This document shows, piece after piece, positions 1-58,974 of a stretch of 58,974 nt of DNA. The DNA is taken from the NCBI GenBank assembly GCA_001443495.1, contig LDXR01000008.1, positions 1 to 58,974 on the forward strand, given 5' to 3'. Source of the stretch: a candidate division NC10 bacterium CSP1-5. Its GTDB lineage: Bacteria > Methylomirabilota > Methylomirabilia > Methylomirabilales > CSP1-5. Made by a program: the position numbers and the translations under genes. The notes under the pieces were generated by a model. It searched no databases and had not been told where the DNA came from. It worked only from the letters and a program-made list of their open reading frames with translations. The stretch's first letter is position 1. The number at the start of each line of letters is the position of its first letter.

Positions 1-14
1 TCGCCCGCCACCGC

Positions 15-61
15 GGTCAAGCCACTTTTCTGGCCTATGTTGTTGAGAACGCAAGCACTGA
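15..61. repeat. Dispersed repeat, copy A
   Basis: A stretch of about 46 bases beginning GGTCAAG and containing ACTTTTCTGG recurs at 1785-1830 in the same orientation, with roughly three quarters identity by eye. Both copies lie in non-coding DNA of the left-end orphan-gene region. No function is visible. Confidence 0.5.
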
Positions 62-85
62 AAGACTGTGAGAAGACCGACCTGC

Positions 86-117
86 GATAAAATTCCAGTC
101 TGACCCCCCATTTTATC
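86..117 (-). terminator. Hairpin at the 3' end of the enoyl-CoA hydratase gene
   Basis: A perfect 8-base stem (GATAAAAT at 86-93 with ATTTTATC at 110-117) encloses a 16-base loop rich in C. The gene's stop codon lies in the stem. There is no long T run, so termination is possible but not certain. The ACCCC-ATTTT element resembles the sequences at 2251 and 3813, so it may instead be a dispersed palindrome. Confidence 0.35.
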
Positions 118-898
118 TTCCGCTAAAGGATGGACTGGTCTTCTCTAGAAAGGCCTTGGTTCCCGCGCGGAAATCGTCCGTGGAAGCCACTAAACCGAAG
201 TAATCTGCGCCGAGAAGCGCTGATTCTTCCAAGGTCAGATTCATGCCGCGATGAATGGCTTCCCAGGTCATTCTTACGGCAACGGGCGACTGCGACAGGA
301 TTTCAAGGGCAAGACTTTCTGTCTCAGAAAGCAAGTTCTCGGGCTCAACGACCCTGTGAACAAGCCCTATCTGTAGAGCTTCTTCTGCTGTGACCAGTCT
401 TCCCGTAAGAAGAAGTTCTGTAGCGCGTCCTTTTCCGATCAATCTGGGAAGTCTCGTTGTCCCTCCAAAACCGGCAATTGCCCCGATACGAACCTCAGGG
501 TGTCCCAACCTGGCATGCCGAACAACCACACGGAGCATACAAGCCTCCGCTAACTCCAGGCCACCCCCAAGGGCATACCCGTTCATGGCAGCCACGACGA
601 CTTTTCCCAGCGTTTCAATCTTGTTATTGACCGAAACAGCCATCCGAGCTAAATCCCGTACCTCGAGGGGTGAGGCCTGATTAAGGAACGTAATGTCGGC
701 CCCAGCCGAAAAGGCCTTCTCCCCTGTTCCGGTAATTATCACGGCTTTCACCGCATCATCTACCCTTACTTTGTCAAGGAGGGATGCTAGGTGTTGAAGT
801 AAATCCTTGTTCATGGCATTGAGGGCTCCCGGTCTATTAAAGATAATCCGGGCAATTCCCTTTTCTTCGTGATACAGCACTGGTTCCTTTTCTAACAT
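113..898 (-). CDS. Enoyl-CoA hydratase/isomerase family protein
   Basis: A crotonase-fold protein of about 261 residues, the usual length for the family. It would hydrate 2-enoyl-CoA or catalyse a related acyl-CoA reaction. Visible signatures are the substrate loop with AFSAGADI, the oxyanion-hole segment NGYALGGGLELAEAC and the motif IGAIAGFGGTTRLPRLIG, which carries a Glu earlier in HPEVRIGA. The ATG at 898 is chosen because GGGAGA sits 9 bases upstream; a TTG at 916 would swallow that ribosome-binding site. Upstream at 951 is an attC-like core site, so the gene may be cassette-borne. Exact substrate cannot be told. A 3-hydroxypropionyl- or short-chain hydratase are alternatives. Confidence 0.9.
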   Translation of the reverse strand: MLEKEPVLYHEEKGIARIIFNRPGALNAMNKDLLQHLASLLDKVRVDDAVKAVIITGTGEKAFSAGADITFLNQASPLEVRDLARMAVSVNNKIETLGKVVVAAMNGYALGGGLELAEACMLRVVVRHARLGHPEVRIGAIAGFGGTTRLPRLIGKGRATELLLTGRLVTAEEALQIGLVHRVVEPENLLSETESLALEILSQSPVAVRMTWEAIHRGMNLTLEESALLGADYFGLVASTDDFRAGTKAFLEKTSPSFSGR

Positions 899-950
899 GT
901 TTACTTCTCCCTTCAATGCAGGCCCCGTCCTCAGCTGGTACGGTTCTCGC

Positions 951-1022
951 GTCTAACTAGCATTATGCAGAACGGCCTAATACTTCAAACACTGCGGTTT
1001 CCTGCAGCCTATCTGGTTGACT
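951..1022 (-). other. Candidate integron attC site
   Basis: Read on the minus strand this ends in GTTAGAC, which fits the R' core GTTRRRY. A stem pairs TGCAG-AA-CGGC (near 965) with the complement of GCGGTTTCCTGCA (near 993), with unpaired single bases as expected of attC. The far core (AGTCAAC) is degenerate. The first 43 bases match those at 3388 at 32 positions. It separates the enoyl-CoA hydratase gene from the DUF4160/DUF2442 pair. Confidence is moderate because one core is imperfect. Confidence 0.45.
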
Positions 1023-1183
1023 TTGAATCACAATCGCATCGCATCCTTCTGAATCGAAGCGGGTTGGCTCGTCCGACGGAGGGTGTCGTCGCGCCGGTAG
1101 GCTGCTAAGTTCTCGCGGTCGATTTCCGGCGGGAGGTCGAGGGGTCAGGGGCCGGCGGGCCGGACTGCGGACCGCGCGGTCAC

Positions 1184-1504
1184 TCATGCACGCTTGCGCG
1201 AACGCACGGCGGCCCTCTTCCACCGCATATGCTTCTTGGGCTGCGCTTTGCTCACCAGCGGATATCGTTCAGGGTGGTGGATGGAGTCCACGGCCAGGTC
1301 GATGTCCAGGTCCGGCCAGTAAAGATGATGGGGATGCGGACGTGCGACGTTCGCCAAATCACGTATAGAGACATCGCGAAACCAGGGAAAGTCTTTGAAG
1401 GAGAGAAACACCTCTCGGTCGTCAATGAAGAGCCAGAAACCGTGAGCGGATACGTTGGTGACCTCAACGTCCGAAGTGTGCTTCCCACGCGGCACGGATT
1501 TCAC
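1184..1504 (-). CDS. DUF2442 domain protein
   Basis: A small protein whose residues from VEVTNVSAHGFWLFIDDRE to WPDLDIDLAVDSI match the DUF2442 family. These are often encoded directly after a DUF4160 gene and are regarded as possible toxin-antitoxin-like pairs, without firm function. The gene overlaps the end of the DUF4160 gene. GTG codons at 1504 or 1495 are the likeliest starts; an ATG-like start at 1552 would overlap more. The C-terminal tail is basic (Arg/Lys rich). It sits between two candidate attC sites, so the pair may travel as one cassette. Confidence 0.7.
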   Translation of the reverse strand: MKSVPRGKHTSDVEVTNVSAHGFWLFIDDREVFLSFKDFPWFRDVSIRDLANVARPHPHHLYWPDLDIDLAVDSIHHPERYPLVSKAQPKKHMRWKRAAVRSRKRA

Positions 1505-1703
1505 CCTCGTGCTCCCGAATGAGTCGAAGGGCAGTCGCAACGCCCCGCGCACTCAACCCGTAGTTTTGAGCCAATTTGATTTCCGGTTCGATCCAGAACT
1601 TGGCCTCCCCCGTGGCATGCTGGACATGAATGTGAATCCGCCGCTCCTCCCGAGAAAAGAAGTAGAACCGATAGCCTCGGCTTCGGAAAACGGTGGGAGT
1701 CAT
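1464..1703 (-). CDS. DUF4160 domain protein
   Basis: A 79-residue protein with the DUF4160 hallmarks: GYRFYFFSREERRIHIHVQHATGEAKFWIEP near the N-terminus and a helical end with IREHEGEIRAAWEAHFGR. DUF4160 and DUF2442 are typically adjacent, as here, where the downstream gene overlaps the last codons. The pair is commonly proposed as a toxin-antitoxin-type module, but the reaction is unknown. Upstream, GTTATGC at 1717-1711 on the minus strand is one base away from an integron core and is followed to the right by CCCGGC/GCCGGG arms, a weak attC candidate. Confidence 0.75.
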   Translation of the reverse strand: MTPTVFRSRGYRFYFFSREERRIHIHVQHATGEAKFWIEPEIKLAQNYGLSARGVATALRLIREHEGEIRAAWEAHFGR

Positions 1704-1784
1704 GGAGCGAGCATAACACAGTCCCGGCTAAGGCTACTTGATTCCCCCGAATCGTTGCCTTATTCTCGCCTCGCCGGGCTCCGG

Positions 1785-1830
1785 GGTCAAGGGACTTTTC
1801 TGGTCTGGCTTTTCAGAATGTGAGTGCTGA
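1785..1830. repeat. Dispersed repeat, copy B
   Basis: Second copy of the element at 15-61. It lies in the non-coding gap 1704-1878, which otherwise holds the weak attC-like arms described with the DUF4160 gene and nothing else I can name. Confidence 0.5.
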
Positions 1831-1878
1831 CGTACGGGAATTAAGAAGTAGATCTGTCTCCAATTTTTCTCCACCATG

Positions 1879-2181
1879 CTAGGCAGACCCCTCTGCCACC
1901 CCGAGGCGAACGTCGAGGGCGCAAAGCTTTTGGGCGACCGGGATCAGAGCCTCCGGCGCGGTCGGGAGCCCCAACCACTCTTGCTCGATCCGGGCGAGGT
2001 GCTCCGCGACTTGCGAGGGTCCGGCCCCTGATACCAGGAGTCGGTAAACGTCCCCCACGTATGAGTCGTACTCATCCCGTGCCTCGGGCACGCCCCCCAC
2101 ACCGACCGGGTCCCAATCGTGAACCAGGACGTCGCGTATCGTTTCTTGAATCTCGCGTGCCCGCTGTTCCTTAGAGGCCAT
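1879..2181 (-). CDS. Hypothetical protein (100 aa), cassette-type gene
   Basis: I do not recognise a named family. The protein is soluble and acidic, with IRDVLVHDWDPVGVGGVPEARDEYDSYVGDVYRLL, a pattern I recall from small bacterial orphans and integron cassettes. The ATG at 2181 is chosen over 2208 because the upstream ATG would run through the attC core GTTAGGC (2199-2193). The gene begins 11 bases after that core, the spacing typical of an integron cassette. Confidence 0.65.
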   Translation of the reverse strand: MASKEQRAREIQETIRDVLVHDWDPVGVGGVPEARDEYDSYVGDVYRLLVSGAGPSQVAEHLARIEQEWLGLPTAPEALIPVAQKLCALDVRLGVAEGSA

Positions 2182-2192
2182 TGTTTGGTTGT

Positions 2193-2249
2193 GCCTAACG
2201 TCCAGCATCAGCTGCGGCGTGAAGCGCCGTCAGCCGCATGCTGTTGTAG
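2193..2249 (-). other. Integron attC site (57 bases)
   Basis: On the minus strand the element runs from CTACAAC (degenerate R'', 2249-2243) to GTTAGGC (perfect R' core, 2199-2193). Between them AGCATGCGGCTGACGGCG pairs with CGCCGCAGCTGATGCT around the loop CTTCA. Unpaired single bases in one arm (the GCTGAC against GCAGC pattern) are the classic attC design. Length is at the known minimum for attC sites. The gene to the left starts immediately after the core; the gene to the right ends just before R''. Confidence 0.7.
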
Positions 2250-2267
2250 TGAAAATGGGGTCGGTGC

Positions 2268-3380
2268 CTACTGAACGCAACCGCGGCGAGCGCTCTTGGC
2301 ATAGCTCAACAGCTCCGGGCGAAGCTTTGGATGCGCAGCGAGAAATGCATCGACGGCTGTTACGACACGCTGTGGATAATGGTGCTGCCAATGGCCCAAC
2401 CCATGCAGCGCGCTCTCCTGGCATGGGATGGACTCCAAACTGAGTACCCGCTCCATTACCCGAAGGCATTCTTCATCGATCTCCTGCCGTGCCGGCGCAT
2501 TTGGCTGAGCGAAGATGGGCATGATGTCCCACCACATGTAACAGGAGACGTTGAGCGGATTCCCGCCCGGCTCGTCGAGGTGCGAGAGGTGCGGAGAGCA
2601 CTTAACGGCATAGAGCTTCTTGAACAGGTTCACAAAAGAGCGAATACACCGCAGCCTCGCCTCAAGCGGAACCCGCTCATCTAAAAGAGCGAACATGTAG
2701 TCGCTCGCGCCGTTGCTGACGAGATACCAAAAGCCCTGATTCAGCTGCTCATCCGAATACGAGCCGACATGGGACAGGGGATCTTCGAATAGCTGCGTGA
2801 GATAAGCCACTATGACGGCCGGTGGGCCCTGCCAATACTCAGCATCAGTGTCGAAGTACCACTGCGGCCCACCAACCTCATGGTCGAACACGTGAACGAC
2901 CCATTCATCAAAGGAGAGATTGGTCAGGGCGCTCCCCATGTCTTGGGCTGCGACGTCTCGCCGTGTCGTAACGCGCCTAGCTACCAACTGTGCACAAACG
3001 CCCAGCGCGATGCCCCCGAGAACGACGGGAGGCCACACCCATACGGCCGGTACGATCAGTAAGCCCCAGAACGCCGTTCCGTCTCGGGAGATCAATCCGT
3101 ACTGCCCAAAAAGGTAGACCGCCGAAAAAGCGACATATAGGGTAGCGCCCGATGCCAGACCGACTACTGCACCTCGTCCTGCGCCTCTGATGTACGGAGG
3201 CATTCGAGCAACTAACAGAACCGCCGCGATTGCCACAACCGGCGGAAGGAGCGGCAATACGTAAGTCAACTCCAGACCTTGCCGTCGAATGTACCCGAGA
3301 GCGATGCCGGCAGTTGGCACAAGGACGATGCCACTGGCGACGATGGCCAGAGTGCCTGCAGTTCGTGAAGCCAGGCTCAT
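2268..3380 (-). CDS. Hypothetical membrane protein with soluble C-terminal domain (370 aa)
   Basis: Residues 1-135 form about four hydrophobic segments. The rest is soluble, with HVFDHEVGGPQWYFD, YSDEQLNQGFWYLVSNGASDYM, SPHLSHLDEP and QESALHGLGHW. I recall this soluble module from unnamed bacterial proteins but cannot assign a function; the many His and Asp residues do not form a motif I know. Its ATG lies 7 bases after GTTAGGC (3394-3388) and its stop lies just before the attC at 2249, so the gene fills one complete cassette-like interval. Confidence 0.7.
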   Translation of the reverse strand: MSLASRTAGTLAIVASGIVLVPTAGIALGYIRRQGLELTYVLPLLPPVVAIAAVLLVARMPPYIRGAGRGAVVGLASGATLYVAFSAVYLFGQYGLISRDGTAFWGLLIVPAVWVWPPVVLGGIALGVCAQLVARRVTTRRDVAAQDMGSALTNLSFDEWVVHVFDHEVGGPQWYFDTDAEYWQGPPAVIVAYLTQLFEDPLSHVGSYSDEQLNQGFWYLVSNGASDYMFALLDERVPLEARLRCIRSFVNLFKKLYAVKCSPHLSHLDEPGGNPLNVSCYMWWDIMPIFAQPNAPARQEIDEECLRVMERVLSLESIPCQESALHGLGHWQHHYPQRVVTAVDAFLAAHPKLRPELLSYAKSARRGCVQ

Positions 3381-3387
3381 CGGGTAT

Positions 3388-3473
3388 GCCTAACTAGAAT
3401 TAGACAGAGCTGACTAATGCCCCAAACACCGTCCTCATTTTTTTCAATGCTCAAGCGAGTACAAGCGTTAATG
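3388..3473 (-). other. Possible attC site (weak distal core)
   Basis: On the minus strand GTTAGGC at 3394-3388 is a perfect R' core directly before the 370-residue gene. The adjacent 43 bases resemble the site at 951. The opposite core (CATTAAC near 3473) fits poorly and arm pairing is weak, so the site may be decayed or only half preserved. Confidence 0.35.
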
Positions 3474-3776
3474 CATTCTCAATTGCGAAAGGATGAAAAC
3501 ATCTATTGCGAGTGCCTCCAGAAAGAGAAGTATGGCGAAGCCAGGCATCAAAAAAGATCGCGGCTCGATTCCCCGCTTGACGTGAATACCGTATCTCACT
3601 ATTTCGACGACGAGCAGAATTGCCGTTGCCACGGGGGTCACGAGGAACAGGAGTATGAGAACCCCCAATGCTGAATCGGTGCGATTCCATCCACCAAGCA
3701 GATCTAGTCTGGCCCCCACATCCAGGAAGAAGAGTATTTGGGGTAAGAGAGCGACGATGATTCGAAAGACACGCAT
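3468..3776 (-). CDS. Hypothetical small membrane protein (102 aa)
   Basis: Three hydrophobic segments are visible: IIVALLPQILFFLDVG, LGVLILLFLVTPVATAILLVV and LMPGFAILLFLEALAIDVFIL. No family recognised. The start is preceded on the minus strand by GTTGAGC (3790-3784), which also fits the integron core pattern GTTRRRY. Gene content and orientation match the other cassette-like genes at this end. Confidence 0.55.
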   Translation of the reverse strand: MRVFRIIVALLPQILFFLDVGARLDLLGGWNRTDSALGVLILLFLVTPVATAILLVVEIVRYGIHVKRGIEPRSFLMPGFAILLFLEALAIDVFILSQLRMH

Positions 3777-3812
3777 TGGACACGCTCAACTGAGATAGCG
3801 GGACGTCACGTT

Positions 3813-3838
3813 CGAAAATGGGGTCTGCCCCTATTTCG
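3813..3838. repeat. AAAATGGGGTC-type palindrome
   Basis: CGAAAATGGGG (3813-3823) pairs with CCCCTATTTCG (3828-3838) around TCTG, with two mismatches. The core GAAAATGGGGTC recurs at 2251-2262, and a related inverted form lies at 86-117. It resembles REP-like palindromes associated with TnpA-REP transposases, though no such transposase is present here. Confidence 0.4.
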
Positions 3839-3874
3839 GACCTGCACCTTTTAGGCCGAGGTTTGCCAACCTCA

Positions 3875-4450
3875 TTACCGTTTCTTGAACGTGAGTACCG
3901 CCGTTTCTGCCAACTCAAGTGCCCCTCGGTGAGAGGGCTCTACGTCCTGGCTGGAAAGCTGAATGACCTTATCGCCGTCCATCGCTACGTAGTTGAAACC
4001 GTGCATCGGCCGTCCCGTTTCGATATCTGTCCCGTGCCAGTAGGCCCGAACGAACTGTACACCATGAATCGTTCCTTCCTCCGCATTGCTTTGTCTCCAG
4101 TGCTTTCGCCGCCTCTCGATGCCCGCTAGAAATTTCGCAAGCACTTGAGTAAGGGTATATGGGTTCGTTTCTCCCGGCGCTGGGGCCCCCATTGTGAGCA
4201 TCACGTACGGTCGTGTTCCGTCGCTCCGTGGCGATCCAACCCACGCGTGAGCCATAGACCCACCGGGGCCCGATTGAGTTCGCAGCACGTAACCCTCGGG
4301 TACCCGCAACTGGTATGCCCCTACCTCCGCCTTGGTTGAGAGCTTGTGCAGATGCGGCGCGGTCGGCAGCCAGGGGCGCCCCTCTTCGCTATTCGAAGGA
4401 GCGGCGCTGAGAATCAGCAGAACGGCACATATCAGAATTTTGCGACACAC
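3875..4450 (-). CDS. Hypothetical secreted protein (191 aa)
   Basis: The N-terminus VCRKILICAVLLILSAAP is a signal peptide. The mature part has LRVPEGYVLRTQSGPGGSMAHAW, DGTRPYVMLTMG, GTIHGVQFVRAYWHGT and MHGFNYVAMDGDKVIQLSS, resembling unnamed planctomycete-type exported domains; function unknown. The GTG at 4450 is chosen because AAGGGGG lies 8 bases upstream and the signal peptide starts there. A longer frame to 4567 would read through a duplicated fragment of the DUF2207 gene. Confidence 0.6.
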   Translation of the reverse strand: MCRKILICAVLLILSAAPSNSEEGRPWLPTAPHLHKLSTKAEVGAYQLRVPEGYVLRTQSGPGGSMAHAWVGSPRSDGTRPYVMLTMGAPAPGETNPYTLTQVLAKFLAGIERRRKHWRQSNAEEGTIHGVQFVRAYWHGTDIETGRPMHGFNYVAMDGDKVIQLSSQDVEPSHRGALELAETAVLTFKKR

Positions 4451-4486
4451 TCTTGACCCCCTTGTTAGCGATGATCGCAACGCGCT

Positions 4487-4525
4487 GGAGCTGCGGGGCG
4501 CCGAGGTCATCGCCGAGGCAGCCTG
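4487..4525 (-). repeat. Duplicated 3' fragment of the DUF2207 gene
   Basis: These 39 bases match 5189-5227, inside the 3' end of the DUF2207 gene, at 35 positions and in the same orientation. Read in frame they give QAASAMTSAPRSSS against QAASAMASAPRSSG in the intact gene. It is a partial duplication and brackets the 4572-4946 gene between direct repeats. Confidence 0.65.
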
Positions 4526-4571
4526 ACCTGGACCGTGATCGGCTCTTCCGTATCTAGAATGGCTCATGAGG

Positions 4572-4946
4572 TCAAGACTGCTTTTGGGTCAGGCGATAGT
4601 TCTCGTCGCAGACGACCTCTTCGACTCGGCCCGTCTTTCCGTCAATCACGAGTTGAGGCGGTGTTGCTGCGTCTTCTCGTGAAGGGAATATCAATTTTTC
4701 CTTCTCTCTGCGATTTTTCTTATAAGAGATTCTTCCCACAGGTTCCGGCATGATCTTGAGAACCTCGACTCTTGTCATGCCGAGTCGGATCTGTCTGCAG
4801 TTGGCGACAGGTTCGGCTTTCCTATATGTGGTCGTTCCCCAATTCACGGTGATGACCAGAGCCATGATGGCTGCCCCTACGAGGGGGACTACCCAGATAA
4901 GGGTCGAACGTTTTAGCTTTGACCTCAGGCCTCCGTACCAATTCAT
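4572..4946 (-). CDS. Hypothetical single-pass protein, BamE/SmpA-like pattern (124 aa)
   Basis: One membrane segment near the N-terminus (LIWVVPLVGAAIMALVITV) precedes a small exported domain with CRQIRLGMTRVEVLKIMPEPVG. The LGMTxxEVxxIMGxP pattern is seen in SmpA/OmlA-type folds, so a periplasmic anchored module is likely. AGGAG lies 6 bases before the ATG. The gene sits between two direct repeats derived from the DUF2207 3' end and may have been inserted there. Confidence 0.55.
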   Translation of the reverse strand: MNWYGGLRSKLKRSTLIWVVPLVGAAIMALVITVNWGTTTYRKAEPVANCRQIRLGMTRVEVLKIMPEPVGRISYKKNRREKEKLIFPSREDAATPPQLVIDGKTGRVEEVVCDENYRLTQKQS

Positions 4947-5034
4947 GAGCGACTCCTGTTACGGCGCGTCGGATCGAGTGACTAATGCAAACGCATTCCA
5001 TCTTGTGACAATCAATCAATAGAACAATAGACCG

Positions 5035-5119
5035 CAATGGAACATTTCGCTTCCGCAATCACTCTATTGCTCCACTGTTCCATTGCTCTAAAGTAAACGC
5101 ACTTTGTGCATTTACTTTA
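5035..5119. terminator. Two inverted repeats downstream of DUF2207 gene
   Basis: A perfect pair CAATGGAACA (5035-5044) and TGTTCCATTG (5076-5085) is followed by a 14-base arm pair, TAAAGTAAACGCAC (5089-5102) and GTGCATTTACTTTA (5106-5119), with one mismatch and a TTT loop. The second hairpin contains the DUF2207 stop codon, so it is well placed to end that transcript. The stretch 4947-5088 is AT-rich relative to its neighbours and has no gene. Confidence 0.5.
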
Positions 5120-6835
5120 AAAGCCGCCACCGCCACCCCCGCCCCTGCCGCCGCCCGAAGAACCCCCACCGCCAAAGCCGGATCCGCCGGAGCTACGCGG
5201 CGCCGAGGCCATCGCCGAGGCGGCCTGGGTCGACATGCGGCCGAGGTCGCTCACGAAGGTGCGGGGATGGAAGCTCGCGCCATCCATCCCCCGGTACCAT
5301 TCGGGCCTCTGCCGATAGATGTCTTCGAAGGCGCGGACCCAGTTGTTCTCGACGCCTAATGCCATGGCGTAGGGGAGGTATTTTTCGAACATCTCCGGCG
5401 TCTTAACGGTCCGGTCGAGCCGGTCGGCCTCGACCCGGCTGAGGAACTCTTCAAAGCCCAGCACCCCTTCGAGGGCCCGGGCGCCCAGGATCGTGCGGGC
5501 TGGCATGAACCAGCCAAAGCCGACGATGATCAGGCCAGTCAGAATCGCGGCCGCAAAGAAGCCGCCTGGGGCGAGGCCGAACATGCCACTGATCATGCCG
5601 CCGGCCCAGAAGGTGGTGAAGCCCACGATGATCCCGGCGACGACATAGACCCGCTTGACCTTGTCGGGCCGCTGGGTGTAGTAGCGGCGGGCGAGCAGGC
5701 GCTCGAAGATCCGATCGTGGATGTCGGGGAGGTCTTTGTAGAATCGGTTCTCGAGGTCGGAAAGTTCGACCGAGGTGCGGCTCCCCCGCGCGAAGAGCGC
5801 ATTGAGCAGCTTCGCCTCGTGGGGCTTCAATTCCCCCCACTCGGCGAGCTCCTTCCGCAGGGTGAAGACGTATTCTTTGCCCGACCACAGCCCCAGCAGC
5901 CGCGCCTCCTCTTTCTCTTCGATCAGGAGGTAGCCGCGGACGGCGAGGTCGACCAGCGTGGCGGTGATGTCGCGCATATCGGGAGAGTTGTCCATCAGCG
6001 TCCCCAGCTCGGCCGGGGTCAAGTCCTCGGGCGGCTCGTATCGGGGGACGATGGGGCGCCGGCGCGGATCCCGCCCGCGAGTATGCCAGAGCGAGAACAT
6101 CAGGCCGAATGCGCCGAGCGGGATGAGGAACACCCAATTGCTCTGCAGGAAGAGGGCCGCCTTGGCCGCGGGACCGGGCTCTTTCACCAGTCCTTTGTCC
6201 CACCCCACGACGACGGTCATCCCCTCGCGGAAAGCGAGCGACCGGCGCATCCGGACCCGGACCTCACTATGGGCGATCTCCACATCCGCCCGTTGCTCGC
6301 GGGACCCGTAGGCGCCGGTGAAGGCGAGGGCGCGGACCCCGCTGGCTCCGGGCGGAAGCAGGATGCGGGCGGCAGCGCTCTGAATGGGGACCTCCCACTC
6401 GTCGCCGGTGATGTTCCAGTACAGCTCGTCGTGCGCCTCGAAGAACTTCAGGGCATTGGAGACCCGGTAGCGGAAAACGACGGTGCGGGTCGCGTCGCGG
6501 GCATCCGGCACCCAGATCTTGAACTTCCGGTAATGGCGCTCGCGACTCTGCTCGACCTTCAGCGCGTTCCCCCGCTCGTCGGTGATGCTCTCGACGTCCA
6601 GGTGAAGGGTGTAGTTGAAGCCCTGGGGCGTCCGGTACTCGACCGGGATCGTCCGGAAGATACCGTTCCACTCGCCGGTGAAGCGCGGGCGGATGGTTTC
6701 CGTGACGTAGGTGATCCCCTCCGGGGAGACAACCACGTCGGCATCGAAGCGCTCGATGACCAGGGAACGCGCCGCGACGGCGGTGGGGAGGGTCGCCGCG
6801 AGGAGCAGCGACAGAAGGAATGCGCGCCAGACCAT
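5117..6835 (-). CDS. DUF2207 family membrane protein (572 aa)
   Basis: Signal peptide (residues 1-21), then the DUF2207 exported beta-rich domain (RSLVIERFDADVVVSPEGITYVTETI to about residue 200), a membrane segment near WVFLIPLGAFGLMFSLW, a cytoplasmic part with RRPIVPRYEPPEDLTPAELG, further membrane segments (FWAGGMISGMFGLAPGGFF and the next) and a Gly-rich C-terminal tail. This order is typical. The ATG at 6835 has GGAAGGAG just upstream; the frame extends further but is then the shadow of lemA. It follows lemA by 20 bases, a usual LemA-DUF2207 pair of unknown role, probably at the envelope. Confidence 0.85.
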   Translation of the reverse strand: MVWRAFLLSLLLAATLPTAVAARSLVIERFDADVVVSPEGITYVTETIRPRFTGEWNGIFRTIPVEYRTPQGFNYTLHLDVESITDERGNALKVEQSRERHYRKFKIWVPDARDATRTVVFRYRVSNALKFFEAHDELYWNITGDEWEVPIQSAAARILLPPGASGVRALAFTGAYGSREQRADVEIAHSEVRVRMRRSLAFREGMTVVVGWDKGLVKEPGPAAKAALFLQSNWVFLIPLGAFGLMFSLWHTRGRDPRRRPIVPRYEPPEDLTPAELGTLMDNSPDMRDITATLVDLAVRGYLLIEEKEEARLLGLWSGKEYVFTLRKELAEWGELKPHEAKLLNALFARGSRTSVELSDLENRFYKDLPDIHDRIFERLLARRYYTQRPDKVKRVYVVAGIIVGFTTFWAGGMISGMFGLAPGGFFAAAILTGLIIVGFGWFMPARTILGARALEGVLGFEEFLSRVEADRLDRTVKTPEMFEKYLPYAMALGVENNWVRAFEDIYRQRPEWYRGMDGASFHPRTFVSDLGRMSTQAASAMASAPRSSGGSGFGGGGSSGGGRGGGGGGGF

Positions 6836-6855
6836 GGCCTTCTCCTTCCGCCGTG

Positions 6856-7416
6856 CTACCGAGCGCCGGTCTCGAAGCTGACCCTCGGGACCTCCCGCTC
6901 GGCCGCGGCCGTGAGTTCGAAGAACTCGCGGGCCCGGAACGCGAAGAAATCGGCGATGAGGTTCGAGGGGAACTGCGCGATGCGGGTGTTCAGGTCGCGC
7001 ACGACGGCGTTGTAGTACCGGCGGGCATTCTGGACGGCGTCTTCGATCTGGTTGAGCGATCCCTGTAGCTGGGTGAAACTCTCCACGGCGCGGAGCTGCG
7101 GGTAGGCCTCGGCGAGCGCAAAGAGGGACTTCAGCGCCTGCGTCAGCATCCCCTCCGCCTCCCCCTTGGCGGCGGGGCCCTGGGCAGACATGGCCCGATT
7201 GCGGGCGTTCACCAGGTCTTCCAATGTCTTGCGTTCGTGGCTCGCATACCCTTTGACGGTCTCGATCAGGTTCGGGATCAGATCGTAGCGCCGCTTGAGC
7301 TGGACGTCGATGTCGGCCCAGGCGTTGTCGCACTGGACGCGGAGGCGGATCAGGCTGTTGTAGATGGCTATGACGGCGACGATTACCGCGGCGAGAACAA
7401 GTAAGATGATCCACAT
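6856..7416 (-). CDS. lemA: LemA family protein
   Basis: 186 residues: one N-terminal membrane segment (MWIILLVLAAVIVAVIAIYN), then the LemA helical domain with VQCDNAWADIDVQLKRRYDLIPNLIETVKGYASHE and FPSNLIADFFAFRAREFFE. The family has few firm functions; it is anchored in the inner membrane with a coiled exterior. AGAGAGG lies about 9 bases before the ATG at 7416, preferred over the GTG at 7425. First gene of a two-gene unit with the DUF2207 protein. Confidence 0.9.
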   Translation of the reverse strand: MWIILLVLAAVIVAVIAIYNSLIRLRVQCDNAWADIDVQLKRRYDLIPNLIETVKGYASHERKTLEDLVNARNRAMSAQGPAAKGEAEGMLTQALKSLFALAEAYPQLRAVESFTQLQGSLNQIEDAVQNARRYYNAVVRDLNTRIAQFPSNLIADFFAFRAREFFELTAAAEREVPRVSFETGAR

Positions 7417-7594
7417 AAGCGTCACCTCTCTCTGGCGTTTGGTCTGCTTCCCAGCCCGGGTTTGCGGTCACTATACGTTCCCGCGCCGCTCTTGTAAAGA
7501 CAGCGTCGCAGAGGAACGGCCCCGAGGCGCGCCGCGGTTTGGGTTTTGCAATTTGCGGACCACTGGCCGCTCTACCGAGGATAGGCCTGAGGGG

Positions 7595-8257
7595 CTAAAA
7601 CGACATGTGGTATCTCGCATTGAGGGCAATGTGGAGGATCATTGGGGCGAAGAGCGTGGATCCTGGTTGCCGCACCAACAGCGCCAGCACGAACCCGACG
7701 AAGAAATACCAGGGCAACGCGGTGAAGGAGAAGTGGCACACCGCAAAGAGAAAGCTGGTGAGAACGATGGCCCGGTGGGGATTGTACTGGCGGGCGAAGA
7801 CCCGGAAGGCCACGCCCCGGAAGAACAACTCCTCCACAATGGGGATGAATAGCAGTCGCCCGGCGAATCGGAGTCTCGACTGCTCCCAGAGGTCGACCAG
7901 GTTCCCGAGAGCCTCCTCCAGACCGGTCCGCGCCTCTACCAGGGAGATGAGCAGGTATCCGATTGCGAGGAGGAGGCTGACCGCCACCTTCCCCCAGAGG
8001 TATTTCCCCGGAATGCCGACTTCATCCCATGTCAGCCTGTACCAATAGCGCGTCAGGAGGACAACAAGCGTCAGGTTGTAGATCGGAAAGACCAGGTAGG
8101 CGATACGGACGTCGACGGCACCTCCTTTAGCTGCGGCGGGGAGCAGGAGAGTGGTCGGGAGTAGCCACGCGACGTATGTCCACATGACGCCCATGGCAGA
8201 TAACGGGCGGGGGTCTGTCGGTGGGGATGTGCCTTCGTCGCGGTGGCCGCTGGTCAC
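7595..8257 (-). CDS. CPBP family intramembrane metalloprotease
   Basis: 220 residues with about six membrane segments. The family motifs are present: EELFFRGVAFR (the EExxxR motif 1), CHFSF (motif 2 His) and HIALN near the C-terminus (HxxxN). Such Abi/CAAX-type proteases act in the membrane on protein or prenylated substrates; the target is unknown. The GTG at 8257 is preceded by GGGAGAGATAA. It diverges from the tetR gene, and the 176-base spacer holds the palindromic operator, so shared control is possible. Confidence 0.85.
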   Translation of the reverse strand: MTSGHRDEGTSPPTDPRPLSAMGVMWTYVAWLLPTTLLLPAAAKGGAVDVRIAYLVFPIYNLTLVVLLTRYWYRLTWDEVGIPGKYLWGKVAVSLLLAIGYLLISLVEARTGLEEALGNLVDLWEQSRLRFAGRLLFIPIVEELFFRGVAFRVFARQYNPHRAIVLTSFLFAVCHFSFTALPWYFFVGFVLALLVRQPGSTLFAPMILHIALNARYHMSF

Positions 8258-8371
8258 TTATCTCTCCCCGAGGCCCGCTGGGCCTCGTGGAAGTGATGGT
8301 GCAATTTTCAGGCCCTGCCCCGTGTCCCCTTCTCCAGGCTTCCACCCCCAGACGCGACCCAGAAATTCCAC

Positions 8372-8417
8372 TTGACAGCCATCGGGTGTACTTGTATTGT
8401 ACCGACCGGTCGGTACA
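8372..8417 (+). promoter_or_regulatory. Promoter with palindromic TetR operator
   Basis: TTGACA (8372-8377), a 17-base spacer and TATTGT (8395-8400) form a good sigma-70 promoter. The perfect 20-base palindrome TGTACCGACCGGTCGGTACA (8398-8417) overlaps the -10 end and the start of transcription. This is the expected layout of an autorepressing TetR-family operator; the regulator's start codon is 17 bases further on. Confidence 0.8.
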
Positions 8418-8433
8418 TAACCCAGAGGGAGCT

Positions 8434-9033
8434 ATGCAGGAAGAAACGTCGAAAAGTACCAAAGAGGAGATTCTGCAGACTGCTTGTCGGCTGATCCATC
8501 GCAAGGGCTTTAATAATACGAGCTTGGAGGATATCCTTCGTGAGAGTGGTGTCGGCAAGGGGAATTTCTATTACTACTTCAAGAGCAAGGATGACCTGGG
8601 CTATGCGGTTCTCGACCGGCTGGCCCTCTGGACTTCTCAGCAGATCGGCGAGGAGATCTTTGGCAGGGGAGAGGACCCGGTAGGGGAAATCTTCCACCTC
8701 TTCGATCTTGTCGTCGCCATGCAGCGGGAGGCGGGATGCATGGGCGGATGCCCGCTCGGCAACCTCGCCATTGAAATGAGCGATATCCACGATGGGTTTC
8801 GTCAGCGGATCGAAGAGATCCTGGCGAGCTGGCGCAGTTACATAGTCCGGGCCCTGACCCAGGCCCAGGCGAAGGGCCAGTTGGCCCAAAATCTGCAATT
8901 GGATCGGATGGCAGACTTCATCTTTGCGGGGGTGGAGGGGGCGATCCTGGTCACGAAGGTTCGGAAGGACCTCGCCATCCTCGAAGGGTGCTTGGACGAA
9001 CTCAGGCAATATGTGCGAGGGTATGTCGTCTAA
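8434..9033 (+). CDS. TetR/AcrR family transcriptional regulator
   Basis: 199 residues. The N-terminal helix-turn-helix is clear: EEILQTACRLIHRKGFNNTSLEDILRESGVGKGNFYYYFKSKDDL. The ligand domain includes GCMGGCPLGNLAIEMSD, typical of the LmrA/YxaF-like (TetR_C_6) subgroup. It most likely represses itself through the palindrome overlapping its promoter, and perhaps the small genes downstream or the divergent CPBP gene. The ATG at 8434 follows GAGGGAGCT. The inducer is unknown; reactive or aromatic small molecules are common for the subgroup. Confidence 0.92.
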   Translation: MQEETSKSTKEEILQTACRLIHRKGFNNTSLEDILRESGVGKGNFYYYFKSKDDLGYAVLDRLALWTSQQIGEEIFGRGEDPVGEIFHLFDLVVAMQREAGCMGGCPLGNLAIEMSDIHDGFRQRIEEILASWRSYIVRALTQAQAKGQLAQNLQLDRMADFIFAGVEGAILVTKVRKDLAILEGCLDELRQYVRGYVV

Positions 9034-9085
9034 TAAGACACACGATGCCGTACGCGTCCCAACCCCGCAGCGGGAGAGTTACGCC

Positions 9086-9358
9086 ATGAACGCGACGATC
9101 GTAGAATATACCGATGAAAGGCCCCCGGAGAACCTGTATCCAGAGCGCATTGTTTCGCCGACCAAGGGAAGGGCCTGCTGTGCCGGCAATATGGAGCAGA
9201 TCGGTGGCGTGAGGCGCGAGGAGGCGCGGGCCTACTTTTACCGTCGGTGTCGCGCGTGCGGGTACACCGTCCGTCACTTTCTGTCCGCGCCGCCCCCCGA
9301 TTCTCCCCGCGGTTCGTGGGAAGATGAGCAGACTGCCCTCCTGAAGCTGGTCGCCTAG
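9086..9358 (+). CDS. Small zinc-ribbon-like protein (90 aa)
   Basis: Contains ACCAGN and RRCRACGYTVRHFL, a likely four-cysteine metal site. No family recognised. It follows the tetR gene by 52 bases on the same strand and so may belong to its transcript. The ATG at 9086 follows GGGAGAG by 7 bases; an in-frame ATG at 9024 overlaps tetR and is a second option. Confidence 0.55.
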   Translation: MNATIVEYTDERPPENLYPERIVSPTKGRACCAGNMEQIGGVRREEARAYFYRRCRACGYTVRHFLSAPPPDSPRGSWEDEQTALLKLVA

Positions 9359-9424
9359 AGACCCTTTCCGACCGTCTGGCCCCGATAGACCTCGTGCCCC
9401 AGACAGGCAAGGGGAGGAGAGGGG

Positions 9425-9796
9425 ATGGACTGGGGACGGTGGTTCAAGGCGCTGATGGAAAGCCTCCTGAGGGGGCGCGCCCGTTGGATCGCCCGCCGTC
9501 AAGACGAGACCGGCCCGAGTTCCCCAGAAGCGCACCGGCGCGAGATCCAACGCCTTGAAGCAGAGCGTGAAAGATTGCGGGCGGCCCTCAAGGAGCAGCA
9601 GGCCGCCTTTCAAGCACGCCACACTATTCTGGATCAGTTTCCCTCAGAAGGAAGCATCCCTCTCGCCGAGGTGGACCGGCGGCTTGAAAACCTTCGGCGG
9701 ATTCGGCAAGAGCGCCTGAAGGCCCAGGAAGAGGCCTGTGAACGACAGATCCGCGAGCTAGAACAGCAGCTCCGCAAGCGGTTCGGCCCCAATTAA
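9425..9796 (+). CDS. Hypothetical coiled-coil protein (123 aa)
   Basis: Mostly charged helix: EIQRLEAERERLRAALKEQQ and ENLRRIRQERLKAQEEACERQIRELEQQLRKRF form two coiled-coil stretches separated by a short linker (DQFPSEGSIPLAEVD). No membrane segment or signal. GGGGAGGAGAGGGG precedes the ATG. Likely cytoplasmic and oligomeric; function unknown. Confidence 0.6.
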   Translation: MDWGRWFKALMESLLRGRARWIARRQDETGPSSPEAHRREIQRLEAERERLRAALKEQQAAFQARHTILDQFPSEGSIPLAEVDRRLENLRRIRQERLKAQEEACERQIRELEQQLRKRFGPN

Positions 9797-9911
9797 GTCG
9801 CGCGGGCCATTGGCCCCCCACCAGTCACCTCGTCCCTTCCACGGTGTTTCGGGCGACCTGACGTATCGCTCTCCGCCCTCCCCGCGGCCCAAAGCCCAGA
9901 GAGCAATTGTA

Positions 9912-9938
9912 TTGACAGCGGGGAGGCAGGTGTAGTAT
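9912..9938 (+). promoter_or_regulatory. Sigma-70 promoter before EndoQ remnant
   Basis: TTGACA at 9912-9917 is followed after 15 bases by TAGTAT (or after 17 by GTATCT). It would drive the decayed EndoQ gene and the basic protein gene behind it. The rest of 9797-9977 shows nothing I can name. Confidence 0.5.
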
Positions 9939-9977
9939 CTACCAAAGCGATTGTACCGGGGTCGTCGTGGGGGGACG

Positions 9978-10328
9978 ATGTCCTTTATCGCTAACCTGCA
10001 TCTGCACTCCAGGTACAGTCGGGCCACCAGCCGCGAGATGAAAGTGGAGTCGCTGGCTCGGTGGGCGCGGAGAATGGGTATTGCCCTCCTCGGAACCGGA
10101 GACTTCACGCATCCCACCTACTTTGCTGAACTCCAGGCCAAGCTGACACCGGCAGAACCCGGCCTGTATCGATTGAAGAAGGAAGGTCAGGCGATGCTCC
10201 GCGTCCGGGAAGGGCTCGTGATGATAGTCCCAGGGTATGACGGCGTGTACGGAACGATCAAGGTCCTCGGGGACGAACTGGCGGAGACTCCGTCCCCATG
10301 GCAGCCCGAGCAGATGCATCTCTTGTGA
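9978..10328 (+). pseudogene. Internally deleted endonuclease Q (PHP domain) remnant
   Basis: The first 75 residues match the N-terminus of EndoQ/UvrD-associated PHP proteins: FIANLHLHSRYSRATS (metal-binding HLH), ARRMGIALLGTGDFTHPTYF and PAEPGLYRL. The last 40 (REGLVMIVPGYDGVYGTIKVL) match their C-terminal end. Full-length proteins are roughly 400 residues, so some 280 residues of the middle, with most metal ligands, are missing while the frame stays open. EndoQ cuts DNA at deaminated bases. This version is almost certainly inactive, unless the sequence holds an assembly collapse. Strong GGGGGG ribosome-binding site. Confidence 0.65.
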
Positions 10329-10340
10329 GGAGGGAGAGCT

Positions 10341-10607
10341 ATGGCGAAGGCAAGAAGAAGGGCGAAGGGAAAGAGGAAACGAAAGGTCGCGCGCGCAGTC
10401 AAGCCAAAACGGAAACGGGTGGCGAAGGGCAAGAAGCGGGTCGCGAAGGGCAAAAGGCGGGTGGCGAAGGGCAAGAAGCGATCGGTGAAGCCGAAGCGAA
10501 AGGTGAAAGCTCCCGCCAGGAGGAAGCCGGCCCCGGAGATGGGGAGGCTCTTCCAAGAGCCTGAAGCCGTGGGAGTGGTTTTCCCGCCGCCCCTTGGCCT
10601 AGATTAA
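10341..10607 (+). CDS. Lysine-rich histone H1-like protein (88 aa)
   Basis: The first 60 residues are Lys/Arg/Ala with tandem units such as VAKGKKR and VAKGKRR, like the C-terminal tails of histone H1 or AlgP/Hc1-type bacterial proteins. The remainder (MGRLFQEPEAVGVVFPPP) is neutral. Probably binds nucleic acid non-specifically. AGGAGGGAGAGCT precedes the ATG, 12 bases after the EndoQ remnant's stop, so the two share a transcript. Low complexity could mean an overcalled frame, but the ribosome-binding site argues for a real gene. Confidence 0.6.
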   Translation: MAKARRRAKGKRKRKVARAVKPKRKRVAKGKKRVAKGKRRVAKGKKRSVKPKRKVKAPARRKPAPEMGRLFQEPEAVGVVFPPPLGLD

Positions 10608-10762
10608 GGCCGAGGACAGCGAGCCGCTTATCCGTCTCCGCTCCCTTCCTGAGGGGGTCCGGGTGGCGACGGAGTTCTTCTCTGGTGTTGGCCCCAGTTC
10701 GGGCCATCCGAAGAGGGGGGGGATGTTTCTGCCTCTCCGGGTGGCGCTCCAGGGTCTTTCCG

Positions 10763-10781
10763 TCTCGGAAGGCTTCCGAGA
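10763..10781. terminator. Short perfect hairpin in the 10608-10888 gap
   Basis: TCTCGGAAG and CTTCCGAGA form a 9-base stem with a one-base centre. No T run follows, so it may be a Rho-type or regulatory hairpin. The rest of the 280-base gap contains no gene; a weak promoter (TTGGGA, 18 bases, TAGAGT near 10852) may serve the MFS gene. Confidence 0.35.
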
Positions 10782-10888
10782 TCTTCCCTATCTCTCCCCG
10801 GCTCTTGACCGATTCCCTTCCTCCTTGGGAGAGTTCCCACCCCTGTGCTAGAGTGTGGGGTCTGCGATAACGCGGGGTCGGAGGAGTT

Positions 10889-12430
10889 GTGAGTTCGAAA
10901 TTTCTCGATCTCACCGGACCGGAGCGGCGGACGGTGACCGCCGGGGTGATGGTCGGGGTCTTTCTCGGGGCGATGGAGTCCACCGTGGTGGCCACGGCGA
11001 TGCCGACCGTCGTGGCCAGCCTGGGGGGCCTCGAGGTTTATAGCTGGGTCTTTTCAAGTTACCTGCTCACGTCCACCATCACCGTCCCCCTGTGGGGGAA
11101 ATTCTCTGATCTCTACGGCCGCCGCCCCTTCTACCTTCTCGGCATCGCTCTCTTCCTGCTGGGGTCCGTCGCCTGCGGTTTTTCGCGCACCATGACGCAA
11201 CTCATCCTCTTTCGGGGAGTACAGGGTCTCGGGGCTGGTGCCATTCTTGCCCTGGGGCTCACCATCATCGGCGACATCTACCCCTTTGAGGCGCGCGCCA
11301 GGCTGCAGGGCTTTCTCAGCGGCGTATGGGGGGTGGCCAGCATCGCGGGCCCCTTCCTTGGGGGACTTCTTACGGATCACCTCTCGTGGCGGTGGGTATT
11401 CTTTGTCAACGTCCCGGTGGGGCTTGTCGCCTCCTATATGGTTGGCCGGTCTCTCCGAGAACCAGGGCGCGAGGCGTCGCGGTCGGTGGCGGTTGATTTC
11501 CTTGGGGGAGCAGTCCTGATCGTTGCCCTGGTCCTTTTCCTTCTGGGCGTCATGGGGACCGGCTGGAGGGGTGAGGGGCGGCTCGGCTTGGTGGCTGTTG
11601 CGCTGGTCGGCATGATCGTTTTTGGGCGGATCGAGCGCCGCGCGGAGGACCCCCTGATCCCCCTGCGTCTCTTCGAGAACCGGATCTTCCTCGCCTCCTT
11701 CGTGACCGGCCTCATGGCCGGGATGGCGATGTTTGGGGCCATCTCCTTTGTTCCGCTCTTTGTGCAGGCGATCCTCGGGACCGACGCGACGGCAGCGGGG
11801 AGCGTGCTGACCCCGTTTATGCTCGCCTGGGTCTTGTGCTCGATCTTGGGTGCTCGCCTCCTTCTCCGCTACAGGGTGAGGGCGATCGTCCTCACCGGCG
11901 GCGCGGCCCTCAGTGTGGGGTTCCTCTTCCTTGCACGGCTCGGGGTTGCGAGTACCCGGCCAGAGGTCATGGCGGGGATGACGCTGGGGGGGGCGGGGAT
12001 GGGATTGATGATGGCCCCCCTCCTGATTGCTGTCCAGACCACGGTCCCGAGAAGCCAGTTGGGAGTCGCCACCTCCGTCACGATGTTCTCGCGGACCGTC
12101 GGGGGAGCCATCGGGGTCAGCCTCCTCGGGGCCGTCATGGCCCGAATCCTGCGGGGAGAGCTTCGCACTCTCGCCGCGGTAGCGGCCGACATGAAACTCG
12201 AGGCCTTCGTGCAGAATCCGGGGATCCTTCTGCAACCGGCTGTGCGGGCAGGCTTGCCCGCACACCTGCTCATCGGGCTTCGGGAGGCCTTGGCCAGCGC
12301 CCTCCACGGCGCCTTCGTCGCGGGATCTCTTCTGGCTCTGCTGGCGCTGCTTGCTGCCTTTCTCCTCCCGGAGGGTCTTGCCCGGGACCATGCCCTTTCG
12401 GAGGGGACGGCGATGACGCAAAGGGATTGA
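10889..12430 (+). CDS. MFS transporter, DHA2/EmrB-type drug exporter
   Basis: 513 residues with about 14 membrane segments, the DHA2 layout. Motif A is visible as GKFSDLYGRRPFYL and motif C as GVASIAGPFLGGLL; the N-terminal MESTVVATAMPTVVASLGG is the usual D1/TM1 signature of the subfamily with Glu in place of Asp. Expected to export drugs or other hydrophobic compounds using the proton gradient across the inner membrane. The start is a GTG at 10889 after GGAGGAGTT. The next gene starts 5 bases after its stop. Confidence 0.9.
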   Translation: MSSKFLDLTGPERRTVTAGVMVGVFLGAMESTVVATAMPTVVASLGGLEVYSWVFSSYLLTSTITVPLWGKFSDLYGRRPFYLLGIALFLLGSVACGFSRTMTQLILFRGVQGLGAGAILALGLTIIGDIYPFEARARLQGFLSGVWGVASIAGPFLGGLLTDHLSWRWVFFVNVPVGLVASYMVGRSLREPGREASRSVAVDFLGGAVLIVALVLFLLGVMGTGWRGEGRLGLVAVALVGMIVFGRIERRAEDPLIPLRLFENRIFLASFVTGLMAGMAMFGAISFVPLFVQAILGTDATAAGSVLTPFMLAWVLCSILGARLLLRYRVRAIVLTGGAALSVGFLFLARLGVASTRPEVMAGMTLGGAGMGLMMAPLLIAVQTTVPRSQLGVATSVTMFSRTVGGAIGVSLLGAVMARILRGELRTLAAVAADMKLEAFVQNPGILLQPAVRAGLPAHLLIGLREALASALHGAFVAGSLLALLALLAAFLLPEGLARDHALSEGTAMTQRD

Positions 12431-12435
12431 CAGCA

Positions 12436-13260
12436 GTGAAGACGGCTTTCGGTGGCGTTGAGGCCCTCCGGTGGCGGGAGGAGGGATTGGTGGTTGCGGT
12501 CGTGGACCGCGTGTGCTGCGTGCAAGGCGGTCAGCTTCGCGAGGTGACCCGTCGGAGTAGCCTCATCCTCACCCTCTGTTTCCATGAGGGGCGCGTGTAC
12601 GATGGCGGCCGGTACGGCCAGGTTTATGACACGGTTGCGGACGTAAAGGTTGCCGATCGGGAAGACTGGGTGCTGAGTCTCTGTTCGCACCGGGGGGTCC
12701 TGTTCGATGCCGGGAGCTATCAGCGGATCTATGAGACGTTGAGCGGGCGCGAGGTCGCGGCGCGCCCGGGGACGGTTCATGCATTGTGCTCGTTCGGCGA
12801 GGCCCTCTACGATGGAGGGAGTTACGGCGGCATCTATGAGACCCTGGTCGGAAAGGAGATTGGGAGGCGCGAAGGCGAGGTCCTGGCCCTGGCCGCGCAC
12901 GAGGACGGCCTCTTCGATGGGGGGGGCGATGGTCGGATCCATGAGACCTTGACGGGCCGGGAGGTCGTGGCCCGGGGGGGCTCAGTCCTCAGCCTCTGTT
13001 CGCATGGGGGGCAGCTCCATGATGGGACTTCGGAGGGGTTGATCTGTGAGACCATCACCGATCGCAAGCTGGCGGACCGGGATTTTCCCGTCACCGCCCT
13101 CTGCTCGCACCAGGACCGCCTCTATGATGGAGGACCCTACGGGTTCATCTACGACACCCTCGAGGGCCGCATGGTCGTGGGGGGTATCAAGGCGGTGACG
13201 GCGATGGTCAGCGTGCCTCCCGATGTGTTCCGGGCCCTCTGGGTCCGTGCCCAACAGTAG
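12436..13260 (+). CDS. Seven-repeat beta-propeller-like protein (274 aa)
   Basis: Built of seven units of about 35 residues with the pattern LCSHxGxLYDGGxYGxIYETLxGREVAxRxGxV. The repeats LSLCSHRGVLFDAGSYQRIYETL and HALCSFGEALYDGGSYGGIYETL are typical. The last unit degenerates (TAMVSVPPDV). Seven units of this size suggest a closed propeller in the cytoplasm, as no signal is present. I do not recognise a named family; it is related in style to WD40/Kelch-like repeats. The GTG at 12436 is chosen; a TTG at 12427 overlapping the MFS stop is possible. Likely co-transcribed with the MFS gene and PilZ gene. Confidence 0.7.
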   Translation: MKTAFGGVEALRWREEGLVVAVVDRVCCVQGGQLREVTRRSSLILTLCFHEGRVYDGGRYGQVYDTVADVKVADREDWVLSLCSHRGVLFDAGSYQRIYETLSGREVAARPGTVHALCSFGEALYDGGSYGGIYETLVGKEIGRREGEVLALAAHEDGLFDGGGDGRIHETLTGREVVARGGSVLSLCSHGGQLHDGTSEGLICETITDRKLADRDFPVTALCSHQDRLYDGGPYGFIYDTLEGRMVVGGIKAVTAMVSVPPDVFRALWVRAQQ

Positions 13261-13268
13261 ATCGAGCC

Positions 13269-13610
13269 ATGAGTTCATCGGTGGACGAGCGCAGGCGGCA
13301 TCGCCGGTATGCCTATGATGGCCCCGTGGTGTACCGGCGGCTCGGCCCGGCCACCCCCGGCCGGATTTGCAACCTCAGCGAAGGGGGCCTGCTGGTCGAA
13401 CTGCCGGAGCGCTTCTCCCCTGGTACGTACCTCAATCTCGACCTCTCGCTGGGCGACCGCTCCATCCACGCTGAGGTCGAAGTCGCCTGGTCCACGGACC
13501 CTCGCGACGGTGCAGTGACCTCATACCCCCATGGGGTGAAGTTCATCCGGCTCGAGCTTCAGGATCGCCTGAGCCTGGCGGTCTTCATCGCCAAGGTATA
13601 CGGCGGATGA
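13269..13610 (+). CDS. PilZ domain protein (c-di-GMP receptor)
   Basis: 113 residues forming a single PilZ domain. Both binding motifs are intact: RRRHRRYAYDG (RxxxR) and NLSEGGLL (D/NxSxxG). It would bind cyclic di-GMP and pass the signal to a partner. It starts 9 bases after the propeller gene, so the propeller protein is a natural candidate partner; that is inference from position only. Confidence 0.85.
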   Translation: MSSSVDERRRHRRYAYDGPVVYRRLGPATPGRICNLSEGGLLVELPERFSPGTYLNLDLSLGDRSIHAEVEVAWSTDPRDGAVTSYPHGVKFIRLELQDRLSLAVFIAKVYGG

Positions 13611-13753
13611 TTCGATCACCGACTACCGAGCGGGGTATTGGGTCTGCTACGCATCCCTTGACGCGATCGCACCGACCATGGTATAGAGGTGCTGGCGATC
13701 GGGCGACATCGGGCCGTTCGATGAGGGCCGAGTAGTTGGAGCGAGGTGAAACC

Positions 13754-14086
13754 GTGGCGCAGATCGAAGAGAAAGAGCCGTTCAATCGTGTCGGGGTGAA
13801 AGACGCGCAGGCGTTGATCGAAGAGGGCTACAAGGTCATCGACGTCCGAGAGCCCTTTGAATGGGCCCAGGGCCGAATTCCAAACGCGACGCACATACCG
13901 CTCAACACGCTGCTGGCACGGGCCCAGGAGCTGCTCACCGAGGACAATCTCATCTTTGTGTGTGCCGAGGGAGTACGAAGCGCGGTGGCCTGCGAGGTTG
14001 CTGCTGCGGTCGGGCGCACCAATCTGGTCAACCTGGAAGGTGGAACGGTCGCCTGGGCTCGGGCGGGCAATCCGCTGGAGCGATAG
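13754..14086 (+). CDS. Single-domain rhodanese-like protein
   Basis: 110 residues. [35 protein letters not shown] and the active-site loop CAEGVRSA, with the catalytic Cys, are plain. Such proteins carry sulfur as a persulfide. The GTG at 13754 follows GGAGCGAGGTGA; a TTG at 13736 is less likely. It lies just before trxB, and ThiI further on lacks its own rhodanese domain, so this protein could supply sulfur to it or be reduced by the thioredoxin system. That link is inference. Confidence 0.88.
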
Positions 14087-14172
14087 CCCTCGGCATTCGG
14101 GCTTTCCCCCTCGCTCATCTCTTCTTGACAGGACTGCTATCCCTCCGCTCGATCCATCGTAAGGAGACCGAT

Positions 14173-15105
14173 ATGGAGCTTCACGATATTCTCATCCTCG
14201 GCTCGGGCCCGGCCGGCTATACCGCTGCCCTCTATGCGGCGCGGGCGAATCTGAAGCCGCTCCTCATCACCGGCGTCCAACCGGGAGGGCAACTGACGAC
14301 GACGACCATGGTGGAGAACTATCCCGCATTCCCGGATGGGATCATGGGGCCAGAGCTCATGGAACTCATGCGGAAGCAGGCGGAGCGCTTCGCGACCCGG
14401 ATCGTCCACCGGGCGGCGACCAAGGTACACCTCGGGGCACGGCCATTCACCGTCGAGGCCGAGGGAGAGCGCTTTCGCTGCCGCGTCCTCATCATCGCCA
14501 CCGGTGCTTCCCCGAACCTGCTGGGCCTCAAGGCGGAGCAGCAGCTCATGGGGCGGGGGGTCTCGACCTGCGCCACCTGTGACGGCTATTTCTTCAAGGA
14601 CCAGGCGGTGGCGGTTGTCGGGGGTGGGGATGCCGCCATGGAAGAGGCGCTGTATCTGTCCAAGCTCTGCAGCAAGGTGACGGTGATCCACCGGCGTGAT
14701 AAGCTTCGGGCCTCCAAGATCATGCAGGACCGGGCCTTCGCGAACCCCAAGATTGCCTTTCAATGGGAGCGCGCGGTGGAGGACATCCTGGGGGATGAGG
14801 CGAGCGGGGTCAGGGGCGTCCGCCTCAGATACGTGAAGAACGAAGAGCGAACCGAGATCGCATGTAACGGAGTCTTCATCGCCATCGGGCATAGCCCCAA
14901 CACCGCCCTGTTCACAGGGCAGCTCCGCATGGATGCACGGGGCTACATTGTCACGGAGGGCGGGACCAGGACGAGCGCTCCTGGGGTCTTTGCCTGCGGG
15001 GATGTCCAGGATCATGTGTATCGCCAGGCAGTGACCGCCGCGGGGAGTGGGTGTATGGCTGCCATGGACGCCGAGCGATTTCTCGAGACCGAAGCCGGCG
15101 AGTAG
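14173..15105 (+). CDS. trxB: Thioredoxin reductase
   Basis: 310 residues, the normal length. FAD-binding [16 protein letters not shown] at the N-terminus, redox pair in [16 protein letters not shown]-binding [13 protein letters not shown] with HRRDKLRAS, and the C-terminal FAD motif [28 protein letters not shown]. It reduces thioredoxin with NADPH in the cytoplasm. ATG at 14173 preceded by AAGGAGACCGAT. Follows the rhodanese gene on the same strand. Confidence 0.95.
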
Positions 15106-15194
15106 GCTAGAACGCTAGAACGCTTGAATGCTGGGAGGCTTGGAGGATTGGAGCGCCGTTGCCTTCTAGCCTGCCAGCCTCCTAGCGTTCCAGC
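15106..15194. repeat. Octamer-type tandem repeat with inverted arm
   Basis: Immediately after trxB stop, degenerate 8-base units run in series: GCTAGAAC, GCTAGAAC, GCTTGAAT, GCTGGGAG, GCTTGGAG. Their complement returns at 15166-15194 (CTTCTAGC, CTGCCAGC, CTCCTAGC, GTTCCAGC), so the whole can fold on itself. Similar self-complementary repeats with other unit sequences occur at 20027 and 28811. Confidence 0.6.
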
Positions 15195-15209
15195 AGGTGG
15201 CGAAGGGTG

Positions 15210-15830
15210 ATGGCGACGCTCCTCCAGCTCGTCCTGGACGGGCCAGATCGGGGGGGTTCCCTGGAGATGGCGCGTCAGTTGGCTGACCTGGTGGACGCCT
15301 TCGAGCTTGGTCCTCGGCTGCTCCAGGCCGAGGGCCCGGCATTCGTGAACGTGCTGAAGGGCACGGTCCCGGACCGGCCGGTGGCATGCTGGGCCGAGAC
15401 CGAGGCGGACGCCCAGGCGCTCCTCGAGGTCGGGGTCGAGGGGCTCACCGCCCCGGCCTCTCTGTCGGACGAGGCCCTCTCGGCTATCGTCTTCGGGTGC
15501 CGGCAGGCTGGACGGCGTATGCTGCTCGATCTCAGCAGCGTCGCTGACCCAGGGGCAGAGCAGGCGCGCTTCAGGAGGCTCAAGCCGGATCTTGTGAAGA
15601 TCCCGGTCATGGTCAACCTTCGGGGGGTCATGGCCGAGCTGCGGGACCTGGAAATCCCTGTGGCTTTCAGCGCTGGCTGGAGTGTCGCCCAGGTCCCGTG
15701 GCTCCTCCTCTACCGGCCGGTTGCTCTGATCGCCGGGTCCCAGGTGACCGCTGTTCCAGAGCCGAGACGGATCGTCGAGGCCATCCGCGCGAGGATGACG
15801 GTGACCCCGACGATGAGTCACTTTTACTGA
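15210..15830 (+). CDS. OMPDC/hexulose-phosphate synthase-fold protein lacking the catalytic motif
   Basis: 206 residues with a TIM-barrel pattern of the OMP decarboxylase/HPS suprafamily: LLQLVLDGP at strand 1, VDAFELGPRLLQAEGPAFVNVL at strand 2, LEVGVEGLTAPA at strand 4, RMLLDLSSVADP at strand 5. The family's DxKxxD catalytic segment on strand 3 reads ACWAETEAD, without the Lys and first Asp. So it is either non-catalytic or does another reaction. ATG at 15210 follows AGGTGG; GTG at 15207 is an alternative. A hairpin terminator follows the stop. Confidence 0.55.
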   Translation: MATLLQLVLDGPDRGGSLEMARQLADLVDAFELGPRLLQAEGPAFVNVLKGTVPDRPVACWAETEADAQALLEVGVEGLTAPASLSDEALSAIVFGCRQAGRRMLLDLSSVADPGAEQARFRRLKPDLVKIPVMVNLRGVMAELRDLEIPVAFSAGWSVAQVPWLLLYRPVALIAGSQVTAVPEPRRIVEAIRARMTVTPTMSHFY

Positions 15831-15843
15831 CCAGCACTCTACC

Positions 15844-15871
15844 GGCTGTCGGCGATTTGCCGACAGCCTTT
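15844..15871 (+). terminator. Intrinsic-type terminator
   Basis: GGCTGTCGGC (15844-15853) and GCCGACAGCC (15859-15868) make a perfect 10-base stem around GATTT, followed by TTT. It ends just before the cupin gene's start, so it either ends the upstream transcript or folds at the cupin gene's translation start. Confidence 0.65.
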
Positions 15872-15881
15872 AAGCGTGACG

Positions 15882-16205
15882 ATGCGGTGGGTCAAGCTGG
15901 AGGACATTCAACGATTCTCCCCCGAGAAGATGGTCAAGGCCTCTCTCTTAGAGACCGATCGTTTCTTCTTGGACCTTTATTGTTTCGAGCCGGGACAGGC
16001 CCAGAAACCGCATTCTCATGCGGACTCTGACAAGGTCTATGTCGTTTGCGAAGGAGAGGGGAGGTTCCGGGTCGGGAAGGAGGAGCGTGATTTGGGTGCG
16101 GCTTCGGCAATCCTGGCCCCTGCCGGCGTGGAGCACGGGGTGGCCAACCCGGGGCCGGGCCGCCTGGTCCTGTTGGTCTTCATGGCACCGAAACCGACGC
16201 ACTGA
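15882..16205 (+). CDS. Cupin domain protein
   Basis: 107 residues forming one small beta barrel: FEPGQAQKPHSHADSDKVYVVCEGEGRFRVG contains cupin motif 1 (two His and an Asp or Ser in the Glu position), and PAGVEHGVANPGP is motif 2. Metal binding by the three His is likely. Substrate unknown. No ribosome-binding site is visible before the ATG at 15882 or GTG at 15876; the hairpin just upstream occupies that place. thiI follows after 8 bases. Confidence 0.85.
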   Translation: MRWVKLEDIQRFSPEKMVKASLLETDRFFLDLYCFEPGQAQKPHSHADSDKVYVVCEGEGRFRVGKEERDLGAASAILAPAGVEHGVANPGPGRLVLLVFMAPKPTH

Positions 16206-16213
16206 GGTGTCTG

Positions 16214-17383
16214 ATGACATTCCTCGTGGTCCACTATCATGAAATCGCGCTGAAGGCCCGCAATCGCCCCCTCTTCGTGAACCGGCTTGTTCACAACCTG
16301 AAACGGGCCACGGCCGACCTCCCCGTGGGTCGCATCCGAAAGCTGACGGGGCGCGTCGTGCTCACGCTTCACGATGGGTGCTCGGCTGGACTCGTTACAG
16401 ACCGGATCCGTCAGGTCTTTGGGGTGGCCAACTGCTCTGTGGCCCATCGCTCGGCCCTGACCCTTGATGCCCTGCAGGAGACGGCCGAACGTGCCCTGAC
16501 GGGACGGTCCTTTCAGACGTTCCGCGTAACCGCCCGCCGGGCCTACAAGGCCTTCCCCCTCACCTCTCAGCAGCTCAACGAAGCCTTGGGCAGCTTCGTC
16601 CTGAGGCGCTTTCCGACCAGGGTGGACCTGAAAGACCCCGCGCTGACCCTCTTTGTCGAGATCCTGCCGACGGAGGCCTTTGTCTATCTTGAAAAGGTTC
16701 CCGGACCGGGCGGACTCCCCGTAGGGGTCGCCGGAAGGGTCCTCGCGCTGATCTCCGGCGGCATCGACTCTCCGGTGGCGGCCTATCGGATGATGCGGCG
16801 GGGATGTCTCGTGAGCTTTCTCCACTTCCACGGCGCGCCCTTCCTGGATCGGCGGACCCAGGAGAAGGTGAGGGAGATCGTCAGGCTCCTCACACGCTTT
16901 CAATACACCTCTCGGCTCACGCTGGTTCCGTTCGGCGAGGTCCAGCAGGAGGTGGTGGTGAATACCCCTGCGCCGTACCGAGTCCTCCTCTACCGGCGTC
17001 TGATGGCCCGGATCGCGGAGCACCTGGCGGGCCTGGAGGGGGCCAAGGCGTTAATCACGGGTGAGAGTCTCGGGCAGGTGGCCTCCCAGACCCTCGAGAA
17101 CCTCACAGTGATCGAAGAGGCGGTGAGGCTACCGGTACTGCGCCCGCTGATCGGCATGGACAAAGAGGAGATCTCGGCGCAGGCCAGAGACATCGGGACG
17201 TATGAGATCTCCATCCAGCCGGACCAGGACTGCTGCACCCTCTTCGTCCCGCGTCATCCGGCGACCCGCGCCACCCTGGAGGAGATCGACAGGGCGGAAC
17301 TCACCCTCGACATCGGCCGCTTGGTGAAGATGAGCGTGGAGCGGGCAGAGCACGAGGAATGTGTGTTTCCGGAGTCCTCATGA
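16214..17383 (+). CDS. thiI: tRNA uridine 4-sulfurtransferase ThiI
   Basis: 389 residues: an N-terminal ferredoxin-like and THUMP domain (VVHYHEIALKARNRPLFVNRL to about 165) and a PP-loop ATPase with SGGIDSPVAAYRM, GESLGQVASQTLENL and DCCTLFVPRHP. It activates U8 of tRNA with ATP and installs sulfur. The C-terminal rhodanese domain of the E. coli enzyme is absent, as in many Gram-positive and archaeal proteins. The separate rhodanese at 13754 might supply the sulfur. ATG after GAGGTGTCTG. Confidence 0.93.
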   Translation: MTFLVVHYHEIALKARNRPLFVNRLVHNLKRATADLPVGRIRKLTGRVVLTLHDGCSAGLVTDRIRQVFGVANCSVAHRSALTLDALQETAERALTGRSFQTFRVTARRAYKAFPLTSQQLNEALGSFVLRRFPTRVDLKDPALTLFVEILPTEAFVYLEKVPGPGGLPVGVAGRVLALISGGIDSPVAAYRMMRRGCLVSFLHFHGAPFLDRRTQEKVREIVRLLTRFQYTSRLTLVPFGEVQQEVVVNTPAPYRVLLYRRLMARIAEHLAGLEGAKALITGESLGQVASQTLENLTVIEEAVRLPVLRPLIGMDKEEISAQARDIGTYEISIQPDQDCCTLFVPRHPATRATLEEIDRAELTLDIGRLVKMSVERAEHEECVFPESS

Positions 17384-17398
17384 CCGGGCCCCCTGGCC

Positions 17399-17737
17399 TC
17401 ATGCCTTGTCCTCGTGTCGCTTCTGCATCCCCTGTGCTCTCCCGCGGACCCACTCCTCGAATGGCGTGGAGTCTTTGGCGAGAGGGACGAACTCCCCATC
17501 GATGTAGCGGTGGTTGAGGACCACCGGGATCCACCGGATCCAGGCTTCCCGGTCGGAGATCATCTGGGCCGTCAACGTCCCCGTCTCCAGGTCCATCTTG
17601 AAACCGGTCGGGATCGCCGAAAGCATCTCGAAGGCCTCCTGAGAGATGGGGAGACAGTGCGTCCCGAGGGAGACATCCGAGCGCTCCCGGGAGAATCCCT
17701 GGATCGATCCATCATCAGCATAGTAGACGTAGGCCAT
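17399..17737 (-). CDS. Hypothetical protein (112 aa)
   Basis: A soluble small protein, AYVYYADDGSIQGFSRERSD then EAFEMLSAIPTGFKMDLETGTLTAQMISDREAW. No family recognised. The frame extends to 17911, but GGGAG lies 6 bases before the ATG at 17737 and the upstream part is a shadow of the chaperone gene. It follows that gene by 19 bases on the same strand, so is probably co-transcribed. Confidence 0.65.
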   Translation of the reverse strand: MAYVYYADDGSIQGFSRERSDVSLGTHCLPISQEAFEMLSAIPTGFKMDLETGTLTAQMISDREAWIRWIPVVLNHRYIDGEFVPLAKDSTPFEEWVRGRAQGMQKRHEDKA

Positions 17738-17756
17738 CGAGACTCCCAACGAGGGG

Positions 17757-18761
17757 CTAACCGAGCTCCTGCGCGATGTCGATCTTGGACCGCCGCTTGA
17801 CCTCGTGGACCCAGGCCACCCACAGCTGTAGCCGTTTCTCCGACAAGAGCTTTTGCGTCCAGGTTTCTTTCTCCCGTTCAAAGGCCTGGCGGGGCACGGC
17901 CTCGCGATCAAGCAGGCGAATCAAGAAGTGTGACTTGCCCCCCTCGACCACGGGGCTCCACTCCCCCTTCTTCAGCCGGAGGATGGCCAGATGAAACGCC
18001 CGGCTGTCCGGGGGCTCCGCGACGGCCGCGCCGAAGGTAAAGGGATCCGGCCGCATCACCTTCAGGCCTGAATTTTGCAATAAGGTTTCCCAGGGCGTTT
18101 CCTTCTGGCCGACCCGGCCTTGGAGGTCTTCAAGGCGGGCCTTGTTCTCGGTTGACCGAGGGAGGCTGACGTAGGCGACGCGGACCTTCTCCTTGGCCGT
18201 ACGGAAGGCCTCCCAGGCCTCCGCCTCCGAAACCTTGGCGGACGCCTGAATGAGGGTGGCCAGCTTCTGCTGGAGGAGGCCCTGGCGAATTGCCTCTTCG
18301 TATCGCTCCGGGGTCAGGCGATTTGCCTCGAGGAGTCGGCGATACCGCTCTGGGCGGAATTTTCCCTCTTCGGCGAAGAGGGGGTTCTCCATGACGACGG
18401 CGGCCAGCTCCTCGCGAGAGACGCTCAGGCCGTGCCGCTCTGCCTCCTGGAGGAGCAGGCGGGAGGTGATGAGGCCGTCGAGGACCCGGGTGGGAACGTT
18501 CAGCTCTCGCGCCAGATCCTCGTTCCACCGGTCGCCGTACAGTTGGCGGAGGGCCTCGCGCTCCCGCTCGTAGGCCCGCTGGAACTCCAGCCGGGAGATG
18601 CGTTCCCCGTTGACGGTGGCCGCGACGGCAACATCGCGGCCGCTCCCGGGGCCGGCGGATTGCATGCCCCAGACCAGGAAGATGGTCGCGATGAAGGAAG
18701 CAATCACCAACCACAGGGTGATGCTGAGGTACTTGATGTTGTGGCGCATGGAGCGGAGCAT
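17757..18761 (-). CDS. SurA/PpiD-like periplasmic chaperone
   Basis: 334 residues. One N-terminal membrane anchor (LSITLWLVIASFIATIFLVWGM), then the SurA_N/PpiD helical domain: VNGERISRLEFQRAYEREREALRQLYG, LNVPTRVLDGLITSRLLLQEAERHGLSVS and MENPLFAEEGKFRPERYRRLLEANRLTPERYEEAIRQGLL. A short C-terminal part (RAFHLAILRLKKGEWSPVVEGGKSHFLIRLLDRE) is the remains of one parvulin-type region. It would hold outer-membrane or secreted proteins for folding. ATG at 18761 follows AGGAGAGACGTG; the longer frame to 18833 lacks support. Confidence 0.85.
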   Translation of the reverse strand: MLRSMRHNIKYLSITLWLVIASFIATIFLVWGMQSAGPGSGRDVAVAATVNGERISRLEFQRAYEREREALRQLYGDRWNEDLARELNVPTRVLDGLITSRLLLQEAERHGLSVSREELAAVVMENPLFAEEGKFRPERYRRLLEANRLTPERYEEAIRQGLLQQKLATLIQASAKVSEAEAWEAFRTAKEKVRVAYVSLPRSTENKARLEDLQGRVGQKETPWETLLQNSGLKVMRPDPFTFGAAVAEPPDSRAFHLAILRLKKGEWSPVVEGGKSHFLIRLLDREAVPRQAFEREKETWTQKLLSEKRLQLWVAWVHEVKRRSKIDIAQELG

Positions 18762-18859
18762 CACGTCTCTCCTGGCGAGGCACCAAGCAAGAGGATACCC
18801 AATGGTCCGGCCGACCCGCAACACTTTTTCCATGTCCGGCGCCCCAGGGGGGAAAGCCC

Positions 18860-18888
18860 TTGTCTTTGCATGGGGGCTATGCTAATCA
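18860..18888 (+). promoter_or_regulatory. Promoter of the mre operon
   Basis: TTGTCT (18860-18865), 17 bases, TAATCA (18883-18888), about 60 bases before mreB. It is the only reasonable sigma-70 match in the gap between the divergent chaperone and mreB genes. Confidence 0.45.
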
Positions 18889-18928
18889 TCTATCCGCGTT
18901 GGGTGTGAGAGGGATCGCCGGGCGGTAG

Positions 18929-19975
<1,047 letters not shown>

Positions 19976-20026
19976 TCGACGCTCGATGACCGACCACGGC
20001 TTGACGGAGCTCGCCGAAGTCCGACG

Positions 20027-20062
20027 ACCGTTGACCGATAACTACTTCCCTCGGTCATCGGT
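20027..20062. repeat. Self-complementary heptad-type repeat between mreB and mreC
   Basis: ACCGTTGACCGA (20027-20038) pairs with TCGGTCATCGGT (20051-20062) with one mismatch. Neighbouring bases repeat GACCGAT/CGGTCAT units on both sides from about 19984 to 20085. It may lower transcription or stabilise the mreB message. Confidence 0.55.
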
Positions 20063-20098
20063 TTTCTGTCATCGGTGATCGGAGGTTGACGGGATGCG

Positions 20099-20956
20099 AT
20101 GATCCTTCGGCTGGTCGCGAAATATCGCCGGACGGTTGTCCTCGCAAGTGCCGTCCTCTTCTCCTTCCTCCTGCTGACCATGGAGGTGCGCCGGGAGGAA
20201 ACGCTTACCCCGTTCCTCAAGCGGCTCCTCCTGGAATCCGTCAGCCCCTTCCTGAAGGCCACTGCGTACCTGAAGCGTAGCGCGGGAGAGATCTGGGATA
20301 GCCATGTGGATCTCCGGTTCGTGCGGCAGGAGAATGTGCGCCTCCAGGGAGAGGTCGAGGCCCTCCGGGCACGCCTTGGTGCGGTGGAGGAAGGGCAGCG
20401 GGAGAATCAGCGCCTCAAGAATCTCCTGGGGCTTCGAGAACGAGAACCGTTCCACGTGGTTGCCGCCGGGATCGTGGGAAGGGATGCCACCAACTGGTTT
20501 CACACCCTCCTGATCGACCGCGGGTTGCGCGACGGCGTTGAACGGCACACGGCGGTCATCACCTCCGCAGGGCTCGTCGGCCAAGTGGTGGAGGCAAGCG
20601 CTTCGAGCGCTCGCGTGCAGCTCGTCACTGATCCCGTGAGTTCGGTGGGGGTACTGCTGCAGGGTTCACGGGTGACAGGGCTGTTGGTGGGCGGCCAATC
20701 CGGCCGGCTGCGGATCAGGTATCTTCCCGTCCGGGCCGAGGTCCAGAGCGGCGAGGTGGTCATCACCTCGGGTCTCGGGGGCGTATATCCCAAAGGGATC
20801 CTGGTCGGGAAGGTGCTGGCGGTCGATGGGCGGCGCGGGGCCCTGTTTCAGGAGGCCACCGTCGAACCCAGCGTTGAATTCTCTCAGTTAGAGGAGGTCC
20901 TGGTGATCACCGGCCAGGGTTCGCGTCCTGTCCGGTCTCAACGGAGGGAGGAATGA
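20099..20956 (+). CDS. mreC: Rod shape-determining protein MreC
   Basis: 285 residues: one N-terminal membrane segment (VVLASAVLFSFLLLTM), a coiled coil (RQENVRLQGEVEALRARLGAVEEGQRENQRLKNLLGL) and the beta-rich periplasmic domain with VVAAGIVGRDATNWFHTLLIDRG, GLVGQVVEASASSARVQLVTD and VVITSGLGGVYPKGILVGKV. It bridges MreB and the penicillin-binding protein. Overlaps mreD by 4 bases. Confidence 0.95.
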   Translation: MILRLVAKYRRTVVLASAVLFSFLLLTMEVRREETLTPFLKRLLLESVSPFLKATAYLKRSAGEIWDSHVDLRFVRQENVRLQGEVEALRARLGAVEEGQRENQRLKNLLGLREREPFHVVAAGIVGRDATNWFHTLLIDRGLRDGVERHTAVITSAGLVGQVVEASASSARVQLVTDPVSSVGVLLQGSRVTGLLVGGQSGRLRIRYLPVRAEVQSGEVVITSGLGGVYPKGILVGKVLAVDGRRGALFQEATVEPSVEFSQLEEVLVITGQGSRPVRSQRREE

Positions 20957-21435
20957 TCTGGCTCGCCGGCGGGCTTCTGGCCGTGGTGGTTCTCCAGACG
21001 ACCATTGCCCCGTGGGTGCAACTCGGTCAGGTTCGGCCGGATCTCTTCCTCCTCTTGCTCTACCTGGGGAGCTTCAAGATGAATCCCATGCAGGCCTGCC
21101 TGATGGGTTGCCTGCTGGGCCTGTATGAGGATGCCCTCTCCGGCGCCCCGTTAGGACTGAACGCCTTTACCCTGAGCCTCCTGGGTCACGCCCTGGTTCG
21201 GGTGCGAGAGGAGATGGACCAGAACCGCCTGGTCCCTCACCTGGTTCTCCTCTTTCTCACCGGCCTCAGTGCGGGCCTGATGACGTCGGGGATTCTGGCC
21301 TTCTTCGGGATGGGGCGGGATTTCGGGGAGTCCCTTCTCTGGATTATCTTGCCCGGGGCAGCGTATACGGCGGCCGTCGGGGGACTCCTCGTATTCGGAA
21401 GCCGGCTGCGCCGGATCGTGCAGGTGACGCTGTGA
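20953..21435 (+). CDS. mreD: Rod shape-determining protein MreD
   Basis: 160 residues, about five membrane segments: VVLQTTIAPWVQLGQVRPDLFLLLLYLG is the typical N-terminus. Inner membrane partner of MreC. Both ends overlap neighbours by 4 bases, indicating coupled translation. Confidence 0.92.
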   Translation: MIWLAGGLLAVVVLQTTIAPWVQLGQVRPDLFLLLLYLGSFKMNPMQACLMGCLLGLYEDALSGAPLGLNAFTLSLLGHALVRVREEMDQNRLVPHLVLLFLTGLSAGLMTSGILAFFGMGRDFGESLLWIILPGAAYTAAVGGLLVFGSRLRRIVQVTL

Positions 21436-23264
21436 GCCGACCGTGGTTCTCCCCTACCCCGGTGATCCAGGGACGGATTCATCGGACAACCCTCCTGGTC
21501 ACGGTCGCTCTCCTCCTGCTGCTGATGCGATTCTGGTACCTCCAGATCCTGGAGGGGCGCTATTACGCCACCCTCTCCATCCACAACCGTCTCCGCCTCC
21601 GTTTGGTGGAGGCCCCCCGGGGTTTCATTCTTGATCGGTCTGGGGCGGTCATTGTGGAGAACCGTCCCTCATTCAGTGTGTATGTGACCCCCGCTGACAT
21701 CCCGGACGTTGACGAGGCTGCTCGGGCCATCGGAGCCGTGTTGCGGCAGGCCCCAGAGGAGATCGCCGCGAGGATTCGTGCGGGTCAGGCTCGCCCCGCC
21801 TACCCGGTCCTGGTGGCCCGGGAGGTGAGTGAGCCGACCATGGTGGCGATCGAGGAACGGAAGATGAATCTGCCGGGCGTGAGTGTGCGGGTCCAACCGA
21901 CGCGGGCCTACCTCGACGGCGATGTGGCCGCCCACCTCCTGGGATATGTGAGCGAGGTGACCCAGGAGCAACTTTACCGGGACGAGTACCGGGATTTTCA
22001 GTCCGGCGAGACCGTGGGCCAGACGGGTGTGGAACGGCTCTTCGATGCCTTTGTGCGGGGGATCAACGGCCGGGAAGAGATCGAGGTGGATGCACGCGGG
22101 CGATTGGTTCGATTCCTCGATCGACTCGAGCCGCAATCCGGGTTCAATCTGGTGCTGACGCTGGACGCCAAACTGCAACATGCCGCGGAGAAGGCGTTTG
22201 CGGGGAAGCGAGGGGCCGTCGTCGCCATGCATCCGCAGACCGGGGAGATCCTGGCGTGGGTCAGTCGGCCCTCGTATGATCCGAATCTCTTCGCCCAGCG
22301 CTTGAGCCGCGAGTCGTGGGAGAAGCTGATTACCGATCCGGCGCATCCGCTCCAGAATCGTCCCTTGCAGGCGCAGTACGCCCCAGGGTCGATTCTGAAG
22401 CTGGTGGTGATGGCCGCGGGACTCGACACCGGGGCGCTGACACCGGGGACGACCTTCGCGTGTCCCGGCTACTTCACATTGGGCGCGGTGACCTTCGACG
22501 ATTGGGAGAAGGGGGGGCACGGCCGGCAGGATCTCATGCAGGCGGTGGCCCACTCCTGCAACGTCTACTTCTACCAGGCGGCGTTGAAGACGGGGATCGA
22601 TGCCATCGCCCGGGTCGCCCGGGAGTTCGGCCTGGGCCAGAAGACGGGGATTGCCGCCGTCGGGGACGAAGCGGCCGGACTCGTTCCGACGCCCGCCTGG
22701 AAACGGAGCGTCCTGGGGGAGTCGTGGTATCCGGGGGACACCGTCATCACCGGGATAGGGCAGGGGATGATCCTGGTCACGCCGCTCCAGATCGTAACGA
22801 TGGTGGCGGCCATCGCGAACGGAGGCACCCTCCACCGACCCTGGATGGTGAAGCGGGTGGAGTCGTGGGGGGGAGAGGTGGTTGCGGCGTATGGCCCAGA
22901 GCCGGTTCGGAGGGTGAACCTGAGCCCGCAGGTCTTAGAGTTGCTCCGCCAGGGGATGCTCGGGGTGGTGGAGGACGGGACCGGAAAGGCGGCCCGCGTG
23001 CGCGGGGTCCAGGTGGCGGGCAAGACTGGAACGGCACAAGTGGTCAGGAAGGAGGCACGCATCTCCGGCCAGACCAAGGACCACGGATGGTTCGTGGCCT
23101 TTGCCCCCTATACGGATCCGGAGATCGCGATTGTCGTCATCGCTGAGAACGCCGGCTTTGGCGGCGTGGTCGCGGCACCAGTGGCGCGGGCAGTCCTGGA
23201 GGCTGCTTTTGGCCCTCCCCGGGGGCGGGAGACGGTGGCGCAGGGGCCCGGGGCGCGGGAGTAG
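21432..23264 (+). CDS. mrdA: Penicillin-binding protein 2 (peptidoglycan transpeptidase)
   Basis: 610 residues: membrane anchor (TLLVTVALLLLLMRFWYLQIL), dimerisation domain (HNRLRLRLVEAPRGFILDRSGAVIVENRPSF), and transpeptidase domain with active Ser in PGSILKLV, the SCN motif in HSCNVYFYQ and KTGTAQV. It cross-links peptidoglycan during side-wall growth with RodA. GTG start overlapping mreD. Confidence 0.96.
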   Translation: MSRPWFSPTPVIQGRIHRTTLLVTVALLLLLMRFWYLQILEGRYYATLSIHNRLRLRLVEAPRGFILDRSGAVIVENRPSFSVYVTPADIPDVDEAARAIGAVLRQAPEEIAARIRAGQARPAYPVLVAREVSEPTMVAIEERKMNLPGVSVRVQPTRAYLDGDVAAHLLGYVSEVTQEQLYRDEYRDFQSGETVGQTGVERLFDAFVRGINGREEIEVDARGRLVRFLDRLEPQSGFNLVLTLDAKLQHAAEKAFAGKRGAVVAMHPQTGEILAWVSRPSYDPNLFAQRLSRESWEKLITDPAHPLQNRPLQAQYAPGSILKLVVMAAGLDTGALTPGTTFACPGYFTLGAVTFDDWEKGGHGRQDLMQAVAHSCNVYFYQAALKTGIDAIARVAREFGLGQKTGIAAVGDEAAGLVPTPAWKRSVLGESWYPGDTVITGIGQGMILVTPLQIVTMVAAIANGGTLHRPWMVKRVESWGGEVVAAYGPEPVRRVNLSPQVLELLRQGMLGVVEDGTGKAARVRGVQVAGKTGTAQVVRKEARISGQTKDHGWFVAFAPYTDPEIAIVVIAENAGFGGVVAAPVARAVLEAAFGPPRGRETVAQGPGARE

Positions 23265-23279
23265 CTCGAGGGCAGTGTC

Positions 23280-24380
23280 ATGTATCTCGATCGCCGGATG
23301 CTCGCGAACATTGACTGGCGCATTGCCGGCACCACGCTGGCGCTCATCGGCGTCGGCATTCTCACGATCTGGAGCGCCAATCTGGGCTCCCCCTCTCCTC
23401 CGAGACAGACCCTCTATCTCCGTCAGGCTCTCTACGCCGCCCTGGCCCTCTTGGGGCTCCTCACGGCCACCTTCATCAACTATCGGACGATAGCCCGCTT
23501 TGCCTATGTGATCTTTGGAGTGGTCCTCGCCCTCCTGATCCTGGTCAGCGTGGCGGGGGAGGTGGGCCGGGGGGCCCAGCGCTGGATCCAGGTTGGTGGA
23601 TGGACGTTCCAGCCCTCGGAGTTCATGAAGCTCGCCCTGATCGTTGTCCTGGCGCGCTACTTCGAGGATCACAAGGAGCGCTTGGGGCACCCGCGCCTCT
23701 TGGTGATCCCCGCCATGGTGGCGCTGCCCCCTATGGTCCTCATCCTCAAGCAGCCGGACCTGGGCACCGCTGTGCTGCTCGGCCTCCTCACCGTATCGGT
23801 CCTCCTGCTGGTAGGGCTCCGGGTGAAGCACCTCGTCTTCCTCACCGCCGCCGGCGCTACCATGGCGCCACTGCTCTGGTCCTTCCTCAAGGACTATCAG
23901 CGCCGGCGGGTCCTGGTTTTTCTGAACCCAGAGCTCGATCCGTCCGGTGCGGGCTATCACATCGCCCAGTCCAAGATCGCCGTGGGGTCGGGGGAGTTCT
24001 TCGGGAAGGGGCTGAAGGCCGCAAGCCAGAGCCAGCTCCACTTCCTTCCGGCCAGCCAAACCGACTTCATCCTGGCGGTGCTGGCCGAGCAGTGGGGATT
24101 CATCGGCTGTCTCGTCATTCTGCTCCTCTATTACGTCCTCATCACGCGCGGGCTCGAGATTGCCGGGGAGTCCAAGGACATCTTCGGCGCGTTGCTGGCC
24201 TTCGGGATCATGGCCATGATCACGGTTCAACTTGTCGTCAACGTCGGCATGGTGGTGGGGATAATGCCGGTGGTCGGCATCCCCCTTCCCCTCCTGAGCT
24301 ACGGGGGTTCCTCCCTGGTCGTCACCTGTATCGGGATCGGACTGGTGATGAGCGTCCACCTGCGCCGGTTCCTGTACTAG
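23280..24380 (+). CDS. rodA: Rod shape-determining glycosyltransferase RodA
   Basis: 366 residues with about ten membrane segments of the SEDS family: GAQRWIQVGGWTFQPSEFMKLALI, KQPDLGTAVLLG, GKGLKAASQSQLHFLPASQTDFILAVLAEQWGF and MPVVGIPLPLLSYGGSSLV. It polymerises lipid II and works with the adjacent PBP2. Last gene of the mre cluster. Confidence 0.97.
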   Translation: MYLDRRMLANIDWRIAGTTLALIGVGILTIWSANLGSPSPPRQTLYLRQALYAALALLGLLTATFINYRTIARFAYVIFGVVLALLILVSVAGEVGRGAQRWIQVGGWTFQPSEFMKLALIVVLARYFEDHKERLGHPRLLVIPAMVALPPMVLILKQPDLGTAVLLGLLTVSVLLLVGLRVKHLVFLTAAGATMAPLLWSFLKDYQRRRVLVFLNPELDPSGAGYHIAQSKIAVGSGEFFGKGLKAASQSQLHFLPASQTDFILAVLAEQWGFIGCLVILLLYYVLITRGLEIAGESKDIFGALLAFGIMAMITVQLVVNVGMVVGIMPVVGIPLPLLSYGGSSLVVTCIGIGLVMSVHLRRFLY

Positions 24381-24441
24381 TCCCATTCCAACTGGCTGAG
24401 CCTTGTGTGATCAGCGTGCCTGTATTGCAACTGTCGCGGGC

Positions 24442-24463
24442 GCGTGTAGCAAGCGTGTAGCAA
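24442..24463. repeat. 11-base tandem duplication in the 24381-24598 gap
   Basis: GCGTGTAGCAA occurs twice in direct succession. The rest of this 218-base gap holds no gene and no clear promoter. Confidence 0.6.
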
Positions 24464-24598
24464 GGGAGTTGAGACAAAGAGTTGGAAGGGGGGTCATGCG
24501 GTCCGCGAGTTTCGGACGCTCTTGGAACTGGCAGACTGGTTGGCGTAGTCGGGCCGACCCGTCGAGACACCACGCAGGTTGGGGAAAGGAAAGGAGCA

Positions 24599-25258
24599 AT
24601 GAGGCCGCTACAGATGGGAGCCCTGGGGCGCCCTAGGCGCATGGTTTGGGCGGATCTCTGCCCGCTCCTCGGGGGGGTGGGGCTTGCCCTGTTCCTGGTT
24701 TCCGCCTTCACCCCCCTGTCGAACCTCCTGAGCCGCCCCATGGGCGGCCCTTCCGCCCTTGAGCCGGCCGAGGCGATCGTCGTACTGGGGGGTGGCGTCA
24801 TGCCCAACGGGGTGCTGAGCAATAGCTCGATGCGTCGGGCGCTCCATGGGATCCTGCTCCACCGGAAGGGACTCGCCCCGCTGCTGGTCTTTTTCGGTCC
24901 GGTCCGTGACAGCGGGCCAGCCGAGGCCGAAGTGCGGGCGGAACTCGCCCGGGCGCTGGGGGTGGCCCCTCGCGTGATCCTCGCTGCGGCGGAGCCCCGA
25001 ACCACGCGGGAGGAGGCCCTCCGTGGGAGCGTACTCCTGCAGGCGAAGGGTGTGCAGAGGATCCTCCTGGTCACGGATGCGTACCATATGAGGCGGGCCC
25101 GGACCGCGTTTGAGCAGGCCGGGTTTGAGGTCCTCGCGGCGCCGACCCATGACCTTTCCAGCGGCGTCTTTAGACCCGGGGAGCGTCTCGCGTTGATGCG
25201 TCGCGTGGTCGAGGAGCGTCTGGCGCGGCTCTATTACGGGCTCGCCGGATACCTGTAA
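24599..25258 (+). CDS. YdcF/SanA family protein (DUF218)
   Basis: 219 residues: two N-terminal hydrophobic stretches (LLGGVGLALFLVSAFTPL) then the DUF218 domain with AEAIVVLGGGVMPNG, LLVFFGPV, EPRTTREEALRG and ILLVTDAYHMRRARTAFEQAGFEVLAAPT. Related E. coli proteins (ElyC, SanA, YdcF) affect envelope integrity. AAAGGAGC precedes the ATG at 24599; the frame's upstream part to 24482 is not supported. Position behind rodA fits an envelope role. Confidence 0.88.
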   Translation: MRPLQMGALGRPRRMVWADLCPLLGGVGLALFLVSAFTPLSNLLSRPMGGPSALEPAEAIVVLGGGVMPNGVLSNSSMRRALHGILLHRKGLAPLLVFFGPVRDSGPAEAEVRAELARALGVAPRVILAAAEPRTTREEALRGSVLLQAKGVQRILLVTDAYHMRRARTAFEQAGFEVLAAPTHDLSSGVFRPGERLALMRRVVEERLARLYYGLAGYL

Positions 25259-25278
25259 CAGGTAACAGGGGGGAAGAC

Positions 25279-25602
25279 ATGGGGCAGCTCTTGATCCCGG
25301 TCCTCGTCGGTGTCACCTCGATGGCCGCCTACCTCGTTGGCGCCAAAGGCCTCCGGCTGTCTCACGGGTGCATCCACAAGGCGGTCCGCAGGATGCTGGA
25401 CTGCTTGGGGGTCACGCTCATCTTCCTCGGGGTGAACCTCGGCACGGCGGTGATCGTGATTCTGGCCGCACGGGTCCTGACACGGGAGTTCCTCTCGCTC
25501 TACCTCGTCGCCGATGAGACGTTACTGGTGCTATCTCTCATCCAGGCCCTCATCTTTCAGGGCTGGCGGGATCTGTCGGGGCCGAATGTCTCGCGCCCGT
25601 GA
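25279..25602 (+). CDS. Hypothetical membrane protein (107 aa)
   Basis: About three membrane segments: LLIPVLVGVTSMAAYLVGAKG, LGVTLIFLGVNLGTAVIVILAARVL and LYLVADETLLVLSLIQALIF. No family recognised. 20 bases after the DUF218 gene and 15 before the next, so one transcript is likely. Confidence 0.65.
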   Translation: MGQLLIPVLVGVTSMAAYLVGAKGLRLSHGCIHKAVRRMLDCLGVTLIFLGVNLGTAVIVILAARVLTREFLSLYLVADETLLVLSLIQALIFQGWRDLSGPNVSRP

Positions 25603-25617
25603 AGCAGAGGGACATCA

Positions 25618-25932
25618 ATGGATCTCCTCTTTCTCCTCTTGGCCGTGTCTCTCTTCAGTGTCGCCTACGGCCTGTGGATCGGGTATCGGGATCGTCAGCC
25701 GGCCCACTCGTCGGAGGCGGTGATGCCAGCGCTGCCGGATGAGGACATGCTGATCTTCGATCGGGTCACCGCCGGGCTCTCGGGGCTTCCCCTCCTGAAT
25801 GACCTGCGGGCCATGGAGGCCGCCCGGGCCGAGGTGATGCAGAAGGTGGGGGAGCAGTACGGGCTGAGCTCCGGACAGGTCGAGGCGATCTACTGGCGGG
25901 TCTGGCGCTTCATGCATCGCCCCCGACGGTGA
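25618..25932 (+). CDS. Hypothetical single-pass protein (104 aa)
   Basis: One N-terminal membrane segment (LLFLLLAVSLFSVAYGLWIGY) and a short cytoplasmic helical domain (EDMLIFDRVTAGLSGLPLLNDLRAMEAARAEVMQKVGEQYGLSSGQVEAIYWRV, cut here for length only in description). No family recognised. Last gene before the ileS promoter. Confidence 0.6.
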   Translation: MDLLFLLLAVSLFSVAYGLWIGYRDRQPAHSSEAVMPALPDEDMLIFDRVTAGLSGLPLLNDLRAMEAARAEVMQKVGEQYGLSSGQVEAIYWRVWRFMHRPRR

Positions 25933-25944
25933 TGGGCGTTTGAC

Positions 25945-25974
25945 TTGACAATCGAGGCAGGAGCTTGGTCTAAT
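25945..25974 (+). promoter_or_regulatory. Promoter of the ileS operon
   Basis: TTGACA (25945-25950), 18 bases, TCTAAT (25969-25974). Transcription would begin near 25981 and give a leader of about 64 bases before ileS that contains a terminator-like hairpin. Confidence 0.65.
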
Positions 25975-25999
25975 ACACACTCCATGTGACCGGCGTCAC

Positions 26000-26030
26000 A
26001 AAGCCCTCATCAGATCCGATGGGGGCTTTT
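26000..26030 (+). terminator. Terminator hairpin within the ileS leader
   Basis: AAAGCCCTCATC (26000-26011) pairs over its full length, with one G-T pair, to GATGGGGGCTTT (26018-26029), followed by a T. A smaller hairpin, GTGAC/GTCAC, precedes it at 25986-25999. It stands between the promoter and the ileS start, so it may attenuate ileS or simply end upstream transcription. Confidence 0.65.
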
Positions 26031-26044
26031 GTCTCGGAGGCGCG

Positions 26045-28819
26045 GTGGATTACAAAGCGACTCTCAACCTCCCGAAGACGACGTTTCCCATGAAGGCGGA
26101 CCTGACCGGGCGGGAACCGGAGATGCTCCGCTCTTGGGAGGAGGGGAGGATCTATCAGAAGCTCCGGGAGCTTCGGGCCGGGCGCGAGATGTGGATCCTG
26201 CACGATGGCCCCCCCTATGCGAACGGGCACATCCACATCGGCCACGCCCTGAACAAAATTCTCAAGGACTTTGTCGTTAAGTCGCGGTCCATGATGGGCT
26301 ATAACGCGGTCTTCGTTCCCGGCTGGGATTGCCACGGCCTGCCCATCGAGCACCAGGTGGACAAGGAGCTCGGAGAGGGGAAGAGGACGGTCGGAGTGGT
26401 GGAAAAGCGACGCCTCTGCCGAGAGTACGCCGCCCGCTTTATCGACGTGCAGCGGGAGGAGTTCCGGCGACTCGGGGTGTTGGGAGACTGGGAGCATCCC
26501 TACACCACTATGGACCATCGCTACGAGGCGGTGATCCTGCGGGAACTGGCCAAGTTCGTCGGCGCGGGGAGCATCTACCGAGGACTCAAGCCAGTTCACT
26601 GGTGCGCCACCTGCCGGACGGCCCTCGCCGAGGCGGAGGTGGAGTATGAAGACCATCGCTCCCCCTCGATCTATGTGAAATTCCCGGTCAAGGATGCTAA
26701 AGGAAAGTTTGCCATTGATCCAAGTCAGGGCACCCACTTTGTGATCTGGACTACGACGCCTTGGACTCTCCCTGCCAACCAGGCGATTGCCCTTCACCCG
26801 CGTCTGTCCTACCGCCTCGTAAAGACGCCAGCAGGGGACCTCATCCTCGCCCAAGAGTTGATAGACGCCTGTATGAAGGTGTTCAACTACGGAAAAGGCG
26901 ATTACCAAGTGACACGAGGTGCGTGGGCTGGCGCCGAGCTAGAGGGGGTAATCTGTCAGCATCCTTGGATGGAGCGGGAAGTCCCCGTGGTGCTGGGAGA
27001 ATACGTGCACACTGAGCAGGGGACGGGGTGCGTCCATACTGCCCCGGGCCACGGGACAGAGGACTACGAAACCGGTCTCCGGTACGGCCTCAAGGTCGAG
27101 AATCCCGTGGACGATGAAGGCCGATTTCTTCCCACCCTCCCCCTCTTCGGAGGTATGAGGGTTTGGGATGCGAACCCCAAGATTGTTGCTGAGCTTCGGC
27201 GTCGGGGGAACTTGCTGGCTGAGGGGATCGTCGACCACACCTACCCCCACTGCTGGCGGTGCAAAAATCCGACTATCTTTCGTGCCACCGAGCAGTGGTT
27301 CATCTCGATGGAAAAGAACGGCCTCCGCCAGCGGGGACTGGAGGAGATCCGAAAGGTGAAATGGATCCCTCCTTGGGGCGAGGAGCGGATCTACAACATG
27401 ATCCTCACCCGCCCGGATTGGGTCATCTCACGGCAGCGGGCATGGGGGGTGCCGATTGCCGTCTTTTACTGCCAGGCGTGTCAGTATGTGCTGGCGGAGC
27501 AACATCTCATGGAACGGGTGGCGGATCTCATGGAACGCGAAGGGGCGGATGTCTGGTTCCTGAAGAGCCCCCAGGAGCTGCTTCCGCCCGGCACCCGCTG
27601 TCCCCACTGCGGGGGTACGCAGTTTTCCAAGGAGGACGACATCCTGGACGTCTGGTTCGATTCCGGGGTCAGTCAGGCCGCCGTGCTAGAGACGCGGCCG
27701 GACCAGCACTGGCCGGCAGAGATGTATCTCGAGGGGAGCGATCAGCACCGGGGCTGGTTCCACAGCTCGCTCCTGGCGGCGGTCGGGACCAGGGGTCGGG
27801 CTCCCTATAAAGAGGTCCTGACGCACGGGTTCGTGGTCGATGGGGAAGGGCGCAAGATGTCCAAGTCGCTGGGGAACGTCATCGCCCCTCAAGAGGTCAT
27901 GTCCAGTTACGGCGCCGAGATCCTGCGCCTCTGGGTGGCGGCGGAGGATTACCGGGATGATGTCCGTCTCTCCACCGAAATTCTCACCCGTTTGGTCGAA
28001 GGCTATCGCCGGATCCGGAACACCTGCCGCTATCTCCTGGGCAATCTCTACGACTTTGATCCTCGGCAGCATCTGGTCCCACGGGAGGCCCTCTTGGAGA
28101 TCGACCGGTTCATCCTACACCGGCTCCAGAAGGTGGCGGGGCGGCTCCTCCGGGCCTACGAGAAGTACGAATTCCATATCCTCTTCCACGCCCTCCACAA
28201 CTTCTGCGCCGTGGATCTCTCTGCCTTTTACCTCGACGTCTTGAAGGACCGGGTCTACACCTCGGCCGCCACCTCCCCAGAGCGGCGCGCAGCGCAAACC
28301 GCCATGTTCCTTCTCCTTGAGGGCATCACGCGGCTGATGGCTCCAGTCCTCTCCTTTACCGCCGACGAGGTCTGGAGCTACCTCCCGCGGCGTGGAGGTG
28401 AGGCAGGGAGTGTGCATCTCGCTGAATTCCCCCAGGTGGACGAGACGGTCCTCGATGAGGCTTTGGGCGAGCGGTGGGAGCGACTCATGGGGGTGCGCGA
28501 CGAAGTGTTGAAGGTGCTGGAGGCGGCGAGACAACGCAAATTGATCGGGAATGCCCTTGAGGCCAAAGTGGAGATTCTGGCGGGTCATGCATTGCTGCCC
28601 TTCCTCCGCGGCTACGCGAAGGATCTGCCGACTATCTTCATTGTCTCCGCGGTGGACCTCAAACCGGCGCCCGCGGGTAGCCCCGAACTGTCCGTCGTGG
28701 TCCATCGGGCTCCAGGGAAAAAGTGCGAACGCTGCTGGGTGTACCGGGAGAGTGTCGGCCAGTCTGCGGAGTATCCGACCGTCTGCGACCGCTGTGTCGC
28801 CGTCCTGAAGGGTTCATAG
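26045..28819 (+). CDS. ileS: Isoleucyl-tRNA synthetase
   Basis: 924 residues, class I synthetase. HIGH-type motif in [21 protein letters not shown] loop in [10 protein letters not shown], editing domain in the middle ([17 protein letters not shown]) and the C-terminal zinc site CERCWVYRE...CDRC. Charges tRNA-Ile in the cytoplasm. GTG start after GGAGG. The ileS-lspA-rluD order is common in bacteria. Confidence 0.98.
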
Positions 28820-28906
28820 TTGATGGTTCAGGGTTCATGGAACCGCTCGAACCCCGGCGTATTTGGCGAGGACCCTCTTTCAAGCCTCAACCGTGAACTA
28901 TGAACC
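28811..28906. repeat. Self-complementary GTTCATG-type heptad repeat
   Basis: The bases around the ileS stop (28811-28832) are complementary to 28885-28906 with three mismatches over 22 positions. Each arm consists of 7-base units such as GTTCATG and GTTCACG. The right arm runs up to the lspA start codon at 28914, so the fold could hide lspA's ribosome-binding region. Confidence 0.65.
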
Positions 28907-28913
28907 GTGAACC

Positions 28914-29390
28914 ATGAACAGCGTGTCCTTCTATGTCATCACCCTCACCATTACCCTTCTCGACCAGATCTCCAAGTTCTATGTCCAGGGGACGCTTCGA
29001 TTAGGGCAAGTCGTTCCTGTCATCTCGTCTTTCTTCAACCTCACCTACGTCTTGAATCCCGGCGCCGCCTTCGGCTTTCTGTCCGGCGCCCCTGCCGCCC
29101 TTCGGCAACCCCTGTTCACGGCCATCTCCATCTTCGCGGTTCTCTTCATCATCTATTACCGGGCCCGGCACCGCCAGATGCGTCTCCTCCCTTCGGTCGG
29201 CCTCGCCTGCATCCTCGGCGGGGCCGTGGGGAATCTGATCGATCGCCTGCGTCTCGGCATGGTAGTGGACTTCTTGGATTTCTATTACGGGGCGTATCAC
29301 TGGCCCGCCTTCAATGTCGCAGACTCCGCCATCACGATCGGTGTCGCTCTGATGATCTTTGAGATCCTGACTGAACGGGAGAAGGGATGA
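28914..29390 (+). CDS. lspA: Lipoprotein signal peptidase (signal peptidase II)
   Basis: 158 residues, four membrane segments. Catalytic Asp motifs GNLIDRLRLGMVVDFLDFYY and WPAFNVADSAITIG. LDQISKFYVQGTL near the N-terminus is typical. It removes signal peptides of lipoproteins in the inner membrane; several lipoproteins are encoded in this window. The ATG at 28914 lies directly after the repeat arm. Confidence 0.96.
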   Translation: MNSVSFYVITLTITLLDQISKFYVQGTLRLGQVVPVISSFFNLTYVLNPGAAFGFLSGAPAALRQPLFTAISIFAVLFIIYYRARHRQMRLLPSVGLACILGGAVGNLIDRLRLGMVVDFLDFYYGAYHWPAFNVADSAITIGVALMIFEILTEREKG

Positions 29391-29393
29391 CCT

Positions 29394-30335
29394 GTGGCGG
29401 AGACGCGGACGTATGAGGTCTCCGCCCGAGAGGCCGGGCTTCGTCTCGACCAATTCCTGGTGCAGTCGAGCGGCCTCTCCCGGGCCGCAGTTCAGCGCCT
29501 GATCCGTCAGGAGCGGGTGCGGATCAGCGGCGAACCCCGAAAGGCCAGCTATCGCATCCGCGCTCGCGACCGCGTCACCGTCACCGTACCGCCTCCCGAG
29601 CCACCCGGGATTGAACCGGAGGCGATCCCCCTCGATCTCCTGTACGAGGACCAGGATCTCCTGGTGGTCAATAAGCCATCCGGGATCGTGGTCCATCCTG
29701 GGGCCGGGCGTCGGCGGGGGACGCTCGTCAATGCCCTGCTCCACCACACTGCCGGGCTCAGCGTTGTCGGCGGAGTCGAGCGACCGGGGATTGTGCACCG
29801 GCTCGACCGGGAGACCTCCGGATGTCTGGTGGTGGCCAAGACGGACCTGGCGCATCAGCATCTCAGCCGCCAGTTTGAGGCTCGCCAGGTCAAGAAGACC
29901 TACCTGGCCCTGGTCCACGGTTCGGTCAAGGCGACAGAGGGGAGAATCACCCTGCCGGTCGGGCGGGATCAGCGGAAGCGGAAGCGGATGGGGGTGCGCA
30001 CCCGCAAGGGGCGCGAGACCGAGACGATCTTTCGGGTCCTTCGGTCGTCTCCGGATTGCAGTCTGGTGGAGGTGATGCCGACCACAGGCCGCACACATCA
30101 GATCCGGGTTCACCTGGCGGCGATGGGCCATCCCGTGGTCGGGGATAAGCTCTACGGCGGGCGGCGCGAGCGCAAATCGCGGTGGAAGGCAGGGCGCCAC
30201 CTCCTCCACGCCTGGAAGCTCGTGTTCACCCATCCCCGCACGGGCGCGCCGGTGCAAAGCACTGCGCCTCTTCCGCACGACTTCGGGAAGATCCTCGAGG
30301 AAGTGGGCCTTGAAATCTCGTCCGTCCGGAGGTAG
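29394..30335 (+). CDS. rluD: RluA/RluD family 23S rRNA pseudouridine synthase
   Basis: 313 residues. N-terminal S4 RNA-binding domain (RLDQFLVQSSGLSRAAVQRLIRQERV), then the catalytic domain with the Asp motif HRLDRETSGCLVVAKT, LAHQHLSRQFEARQVKKTYLALVHG and TGRTHQIRVHLAAMGHPVVGDKLYG. Converts uridines to pseudouridine in rRNA. Gene symbol is by best match to the RluD type with S4 domain. GTG start, 3 bases after lspA. Confidence 0.88.
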   Translation: MAETRTYEVSAREAGLRLDQFLVQSSGLSRAAVQRLIRQERVRISGEPRKASYRIRARDRVTVTVPPPEPPGIEPEAIPLDLLYEDQDLLVVNKPSGIVVHPGAGRRRGTLVNALLHHTAGLSVVGGVERPGIVHRLDRETSGCLVVAKTDLAHQHLSRQFEARQVKKTYLALVHGSVKATEGRITLPVGRDQRKRKRMGVRTRKGRETETIFRVLRSSPDCSLVEVMPTTGRTHQIRVHLAAMGHPVVGDKLYGGRRERKSRWKAGRHLLHAWKLVFTHPRTGAPVQSTAPLPHDFGKILEEVGLEISSVRR

Positions 30336-30367
30336 ATTTATCCCGGCCACCCCTAAAGGGGAACACG

Positions 30368-31444
30368 ATGGTTCTCAAGGCTGAGGATCTCAAGGTCCTC
30401 CCGTTAGCCCAGATTCTGGACCGGCAGACCCGGGAGGGGGAGCTGTATGAGCGCCTCCCGGAGAAGGCGTTGCGATGTTACGCGTGCGGTCATCGGTGCC
30501 TCATCCGGGATGGCCGTCGGGGCATCTGCAAGGTCCGGTTCAATAGGGACGGGACGCTGTACGTCCCCTGGGGCTATGTCGCTGCGCTCCAGTGCGATCC
30601 GACCGAGAAGAAGCCCTTCTACCATATGCTCCCCGGGTCGCATACCCTCACCTTTGGGATGCTCGGCTGCGACTATCACTGCCCGTATTGCCAGAACTGG
30701 CTGACCTCGCAGGCCCTGCGGGATCCGGCGGCCGGAGCGAGGCCCGAATCGGTGAGCCCGAAGGGGCTCGTCGACCTCGCGCTGCGCTCTGGGGCGCGGC
30801 TCGTGGGGAGTTCGTATAATGAGCCGCTCATCACCGCCGAATGGGCGGTCGCGATCTTCCAAGAGGCCAAGACGGCGGGACTCAAGACCTGCTTCATCAG
30901 CAATGGCAACGGGACCGAGCAGGTCCTCACCTATCTCAGGCCCTGGTGTGACGGGTACAAGATCGACCTCAAGTCAATGTCGCAGAAGAATTATCGCTAT
31001 CTCGGTGGGGTGCTGGAGCACGTCCTTGAGACTGTCCAAATGGTGCACGCGGTGGGGTTCTGGCTCGAGGTGGTGACCCTCATCGTCCCCGGGTGGAACG
31101 ACTCGGATGAGGAGCTCACACAGGCCGCGGAGTTTTTGGTCTCGATCTCTCCCGACATCCCCTGGCACGTCACCGCCTTCCACAAGGACTACAAGATGAC
31201 CGATCCGGACCACACCCGTCCCGAGACCTTGCTTCGGGCCGCTCGGATCGGCCAGTCAGCCGGGCTCCGGTACGTCTATGCCGGCAACCTCCCCGGCCGG
31301 GTGGGGAAGTACGAGAACACCTACTGTCCGACGTGCAAGGACCCCCTCATTGCCCGCTTCGGATTCCTCGTCACTGCGAACCGGCTCACCCCCGACGGGA
31401 GCTGCCCCTCCTGCCACACTCCGATTCCCGGCATTTGGAGTTAG
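30368..31444 (+). CDS. amrS: AmmeMemoRadiSam system radical SAM enzyme
   Basis: 358 residues. An N-terminal cysteine region (RCYACGHRCLIRDGRRGICKVR) and the radical SAM cluster motif in FGMLGCDYHCPYCQNW, then SYNEPLITAEW, YKIDLKSM, and a C-terminal Cys pair region (YCPTCKDPLIARFG, CPSCHTPI). This matches AmrS of the AmmeMemoRadiSam system, whose AMMECR1 and Memo partners are not in the window. Function is poorly known, probably a modification reaction. Confidence 0.88.
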   Translation: MVLKAEDLKVLPLAQILDRQTREGELYERLPEKALRCYACGHRCLIRDGRRGICKVRFNRDGTLYVPWGYVAALQCDPTEKKPFYHMLPGSHTLTFGMLGCDYHCPYCQNWLTSQALRDPAAGARPESVSPKGLVDLALRSGARLVGSSYNEPLITAEWAVAIFQEAKTAGLKTCFISNGNGTEQVLTYLRPWCDGYKIDLKSMSQKNYRYLGGVLEHVLETVQMVHAVGFWLEVVTLIVPGWNDSDEELTQAAEFLVSISPDIPWHVTAFHKDYKMTDPDHTRPETLLRAARIGQSAGLRYVYAGNLPGRVGKYENTYCPTCKDPLIARFGFLVTANRLTPDGSCPSCHTPIPGIWS

Positions 31445-31667
31445 CGGAAACGCGTCAAGAAAAGGGGACATTCTAGATTCTTACTTCAAGCCAGGCCGGT
31501 CTGGTGTACGGTGGGCTCATGTTGCGCTGTGCAGTGTTTGTCTTGTGGGAGGTCCGGGAGGATTTGCCTATCCGATGAAAAATACGGTAACATTGCCGTC
31601 GAATTCCCAGGCAGCCGGCGTGATGTCCTGACCCGGATGGGGAGTTATACGGAACAGCCTACTCATA
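31445..31667. other. Non-coding stretch before the cassette
   Basis: No gene seen. AAAAGGGGACATTCTA at 31461-31476 resembles ends of REP-type elements. The segment directly left of the GTTAGGC core (31630-31667) shows no attC arms, so the cassette's left neighbour is not another attC. Confidence 0.4.
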
Positions 31668-33083
31668 GTTAGGCGGCGCGACGCGACGTTTGCCTGACCG
31701 AAGGGCGCGGCAACAGGAGCTGGTGCCCAACCGGATTGACCGATCGGGCTGGTGAGAGGCAACAGGCATGAGCGATCACGACACCGCGACTCGGACAGGG
31801 CGGATCGTCGTCCACCTCGTGCACGGCACCTGGGCGGAGAACGCACCGTGGACGCAGCCGGGCTCGTTCTTCCGGGAGCGTCTCCAACGCAGACTGTGGG
31901 AGCTTGAGATCGGTACGGAGATCGAGTTCACCGCGCCTCAGTGGGGCGGTCAGAACCGACAGTCAGTCCGTCTGGCCGGAGTGGAGAAAGTGCGCGACGA
32001 GGTGCGCAAGAAAGCCTCCGAGGGAGGAGTTCGCATTTGCCAACTGCTCGTCGGACACAGCCACGGCGGCAGCGTCTGTTTCCTGGCCTGCAAGGACGGG
32101 GAAAGGAGCATCGCCAGCGAGGTGGACGGCGTCGTGTGCCTCTCCACGCCATTCCTGGTCTTTCGTCGCGCGCCCTACCTGCGGTGGATGTCCCATGCCT
32201 GCTGCGTGGCCTGGTTGATGGTCGCGATGATCGCCGCGAGGGTCCTCCTCGTCGACAACGCTCTGAAGGCGGCACTCCTCTCCCTTCCGGTTCTCATCGC
32301 GTACGCCGCGTTCCGGGCATGGGCTTCGCGGTACGGATACAGCGAGCCGGAGGTCATCACCGTGCCGAAATCTTTGCCGGTCCCGACTCTTCTGATCCGG
32401 TGTCCGGGGGACGAGGCGTCCGGAGTTCTCGGGGCATCGCTGGTCGTTGAGCGCGTCATGGTGTTGTTGACCGCGAAGGTCGCCTCGGTTTGGGAATGGA
32501 TGAACCGCCACCGACTTGTATACCTCCTCTTCGCTGTCCTGCTGGGCCTCACGGTCTCCGCGGCCATGTTCGCGAGCATGGCGCTGAGCGGATCGCTGGA
32601 GGCGCTGAAATGGCCGGCGATCGTCCTGGCGGCTCTATTTGCCCTGGTGCTGGTCGTCCCCCTGCTGCTGGGTTTCCCATCCCGGAGCCTGCTGTACTGG
32701 TTCTCGTATGGATCCGACGTGGCCACGAGAGGAGTCTTCCTCGACGTCAGCGCGGAGTCGACACCCCCTGGCGCCTGGCTGGTCCACACGATCTTCCCGC
32801 GACGGTTCGAGTCCGGCCTGCCCGGCTTGGCGCACAGCGAGCCGTACGACAACGAGGAGGCGATCGACATCGTTGCGCGGTGGGTGGGCAAGTTGGTCGA
32901 ACGGACTGGCGCGCGGGTCGGACGCGAGCAGCACGATCACTAGGTTGGCGCCGCTTAACCAGCGCTCGAAGCTGACGGGCCCGGCCAAATAGGGATGAAT
33001 GCCATTTGTGCACCAGCCAGATCGTAGAGCGAGTCAGTCACGGTTGCGCCAGCGGCGCCAGGCCCGCAGCTTAAGCGCGATCC
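31668..33083 (+). mobile_element. Integron-type gene cassette
   Basis: Begins at the core GTTAGGC (31668-31674), contains one gene (31768-32943) and ends at the R' cleavage point of a well-formed attC (core GTTAGGC at 33084-33090). Both boundary cores are identical in sequence, as expected after integrase-mediated insertion. No attI or integrase gene is nearby, so insertion into a secondary site, or loss of the platform, is inferred. Confidence 0.65.
31768..32943 (+). CDS. Cassette-borne alpha/beta hydrolase with membrane segments (391 aa)
   Basis: IVVHLVHGTWAENAPW holds the oxyanion HG motif, and LLVGHSHGGSVCFLA is a textbook nucleophile elbow (GxSxG, Ser). After the first half of the fold come four or five hydrophobic segments (CVAWLMVAMIAARVLLV, LLSLPVLIAYAAFRAW, VYLLFAVLLGLTVSAAMFASMAL, WPAIVLAALFALVLVVPLLLG), then a tail with VSAESTPPGAWLVHTIFP and a possible catalytic His in that region. 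A membrane-bound esterase or lipase is likely. Start ATG at 31768 follows GAGAGGCAACAGGC. Its role in the host is unknown; defence is only a speculation from cassette context. Confidence 0.75.
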   Translation: MSDHDTATRTGRIVVHLVHGTWAENAPWTQPGSFFRERLQRRLWELEIGTEIEFTAPQWGGQNRQSVRLAGVEKVRDEVRKKASEGGVRICQLLVGHSHGGSVCFLACKDGERSIASEVDGVVCLSTPFLVFRRAPYLRWMSHACCVAWLMVAMIAARVLLVDNALKAALLSLPVLIAYAAFRAWASRYGYSEPEVITVPKSLPVPTLLIRCPGDEASGVLGASLVVERVMVLLTAKVASVWEWMNRHRLVYLLFAVLLGLTVSAAMFASMALSGSLEALKWPAIVLAALFALVLVVPLLLGFPSRSLLYWFSYGSDVATRGVFLDVSAESTPPGAWLVHTIFPRRFESGLPGLAHSEPYDNEEAIDIVARWVGKLVERTGARVGREQHDH

Positions 33084-33090
33084 GTTAGGC
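32953..33090 (+). other. Integron attC site (138 bases)
   Basis: R'' core GCTTAAC (32953-32959) fits RYYYAAC, and R' core GTTAGGC (33084-33090) fits GTTRRRY. The inner arms GCGCTCGAAGCTGACGGGCC and GGCCCGCAGCTTAAGCGC pair almost throughout, with the unpaired single bases that orient integrase binding. Length is within the known attC range. It begins 10 bases after the hydrolase stop codon. Confidence 0.82.
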
Positions 33091-33179
33091 CATCGAGGCG
33101 AGCGGCTGCGACGGCAAGTCGAGCCCGGATGCGGGGCCGGTTGTCGCGGCCAAAACGAACGCGAGTGGTGGAGGTGCCC

Positions 33180-33695
33180 ATGATCACGCGTCATTTGAAG
33201 TGGTTGGTCGGCGGGCTGTTCACGGCCGTACTTGCTGGGTTGCTCCTAGTGCAGCCTGCCGCCCGCGCCCAGGGCAAGGACAAGCTCGACCTAGACACGA
33301 TTCCAAAGAAGGTGATGGCTACCCTGAAGGCCAAGTTCCCCAAGGCCGAGATCCACCAGTGGATCAAGGCGACAGACGGCGACATCGTCGTCTACGACAT
33401 CGAGTTCAAGCAGGAGGGCCGGAAGTTCGAGGCGGACATCAAGGAGGACGGCACGATCCACAACTGGGAGAAAGACGTTGCGGTCAAGGATCTGCCCGAT
33501 GCCGTCAAGAAGGCCGTGGAAAAGAAGTACCCCAAGTCCACTCTCAGGGAGATCATGGAGATCACTGCTGTGAAGAATGGGAAGGATGAACTGGAAGGAT
33601 ACGAAATCGTTCTAGAAACCGCTGACAAGAAGGAATTCGAAGTCACGGTAGCGCCAGATGGCAAGATCCTGGAAGACTCCGGGGGCAAGAATTAA
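33180..33695 (+). CDS. Exported PepSY-like protein (171 aa)
   Basis: Signal peptide (HLKWLVGGLFTAVLAGLLLVQPAARAQG), then two similar units: IPKKVMATLKAKFPKAEIHQWIKA...YDIEFKQEGRKFEADIKEDG and LPDAVKKAVEKKYPKSTLREIME...YEIVLETADKKEFEVTVAPDG. This is the two-lobe pattern of PepSY-like (DUF2874-type) periplasmic proteins. Possibly an inhibitor or binding protein. ATG at 33180 after GGAGGTGCCC. It lies 89 bases after the attC, and may or may not belong to a further cassette. Confidence 0.78.
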   Translation: MITRHLKWLVGGLFTAVLAGLLLVQPAARAQGKDKLDLDTIPKKVMATLKAKFPKAEIHQWIKATDGDIVVYDIEFKQEGRKFEADIKEDGTIHNWEKDVAVKDLPDAVKKAVEKKYPKSTLREIMEITAVKNGKDELEGYEIVLETADKKEFEVTVAPDGKILEDSGGKN

Positions 33696-33785
33696 TGTCG
33701 GCCTAGCCCCTCGGAGTGTTTTGCCGGTTGCACTTCTGTCCCCTCTGGACTTTCTGTACTGTTGTACCTTCCGCACTGACTTGAT

Positions 33786-35786
33786 TTAGGTTTCGATAAT
33801 GCCGAGCATGCGGCGTTCGAGATCGCGGATCTGGTCGCGAAGCTCGGCGGCCCGCTCAAACTCCAGCCGCTTGGCCGCTTGCCTCATCTGCTTTTCCAAC
33901 GTTGCGACGAGGGCAGGGATCTCTTCCCGAGGGACGTACTTCATCCGCTCCTCCTCGGGCAGGGCGGGCACCGTGTAGTAGTCCCGCTCGTAGATCGAGG
34001 CGAGGACATCGGTGATCTGCTTCTTGATGGTCTCTGGGGTGATGCCGTGTTTTTCATTGTACGCCACCTGGAGGGCCCGCCGCCGGCTCGTCTCCTCTAG
34101 CGCCCCCTTCATGGAGCGGGTGGTGACATCGGCGTAGAGGATCGCCTTGCCTTCCACATGGCGCGCGGCCCGACCCATGGTCTGGATGAGGGATCCCGAC
34201 GACCGCAGGAACCCTTCCTTGTCGGCATCGAGGATGGCGACGAGAGAGACCTCGGGAATGTCGAGCCCCTCCCGGAGGAGGTTGATCCCGACGAGGGTAT
34301 CGAACTTGCCCAGGCGGAGGTTGCGGATGATCTCATTGCGTTCGAGGGTGTCGATATCCGAGTGGAGGTAGCGGACCCGGATGCCGTGCTCGGCGAGATA
34401 GTCGGTGAGCTCCTCGGCCATCCGCTTCGTGAGGGTGGTGACGAGGACCCGCTGGTGGTTCGTGGCGCGAATCCGAATCTCATGCATGAGGTCATCGATC
34501 TGGCCCCGGGTGGGCCGGACCTCGATCGCGGGGTCGATGAGCCCCGTGGGCCGGATGATCTGTTCCGCGACGAGGCCGCGGGTTTTCTGGATTTCATAGG
34601 GGCCGGGCGTGGCCGAGACGTAGATCGCCTGGTGCACGCACCGCTCGAACTCGGCGAACGTGAGCGGGCGGTTATCGAGGGCGGAGGGGAGGCGGAACCC
34701 GTACTCGACCAGGGTTTCCTTGCGCGACCGATCTCCCCGATACATGCCGTGCAGTTGGGGGATCGTCTGGTGTGACTCGTCGATAATGACCAGGGCATCC
34801 TTCGGGAGGTAGTCCATGAGGGTCGGTGGGGGCTCTCCGGCCGTCCGCCCCGTGAGATGGCGGGAGTAGTTTTCGATGCCCTTGCAGGTTCCGATCTCGC
34901 GCATCATCTCGAGGTCAAAGAGAGTCCGCTGTCGCAGGCGCTGGGCCTCCAGGAGCTTTCCCGCCTTCTCGAGCCAGGGGGCCCGCTCTTCGAGTTCCTC
35001 CTCGATGGCTTCGAGGGCCCGCTGTCGCCGCTCTTCGGGCGTCACATAATGATTGGCGGGGTAGATCGGGGCCCGGTGGAGTATCTGGAGCTTTGCCCCG
35101 GTCAACGGGTCGATCTCCCATAGACCCGCCACCTCATCCCCCCACAGTTCCACGCGGACAGCGGTATCTGCGTAGGCGGGGAAGACCTCCACCACATCTC
35201 CCCGGACGCGGAAGGTCCCCCGGTGAAAATCGTAGTCGTTCCGCTGGTACTGGATCTCGACGAGCTTCCGGAGCATCTCCTCGCGTTGGCACCATCCCCC
35301 CTGTTCCAGGAACACCATCATGCCGTAATAGGCCTCGGGAGAGCCCAGCCCGTAGATACATGAGACCGACGCGATGATGATCACGTCCCGCCGCTCGAGC
35401 AGGGAGCGGGTGGCCGAATGGCGCAGCTTGTCGATGTGCTTGTTGATCATGGCGTCCTTTTCGATATAGGTGTCGGAGTGGGGGATGTAGGCCTCCGGCT
35501 GGTAATAGTCGTAGTAGCTGACAAAATACTCGACGGCATGATCGGGGAAGAAGGTCTTGAACTCGTTGTAGAGCTGGGCGGCCAGCGTCTTGTTATGGGC
35601 GATGATCAGGGTCGGCCGTTCGCTCGCGGCGATGACGTTGGCCATGGTAAAGGTCTTGCCCGACCCGGTCACGCCCAGGAGGACCTGGTGCCGCTGCCCC
35701 TTGGCAATCCCCTCCGTGAGCTGCTCGATGGCTCGCGGCTGGTCCCCTTTCGGTTCGAAGTCAAAGTGGAGCTTGAAGAGCGACAT
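33786..35786 (-). CDS. uvrB: Excinuclease ABC subunit B
   Basis: 666 residues. Walker [16 protein letters not shown], the beta-hairpin region [21 protein letters not shown], helicase motifs DESHQT and [31 protein letters not shown] and QTMGRAARH, and the C-terminal UVR motif for UvrC binding. It verifies DNA damage in nucleotide excision repair. ATG at 35786 after AGGGGGGAAC; the frame to 35876 extends too far. Confidence 0.97.
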
Positions 35787-35947
35787 GTTCCCCCCTGGCT
35801 TGCGGTCGTGCGTCTCCCTCAAGAGATTATCGCTGAAAGGGGGAAGTGACACAAGAAGGCGTGTCCCCGGCGTCACGAAGGATTCGTCGCCTGGGACAAC
35901 GCTAAAGGCCTGGCACCCCTGGTGTGCCTCGAGGCGCGGGGCGGATG

Positions 35948-36412
35948 CTATCCCTCTTCTTTCGGGGGGGCCGCCGGCCCCTCGGGTGCGGCGGAAGGGG
36001 TGCCCTCACCGGGAGAGGTTTCCTTTGGGGCTGCGGGACGCTGCCCTCGCGCCTCGGGCATGGTGATCATAGCGGCAGGGGTCAGATCGTGGACCCGACG
36101 CCTCCACTCGTTGTACGGTTCGCTGGGGTTCCAGCTGGGAGAAAGAGAGATGCGCAGGATCTGGCCCGGCTGGATCACGCTCGGGTTCTGGATCCCATCG
36201 CGATTCGTGTGCAGGATTTCGACCCACTGACGGGCGTCCCCGTAGTAATAGGCCGCCAAGAGGTGCAGGTTATCGTTCGACTGGACCTGGTGCAGGGCCT
36301 CGATCGGGGTCGCCGCCTCGGACGGGGTGCCCGCCGGTGCCTGAGCGTGCAGGGGGGTGACGACGACGAGGATCAGAAAAATGGTGAGGGGGATCGGCCA
36401 TCGCCATTGCAT
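35948..36412 (-). CDS. Exported LysM domain protein (154 aa)
   Basis: Signal peptide ([21 protein letters not shown]), one LysM domain ([49 protein letters not shown], shown here in the family order) and a Pro/Ala-rich tail. It likely binds peptidoglycan. Its start overlaps the end of the HNH gene by 40 bases, so translation is coupled. Confidence 0.85.
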
Positions 36413-36972
36413 GGATAGACCTCCTTGCTGTCTCCGTTGCCTGTCAGAGACCCGACCGCCTCGGCGGGCAGGTACTTCTCCCAGACATGCAAATGGCGGG
36501 CCGATTGAGCCAGGATCGTGAGATACAGGGCCGAGAGTGGCTTGGATGGCTTGCGGACCAGGAACATCCCGGCCTGCTGAGGGGTCCGGCTGCCCTTTCG
36601 GGTGTTACAGGCCCGGCATGCGCTGACCACGTTCTCCCAGATCGTTTTCCCCCCCACCGAGCGAGGCACGATGTGATCGATGGTCATCCGCTCACCGCCG
36701 TTACGCCCGCAGTACTGACACGTATACCAGTCTCGTTTGAGGATATTCTTCTTGTTGAAGGAGAGGGCGTGGCTCCCGGCTCTCCTGATATAGCGCTGGA
36801 GGCGGATGACCGAGGGGATCAGCATGGCGAACGAAGGGGAACGAATGAGATCTGTCGTGTCCTCGACGCGCTCTGCCCGACCGGTAAAGAGCAGGACGAC
36901 GGCCCGGCGCACGTCGCAAACCTGAAGCGGTTCAAACGATCGGTTGAGGATCAGAACTTTATGGGGCTCCAT
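36373..36972 (-). CDS. HNH endonuclease family protein (199 aa)
   Basis: N-terminal part KVLILNRSFEPLQVCDVRRAVVLLFTGRAE is the typical lead of this family. The nuclease core is CQYCGRNGGERMTIDHIVPRSVGG with CRACNTRKG, giving the HNH residues and two CxxC zinc sites. Widespread stand-alone HNH protein of unclear role; not linked to a restriction gene here. Driven by a sigma-70 promoter at 37008-37036. Confidence 0.88.
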   Translation of the reverse strand: MEPHKVLILNRSFEPLQVCDVRRAVVLLFTGRAERVEDTTDLIRSPSFAMLIPSVIRLQRYIRRAGSHALSFNKKNILKRDWYTCQYCGRNGGERMTIDHIVPRSVGGKTIWENVVSACRACNTRKGSRTPQQAGMFLVRKPSKPLSALYLTILAQSARHLHVWEKYLPAEAVGSLTGNGDSKEVYPCNGDGRSPSPFF

Positions 36973-37007
36973 ACACGGCCCTCTGAGGAGGCTTCAGGAC
37001 TTCATCC

Positions 37008-37036
37008 TTGGTACCACAGCCCCTCTCCCTTGTCAA
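37008..37036 (-). promoter_or_regulatory. Sigma-70 promoter of the HNH-LysM operon
   Basis: On the minus strand TTGACA (37036-37031), 17 bases, TACCAA (37013-37008), about 35 bases before the HNH start. The remaining gap to 37253 holds nothing else I can name. Confidence 0.6.
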
Positions 37037-37253
37037 GACCATCGGCCCGTGGGCGCTCCTCTCTGTGGGGCCTCGGGTGGCAGGGAGTGTGGCGAAACCC
37101 TCCCGGGCAGGGTGGTCGTGTGTCGTGGGTTGCGGCGAGGGTCTTGTGCGAGAGCGATAGGGCGAGTTCGGAGCAGGTTCGCGAAAGTGTTGGTCACGGG
37201 AATGGAAAGGGGAAGGGGCCTTCGCCCCTCCCCCCTCTTCCTGGATGAGCCGG

Positions 37254-37538
37254 TTAATACCCCGACTTCTTCGCGGGCGCCGCTGGCGCCTTGTCGGCCT
37301 TCACCCCGAGCTTCTCCAAGCCGGCCGTCAGCTTGGCCGTTGCCTCATCATCCTTGCCTTCCTTGAGGGCCTTGTCCCCATCACTGCAGAGCTTCGAGGC
37401 CTCTGCATTCGGGGTCTTCTTCAATGCGTCCTGGCACTGCTTGGAGAGTGCCTGCGGGTCTCCCCCAGCCCAGGCAGCCGGGATCGCCACGAAGCTCGCG
37501 ATCGTCACCGCAAGGATTGCCGATACAGCCTTCTTCAT
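37254..37538 (-). CDS. Small exported protein (94 aa)
   Basis: Signal peptide (KKAVSAILAVTIASFVAIPAAWAGG) and a short Lys/Ala-rich mature part with two Cys (SKQCQDAL, ASKLCSDG). No family recognised. AAAGGAGATCGAA precedes the ATG at 37538. A near-perfect RpoN promoter lies about 140 bases upstream, giving a leader of roughly 125 bases. Confidence 0.65.
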   Translation of the reverse strand: MKKAVSAILAVTIASFVAIPAAWAGGDPQALSKQCQDALKKTPNAEASKLCSDGDKALKEGKDDEATAKLTAGLEKLGVKADKAPAAPAKKSGY

Positions 37539-37675
37539 TTCGATCTCCTTTCTGGGGCACACGTTGGCGGTTTTTCACTGATGAAACGCACTGCCTGTCC
37601 TCTGGTTTCTCACCCCCCTTCCCAAGATGCGGACCTGAGGGTCGGTGCATGCGATCGAGACGGCAGACACCCTAA

Positions 37676-37692
37676 TGGCAACCTCCATGCCA
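37676..37692 (-). promoter_or_regulatory. RpoN (sigma-54) promoter
   Basis: On the minus strand TGGCATG, four bases, TTGCC: a close match to the -24/-12 consensus TGGCACG-N4-TTGCW with GG and GC ten bases apart. It points toward the small exported protein gene at 37538. The rest of 37539-37896 has no gene. Confidence 0.6.
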
Positions 37693-37806
37693 TGCCGGGA
37701 AGGAGGTTGACCGTGGTGGGCGCGATCCCTCCGATCTTCGGGGTTTTATCGAGGAAGCCTCATAGCCCGCCTGAGAGGAGGATGGGCACTTCTTGGCGGG
37801 CGAGGA

Positions 37807-37819
37807 TGTAAGGTTTACA
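37807..37819. promoter_or_regulatory. TGTAA-N3-TTACA dyad, copy 1
   Basis: TGTAAGGTTTACA. The same dyad occurs twice at 43343 and 43366. Likely a binding site for a dimeric regulator; which one is unknown. Here it lies 78 bases left of the 37897 gene's stop and upstream of the RpoN promoter of the small exported protein. Confidence 0.4.
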
Positions 37820-37896
37820 CGGTGAGGGGAGTAAGAGTTACCGGCTACAGCGGCAGTGTACCTCCGTGCATGTCCGGCCGTTCGCGCATGCGACCC

Positions 37897-38592
37897 CTAT
37901 GGCCCGACCCACGTGAGCCTCCCCGCGTGCCCGATGAGGCTCAGGCGTGGGGTGCCGTCAGGTAGCACCGCGAGCTCGGCTCGCTCTGTTCCCCCCTTGT
38001 CCGAGAGGATCACGCGCGCCTCCCCGTCTCGCCCCAGGTCGAGCGCCGCGCGGAGCTTTGCCGTCGCGTCCACGAGCCCGACGGCCGGCCTGCCGTCAGG
38101 CAATACGAACAGCCCGACACGTCTTCCATCTCTGTCTATAAGGCTCACGCTCGGCAGACCGTCCGGGCCCAGCTTCAACTGGACATAGGCCTTCCCTTCC
38201 TTATCCGCCAGGTCGAGGCTCGGGGATCCGTCGGCCGAGACGTAGAGCCCTCCCCGGCGCGTCGAGGTCTTGTCGTACAAGGCCAGCCCTGTGCTGCCAT
38301 CGGCCCGGACGTACACAAAGGCGCGGCTCTTTTCGTCTCTGTCGGCGAGAGCCAGATTCACCGAGCCGCTTGCGGTCTCCAACCACGCACGGGCCTTTCC
38401 CTGCGCATCCCGGAGGACGAACTTCTCGGCCTCGACCACATTCGCCACCGTGGGATGGGCGGACTGACCCATGAGCACGCCGCCGGCGATGCCGCCCAGG
38501 ACTACCGCTCCCGTCCACCTCCACCGGCGGTTCTCCCGCTCCACTCGGTCTAGCCGCCTGACCAGGGTCTGCATCGTTTGCTCGTCCATCAT
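37897..38592 (-). CDS. Membrane-anchored beta-repeat protein (231 aa)
   Basis: A short N-terminal coiled coil (MQTLVRRLDRVERENRRWR), one membrane segment (WTGAVVLGGIAGGVLMGQ), then about seven repeats of 24 residues with the pattern LxDxxGKxRAxLxxxxDGxPxLxLxD. The repeats would form an extended beta structure outside the inner membrane. No named family. 15 bases after the upstream zinc-ribbon gene, hence one operon. Confidence 0.7.
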   Translation of the reverse strand: MMDEQTMQTLVRRLDRVERENRRWRWTGAVVLGGIAGGVLMGQSAHPTVANVVEAEKFVLRDAQGKARAWLETASGSVNLALADRDEKSRAFVYVRADGSTGLALYDKTSTRRGGLYVSADGSPSLDLADKEGKAYVQLKLGPDGLPSVSLIDRDGRRVGLFVLPDGRPAVGLVDATAKLRAALDLGRDGEARVILSDKGGTERAELAVLPDGTPRLSLIGHAGRLTWVGP

Positions 38593-38607
38593 TCTCTCCG
38601 TTTCCCT

Positions 38608-39516
38608 TTACACCCTTCGCTGGGACTTCCTCGATGCATGTGCGCGCGCGCCTGACCGGCGCTTCGCCGTGTCCATCGTGATGTCGAGAAATTCACCGTA
38701 GCGGGACTGGTAAGTCCATCCCTCCACCCGGAGCCGGGTCGCGGTGAGTCCGAGCGTGAGACACAGCCCCCACATCTTGTGTTGTTCCCGTTCCGGCAGG
38801 TCGGCAGGGGAGCGAAGGTTCGGGTAGGGGGAGGCGAGTGTGCGGAGGGCCTCGAGCGTTCGGGCGTAGACGGTCGTGAGGAGGGTCAGGTGCCCCTGAA
38901 GCAGCTCCGGAGAATCGTACGTGCGGAGGTCATCGGCGATGGTCGAGGCGAGGTGCCGCTCGTACGTCCACCCGTCTTCGGGTCCATGATGAATCCGGTG
39001 GGCCTCCTCGAGGATCTCCAGATTGTTGGGGAGCAGGCGGTCGTTTTTCAGGAACCACCGGATGAGGGAAGGCAGGTCATCGAGTCCTGCGGGGGGATCG
39101 CTGGCGAAGGCGTACGTCATGAGGTGTTGAGGCGGTGGTCTTCGAGTCCGCGATGCTGATTTGCGCGGGGCAGGCGTGGTGACATCTCCTGGTGCAGAGG
39201 GTACAGAGAGTACAGACGGTGCAAGAGATACAGAAGGTGCAGGGGGTGCGGACGGCGGTGTGCATGGGTGTGCGACGGGGATCACATCCTCATCGTGGCC
39301 GTGATGGAGTTTCCTCAGGATATAGATATCCTCGCGGATCTTCTGTCCCTGGAGGGCCTGCTGCAGGTCCGCCATCCCTTCCGGTCGGAGGACCATGTAG
39401 CAGTGCGGGCAGAAGGAGCATTCGAGGGGAAGCGAGGCTTCACAGGCGGGACACCTCGGTGAACGGGTCCCCCCCTTGCTCAGCCAACGACTCAGAGTCT
39501 CCCGGAAGTGCACCAT
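38608..39516 (-). CDS. Zinc-ribbon protein with helical C-terminal domain (302 aa)
   Basis: N-terminal double CxxC ribbon (CPACEASLPLECSFCPHC), a Pro/Ser-rich linker with tandem APSVLSVPSAP-like units, then a helical domain (DLPSLIRWFLKNDRLLPNNLEILEEAHRIHHGPEDGW). No family recognised for the second part. Start ATG at 39516 chosen because the ribbon begins soon after; the frame stays open to 40599 as a shadow. Two other zinc-ribbon proteins lie nearby (40806, 42482). Confidence 0.65.
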   Translation of the reverse strand: MVHFRETLSRWLSKGGTRSPRCPACEASLPLECSFCPHCYMVLRPEGMADLQQALQGQKIREDIYILRKLHHGHDEDVIPVAHPCTPPSAPPAPSVSLAPSVLSVPSAPGDVTTPAPRKSASRTRRPPPQHLMTYAFASDPPAGLDDLPSLIRWFLKNDRLLPNNLEILEEAHRIHHGPEDGWTYERHLASTIADDLRTYDSPELLQGHLTLLTTVYARTLEALRTLASPYPNLRSPADLPEREQHKMWGLCLTLGLTATRLRVEGWTYQSRYGEFLDITMDTAKRRSGARAHASRKSQRRV

Positions 39517-39748
39517 GGTCCCCTGTGTCCAGGATTCCCATGTCCACTCACGATGAGGCACCTCTGGACGCTGATCGCTCTGAGCAGGGACGATACACGC
39601 AAGTCCCCTCTGCGTCAAGTCTCCTTGCCGCCTCGCCACCCGCCCGACCTCCACGGTCCCTCGGCCGCCGCCGACCCTGCCTTGTCGGATCTCGGCACAA
39701 CCGATACAATCAAGAGGTCTCACATTGGCGCGTTGCCCTGCACCCGGT

Positions 39749-39763
39749 TGGCACGGAATGTGC
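39749..39763 (+). promoter_or_regulatory. RpoN (sigma-54) promoter candidate
   Basis: TGGCACG, four bases, GTGC, with the invariant GG and GC ten bases apart. It lies 66 bases before the lipoprotein gene at 39829. The gap 39517-39828 holds nothing else I can name. Confidence 0.5.
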
Positions 39764-39828
39764 CTTGTGTCTTGCGGGGCGACTCTTTCTATCAGGGACT
39801 TTTCAGGGGGTCGGGGGAGGGGAGAACG

Positions 39829-40455
39829 ATGAGGAAGACTTCGCGGCAAGCCGTGGCGCTCGTGCTCTCTGTCGTGCTGCTCGTTGGCTCGACATCGGGT
39901 TGTGCTTCCCTGGAACAGTCGGTCAGAGAGAATCCGGGGACGGTGGTGGGGGCGGCCGCCGGCGCAGCCGGTGGTCTCCTGCTCGGAGGGTTGATCTTCC
40001 AGAGCACGACGGGCGCTCTCGCCGGAGGTCTCATCGGTGCGCTGACGGGAGGGGTCATCGGACACGCCATGGAGGCCAAGAAGCGGGATTACCCGGCGTC
40101 GGCCAAAGCGCATGACTATACCCCGGCGCAACCCACGTCCGTCCGGATCGAAAAGGTCAAGGCCCAGCCGTCCACGGTCAAGCCGGGGGAGACGGTCCAT
40201 CTCATTGTGGAGTATGCGCTGCTTACTCAGGACCCCAACCGGGAGGTCTCGGTGACCGAGCGGCGAGAGATTAGTACGAAGGGGCGGCTCGTCGGCAATC
40301 CCGTTCTGACCGTCAAGCGCAAGGCCGGGACGTGGGCGAGCACGGTGCCTCTCAAGCTCCCGGCCAACGCCGAAGCCGGCTCCTACCGGGTGGCCGTGGC
40401 GGTTCAGGCCGAAGGGGGCCTCGACAGCACCACCATGAATTTCACGGTTCGGTAA
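39829..40455 (+). CDS. Lipoprotein with glycine zipper (208 aa)
   Basis: Signal peptide with lipobox LVGSTSGC, acylated Cys about residue 26. Then a glycine-zipper region (GTVVGAAAGAAGGLLLGGLIFQSTTGALAGGLIGALTGGVIGHAME) typical of membrane-inserting 2TM lipoproteins, and a beta-sandwich end (VKAQPSTVKPGETVHLIVEYAL, GSYRVAVAVQAEGG). Envelope protein of unknown role. GGGGAGGGGAGAACG before ATG. Confidence 0.8.
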   Translation: MRKTSRQAVALVLSVVLLVGSTSGCASLEQSVRENPGTVVGAAAGAAGGLLLGGLIFQSTTGALAGGLIGALTGGVIGHAMEAKKRDYPASAKAHDYTPAQPTSVRIEKVKAQPSTVKPGETVHLIVEYALLTQDPNREVSVTERREISTKGRLVGNPVLTVKRKAGTWASTVPLKLPANAEAGSYRVAVAVQAEGGLDSTTMNFTVR

Positions 40456-40481
40456 CGACGACCGTAGACACGCGACAGTGG

Positions 40482-40511
40482 AAAGGGGGAGGGCCATGGC
40501 CCTCCCCCTTT
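40482..40511 (+). terminator. Intrinsic terminator after the lipoprotein gene
   Basis: A perfect 30-base palindrome starting AAAGGGGGAGGGCC and ending in CCCTTT plus two more T. It works in both directions, though on the plus strand it directly follows the lipoprotein gene. Confidence 0.8.
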
Positions 40512-40733
40512 TTGCGTGAGGATCCGTCTCGCGAGTGCCGGTTTGCGGGGTCCGCCGGGCGCGGCGAAGGCGGTGAGGTCGTGGCCCCGCGCCGTCCATG
40601 CCATTTCGACGTACAGCGGCGCGAGTGCGGGGGCGGTGTCAGGGGCACAGGGGCCTCCCGGGGCAGGCGAGAAGCGAGGTTACATGGCGGCGGATCCAAG
40701 AGCGACCTCCTGTCGCATGGGCGAATCATGTCC

Positions 40734-40749
40734 GGGCACGATTCTTGCT
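40734..40749 (+). promoter_or_regulatory. RpoN (sigma-54) promoter
   Basis: GGGCACG, four bases, TTGCT: matches TGGCACG-N4-TTGCW except for the first base. It lies 57 bases before the zinc-ribbon gene at 40806 and would drive that gene and the lipoprotein behind it. Confidence 0.6.
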
Positions 40750-40805
40750 CGGGTTACAACACCGGTACCAGTGGTGTCACATCCAAGGCTGGGAGGAAGC
40801 CTATC

Positions 40806-41531
40806 ATGGCGAAGGGCAAGAAACTATGGGGGCGTGACGAGGTGGCGACCTGCAAACTCTGTGGGACCCAGCTCAAGGAAGGGGATCTCACCTGTCCGCT
40901 CTGCGGTTTTCTGACGGGCGCCGATTCCAACGTCTTTGTCATTCCAGGGAATGCAGGGGGCACTGCGAAACAGAAGGAGAGCCGGCCCACCCCGACCCCC
41001 CCTCCCGCGAAGGAGACGGCTGTCCCCGATATGAAGGAGGCCGCGCCCCCAGAGGTGGAGCCCGACTTGGACATCGAGGAGGAAATGGCGCCAGTATTTC
41101 AGAAGAAGCCTGAGGCGAGCACCCCCGCCTTCACCCTGGATCCCCCGGGGCTCCGAAAGCTGCTGGCCAGACAGCCGGACCTGCTCGAGCCGGGACTGAG
41201 GCTGGTGGCCGACAAGAAAGGGAAGCCGATCGGCGCGGGACTTTCCACCGCGGTCGGCGAAATTGATCTATTGGCCCGGGATGGGAGCGGAGGCTTTGTG
41301 GTCGTGGTGATTGCCGGACGGGGACAGCAGGGGGAGAAGCTCGTCGCGGAGACTCTGCAGCGGATTGGCTGGGTCCGGAAGCACCTGGGGAAGGGAAAGG
41401 AGCGGGTGCGGGGGATCGTGCTGATGGAGCAGGTGCCCGAGGATCTCGGCTATGCCTCGGCGGCGGTGGCGGACACAGTGGTCATCAAGACGTACCGCGT
41501 CGGCCTGGCCATCGAGGACGTGGAAATGTGA
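40806..41531 (+). CDS. Zinc ribbon fused to NucS-like domain with lost catalytic motif (241 aa)
   Basis: N-terminal ribbon TCKLCGTQLKEGDLTCPLCGF, acidic Pro-rich linker, and a C-terminal domain resembling the NucS/DUF91 nuclease core: LLEPGLRLVADKKGKPIGAGLSTAVGEIDLLARDGSGGFVVVVIAGRG. The family keeps Asp then E-x-K (VVVELK); here Asp is kept (EIDLL) but E-x-K reads I-A-G. So the fold is probably present without nuclease activity. It may bind nucleic acid or a protein. Starts after GGGAGGAAGCCTATC; overlaps by 4 bases a frame extension of the next gene. Confidence 0.65.
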   Translation: MAKGKKLWGRDEVATCKLCGTQLKEGDLTCPLCGFLTGADSNVFVIPGNAGGTAKQKESRPTPTPPPAKETAVPDMKEAAPPEVEPDLDIEEEMAPVFQKKPEASTPAFTLDPPGLRKLLARQPDLLEPGLRLVADKKGKPIGAGLSTAVGEIDLLARDGSGGFVVVVIAGRGQQGEKLVAETLQRIGWVRKHLGKGKERVRGIVLMEQVPEDLGYASAAVADTVVIKTYRVGLAIEDVEM

Positions 41532-41557
41532 TGGCAGACAAAAGGAGGGGTGTTTCA

Positions 41558-41989
41558 ATGCAGAAAGCGACATTGACCGTGTTCTCTCTTCTCGTCGTTT
41601 TCGCAGGGGTGACGGGATGCGCCAGCACAGCTGGCGTGGTGACGGCCAAGGAGGACGGGAGCAGTCAGGTCTATCAGGTGAACTCCTCTCAAGCCTGGGA
41701 AATCACCAAGACCGTCTTCCGCTGGCACGATAGCGACGCCATCGAGGAGCATCAGCGTGAGGGCTATATCCTCGCGACCAATGGCAAGAAATGGGTCCCG
41801 TGGGCCTCGATGATGGTGGCCTGGGTGGATCGCGTTGACCGAAACAAGACCAAGGTCACCGTGGTGACAAAGCGACGGATTGGGGACGTGGGGACTGGTT
41901 CGAGCGAAGCCACGTTTCACAAGCATTTTGCCGAGGCACTGAAGATCGTCAAGGCGGGGAAGGCTCTTCCTCCCGAACGGCCGGAATAG
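41558..41989 (+). CDS. Lipoprotein (143 aa)
   Basis: Signal peptide with lipobox FAGVTGC, then a small exported domain (SSQAWEITKTVFRWHDSDAIEEHQREGYILA, MVAWVDRVDRNKTKVTVVTKRRIGD). This resembles small outer-membrane lipoproteins that bend like the DUF3568-type; function unknown. ATG at 41558 with AAAGGAGGGG 9 bases before. Likely co-transcribed with the preceding gene from the RpoN promoter. Confidence 0.7.
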   Translation: MQKATLTVFSLLVVFAGVTGCASTAGVVTAKEDGSSQVYQVNSSQAWEITKTVFRWHDSDAIEEHQREGYILATNGKKWVPWASMMVAWVDRVDRNKTKVTVVTKRRIGDVGTGSSEATFHKHFAEALKIVKAGKALPPERPE

Positions 41990-42128
41990 AGTCGATCTGA
42001 CCATCAACCAGGCCACCAAGAGATGATTCCTTGGCGGCCTGCGTCTTTTCGCCCCCGCCTATTGTCCAAGCGTCAGCCCGCTCCGCCGGCGCTTCGGGGC
42101 AGGCGGCAGCACCTTCGTCTCACAAGTC

Positions 42129-42482
42129 TCACGCGACGGACTTTTCGGCAGTGACGACCTCGACGCGGATAGTGAAGGTCCGGGTCTCTGTGGGGCCGAG
42201 GGAGCCGACGCCTACCACATGGCGTGAGATCACTTCCCCTTGGTCATTCTGCACTTGCACCAGGACAGAGTACTCGCACCGCTCCGCGATGCCGGGATGG
42301 CGGATCGTCCCTTCGACTTGCAAAGGGCAAAAGATGGGCGAGGTCAGGCGGGCCAGCCTATCCGGATCAAGGCGTACGTATCGCTGGCAGGCGGGGCAGA
42401 CCGCCGCGCTGATGAGGATCGTGGCCTTGCAGTGGGGGCATGGCCTGGTCCTTCCGGGAAAGGAGGGCTGCGGCAGAGCCAT
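42129..42482 (-). CDS. Zinc-ribbon protein with beta-sandwich domain (117 aa)
   Basis: Two CxxC pairs (CPHCKATILISAAVCPACQRYV) followed by a beta-rich domain (EGTIRHPGIAERCEYSVLVQVQNDQGEVISRHVVGVGSLGPTETRTFTIRVEV). Start ATG overlaps the bactofilin stop (ATGA), so it is translationally coupled to it. A role as bactofilin partner is inferred from this coupling. Confidence 0.75.
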   Translation of the reverse strand: MALPQPSFPGRTRPCPHCKATILISAAVCPACQRYVRLDPDRLARLTSPIFCPLQVEGTIRHPGIAERCEYSVLVQVQNDQGEVISRHVVGVGSLGPTETRTFTIRVEVVTAEKSVA

Positions 42483-42958
42483 CACCTCGCCTCGCCTTCG
42501 TCGCCGATGCCGGCCTGACCGGTCGCCTCCTCTTCCCAACCGAACTCGACCTTCCCTCGCATGCGCGATCCCGCCGCCACCGTGAGCGAGCCTGCCTTGA
42601 GGTCCCCGATCAGGGTTCCTGATTGCAGGAGCTGCACTCTCTTCGCCTGAATGTTGCCCTGCACCTCGCCCCCGACATTGATGGTTCCTGCCCGGAGGTC
42701 TCCCGTGACCTGAGCGCCGGTTTCGATCGTCAGATCGCCCTCCACCTGTACGTCTCCCTGAAAACGGCCCGCGACCTTCAGATGCCCGACCCCTTGGATT
42801 TTCCCCTCGACGGTCAGGCCGGCGGCGATGATGGAGTCGTTCTTTGGGGAACCCTCCTGCACCGGACGGCGCGACTCGGGAGACTGCGGGACGCCCTCGG
42901 ATTGCTTGGCAGCCGTGCGACCTTGGTCTTTCTCCAGGTATTCCTTCCACAGTGCCAT
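42482..42958 (-). CDS. Bactofilin
   Basis: 158 residues. The central bactofilin domain is a beta helix of short repeats: IAAGLTVEGKIQGVGHLKVAGRFQGDVQVEGDLTIETGAQVTGDLRAGTINVGGEVQGNIQAKRVQLLQSGTLIGDLKAGSLTVAAGSRMRG in rough order, flanked by polar ends. It polymerises at the membrane and takes part in cell shape or polar organisation. AGGAGG lies 8 bases before the ATG at 42958. Expression appears to depend on an RpoN promoter at 43216 and a terminator-containing leader. Confidence 0.93.
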   Translation of the reverse strand: MALWKEYLEKDQGRTAAKQSEGVPQSPESRRPVQEGSPKNDSIIAAGLTVEGKIQGVGHLKVAGRFQGDVQVEGDLTIETGAQVTGDLRAGTINVGGEVQGNIQAKRVQLLQSGTLIGDLKAGSLTVAAGSRMRGKVEFGWEEEATGQAGIGDEGEAR

Positions 42959-43058
42959 AGTGAAATCCTCCTTACCCGTGCTCATAGGCCCGCCTCGCTG
43001 ATCGCCCTTGTTTCAGCGGCTTCCAGCTATGCCTCGTCATCGCTCTGGAGGCTTCCTC

Positions 43059-43210
43059 AAAAAAACAACGCCCTCTCGGGACACAGTTCACACCGCGAGG
43101 GCGTCTGGATGCGTGGTACGGTTCCATCCTGCTACTGCCTACGGGAAGCTAGCCGGTCCCTGCGTTGCCGTCTGCCTACGTGACAACCCGAGGGGTGGTT
43201 GGGAGGTGCC
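43059..43210 (-). ncRNA. Structured leader RNA 1 with terminator (candidate riboswitch)
   Basis: On the minus strand, from about 43210, the blocks GGCACC, ACCCCTCGGGTTG, AGCTTCCCGTAGGCAGTAGC and ATGGAACCG occur in this order, the same as in the second copy at 43715-43885. A short linker follows, then the hairpin ACGCCCTCGCGG/CCGAGAGGGCGT and seven T (43065-43059). ACCC-CTC-GGGT can form a small hairpin in both copies. It ends about 100 bases before the bactofilin start. The layout is that of a termination-controlled riboswitch; I cannot match it to a family I know. Confidence 0.6.
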
Positions 43211-43215
43211 TACAA

Positions 43216-43231
43216 GGCAGATTCCATGCCA
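43216..43231 (-). promoter_or_regulatory. RpoN (sigma-54) promoter of the bactofilin operon
   Basis: On the minus strand TGGCATG, four bases, CTGCC with GG and GC ten bases apart. Transcription would begin at about 43207, at the GGCACC that opens leader RNA 1. Confidence 0.55.
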
Positions 43232-43342
43232 AATTGGGGGCCTTCACCTGAGCCCGGTGGCATGTTCCCGATTTTCCTTGCTTCGGTGAAGACGCCAGAG
43301 GGGGCGTTGAAGGGCACTCGCCTTTCCTGGGCTCGTGCAAAA

Positions 43343-43378
43343 TGTAAGGCTTACATGGGAGGGGATGTAAGGATTACA
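43343..43378. promoter_or_regulatory. Two TGTAA-N3-TTACA dyads 23 bases apart
   Basis: TGTAAGGCTTACA (43343-43355) and TGTAAGGATTACA (43366-43378), about two helical turns apart. They lie 112 bases upstream of the RpoN promoter of the bactofilin operon, where an activator of RpoN would bind. A third copy is at 37807, upstream of another RpoN promoter. Confidence 0.5.
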
Positions 43379-43396
43379 CCGTTTTTCTCCTAGCTA

Positions 43397-43627
43397 TCAG
43401 ACCAGCAGACCCCAGACCAGGGACGCCAGCACAAGGGCCACGATAACCCTCCGGGCCCACTTTGGGTGGCGCCTGGAGCCACCTCTTCGGGCCTCCTGCA
43501 CGCGGATCAGATCTGTCGCGTCGATCACATAAACCCGCGGTCTCCTGATGGGTTCCCCAATCAGGATCACGGCGGCGATCCCGGCCAAGATTATTAGTAG
43601 GACGAGGACAAGTTCGGATGCACTCAT
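43397..43627 (-). CDS. Small membrane protein (76 aa)
   Basis: Two membrane segments (SASELVLVLLIILAGIAAVILIGEP and RVIVALVLASLVWGLLV) around a basic loop (RVQEARRGGSRRHPKW). No family recognised. Two ATG starts are possible: 43627, with GAGGAA 13 bases upstream, or 43669 without a ribosome-binding site. It lies directly behind leader RNA 2. Confidence 0.55.
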   Translation of the reverse strand: MSASELVLVLLIILAGIAAVILIGEPIRRPRVYVIDATDLIRVQEARRGGSRRHPKWARRVIVALVLASLVWGLLV

Positions 43628-43714
43628 CGGCGTGGCTATTCCTCGAAGGTCGATCGGGCGACCCGCCATGCTCTGCCGGGTCGTAGGGATATTTTCTTAC
43701 CACCTCGGAAAGCG

Positions 43715-43885
43715 AAAACGCCCTCCCGGGCCATGCTTCGCCCGAGAGGGCGTAAAGATTCCGTGGTGCGCCGTCGATTGTGCTGGAGATGAGCTCGGAA
43801 CTATGCCTATCCCGGTTCCATGCCGCTACTGCCTGCGAGAAGCTTCCCGCCATGCGGCAACCCGAGGGGTCGCCTGGGGTGCCTC
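43715..43885 (-). ncRNA. Structured leader RNA 2 with terminator (candidate riboswitch)
   Basis: Second copy of the leader at 43059-43210. On the minus strand the same blocks appear: GGCACC (43883-43878), ACCCCTCGGGTTG, AGCTTCTCGCAGGCAGTAGC and ATGGAACCG (ending near 43813). The hairpin ACGCCCTCTCGGGC/GCCCGGGAGGGCGT and TTTT follow (43753-43715). The linker between core and terminator is longer here. A sigma-70-type promoter (TTGACA at 43917-43912, TACAAG near 43892) would start transcription close to GGCACC. Confidence 0.6.
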
Positions 43886-44055
43886 TCTTGTACCCCGGAA
43901 ACTATAGCCCGTGTCAAGCCCAAACTGGGTTCGCTTAAGGCATGGCAAGAACAGAGGAGGAGTCATGTGTCCAGGGCATGGGAGGGCGATTCCAGTTCAG
44001 GCAGACGGCAAGGGCAATCAAAAAAGTACCCTGACCACCCTGTCCCCTATTTTGT
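43886..44055. other. Non-coding boundary before the Rhs locus
   Basis: Contains the promoter of leader RNA 2 and, at about 44020-44056, a TACCCTGACCACCC/TGTCCCCTATTTT stretch like the REP-type signatures seen elsewhere. No gene seen. Confidence 0.4.
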
Positions 44056-44466
44056 CTATGGGTAATGCTCTGGACTTGCCGGAAAGAAAACGTACAGAAA
44101 CAGGAAAAACAATAGGTTTACCGCAACCGCACAAACAATCTTGATTTTGTCAAGGGTCTCCGATGAGAGCTCAACTCGGAGGCCGTGAAGCGTAACAACT
44201 CTAATTCCTCTTGTCAGAACCCAGTACGTTCCCAGGACCAACGCCAACGCACCGCTATAACTAAGCAACGAGATTGGCACTAGGAGCTCGTATGTAAAAT
44301 CTCCAAACAGGCGAACCACGAGGTAATAGGGGATTAGACCCACCATCAGGGAGAAGATCGTGAGCGTTGCGCCGAGGGTGAAGAGCGGAATGATAAGTAT
44401 GAGGATTGTAATCGCAGTCCAGAATATTACCTTGTGGTCAACCGAGGAGTCTTTCTGAGGCCACAT
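44056..44466 (-). CDS. Membrane protein, possible immunity protein (136 aa)
   Basis: Four hydrophobic segments (VIFWTAITILILIIPLFTLGATL, LMVGLIPYYLVVRLF, LVPISLLSYSGALALVLGTYWVL, IVCAVAVNLLFFLFLYVFF). No family recognised. AT-richer than neighbours, as usual in Rhs tip regions. It follows the fragment of an Rhs-type C-terminal domain, which is where an immunity gene would be. Start is one of two adjacent ATGs after AGGAGG. Confidence 0.55.
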   Translation of the reverse strand: MWPQKDSSVDHKVIFWTAITILILIIPLFTLGATLTIFSLMVGLIPYYLVVRLFGDFTYELLVPISLLSYSGALALVLGTYWVLTRGIRVVTLHGLRVELSSETLDKIKIVCAVAVNLLFFLFLYVFFPASPEHYP

Positions 44467-44500
44467 CATCCCTCCTGACATTCGTGCTTGCTTCCCAAGT

Positions 44501-44850
44501 CTATGGACCTAAGAAGATCAGGTTCTCGGGCGCCTGCCGAACGATCCCAGGGGCGACGGCTCCGGTAAGGCCAGGCGGAAGGCTGCCCCTGCTTCGTTCT
44601 ATGATGTCCCCGACAAAGGTGTTGCTGTTTTGCGTTGCAAAATTATAGCGGGTTATCGGATAGGAGTTGAACGTCTGAACGAGAGCATCAGCAAAGACGT
44701 TCTCGCAAACCCCGCTAGGAGGCTCCACCCGACCCAGAAAAGTCAGATTAATATCCCTATTACGGATGTCATCCACCTCTGCATTCGGGACCCGCTCACC
44801 GACGCGGATCGAAAGGGGTCCACCCCCAGGCCAAGAATAATGTACTTATC
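44501..44850 (-). pseudogene. Fragment of an Rhs-associated C-terminal domain
   Basis: Open from a TAA near 44852: SWPGGGPLSIRVGERVPNAEVDDIRNRDINLTFLGRV continuing to ATQNSNTFVGDIIER and PPGLTGAVAPGI. The NSNT and APG blocks recall a C-terminal domain found behind YD repeats, seen here without any YD core. Neighbouring codons in other frames (GYSSFLRLRTKLEY) suggest one or more frameshifts. A GTG at 44776 could start a 91-residue product. I treat it as decayed. Confidence 0.45.
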
Positions 44851-44923
44851 CCCTATTCCCCCTCTCATCCCCTTTTCCCTGTACTCCAGCTTTGTGCGTA
44901 ATCGCAGAAAGGATGAGTAGCCG

Positions 44924-45172
44924 TCACCCAAGACCCTTCTTCATTTTTCGTCGGACTCTCAGTGACGCTGCCTGGTGCTTGGTAAGCAGGGGGCGCGTCT
45001 TGGCATCGGGTCCTTGACACGTGCGACAAACCCGAGACGAAGGATCATCTTCCTCGACGAACAGATCTTCACCACAGAACGGGCGGTTACACCGGTCGCA
45101 AAGGCCACCCTCATGTGGTAGAAATTCTACTCCGCATTTCGTGCACACCAAAGAGCGCGTGATGTCCTGCAT
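44924..45172 (-). CDS. Small zinc-finger protein (82 aa)
   Basis: Four CxxC-type pairs: CTKCGVEFLPHEGGLCDRCNRPFCGEDL and CRTCQ, enough for two zinc sites in a cross-brace or ribbon pair. Basic C-terminus (RVRRKMKKG). Family not recognised. It stands directly after the Rhs tip ending at 45215, in the slot of an immunity gene, although a zinc protein would be unusual there. Confidence 0.6.
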   Translation of the reverse strand: MQDITRSLVCTKCGVEFLPHEGGLCDRCNRPFCGEDLFVEEDDPSSRVCRTCQGPDAKTRPLLTKHQAASLRVRRKMKKGLG

Positions 45173-45214
45173 ATCGCCTACCTAGGGATTAAGGGAGACA
45201 ACCAAGGCCACACC

Positions 45215-46380
45215 CTACAAGCGAACCGGCTGTCCCAACCTCCAACTTAAATACGCTCGCTGTACAAGAACTCCAGTGGTAGACGCGGCTGCAACACCAG
45301 CACAAGCAGGGAAAGTCGGCAGGAGGTACGGTTCAAAGATCACGATTGCCGCGCAAACCCCTACGCCAAAGGCCGTTCCAATTACCGCGGATCGCTGAAG
45401 GTCTCTGCCGAGTGTTACGAGATTCTCCTGCACCTCCTTGCCAGCACACGAACCAAAGCAACCCAGGAACGCTTCCAACCCAGGCGGTAAGGGGAAACAG
45501 ACGTCAAGCGGTTGATGGCCGTTAGGGTCGATGTATCTTCCGGGGTTGTTGAGAACGTAAGCATACAAATTCCATGAGGCTGGCGACCGTAGGAAGGCAA
45601 ACTGCACGTCATCTTCTGCCAGAAAGCGGCCGTTGCTTGGATCGTATTGACGTGCTCGATAGTAATAGAGCCCTATCTCGGGATCAAACTCGCGGGCAGT
45701 AAAAGTATAAGGGTTGGTGAGGGTGCCGGTCTGGGCGACGAGGCGGCCGAAGCTATCGTAGGTGTAGGAGCGGACCGGGGCACCACTGGTGTTCGTCAGG
45801 GTCGTGATGGAGCCGAGGCCGTCGGCATGGAAGACGGCCGTACCGCCACCGGCCCCAAAGCGCCCCATGGCCAGCGGCTCGTCGATGCCCGGCCCATGGA
45901 GGTAGAAGGCCTGGGCGACCGCCGCGCTGTCCACCTCGACCACAATGTCCTCGTTGTCGTAGATGAAGCGGGTACTCACCCCAACTACTTTCTCAATGCG
46001 TCTCCCCAACGCATCGTAGCGATACTCCGCGACCACCCCGGGCCGCTCCACTCGGATGAGCTGATTCTCCGCATCATACGTGTATGTGGTTACTTCTCCG
46101 TTTGCCTTGCTTGTCTTCGACGTGAGGTTGCCGTTCTCGTCGTAAGTATAGGTGAAATTGCTGTCCTGGAGCAACCGGTTTGCCGCGTCGTAGACCTGCC
46201 CAGCGGCGAGATGGGAGTTGGCCCGATTCCCTACTGGATCATAGGTGAAGCTTTCAGCGGGATTGGCTGGCTGGGGGTGCGTGGCCTGGGTGAGGCGATT
46301 GAGGGGGTCGTGGAGAAAGCTGTGCGTCCCATCCCGATTTGCGAGCGAGCTCGTCGCCAAAGGTATTGTCGATTGGGAGA
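45215..46380 (-). CDS. Displaced Rhs 3' tip, variant 1
   Basis: Starts inside the YD repeats (DPLNRLTQATHPQP), includes the RHS core (GVVAEYRYDALGRRIEKVVG, YYYRARQYDPSNGRFLAEDD, NLYAYVLNNPGRYIDPNGH) and then a unique 120-residue end with two hydrophobic stretches (VIGTAFGVGVCAAIVIFEPYLLPTFPACAGVAAASTTGV). Lacks signal peptide and N-terminal domains. The shared core is nearly the same as in the full-length gene at 49154. No start codon with ribosome-binding site is visible, so it is probably a silent tip that can recombine into the main gene. Confidence 0.75.
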
Positions 46381-47298
46381 CTAGCGCCGAGTCATTGCGA
46401 GCACGGTTGCGAGTAACACCCCATAAATGGCTGCCAGGGGGAGGTACCAGATGGCATAACGCAACGCACCTCTCAGGAAGTCCGCGCGTTCGGATGGTAC
46501 AACTGTGGGAGGGGGCACGGGTCTCGAAGAAGAGAACGGCTGCTTGACCCACATAGGAGCCAACGTGTGAACAACTAGGGTGAGATATGCTGCCGACCCA
46601 ATCCACAGGATCCAATCCCCCCGCCAGATCTCCGCGACGCAGCCCGCCGCAGCGAGCCCAACACCCCAGAGCAGTACGCTTCGTTCTGATATGGGGATGA
46701 ATGCATAGGCCTTGGCTGGACTGGGGTAGGCGCTTACGAATCGTCGAATGCCCCGGAGAACAACCCATTGGGCGCAGGCCAGGAAGATCACGGTCAAAGG
46801 TGCAAGCCGCAAGGTCGCCTCTTGGATCAATTTGGAATCGGGAATGACGAAGAAAAGGACAGCTGTTGGAAGGCTGAAACCTAAAAAGGTATTGAACGGC
46901 AAGAACAGCGTGGGAATCACGGCGTTGACTAATCCCGCGAAGACCTCGGGCGTCACCACACCTTCGCGTCTGGCCCAACGCAGAGGGATCAGGACGAGCT
47001 GGTAGGGGATCCAGAGAAGAACCGCACACATGACGGCGAGCAGACCGAGAGAACCATAATCAGGAAATGGGGCGCGGCCTTCTAGGCCGCCTGCGTAATT
47101 CAGACCGGCACCGGCTTCAAATAGGAAGGCCAGGAGCGCAAACTGCCGGGCGCGGGAGGGGATAAGGGTTCCCCCCGCAATGACCCACGCAATCACAGCG
47201 AGCAGCGTGATCGCACCCCCGAGGGCTTGAGGGTCTGACGGGAGGATCAGAAAAACGATTCCGCCAAGACCAAGAATGGCAAACCAGATCATCATCAT
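46381..47298 (-). CDS. Multi-pass membrane protein, candidate immunity protein (305 aa)
   Basis: About eight membrane segments (IWFAILGLGGIVFLIL, LLAVIAWVIAGGTLI, LLAVMCAVLLWIPYQLVLI, LTVIFLACAQWVVL and others). No family recognised. It begins one base after the stop of the Rhs tip at 47300, tight coupling expected of toxin-immunity pairs, especially as that tip ends in hydrophobic Gly-rich sequence that may insert into membranes. Confidence 0.65.
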   Translation of the reverse strand: MMMIWFAILGLGGIVFLILPSDPQALGGAITLLAVIAWVIAGGTLIPSRARQFALLAFLFEAGAGLNYAGGLEGRAPFPDYGSLGLLAVMCAVLLWIPYQLVLIPLRWARREGVVTPEVFAGLVNAVIPTLFLPFNTFLGFSLPTAVLFFVIPDSKLIQEATLRLAPLTVIFLACAQWVVLRGIRRFVSAYPSPAKAYAFIPISERSVLLWGVGLAAAGCVAEIWRGDWILWIGSAAYLTLVVHTLAPMWVKQPFSSSRPVPPPTVVPSERADFLRGALRYAIWYLPLAAIYGVLLATVLAMTRR

Positions 47299-47299
47299 G

Positions 47300-48385
47300 T
47301 CAAAATGCCCCTATTTCATGGAATATCTCGTCTCGGACACGCACCGGCAAATCGCGTATCAAGGGGCTGCTTCCAATTGGGCAGACCCCGCCCGTTGCTC
47401 GAGCGACCCCGGCATCCCTGAATGCGTCACTAATCAGCTTGCCACCAAAGCCGATCTCCACGAGTCCTGTGAGCACGATGGCAGATCCCGCCCCGACGGT
47501 GTGCGGAACGAACACAAGACCCGCAAGGCTTTCAGCCTCGAGTGCTGCCACGCCAATTACTAGGCCTCCCACAATAACAGTGGCACCGCCGCCAGCGATG
47601 AGAAACACGCCACCCGCAAATTTGCCGAGATTAAAGAGACCAAAGGGATCGATGAACCGGACCGGACTGCCCTTCGCGTAGAGGTAGAGATGCAGGGTCA
47701 GCGGCACCTGCAGGCGAGCGGGAAACGGGTCTTCCTGCAAGAATCGTCCAATTGTCGGATCATAGTAGCGGGCGCGGTAGTAGAAGAGGCCGGATTCGGG
47801 GTCGACTTCGCGGCCGGTGTAGGTGTAAGGGTTCGTGATGGTGCCGGTCTGGGCGACGAGGCGGCCGAAGCTGTCGTAGGTGTAGGAGCGGGCGATGGTG
47901 CCCGTGGTGGTGGTGAGGTGCGTGATGGTGCCGAGGCCATCGGCGTGATATGTAAAGGTACCCCCGCCCACTCCAAAGCGCCCCATGGCCAGCGGCTCAT
48001 CGATGCCCGGCCCGTGGAGGTAGAAGGCCTGGGCGACCGCCGCGCTGTCCACCTCGACCGCAATGTCCTCATTGTCATAGATGTACCGGGTGCTCACCCC
48101 ATTGACCACCTTCTCAATCCGCCGACCGAGGGCATCGTAGCGATACTCCGCGACGATCCCGGGTCGATCCACCCGGAGGAGCTGATTCTCGGTATCATAG
48201 GTGTAGGTCGTCACTTCGCCATTCGCCGTGCTCGTCTTGGACGTCAGGTTGCCATTCTCGTCGTAAGTATAGGTGAAGTTGGAATTTTCGAGCAAGCGAT
48301 TGCCTGCGTCATGGACCTGGCCCGTGGCCAGATGCGATGAGGTCCGGTTGCCAACGGGGTCATAGCTGAAGCTCTCCGTGTATTT
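47300..48385 (-). CDS. Displaced Rhs 3' tip, variant 2
   Basis: Opens just after a TAG near 48392 with ESFSYDPVGNRTSSHLATGQ, runs through the RHS core (AEYRYDALGRRIEKVVNGVSTRYIYDNED, YYRARYYDPTIGRFLQEDPF, LYAKGSPVRFIDPFGL) and ends in a unique hydrophobic Gly-rich domain (GVFLIAGGGATVIVGGLVIGVAALEAES). The homology to the full-length gene stops abruptly near 48380. No good start codon upstream; a TTG at 48295 exists. A displaced C-terminal cassette, with possible pore-forming character. Confidence 0.75.
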   Translation of the reverse strand, partial: KYTESFSYDPVGNRTSSHLATGQVHDAGNRLLENSNFTYTYDENGNLTSKTSTANGEVTTYTYDTENQLLRVDRPGIVAEYRYDALGRRIEKVVNGVSTRYIYDNEDIAVEVDSAAVAQAFYLHGPGIDEPLAMGRFGVGGGTFTYHADGLGTITHLTTTTGTIARSYTYDSFGRLVAQTGTITNPYTYTGREVDPESGLFYYRARYYDPTIGRFLQEDPFPARLQVPLTLHLYLYAKGSPVRFIDPFGLFNLGKFAGGVFLIAGGGATVIVGGLVIGVAALEAESLAGLVFVPHTVGAGSAIVLTGLVEIGFGGKLISDAFRDAGVARATGGVCPIGSSPLIRDLPVRVRDEIFHEIGAF

Positions 48386-48519
48386 CTACTGTCCTCTATT
48401 TCTACAACCCCGATCTAGGTGACACCAATATGTTGACCCAGTAACCTGCAAAGTCGTACAATCCGCGACAGGCCATCCGTAGTGGCCTGCTAAGCTATTG
48501 CAGGGGGGACTCACGGAAA

Positions 48520-48741
48520 TTGTTGCGATCCTTGGACTACACTTGCAGGCAGTTCGGTCATTACATGGCGGGTTTAGGCCTTCTTGGCATAGGGGTACTC
48601 ATTTGTCTAAAGGCACGGCTTGAAATTGAAGGGCTTAGCATATGGATCGAAGGTAACGTTGCTCGAGCAATCGGCCTGTTGGTAATCGCGTTAGGAATTC
48701 TCATAATCGCCTCAGGACCCTTTGAGTGGTGCGGCTTCTAA
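48520..48741 (+). CDS. Small membrane protein (73 aa)
   Basis: Two hydrophobic segments (MAGLGLLGIGVLICLKA and RAIGLLVIALGILIIASG) separated by a short acidic loop. Lies on the opposite strand between Rhs elements. No family recognised; start may be the TTG at 48520 or ATG at 48565. Confidence 0.4.
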   Translation: MLRSLDYTCRQFGHYMAGLGLLGIGVLICLKARLEIEGLSIWIEGNVARAIGLLVIALGILIIASGPFEWCGF

Positions 48742-48748
48742 TTGCTGA

Positions 48749-49144
48749 TCAACCGCCGCCGCCGATTGCACGGATGATGCCAGACACCAAGAACCATAAA
48801 GAGACACCGTAGACAACCACGTTGGCGAGGCCAAACACCACAAGAGTAAACCCAACATACCATCGGCCGACCTGTTTTATAAGAGAGACAAGGCCAAGAG
48901 GTTCTAGGGCTGCCCCAGGCAAAAATCCCCTCCGTGCCCATCTTTGGTATACTATTAGAAACCACAAAGAGAGCGAGACGCCTCCGGACAGGAAGATCAG
49001 GCCAAAGCTAATATCCCCACTTACCTTTCCTCCCAGTATGCGATCCGACGTCAATAACCAAAGGAGAACAAGTGTTCCGGCGATCGAAACGAGCCAGAGC
49101 GTAATTAGGCCTGATGTCCTGTATGTTAAAGGATTCCAAGTCAC
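48749..49144 (-). CDS. Membrane protein, candidate immunity protein of the full-length Rhs (131 aa)
   Basis: Four membrane segments (GLITLWLVSIAGTLVLLWLL, SFGLIFLSGGVSLSLWFLIVY, LGLVSLIKQVGRWYVGFTLVVFGLANVVVY and the end). It starts 9 bases after the Rhs gene's stop, on the same strand. No family recognised. Position is the main argument for immunity. Confidence 0.6.
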   Translation of the reverse strand: MTWNPLTYRTSGLITLWLVSIAGTLVLLWLLTSDRILGGKVSGDISFGLIFLSGGVSLSLWFLIVYQRWARRGFLPGAALEPLGLVSLIKQVGRWYVGFTLVVFGLANVVVYGVSLWFLVSGIIRAIGGGG

Positions 49145-49153
49145 TACAGAACC

Positions 49154-52100
49154 CTAGAGGCCACCGAAGCCAACGACTACACCAGCAGAGATGCTCGCCC
49201 CAAGTCCAAAACTTTCCTTCGGTGAAATGGAGACTGTCGGGCCAGTTTTCTCAATAGAAGTTACCTTTGGTCTAACCGTGCCCGGGGCCTTTGCAACCCC
49301 CAAGCCATCGACACGTGCCACCCCTGCTGAAAATGGACCAAGACTCGCGCTCGCCTGTCCGCTAAAACCTATCAGACCGAGCGTTGTGCCGACTGGAAGT
49401 TCGCAGTCGAAATCCTCGGGCTGGACCGCAAATTTTCCGAACGGATTAAACGCGACACCTGCACCTAAACCAACCCCCCCTAGAACCTGGATGAAATTGC
49501 CATTCTTATCCATCCCAAAGGTTATTGCCACACCTACTCCGAGAAATGCCTTGATCGTGACACTGGCTAGACCTAATGGGTCCTGTGCATTATGAGGATC
49601 GTTAAGGACATAGGGGTATTTGTTCAGAGTCTGTGGCAGTTCAACAAGTCCCCCAATGGCATCCTCCTGCAAGAAGCGACCAGTCGCCGCATCATAGTAG
49701 CGGGCGCGATAATAATACAGGCCGGATTCGGGGTCGAGTTCGCGGCCGGTGTAGGTGTAGGGGTTGGTGACCGTACCGGTCTGGGCCACGAGGCGGCCGA
49801 AGGAGTCGTAGGTGTAGGAGCGGACGGTGGCCCCGCTCGTATTGGTCAGGGTCGTGATCGAGCCGAGGCCGTCGGCATGGAAGACGGACGTACCGCCACC
49901 CGCCCCGAAGCGCCCCATGGCGAGGGGCTCGTCGATGCCCGGGCCATGGAGGTAGAAGGCCTGGGCGGTGCCTGTGCCGTCCAACTCGACCGCAATGTCC
50001 TCATTATCATAGGTGTAGCGCGTACTCACCCCATTGACCACCTTCTCAATCCGCCGACCGAGGGCATCGTAGCGGTACTCGGCCACGAGCCCCGGTTTGT
50101 TCACGCGGATCAACTGGTTCTCCGCATCATAGGTGTAGGTCGTCACTTCCCCGTTTGCTTTGCTGGTCTTGCTCGTGAGATTGCCGTTGTCATCGTAAGT
50201 GTACGTGAAGTTACTGTCCTCCAGCAAGCGGTTTGCGGAATCATGGAGCTGGCCAGTGGCAAGGTGGGAGCTCGTCCTGTTCCCCACCGGGTCATAGCTG
50301 AAGCTCTCGGCCGGGTTGGTAGGTTGGGGATGCGTGGCCTGAGTCAAGCGATTCAACTGGTCGTAGGCGTAGCTGTTGGTCCCCGCCACCTCGGTCATGG
50401 CCGTCCGATTGCCCGCCGCGTCGTAGGCGTAGCTGAAGCTCGCGATGGGGCTCCCGCTGAGCTGGTGGACCAGCGAGGTGAGCTGCGAGGCGGCGTCGTA
50501 GGTGTAGGTCGCCACGGCTCCGTTCCCGAGCGTGGCGCTCGTCCGCCGGGACAGGGCGTCGTAGGTAAAGTTGGGGGGCTGTCCAAGCCCGAACCCCGGG
50601 CTGATCCGGGTCAGGCGATTGAGGGCATCATAGGTATAGATGTTGGTGAAACCGCTCCCGCCTACGGTAGCGCTGAATTGGGTCCGGTTCCCATTGGCGT
50701 CGTAGACATAGGATAGCGTGGAGGTGGATTGGGCCGCCGTGGCCGCGGTGTCCACCCGGGTGAGACGGCCCCGGGCATCGTACTGCAACGTGAGCTGGCT
50801 ATCCGCATCTTGGGCCAGGGTGAGGCTTCCCACCAGGTCATAGGTAAAGCTCACGACTTCCCCGTTTGGCAAGGTCTTCTGCGTGAGCTGATTGCCGGCA
50901 TCGTAGGCAAAGGTGATCGTCTGGTTCTTGGCATCGGTGGTGCTCACGAGGTTGCGGGCCAGGTCATAGGCAAAGCTCTTGATCTGCCCCAAAGGATTGG
51001 TCGTCTGGCTGAGCTGATTGATCGCATCATACGCAAAGGTGGTCTGCTGCCCCCTGGCATCGGTGACCGAGACCAGGTTGCCATTGAGGTCATAACTATA
51101 CCGCGTGATCCCTCCGGCAGCGTCGGTCACTTGGATCAGCCGGTTCATCCCATCGTAGACGAAGCTGGTGGTCCGCCCAAGGGCATCGGTCGAGGCCATC
51201 ACGTTCCCTGCCCCATCGTAGCTCAGGCTCGTGACGTTGCCGAGGGGATCGGTCGTCGTTAGCAGGTTCCCCCGCGCATCATAGGTAAACGCCGTGACGC
51301 TCCCCCTCGCATCCGTGACACTAGTCAGCAGCCCACGGCCGTTATAGGCCAGCGCGCTCGTGCTGGTCATCGCATCGGTGATTGCGATCGGGTTGCCGCG
51401 GGTGTCATAAATGATCGTCGTGCGGTTCCCCTTCGGGTCGGTGATGCTCGTGACCTGGTTGAAGACGGGCTCGTAGGTGAAGGTGGTCCGGAACTGCCCG
51501 GTGAAGGGATCGATCTGCTCGGTCTGGAGCAGATTCCCCACGCTGTCATAGCTCAGGGTGATGACCGCGTTATCGGGCCGCGTGATCCGGAGCGGCAGGC
51601 CGTGGCCGCTGCGCTGGATGATCGTGTTGCGACCGAGCGGATCGACCGTCTGCGTGGCAGCCCCCAGGGGATCGGTCCGGAGCTGTGTGGTCCGGCTCAG
51701 CCCATCGGTGAGCTGCGCGACGACGTCGGTCGAGATGGGGGCAGCGGCCGCCCCTGGTGGGACGTTATTCAAGAGGCCCTGGGCATCCGAAGGGAGCAGC
51801 GTCCGTTCCTCCCCGGTAGGATGGGTGACGCGGCTCAACCGACCAAAGCTATCGTACTCATACTGTGTGGCCCCTCCCCGGGGATCGGTCCTCGTGGTCA
51901 GGCGGTGGCGGCTGTCGTAACTATACTGGCTCGTCGCCCCATCGGGGGTGGTCACCGAGCCGAGGTTTCCGGTCCCATCGATACTGAATTGCGTCGTGCG
52001 TCCGGCCGGGTCGGTGACCCCCGCGAGCTTCCCGCCGGCGTAGCTGAAGCTCGTCACCCCTCCGGCGGGATCGGTGACGTTTAGGAGCCGCCCCGCCGCA

Positions 52101-55100
52101 TCATAGGCATAGATCGTGCGGTTGCCGTTCCGGTTTCGCGTCTCGAGATGCAGGCCCGTCGCTGAGAAGAGATGCTCGGTCCCATCCTTCATCCGCCGGA
52201 CCCAAGTGTCGTCCGTCGGGTTCTGCGGCGTGCCATTATCGTTGCGCGTCAGGCTCGAGAAATCCCCGGGAGGCGGGAGAGGCCGGTTCGGGTCGCCACT
52301 CCGGAAGGCCAGCCCCTCGGCAAAGCCATCGGGGAGGGGGATCCGTTCCAGGATCGCGCCTGTCGCTGCTCCCAGGATAAAGATGAAGCCCCGAAAGCGC
52401 TGAGGACCGCTCACGAGCTCTGTGGCCATGACCAGTACCCGTTGCCCATCCGGATGGACCGTGGCCGTGCTCGAGTTCGACACCGGCAGGGTGATGGTTT
52501 GCGCGATCTGGAGCGTATTCGTGTCCACCACGGTCACCCGGGTGTCGCGGCTCGTCACGAAGAGGCGTCCCGCTGGCGTTAGGGCGAGGCCGGAGCCGGC
52601 ATGCCCAAGGTTCACGGTGGTCTGGAGGGTATTCGTCGTCGTGTCGATCACCGCTACGCCGGTGCCGGTCGCCACGAAGAGCATCCGGCCGTCTGCACTG
52701 AGCACCATTGATCCGCTCACCCCTGGCGCCCCGACGGGGATCGTCGCCAGGATGGACCTGGTCTGGGTGTCGACGACCACGACGTCGTTCGTAGCGCCTA
52801 CATAGGCCAGGCGGCCGTCGGGCGAGAGGGCCAGGGCCGACCCGGTGCCCGAGAGATTCAAAGTGAAGACGATCTCGCGGCTACGGACATCGACGATATA
52901 GAAGGCGCTCGGGCGGCTCGCGGCCACGTACAGGGTGGCCCCATCGGGCGAGACCGCTACGCCCTTCGGGAAGCTGATACCGACGAAGCCGATCTCTGTC
53001 TGCGTCCGGCCGTCGATGACGCGGACCCCTGCGTCTTGCGTGGCCACAAAGATAAAGTCGCCGCTGGGCGAGGGGAGAATCTGCCCGGGCGCAATGACGC
53101 TCGTGAAGACGAATTGGATGTCGCCCGTCTCGGGGTCCAAGGCGCTCATGCCCCCGAAGGTCGTGGTCCCGGGGCTTACCCCCGCGTAGAGCAAGGGGAT
53201 CGTCCGGAAGGTGAGCGCGGTGCCATTGCCTTCCGTAATCACCACAGAACCATCCGGTTGTGGATGGAGCCGCTGCAGCCCCTGCAATCCCCAGCCGGCC
53301 CCGAAGGGGCTCTGCTGCTGATTATTGATCACCACGCGCGCGTTGGGCCGGACATTGGCCGGGGTGAGGCCGGGGACGGGAATGCCGAGATCCTGCACGG
53401 GAGGGCCGCCGAAGCTATTGGCCGTGGCGAGCGTCCCCTGGTAGTCGTGCGCCAGAGTGACCTCCACCCGATGGCTCCCCGTGGGGAGGACAGTGCCGTT
53501 TCTGTCTTTGGCATCCCAGCTCCAGGCGTAGCGGAAGGTTCCGGCCTGGGGGGTGAAGAGGCGTTCTTCGTCCAAGGGGCCCGCCCGGAGCCGCCACCGC
53601 ACCTGCTCGGGCAATGTTGTCGCGGCTGGATCAAGCGTGGCCTCCATGAGGAGCAGGGGATGCGGATCGGCGGTGGCCGACGAATAGGTGAAGCTAAGAG
53701 GATTGGCGCGGCCCAGAACCCGAGTGGATGGGAGCACCTGATCGAGGAACACCCCACCATCGTGGGGCCCGACGCGCGAGCCGATGGGACAGCACGTCTT
53801 CTGCTTGGAGCTCTCGACACCCTTGTCCGGCGACTTCCTTTGGATGGCGGGCCCCGCGGTCTGGACCGGGAGCACCAGGCCGATACACGAGAAGTGATTG
53901 AGGGGGGCCTCGAGGAAGCGGGCCCCGTCCATCTCGATCACCCGGGCCATGCCGGGGTCGAAGAAGACCGTCTCGGGATTCTGGTCCCCATGATTGGCGA
54001 AGGCGAAGGGGACGTTCGTATTGACCGGGAGCGGGAGGCTCCCCGGGAGCCTGATCCGGACCGTGACCGCTTGGCCAAAGGCGAGGTTCTCGGGGGTGAA
54101 CTGGACCCCGGCGAGATACGCCTGGCCTTTGGGCAGTGCCACGGGGAACGTCTCTGCGGTGGGGAAGACGGTGGCGCTCACTTCCGTCGTGGTATTCACC
54201 GCCCCGGCCGGGAAGAGGATCTGCACCGTCCCGGTGCTATCGGTGTGGCTCCCCCCGCTCGGCCCGATGAGGGTCCGGACCTGATCAAAGGGCTGCAGGC
54301 GGATGATACCCACCGTGCTCTCGCGCCCTGCCTCAACGACGGCAAAGACCTTGGCGTCGACGTACCCACCTCGATTGACATGGATGGGGACGCGGGCGCC
54401 GGGCAGGGCCGGGAGCTGGAAGCGGCCCTGCGCATCGCTTGAGACCTCGGAGGTCGTCCCGAGGGCCTTGATCGTCGTCCCGGGGAGGGCTTGATTGCTC
54501 GCGGCATCCAGGACCTGCCCTAAGACCACACCAAACCCTGGGGGGACGACGTCCGGCCGCTTGACCTCCAGCACCAGCTCCGGCGGGGCAGCCCCTTCGC
54601 GGGAGGCGTACTGGACATGGCCAGTGTGGTGTTGGTCCACCGCCTTCAGAAGCCAGCCGACGTTCTGCGCCGTGCCGGCCAGGAAGGCGGCCACATCCGG
54701 GGTGACGTCCCACTCCACGACGCCCGTCTGGTCGTTTCGGTGGCGGACTACGTCTGTTGGGGTGGGCACGAAAGGATCAGGCGCGCCCTCGCCCATATCC
54801 CACTGGGTACAGTCCGGGCGGTGGTTGGCGACGTTCGTGTCGTCGGGGCAGTTCCAGGTGGCGCCTAACTCGGTCCAGGGCTGCGTCAGGCGGTGGACGC
54901 CGACCTCCCGACCCACCGCGCCCCAGTTGTTGCCGTTGAAGACGATGGTGAGCCGGAGCTTGGCTGAGACGAGGGTGCCCGACCCGACGGCGCCGGCGAT
55001 CTGCGCCTGGTCGAACTGGAGGAGGGGGCGGTTGCGGGCTAACGCCCGGATTACCAGGACCGCTTCGTCCCCCTGGTTCTGATTCGGGAAGAGGCGGCGG

Positions 55101-55228
55101 ATGTAGGTATCCTGGGTGGCGCGGAGCGCGGCGGTTTGGGCCTGTGCGAGCGGGACGGCGAAGAGGAGGCCGAGGCAGGCGAGGGCTGTGTAGAGACACG
55201 ACCGCCCTGATGTCTGCCAAAATGTCAT
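49154..55228 (-). CDS. Full-length secreted Rhs/YD-repeat protein (2024 aa)
   Basis: Signal peptide (1-31); DNRLRE-type domain (about 36-225: DTYIRRLFPNQNQGDEAVLVIRA); carboxypeptidase-regulatory-like beta sandwich (about 232-316); ZU5-like domain (320-455); Rhs N-terminal region with FGAGWGLQGLQRLHPQPDGSVVITEGNG; a YVTN-type beta propeller inserted at about 690-990; YD repeats (about 1000-1830); RHS core (YYYRARYYDAATGRFLQED, QDPLGL) and a unique C-terminal domain of about 135 residues rich in Gly (GLGAGVAFNPFGK, FSGQASASLGPFSAGVARVDG). Such proteins form a shell that carries a variable C-terminal effector. ATG after GAGGAAGAACC. Sigma-70 promoter at 55286-55314. Confidence 0.92.
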   Translation of the reverse strand: MTFWQTSGRSCLYTALACLGLLFAVPLAQAQTAALRATQDTYIRRLFPNQNQGDEAVLVIRALARNRPLLQFDQAQIAGAVGSGTLVSAKLRLTIVFNGNNWGAVGREVGVHRLTQPWTELGATWNCPDDTNVANHRPDCTQWDMGEGAPDPFVPTPTDVVRHRNDQTGVVEWDVTPDVAAFLAGTAQNVGWLLKAVDQHHTGHVQYASREGAAPPELVLEVKRPDVVPPGFGVVLGQVLDAASNQALPGTTIKALGTTSEVSSDAQGRFQLPALPGARVPIHVNRGGYVDAKVFAVVEAGRESTVGIIRLQPFDQVRTLIGPSGGSHTDSTGTVQILFPAGAVNTTTEVSATVFPTAETFPVALPKGQAYLAGVQFTPENLAFGQAVTVRIRLPGSLPLPVNTNVPFAFANHGDQNPETVFFDPGMARVIEMDGARFLEAPLNHFSCIGLVLPVQTAGPAIQRKSPDKGVESSKQKTCCPIGSRVGPHDGGVFLDQVLPSTRVLGRANPLSFTYSSATADPHPLLLMEATLDPAATTLPEQVRWRLRAGPLDEERLFTPQAGTFRYAWSWDAKDRNGTVLPTGSHRVEVTLAHDYQGTLATANSFGGPPVQDLGIPVPGLTPANVRPNARVVINNQQQSPFGAGWGLQGLQRLHPQPDGSVVITEGNGTALTFRTIPLLYAGVSPGTTTFGGMSALDPETGDIQFVFTSVIAPGQILPSPSGDFIFVATQDAGVRVIDGRTQTEIGFVGISFPKGVAVSPDGATLYVAASRPSAFYIVDVRSREIVFTLNLSGTGSALALSPDGRLAYVGATNDVVVVDTQTRSILATIPVGAPGVSGSMVLSADGRMLFVATGTGVAVIDTTTNTLQTTVNLGHAGSGLALTPAGRLFVTSRDTRVTVVDTNTLQIAQTITLPVSNSSTATVHPDGQRVLVMATELVSGPQRFRGFIFILGAATGAILERIPLPDGFAEGLAFRSGDPNRPLPPPGDFSSLTRNDNGTPQNPTDDTWVRRMKDGTEHLFSATGLHLETRNRNGNRTIYAYDAAGRLLNVTDPAGGVTSFSYAGGKLAGVTDPAGRTTQFSIDGTGNLGSVTTPDGATSQYSYDSRHRLTTRTDPRGGATQYEYDSFGRLSRVTHPTGEERTLLPSDAQGLLNNVPPGAAAAPISTDVVAQLTDGLSRTTQLRTDPLGAATQTVDPLGRNTIIQRSGHGLPLRITRPDNAVITLSYDSVGNLLQTEQIDPFTGQFRTTFTYEPVFNQVTSITDPKGNRTTIIYDTRGNPIAITDAMTSTSALAYNGRGLLTSVTDARGSVTAFTYDARGNLLTTTDPLGNVTSLSYDGAGNVMASTDALGRTTSFVYDGMNRLIQVTDAAGGITRYSYDLNGNLVSVTDARGQQTTFAYDAINQLSQTTNPLGQIKSFAYDLARNLVSTTDAKNQTITFAYDAGNQLTQKTLPNGEVVSFTYDLVGSLTLAQDADSQLTLQYDARGRLTRVDTAATAAQSTSTLSYVYDANGNRTQFSATVGGSGFTNIYTYDALNRLTRISPGFGLGQPPNFTYDALSRRTSATLGNGAVATYTYDAASQLTSLVHQLSGSPIASFSYAYDAAGNRTAMTEVAGTNSYAYDQLNRLTQATHPQPTNPAESFSYDPVGNRTSSHLATGQLHDSANRLLEDSNFTYTYDDNGNLTSKTSKANGEVTTYTYDAENQLIRVNKPGLVAEYRYDALGRRIEKVVNGVSTRYTYDNEDIAVELDGTGTAQAFYLHGPGIDEPLAMGRFGAGGGTSVFHADGLGSITTLTNTSGATVRSYTYDSFGRLVAQTGTVTNPYTYTGRELDPESGLYYYRARYYDAATGRFLQEDAIGGLVELPQTLNKYPYVLNDPHNAQDPLGLASVTIKAFLGVGVAITFGMDKNGNFIQVLGGVGLGAGVAFNPFGKFAVQPEDFDCELPVGTTLGLIGFSGQASASLGPFSAGVARVDGLGVAKAPGTVRPKVTSIEKTGPTVSISPKESFGLGASISAGVVVGFGGL

Positions 55229-55285
55229 GGTTCTTCCTCAGCGAGGGAGATCTGTTCGTAGGGGAAAAATGGGGGAAGTGTTCCC

Positions 55286-55314
55286 CTTCTATCCACGCTC
55301 CGGCAGCCTGTCAA
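55286..55314 (-). promoter_or_regulatory. Sigma-70 promoter of the rhs gene
   Basis: On the minus strand TTGACA (55314-55309), 17 bases, TAGAAG (55291-55286). A small hairpin (GGGGAA/TTCCCC) follows near 55270-55285 in the leader. Confidence 0.65.
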
Positions 55315-55352
55315 GGGAAAAAAAGACCTAGGCCGAGAGGTGGAGAATGCGT

Positions 55353-56291
55353 CTATGAGTTGCTTCTGCGGTGGGCCAGATGGTGCAGCAGGAGGCCTTC
55401 GCGGAGGCCGCCGTCGCTCACCGTGAGCTCATCGAAGCTGAGTAAATCTAGAATCTCGCGTGTGAGCAAGGTGCCCGAGAGGATCACATCAGCACGAGCC
55501 GGCTCGAGGCCGATGATCTCACGGCGTCGGCGCAACGGAAGGGAACAGAGGTGGTCAAGAAGCTCCTGGATCCGCTTTCGCGACAGGCGGTGGCCCGTTA
55601 CGCGCTCGCCATCGTACGTCGTCATACCAAGGTCGATCGCGGCGAGGGTGGTAGGCGTGCCCGCGGTTGCCACCAGGATCGCGGCTGGGGGGATATTCAG
55701 CGATGGCGGAACCTGTCGGATGCTCTGCCGAATCGAGGTGGTTGCTGACTGGAGTTCTTCCCTGGAGGGCGGATCACCCTTCAGGTGGGCCTCGGTCAAC
55801 TTCACGACGCCGATGGGGAGGCTGACGTATCCGGTGACCCTTCCCTGCTCAAACGCGGTAAACTCTGTACTCCCCCCACCGATATCCACGATCAGCATGG
55901 TGGCGTGGTCCGGTCCGAGGGCATGGGCCACCCCGAGGGCGGTCAATGTTGCCTCGACTTCTCCTGAAATGACCACAAGATCGATCCCCGCCTCTCTGCG
56001 AGCGCGGTCGAGGAATTCCGTCCGGTTCTTGGCTTCTCGAGCGGCACTGGTGGTGACCGCAAGGATCTCTTGGACCCGGTGCTCCTTGGCCGTCTGGGCA
56101 AAGCGCTGAAGCACCCGGATGGTGCGCTCCATCGCCGCAGGGCTCAGCGTGCCGGTCTCCTGGAGACGCTCCCCAAGGCGGGTGATGACCTGCTCCTGAA
56201 AGACGACCCGATAGGTCCCGTCTGTGTCCGCATCGACAACGAGGAGCCGAACGGTATTTGTCCCCACGTCGATCGTGGCGTACCTGCCCAC
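55353..56291 (-). CDS. Ppx/GppA family phosphatase
   Basis: 312 residues of the ASKHA fold: YATIDVGTNTVRLLVVDAD (phosphate 1), VTTSAAREAKNRTEFLDRA, VDIGGGSTEFTAFEQG (phosphate 2), VATAGTPTTLAAIDLGMTTYD and LTVSDGGLREGLLL. It hydrolyses exopolyphosphate or pppGpp. Single domain, short type lacking the C-terminal HD extension. GTG start after AGGTGGTGAGCA. 10 bases after the NFACT gene, likely co-transcribed. Confidence 0.93.
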   Translation of the reverse strand: MGRYATIDVGTNTVRLLVVDADTDGTYRVVFQEQVITRLGERLQETGTLSPAAMERTIRVLQRFAQTAKEHRVQEILAVTTSAAREAKNRTEFLDRARREAGIDLVVISGEVEATLTALGVAHALGPDHATMLIVDIGGGSTEFTAFEQGRVTGYVSLPIGVVKLTEAHLKGDPPSREELQSATTSIRQSIRQVPPSLNIPPAAILVATAGTPTTLAAIDLGMTTYDGERVTGHRLSRKRIQELLDHLCSLPLRRRREIIGLEPARADVILSGTLLTREILDLLSFDELTVSDGGLREGLLLHHLAHRRSNS

Positions 56292-56301
56292 TGCTCACCA
56301 C

Positions 56302-57219
56302 CTATTGGTTTTGGCGAGAGGCGATGCCGGCGCCAGCCGCCCCTCGCCCCGCGAGTCCTGCCACCGCGGCAGGGTCGGGCCTGACCACAATCGTCTTCTC
56401 CTGCGTGATCAGGACCGTTCCGGGCTTGGCCCTCTTGGCTCGCCGCACGAATCGGGCGGCGGTGTAGTGGACCGGGACCTTTCCGGCGTTCCGGGCCTTG
56501 CTGAAGAAGGCGGCGAGCATCGCGGCCTCGCGTAAGGTTCGCGGAGGGACCGTCTGTCCCTTCGGGTTTCGGACGACCACGTGTGAGCCGCCGTAGCCTT
56601 CGACGTGGAGCCATAGGTCGTGGGGACGCGCCAGGCGAAAGGTGAGATGTTCATTCCCCGCGGAACTCCGGCCCACCAGGATCTCCCGGCCATCGGTCGA
56701 GAGGTAGCGCCGCGGCTCACACCGTGCTGCGCCCTCGTCCCGAGGTGGGGGCTTGAGCGGTGGCGGCTCGAGCCGCTCGAGCCTATGGGCTGTCTTTGCC
56801 CTATCCACGGCCTCGGCGGTCTCTGCCTGGATGACTCTGTCCAGGGCCGACTCCCATTCTTTGAGTTCCCCTTCGGTCTCGCCGAGCCGGCGCTCGATGA
56901 CGGGCAGTCCGCGCTTCACCTTTCGAGCCTGCTTGAAGTATCGCTCGGCGTTGGCATCAACCGAGAGGGCCGGGTCGAGGGCAATCGTGAGGGGCCGGCC
57001 TGCCTCGGCGTAGTAGTCGGGGACGGTCACCTCGGCGAGGCCGCGTCCGATACGCTGGTGGTGGACCCGGAGGAGTTCCCCCTTCCGGCGGAGCTCCTCC
57101 CACCCCCGCGCCTTCGCCAGGTCCGCCAGAATCTTCTCTCGCCGCCGCATCAGGCGCCGAATTCGCTGCCGGAGGAGCCTGCCGTAGCGCTGCTGTGTCA
57201 CCTTCCACTCATGCATCAT
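56302..57219 (-). CDS. NFACT RNA-binding domain protein lacking the N-terminal domain (305 aa)
   Basis: Coiled coil (RYGRLLRQRIRRLMRRREKILADLAKARGWEELRRKGELL, DANAERYFKQARKVKRGLPVIERRLGETEGEL) followed by the NFACT-R domain: RYLSTDGREILVGRSSAGNEHLTFRLARPHDLWLHVEGYGGSHVVVRNP. Full-length Rqc2/FbpA homologues have an N-terminal NFACT-N domain and about 550 residues; here it is missing and the region upstream is the yicC promoter. It may bind stalled ribosomes or tRNA as part of rescue. ATG at 57219 (or the next ATG). Confidence 0.88.
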   Translation of the reverse strand: MMHEWKVTQQRYGRLLRQRIRRLMRRREKILADLAKARGWEELRRKGELLRVHHQRIGRGLAEVTVPDYYAEAGRPLTIALDPALSVDANAERYFKQARKVKRGLPVIERRLGETEGELKEWESALDRVIQAETAEAVDRAKTAHRLERLEPPPLKPPPRDEGAARCEPRRYLSTDGREILVGRSSAGNEHLTFRLARPHDLWLHVEGYGGSHVVVRNPKGQTVPPRTLREAAMLAAFFSKARNAGKVPVHYTAARFVRRAKRAKPGTVLITQEKTIVVRPDPAAVAGLAGRGAAGAGIASRQNQ

Positions 57220-57292
57220 CGCTGGACTATCTTATCCGTGAGCGGGCGGCAAGTAAAGGGAGAGGGTGGCCGGCCCCGGGCGTCGTTCACGT

Positions 57293-57321
57293 TTGACAGG
57301 CGGCGAAAACTGCAGTAAATT
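57293..57321 (+). promoter_or_regulatory. Sigma-70 promoter of the yicC-remA-gmk operon
   Basis: TTGACA (57293-57298), 17 bases, TAAATT (57316-57321). About 100 bases of leader precede the YicC start. Confidence 0.75.
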
Positions 57322-57427
57322 AACCGTTACGTCAGGAAATCTCCCCAAGAGGGTCCGTAGCGTTCGCGAGGATCCTCGATGCGGCATCGGTGGCCTTCGC
57401 CGGGTGGCCTGGAGTGGTTGGGTCCCA

Positions 57428-58306
57428 ATGGTCAAGAGTATGACCGGGTACGGCAGGGCAGAGGGTGCCACAGCCGCTTACCTGTACACCGTCGAAATCC
57501 AGGCCCTTAACCACCGGTTTACCGACATCCGGATGAAACTCCCCCGGGCCTTGGCGGCCCTGGAGCATGTCCTGCATCGCGAGATCCGCGAACGGGTGCA
57601 CCGGGGTCGCTTCGACGTCCACGTCACCGAAAAGCTGCACGGCGAGCTGCCCCGGACGCTGCGCATCGACCGGGGGGCCATCCAGCAGTACGTCACGGCC
57701 CTCAGAGAGCTCCAGCGGGAACTGGACCTGCCCGGCGAACTGACCATCGAGGCGCTGATAGGGCTGCGGGATCTCGTCGGCCTGGAGGGCGTCGAGGTGG
57801 ACCTGACGGAGGCGGAGGCGCTCGTCGGAGGACTGCTGCATCAGGCCCTGGATGAGGTCGAGTCGATGCGGAGGAAAGAGGGAGAGCACCTGGCCCGGGG
57901 TCTGGCGGCCGGCGTCAGCCAGATCGAGGTAGCGCTTGGGATCGTGGAGGCCCGGGTGCCTCACGTGGTGGAGGCCTATCGGGCTCGGATGCACGAGCGC
58001 GTCACGGCCCTGCTGGGCGCCCCACTGTCCGATCCGGATCGGCTCGCGCAGGAGGTGGTGCTCTTCGCGGACCGGTCGGACATCACCGAGGAGTGCACGC
58101 GGCTCAAGAGCCACCTCGCGCAGCTCCGGACGATCCTCGAGGGAGATGGTCCCCACGGTCGGCGACTGGAGTTTCTCTTGCAGGAGATCCACCGGGAGGT
58201 CAACACCATCGGGACGAAGGCGGCCGATGCGGTCATCTCCCCGGCCGTGGTGGAGATGAAGGCGGACCTCGAGCGACTGCGGGAGCAGGTCCAGAACATC
58301 GAATGA
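57428..58306 (+). CDS. YicC/YloC family endoribonuclease
   Basis: 292 residues, the usual length. N-terminal SMTGYGRAEG and C-terminal RRLEFLLQEIHREVNTIGTKAADAVISPAVVEMKADLERLREQVQNIE are signatures of the family, which cuts RNA. ATG at 57428 is used though its ribosome-binding site is weak; the frame to 57266 would cover the promoter. First gene of the yicC-remA-gmk set. Confidence 0.93.
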   Translation: MVKSMTGYGRAEGATAAYLYTVEIQALNHRFTDIRMKLPRALAALEHVLHREIRERVHRGRFDVHVTEKLHGELPRTLRIDRGAIQQYVTALRELQRELDLPGELTIEALIGLRDLVGLEGVEVDLTEAEALVGGLLHQALDEVESMRRKEGEHLARGLAAGVSQIEVALGIVEARVPHVVEAYRARMHERVTALLGAPLSDPDRLAQEVVLFADRSDITEECTRLKSHLAQLRTILEGDGPHGRRLEFLLQEIHREVNTIGTKAADAVISPAVVEMKADLERLREQVQNIE

Positions 58307-58336
58307 GGGCCCCGGGGGTCGAGGGAGGTGAGGGGC

Positions 58337-58597
58337 GTGGCGACCGAACTCCTCAACGTAGGCTTTGGGAATATGGTGGTCTCGAGTCGGATCGTGGCCA
58401 TCGTCAATCCGAGTTCTGCCCCCAGCAAGCGGCTCAAGGACGACGCCAAGGAGGTCCGAAAGCTCGTGGATGCCACGAACGGCCGCCGCACCCGCTCCAT
58501 CGTCGTGACGGATAGCGACCACGTGATCCTCTCGGCCATACAGACCGAGACGTTGGCCCAGCGACTGACGGGGAACCAGGGAGACAAGGAGTCGTAG
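58337..58597 (+). CDS. remA: RemA-like regulatory protein (DUF370)
   Basis: 86 residues: LNVGFGNMVVSSRIVAIVNPSSAPSKRL and RTRSIVVTDSDHVILSAIQTETLAQRL, characteristic of RemA. In Bacillus it binds DNA and activates matrix genes. Here it sits between yicC and gmk as in many phyla. GTG at 58337 with GGGAGG 8 bases upstream is preferred to GTG at 58328. Confidence 0.9.
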   Translation: MATELLNVGFGNMVVSSRIVAIVNPSSAPSKRLKDDAKEVRKLVDATNGRRTRSIVVTDSDHVILSAIQTETLAQRLTGNQGDKES

Positions 58598-58974
58598 ATG
58601 GGGGACCCCCGTCGGCTCCTGGTCGTCGTGTCTGCCCCGTCGGGCGCGGGAAAGACCAGCCTGTGTCAGGAGGTGGTTCGGCGGATCCCGGGTGTCGCCC
58701 ACTCTGTCTCGTATACGACGCGCCCCTCGCGGGCCCACGAGGTCGGGGGTCGGGACTATCACTTCGTCGACGAGGCGACGTTTCAGCGCATGGTCACGGC
58801 TGGGGATTTTGCGGAGTGGGCGAGTGTCCATGGTCATCATTACGGCACATCCCGGCTCCTGCTCGAGACCCATTTTGGGGCGGGGCAGGATGTGATCCTC
58901 GACATTGACACCCAGGGGGCCGCGCAACTGCACCGGACGTATCCAGATGGCGTGTTTGTGTTTCTCCTGCCGCC
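58598..58974 (+). CDS. gmk: Guanylate kinase (partial, runs off the window)
   Basis: The first 125 residues: P-loop [19 protein letters not shown], the GMP-binding stretch [29 protein letters not shown], and [29 protein letters not shown]. It phosphorylates GMP with ATP. ATG 1 base after the remA stop. The C-terminal end lies beyond position 58974. Confidence 0.95.
   Translation, partial: [125 protein letters not shown]

Follow-up and report, generated by a model that had tools for sequence, protein, structure and literature searches.

The interval between an amrS-like radical SAM gene and uvrB in the window, the whole stretch of 58,974 nucleotides of the NC10 bacterium CSP1-5 that was analysed, is very probably a degenerate sedentary chromosomal integron that comprises an attI site, one intact gene cassette and one broken gene cassette and has lost its integrase gene (intI). 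The amrS-like gene (positions 30368–31444, plus strand; Pfam Radical_SAM, E = 2e-14) borders the integron site on its 5′ side in the chromosome. The attC site, the attI site, the absence of intI, the history of the locus in congeners and the catalytic triad of the cassette product are all evident from sequence comparison. The initial annotation of this DNA had described a cassette that contains an attC site and a hydrolase gene, lacks an integrase and may have entered a secondary GTT site. The first four elements are retained in the present interpretation, and the secondary GTT site is replaced by attI.

Cassette 1 spans positions 31668–33083 on the plus strand from core to core and is 1416 bp long as excised. 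The core sequence GTTAGGC, which matches GTTRRRY, is located at both ends of the cassette (31668–31674 and 33084–33090). The single ORF of the cassette (31768–32943, plus strand) encodes a 391-residue hydrolase, points toward its own attC site and stops 9 nucleotides before it. The attC site (32953–33090, plus strand), which was delineated using a covariance model, simulation and DNA folding, forms an imperfect palindrome of 138 nucleotides. Its four boxes are arranged in order as R″ (GCTTAAC, 32953–32959), L″ (GCGCTCGAAGCTG, 32962–32974), L′ (CAGCTTAAGCGC, 33067–33078) and R′ (GTTAGGC, 33084–33090), and the L stem is bulged by extrahelical bases. The attC bottom strand folds with an energy of −31.5 kcal/mol (z = −2.9), and none of 200 shuffled sequences folds as well. 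The 31668–33083 segment is a genuine integron gene cassette with a real attC site. The core, the single gene and the attC site with paired, bulged arms, from which the initial annotation had read a complete cassette, are all present, and the fold, the simulation and the covariance model agree on the attC site.

A strict RYYYAAC...GTTRRRY scan missed most of the diverged attC sites in relatives, and covariance models were therefore built, first from 12 attC sites of the order and later from 22, with the window sites excluded from training. The 12-site model scores the attC site of cassette 1 at 21.8 bits, a value that ranks below the real attC site at 2193–2251 and is not far above noise. The broader 22-site model separates both window attC sites from noise and assigns 27.5 bits (E = 6.4e-5 in 59 kb) to the cassette 1 site and 11.4 bits to the highest-scoring window match that is not an attC site. 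The attC site thus passes the covariance scoring by which it was to be judged. It scores below most attC sites of the order, in part due to its long variable loop, and is not among the sites listed by a genome-wide fast attC search. In a rule-based scan, the site is the top R″/R′ pair in the window, with an L-box score of 14. When the same scan was applied to 5.0 Mb of second-order Markov sequence, 159 candidate pairs were obtained, and none exceeded an L-box score of 12. Hairpins form easily in GC-rich DNA, and the palindrome could have arisen by chance as a terminator-like repeat behind a hydrolase gene that belongs to no cassette. This explanation is extremely improbable given the covariance E value of 6e-5, the lack of an equally good pair among the 159 simulated candidates, the matching cores at both ends and the cassette-specific presence or absence in congeners. 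None of the other 94 genomes of the phylum contains a close homologue of the hydrolase cassette, and no relative was seen to carry the same gene in synteny without attC, an arrangement that would have spoken against a cassette.

The left boundary of cassette 1 coincides with the end of an attI-type site (31525–31674, plus strand), which was identified by comparison with congeners and whose recombination point is placed at the G of the core GTTAGGC (31668–31674). The block exhibits 93% and 89% identity to two blocks of the congener G003 and 91% identity to one block of the congener G006, and these copies are located upstream of uvrB on uvrB-carrying contigs. In G003, the first block begins where a truncated intI 3′ end stops (TIGR02249 positions 222–315, E = 2e-46). 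The homology of G003 and G006 to the window stops exactly at GTTA(G/T)GC, the cassette breakpoint, beyond which different cassettes follow with attC sites of their own (3448–3537 and 4898–4961 in locus L027; likewise in L028). Because homology is lost exactly at the core and the block adjoins an intI 3′ end, the left boundary is interpreted as attI, and homology and breakpoints suggest that it functioned as such. One of the cassettes behind these attI copies, present in G003, is also found on contig C13 of CSP1-5 (325 bp, 91% identity) behind a different left flank, as recombination at the core would predict. In G002, a remnant of the intI 3′ end lies immediately behind amrS, and several genes lie between the remnant and uvrB. 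Most congener contigs break inside the amrS–uvrB interval, and a complete intI–attI–array was not seen at the exact site. The shared block, the intI remnants and the cassettes of the congeners indicate that the interval is the integron site of the genus.

The initial annotation had correctly noted the lack of attC at the left boundary, which is occupied by an attI-type site and is not featureless, and had suggested that a secondary GTT site, flanked by amrS and the PepSY gene, might have received the cassette. Such an off-target insertion, catalysed by an integrase that is encoded elsewhere or now lost, belongs to the accepted routes by which integrase-less cassettes arise (PMC8618304), and it would be in keeping with a left boundary without attC and with the other dispersed attC sites in this genome without an integrase. 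It is nonetheless very improbable, as congeners share the left 150 bp at the same locus, where this sequence lies next to intI remnants and other cassettes and loses its homology at the core; no such history would be found at a random secondary site. In the preferred interpretation, cassette 1 was inserted at attI. A possible cassette promoter (Pc) is located inside attI at 31564–31593 on the plus strand (TTGCCT, 18 nucleotides, TAACAT). This weak candidate was read from the sequence, was not reported at 31564–31593 by a generic promoter scan and has TACAAT or TAAAAT at the −10 position in the G003 variants.

The attI/intI arrays of the congeners G002 and G003 rearrange. In G003 (contig C162; L027 3060–4255), a unit that consists of the intI 3′ end and attI is duplicated approximately 1 kb apart within the array. 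In G002 (contig C155; L030 1–1770), a diverged attI-like block (∼78% identity) precedes an intI N-terminal fragment instead of following it, and a small gene separates the two in this rearranged order. The 3′ end of uvrB is also partly duplicated in G002 (contig C119; L029 2544–4402), where the second copy (4264–4402) is located within the array-side flank.

The segment that follows cassette 1 (33084–33707, plus strand) is most likely a second gene cassette with a truncated attC site. It contains a gene for a 172-residue PepSY-domain protein (33177–33695, plus strand; Pfam PepSY_like, E = 3e-8). The 3′ part of its attC site is lost, and only an R″-like box remains, which reads GGCCTAGC in the window and GGCCTAAC in the genome G005. 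The PepSY cassette exhibits 86% identity to contig C226 of G005 over window positions 33087–33705, and the G005 copy is located just downstream of two attC sites. The initial annotation had assigned the PepSY gene to the chromosomal flank, and this assignment is revised because the match starts at the core and ends inside R″. The chromosomal sequence that borders the integron site on its 3′ side is found further downstream (33718–35876, minus strand) and includes uvrB (33786–35876). Conservation on the uvrB side starts at window position 33718 with G003 and G006 and at approximately 33741 with G001 and G002.

No integron integrase was found in a genome-wide TIGR02249 search of CSP1-5 (2.77 Mb in 40 contigs, 99.7% complete), consistent with the integrase-less cassette that had been described initially. 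The only matches are two sub-cutoff tyrosine recombinases, which were rejected as intI because their sequences read as XerC/XerD, one of them beside trmFO. Given a genome without intI, the locus is not a complete integron in which intI adjoins attI. It also contains no intI fragment, and only 80 bp lie between the amrS stop codon and the attI block, which points to deletion of intI; comparison with congeners likewise suggests that intI was lost at this locus. In the order, 8 of 35 genomes encode intI above the curated cut-off, and fragments are found in many others. The genome is a draft of 40 contigs, and rearranged blocks occur in G002 C155 and G003, so that the cassette cluster might instead have been parted from intI by rearrangement, or intI might be hidden in assembly gaps. 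Both possibilities are very improbable, as the locus forms one unbroken stretch that includes both amrS and uvrB, its two flanks are conserved and the whole-genome search finds no intI. The comparison with congeners settles the case: attI survives in recognisable form, and the reading adopted here is accordingly that the integrase was lost from a fixed site in the chromosome.

Additional attC sites survive without an integrase in the CSP1-5 genome, namely two on contig C13, one on contig C2 and one in the window in addition to that of cassette 1. The second window site (2193–2252; 35.4 bits, E = 5e-7) belongs to another integrase-less cassette on the minus strand (2193–3394), which has GTTAGGC near 3394 and contains an ORF for 370 residues with N-terminal membrane segments (3380–2268), followed by a small ORF (2208–1879). 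The attC site at C13:96497–96586 (L086 1–1600; 53 bits) is accompanied by two attI-like left boundaries (L086 ∼180–220 and ∼1260–1300), and the small cassette at this locus is also found behind attI of G003. The sites at C2:119–208 and C13:415–496 (L087 and L088; 40 bits each) are solitary, are located near contig ends and represent scattered remnants of cassettes in a genome that lacks intI.

The product of cassette 1 is a membrane α/β-hydrolase whose only Pfam match above the cut-off is Abhydrolase_6 (E = 7.6e-6). It has no match in NCBIfam, and the PADLOC models yield zero families at E ≤ 1. As the initial annotation had stated, the protein contains a GHSHGG nucleophile elbow (residues 96–101) and membrane segments, four of which are predicted from hydropathy. 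A single-sequence search for close homologues in genome contigs, viral contigs, plasmids and phages found none. A two-sequence alignment with a distant relative from G017 retrieved 16 loci in unrelated phyla, approximately half of which match along nearly the whole protein. In a 15-member alignment, HGT, the HSHxG serine (S98), the DE aspartate (D215) and a histidine (H356) are invariant, and a Ser98-Asp215-His356 triad was assigned by conservation. The membrane segments are inserted between the triad residues, and both triad and segments are kept across the 14 relatives. The AlphaFold2 model (mean pLDDT 78) consists of a hydrolase core and long helices. Foldseek matches to BioH, esterases and monoglyceride lipases cover only the core (best E = 7e-4), and no relative among solved structures covers the inserted membrane helices. 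A PDB profile search produced ClcA matches in the membrane segments, which were rejected as spurious, and weak lipase matches. The elbow, acid, histidine and fold place the protein in the α/β-hydrolase superfamily. It shares a fold core with nucleophile elbow, acid and histidine with the Abhydrolase_6, Hydrolase_4 and PGAP1-like serine hydrolases of Pfam but differs from them in two sets of membrane helices between the Ser98, Asp215 and His356 segments. The best reading is that the protein would act as a membrane-embedded serine esterase or lipase.

One relative of the hydrolase, encoded on plasmid 1 of Polaromonas sp. JS666 (NC_007949), is itself a cassette, with GTTAGGC approximately 20 bp before the start codon and an attC site at the stop codon (44.9 bits, E = 3e-9). 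This plasmid region (L108 3004–4748) contains two gene cassettes, near which no integrase is annotated, and the first, which encodes the hydrolase relative, is annotated only in part and as hypothetical. A cassette was also considered for the G017 relative but was rejected, as no attC site lies within 3.4 kb of it according to the covariance model. The hydrolase family is scattered and has entered integron cassettes at least twice, in the window and independently on the Polaromonas plasmid. Provirus-type viral contigs also hold relatives, one beside an integrase-like gene (L112) and one between early genes and a terminase-like gene, just ahead of the latter (L111); these neighbours were read from sequence and not by family search. 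Most relatives are orphan chromosomal genes without evident defence neighbours. This distribution suggests that the family is accessory cargo, possibly phage-related. The hydrolase could be an anti-phage or superinfection-exclusion effector and not a metabolic or lipid enzyme, a proposal that is compatible with any history of the locus. The typical accessory positions of the provirus-type relatives (L111 and L112) and the location of the plasmid cassette homologue approximately 2 kb from a SIR2 family gene are in its favour. The effector role is nevertheless unlikely, given the lack of matches to PADLOC models and the mostly orphan genes without defence neighbours, and an esterase or lipase activity remains the best reading of the product.

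We infer the order of events at the locus, as well as the expression, substrate and physiological role of the hydrolase. In the ancestral integron of the genus, intI would have pointed toward attI, so that cassettes accumulated beyond the 3′ end of intI and shared its orientation. IntI would have recombined cassettes through their folded bottom-strand attC sites into attI at G/TT of GTTRRRY. Subsequent deletion of intI between amrS and attI in CSP1-5 would have left attI (31525–31674), the intact cassette with its attC site (31668–33090) and the PepSY cassette with its truncated attC site. The hydrolase gene would then have been immobilised as an ordinary gene whose transcription probably starts from a promoter inside attI, and its product may act as a membrane-embedded esterase or lipase.

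The orientation proposed for the ancestral integron is observed in relatives. In G017, G021 and G027, the attC sites are located 3′ of intI on the intI strand, as are the cassette genes in G017, which places attI downstream of the intI stop codon. This reverse orientation, known from Treponema, is found in G017, G021, G027 and G003; the window itself has no intI. No integron described in NC10/Methylomirabilota was found in the freely accessible literature that was searched, and the phylum is not named in a 2021 list of integron-bearing phyla (PMC8618304). Within the order, intI ranges stepwise from a full gene to fragments to absence, a gradation on which integron decay can be tested, and the intact cassette points to an unstudied family of membrane hydrolases. 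A broader proposal combines undescribed reverse-oriented chromosomal integrons that occupy fixed sites in NC10/Methylomirabilota and are repeatedly frozen by integrase loss with a hydrolase that is an uncharacterised membrane effector, possibly phage-defensive, and spreads as cassette, plasmid and prophage cargo. As a whole, this combination is doubtful.

Integrase-less relic integrons are of an already known kind. In the chromosomal integrons of Treponema, intI points toward attI in an unusual arrangement, and intI loss with survival of attC sites is documented in T. phagedenis (PMC3607928). The window locus resembles that of T. phagedenis in the persistence of attC and cassettes once intI is gone but belongs to another phylum, has an attI recognisable through congeners and occupies a fixed site between amrS and uvrB. 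In Xanthomonas, integrase function is often lost from the ilvD-intI integrons at a fixed chromosomal site (PMC12444791). In both cases, an ancestral integron occupies a conserved position in the chromosome, the integrase is frequently lost and the arrays are frozen. The Xanthomonas intI is located downstream of ilvD, whereas the window site lies between amrS and uvrB, the intI of relatives is reverse-oriented and the window array is reduced to one intact and one broken cassette. The locus has attC without an integrase in common with CALIN elements, for which IntegronFinder 2.0 by default requires at least two attC sites without an integrase (PMC9024848). With a single complete attC site, it falls below this two-site reporting threshold and is not a CALIN, and it contains an attI, which the CALIN class does not require. 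The attI copies within arrays on G003 C162 and on contig C13 of CSP1-5 are reminiscent of delta-attI-type cassettes (PMC12901181), but the G003 repeat unit includes part of the intI 3′ end and does not belong to a mobile class 1 integron.
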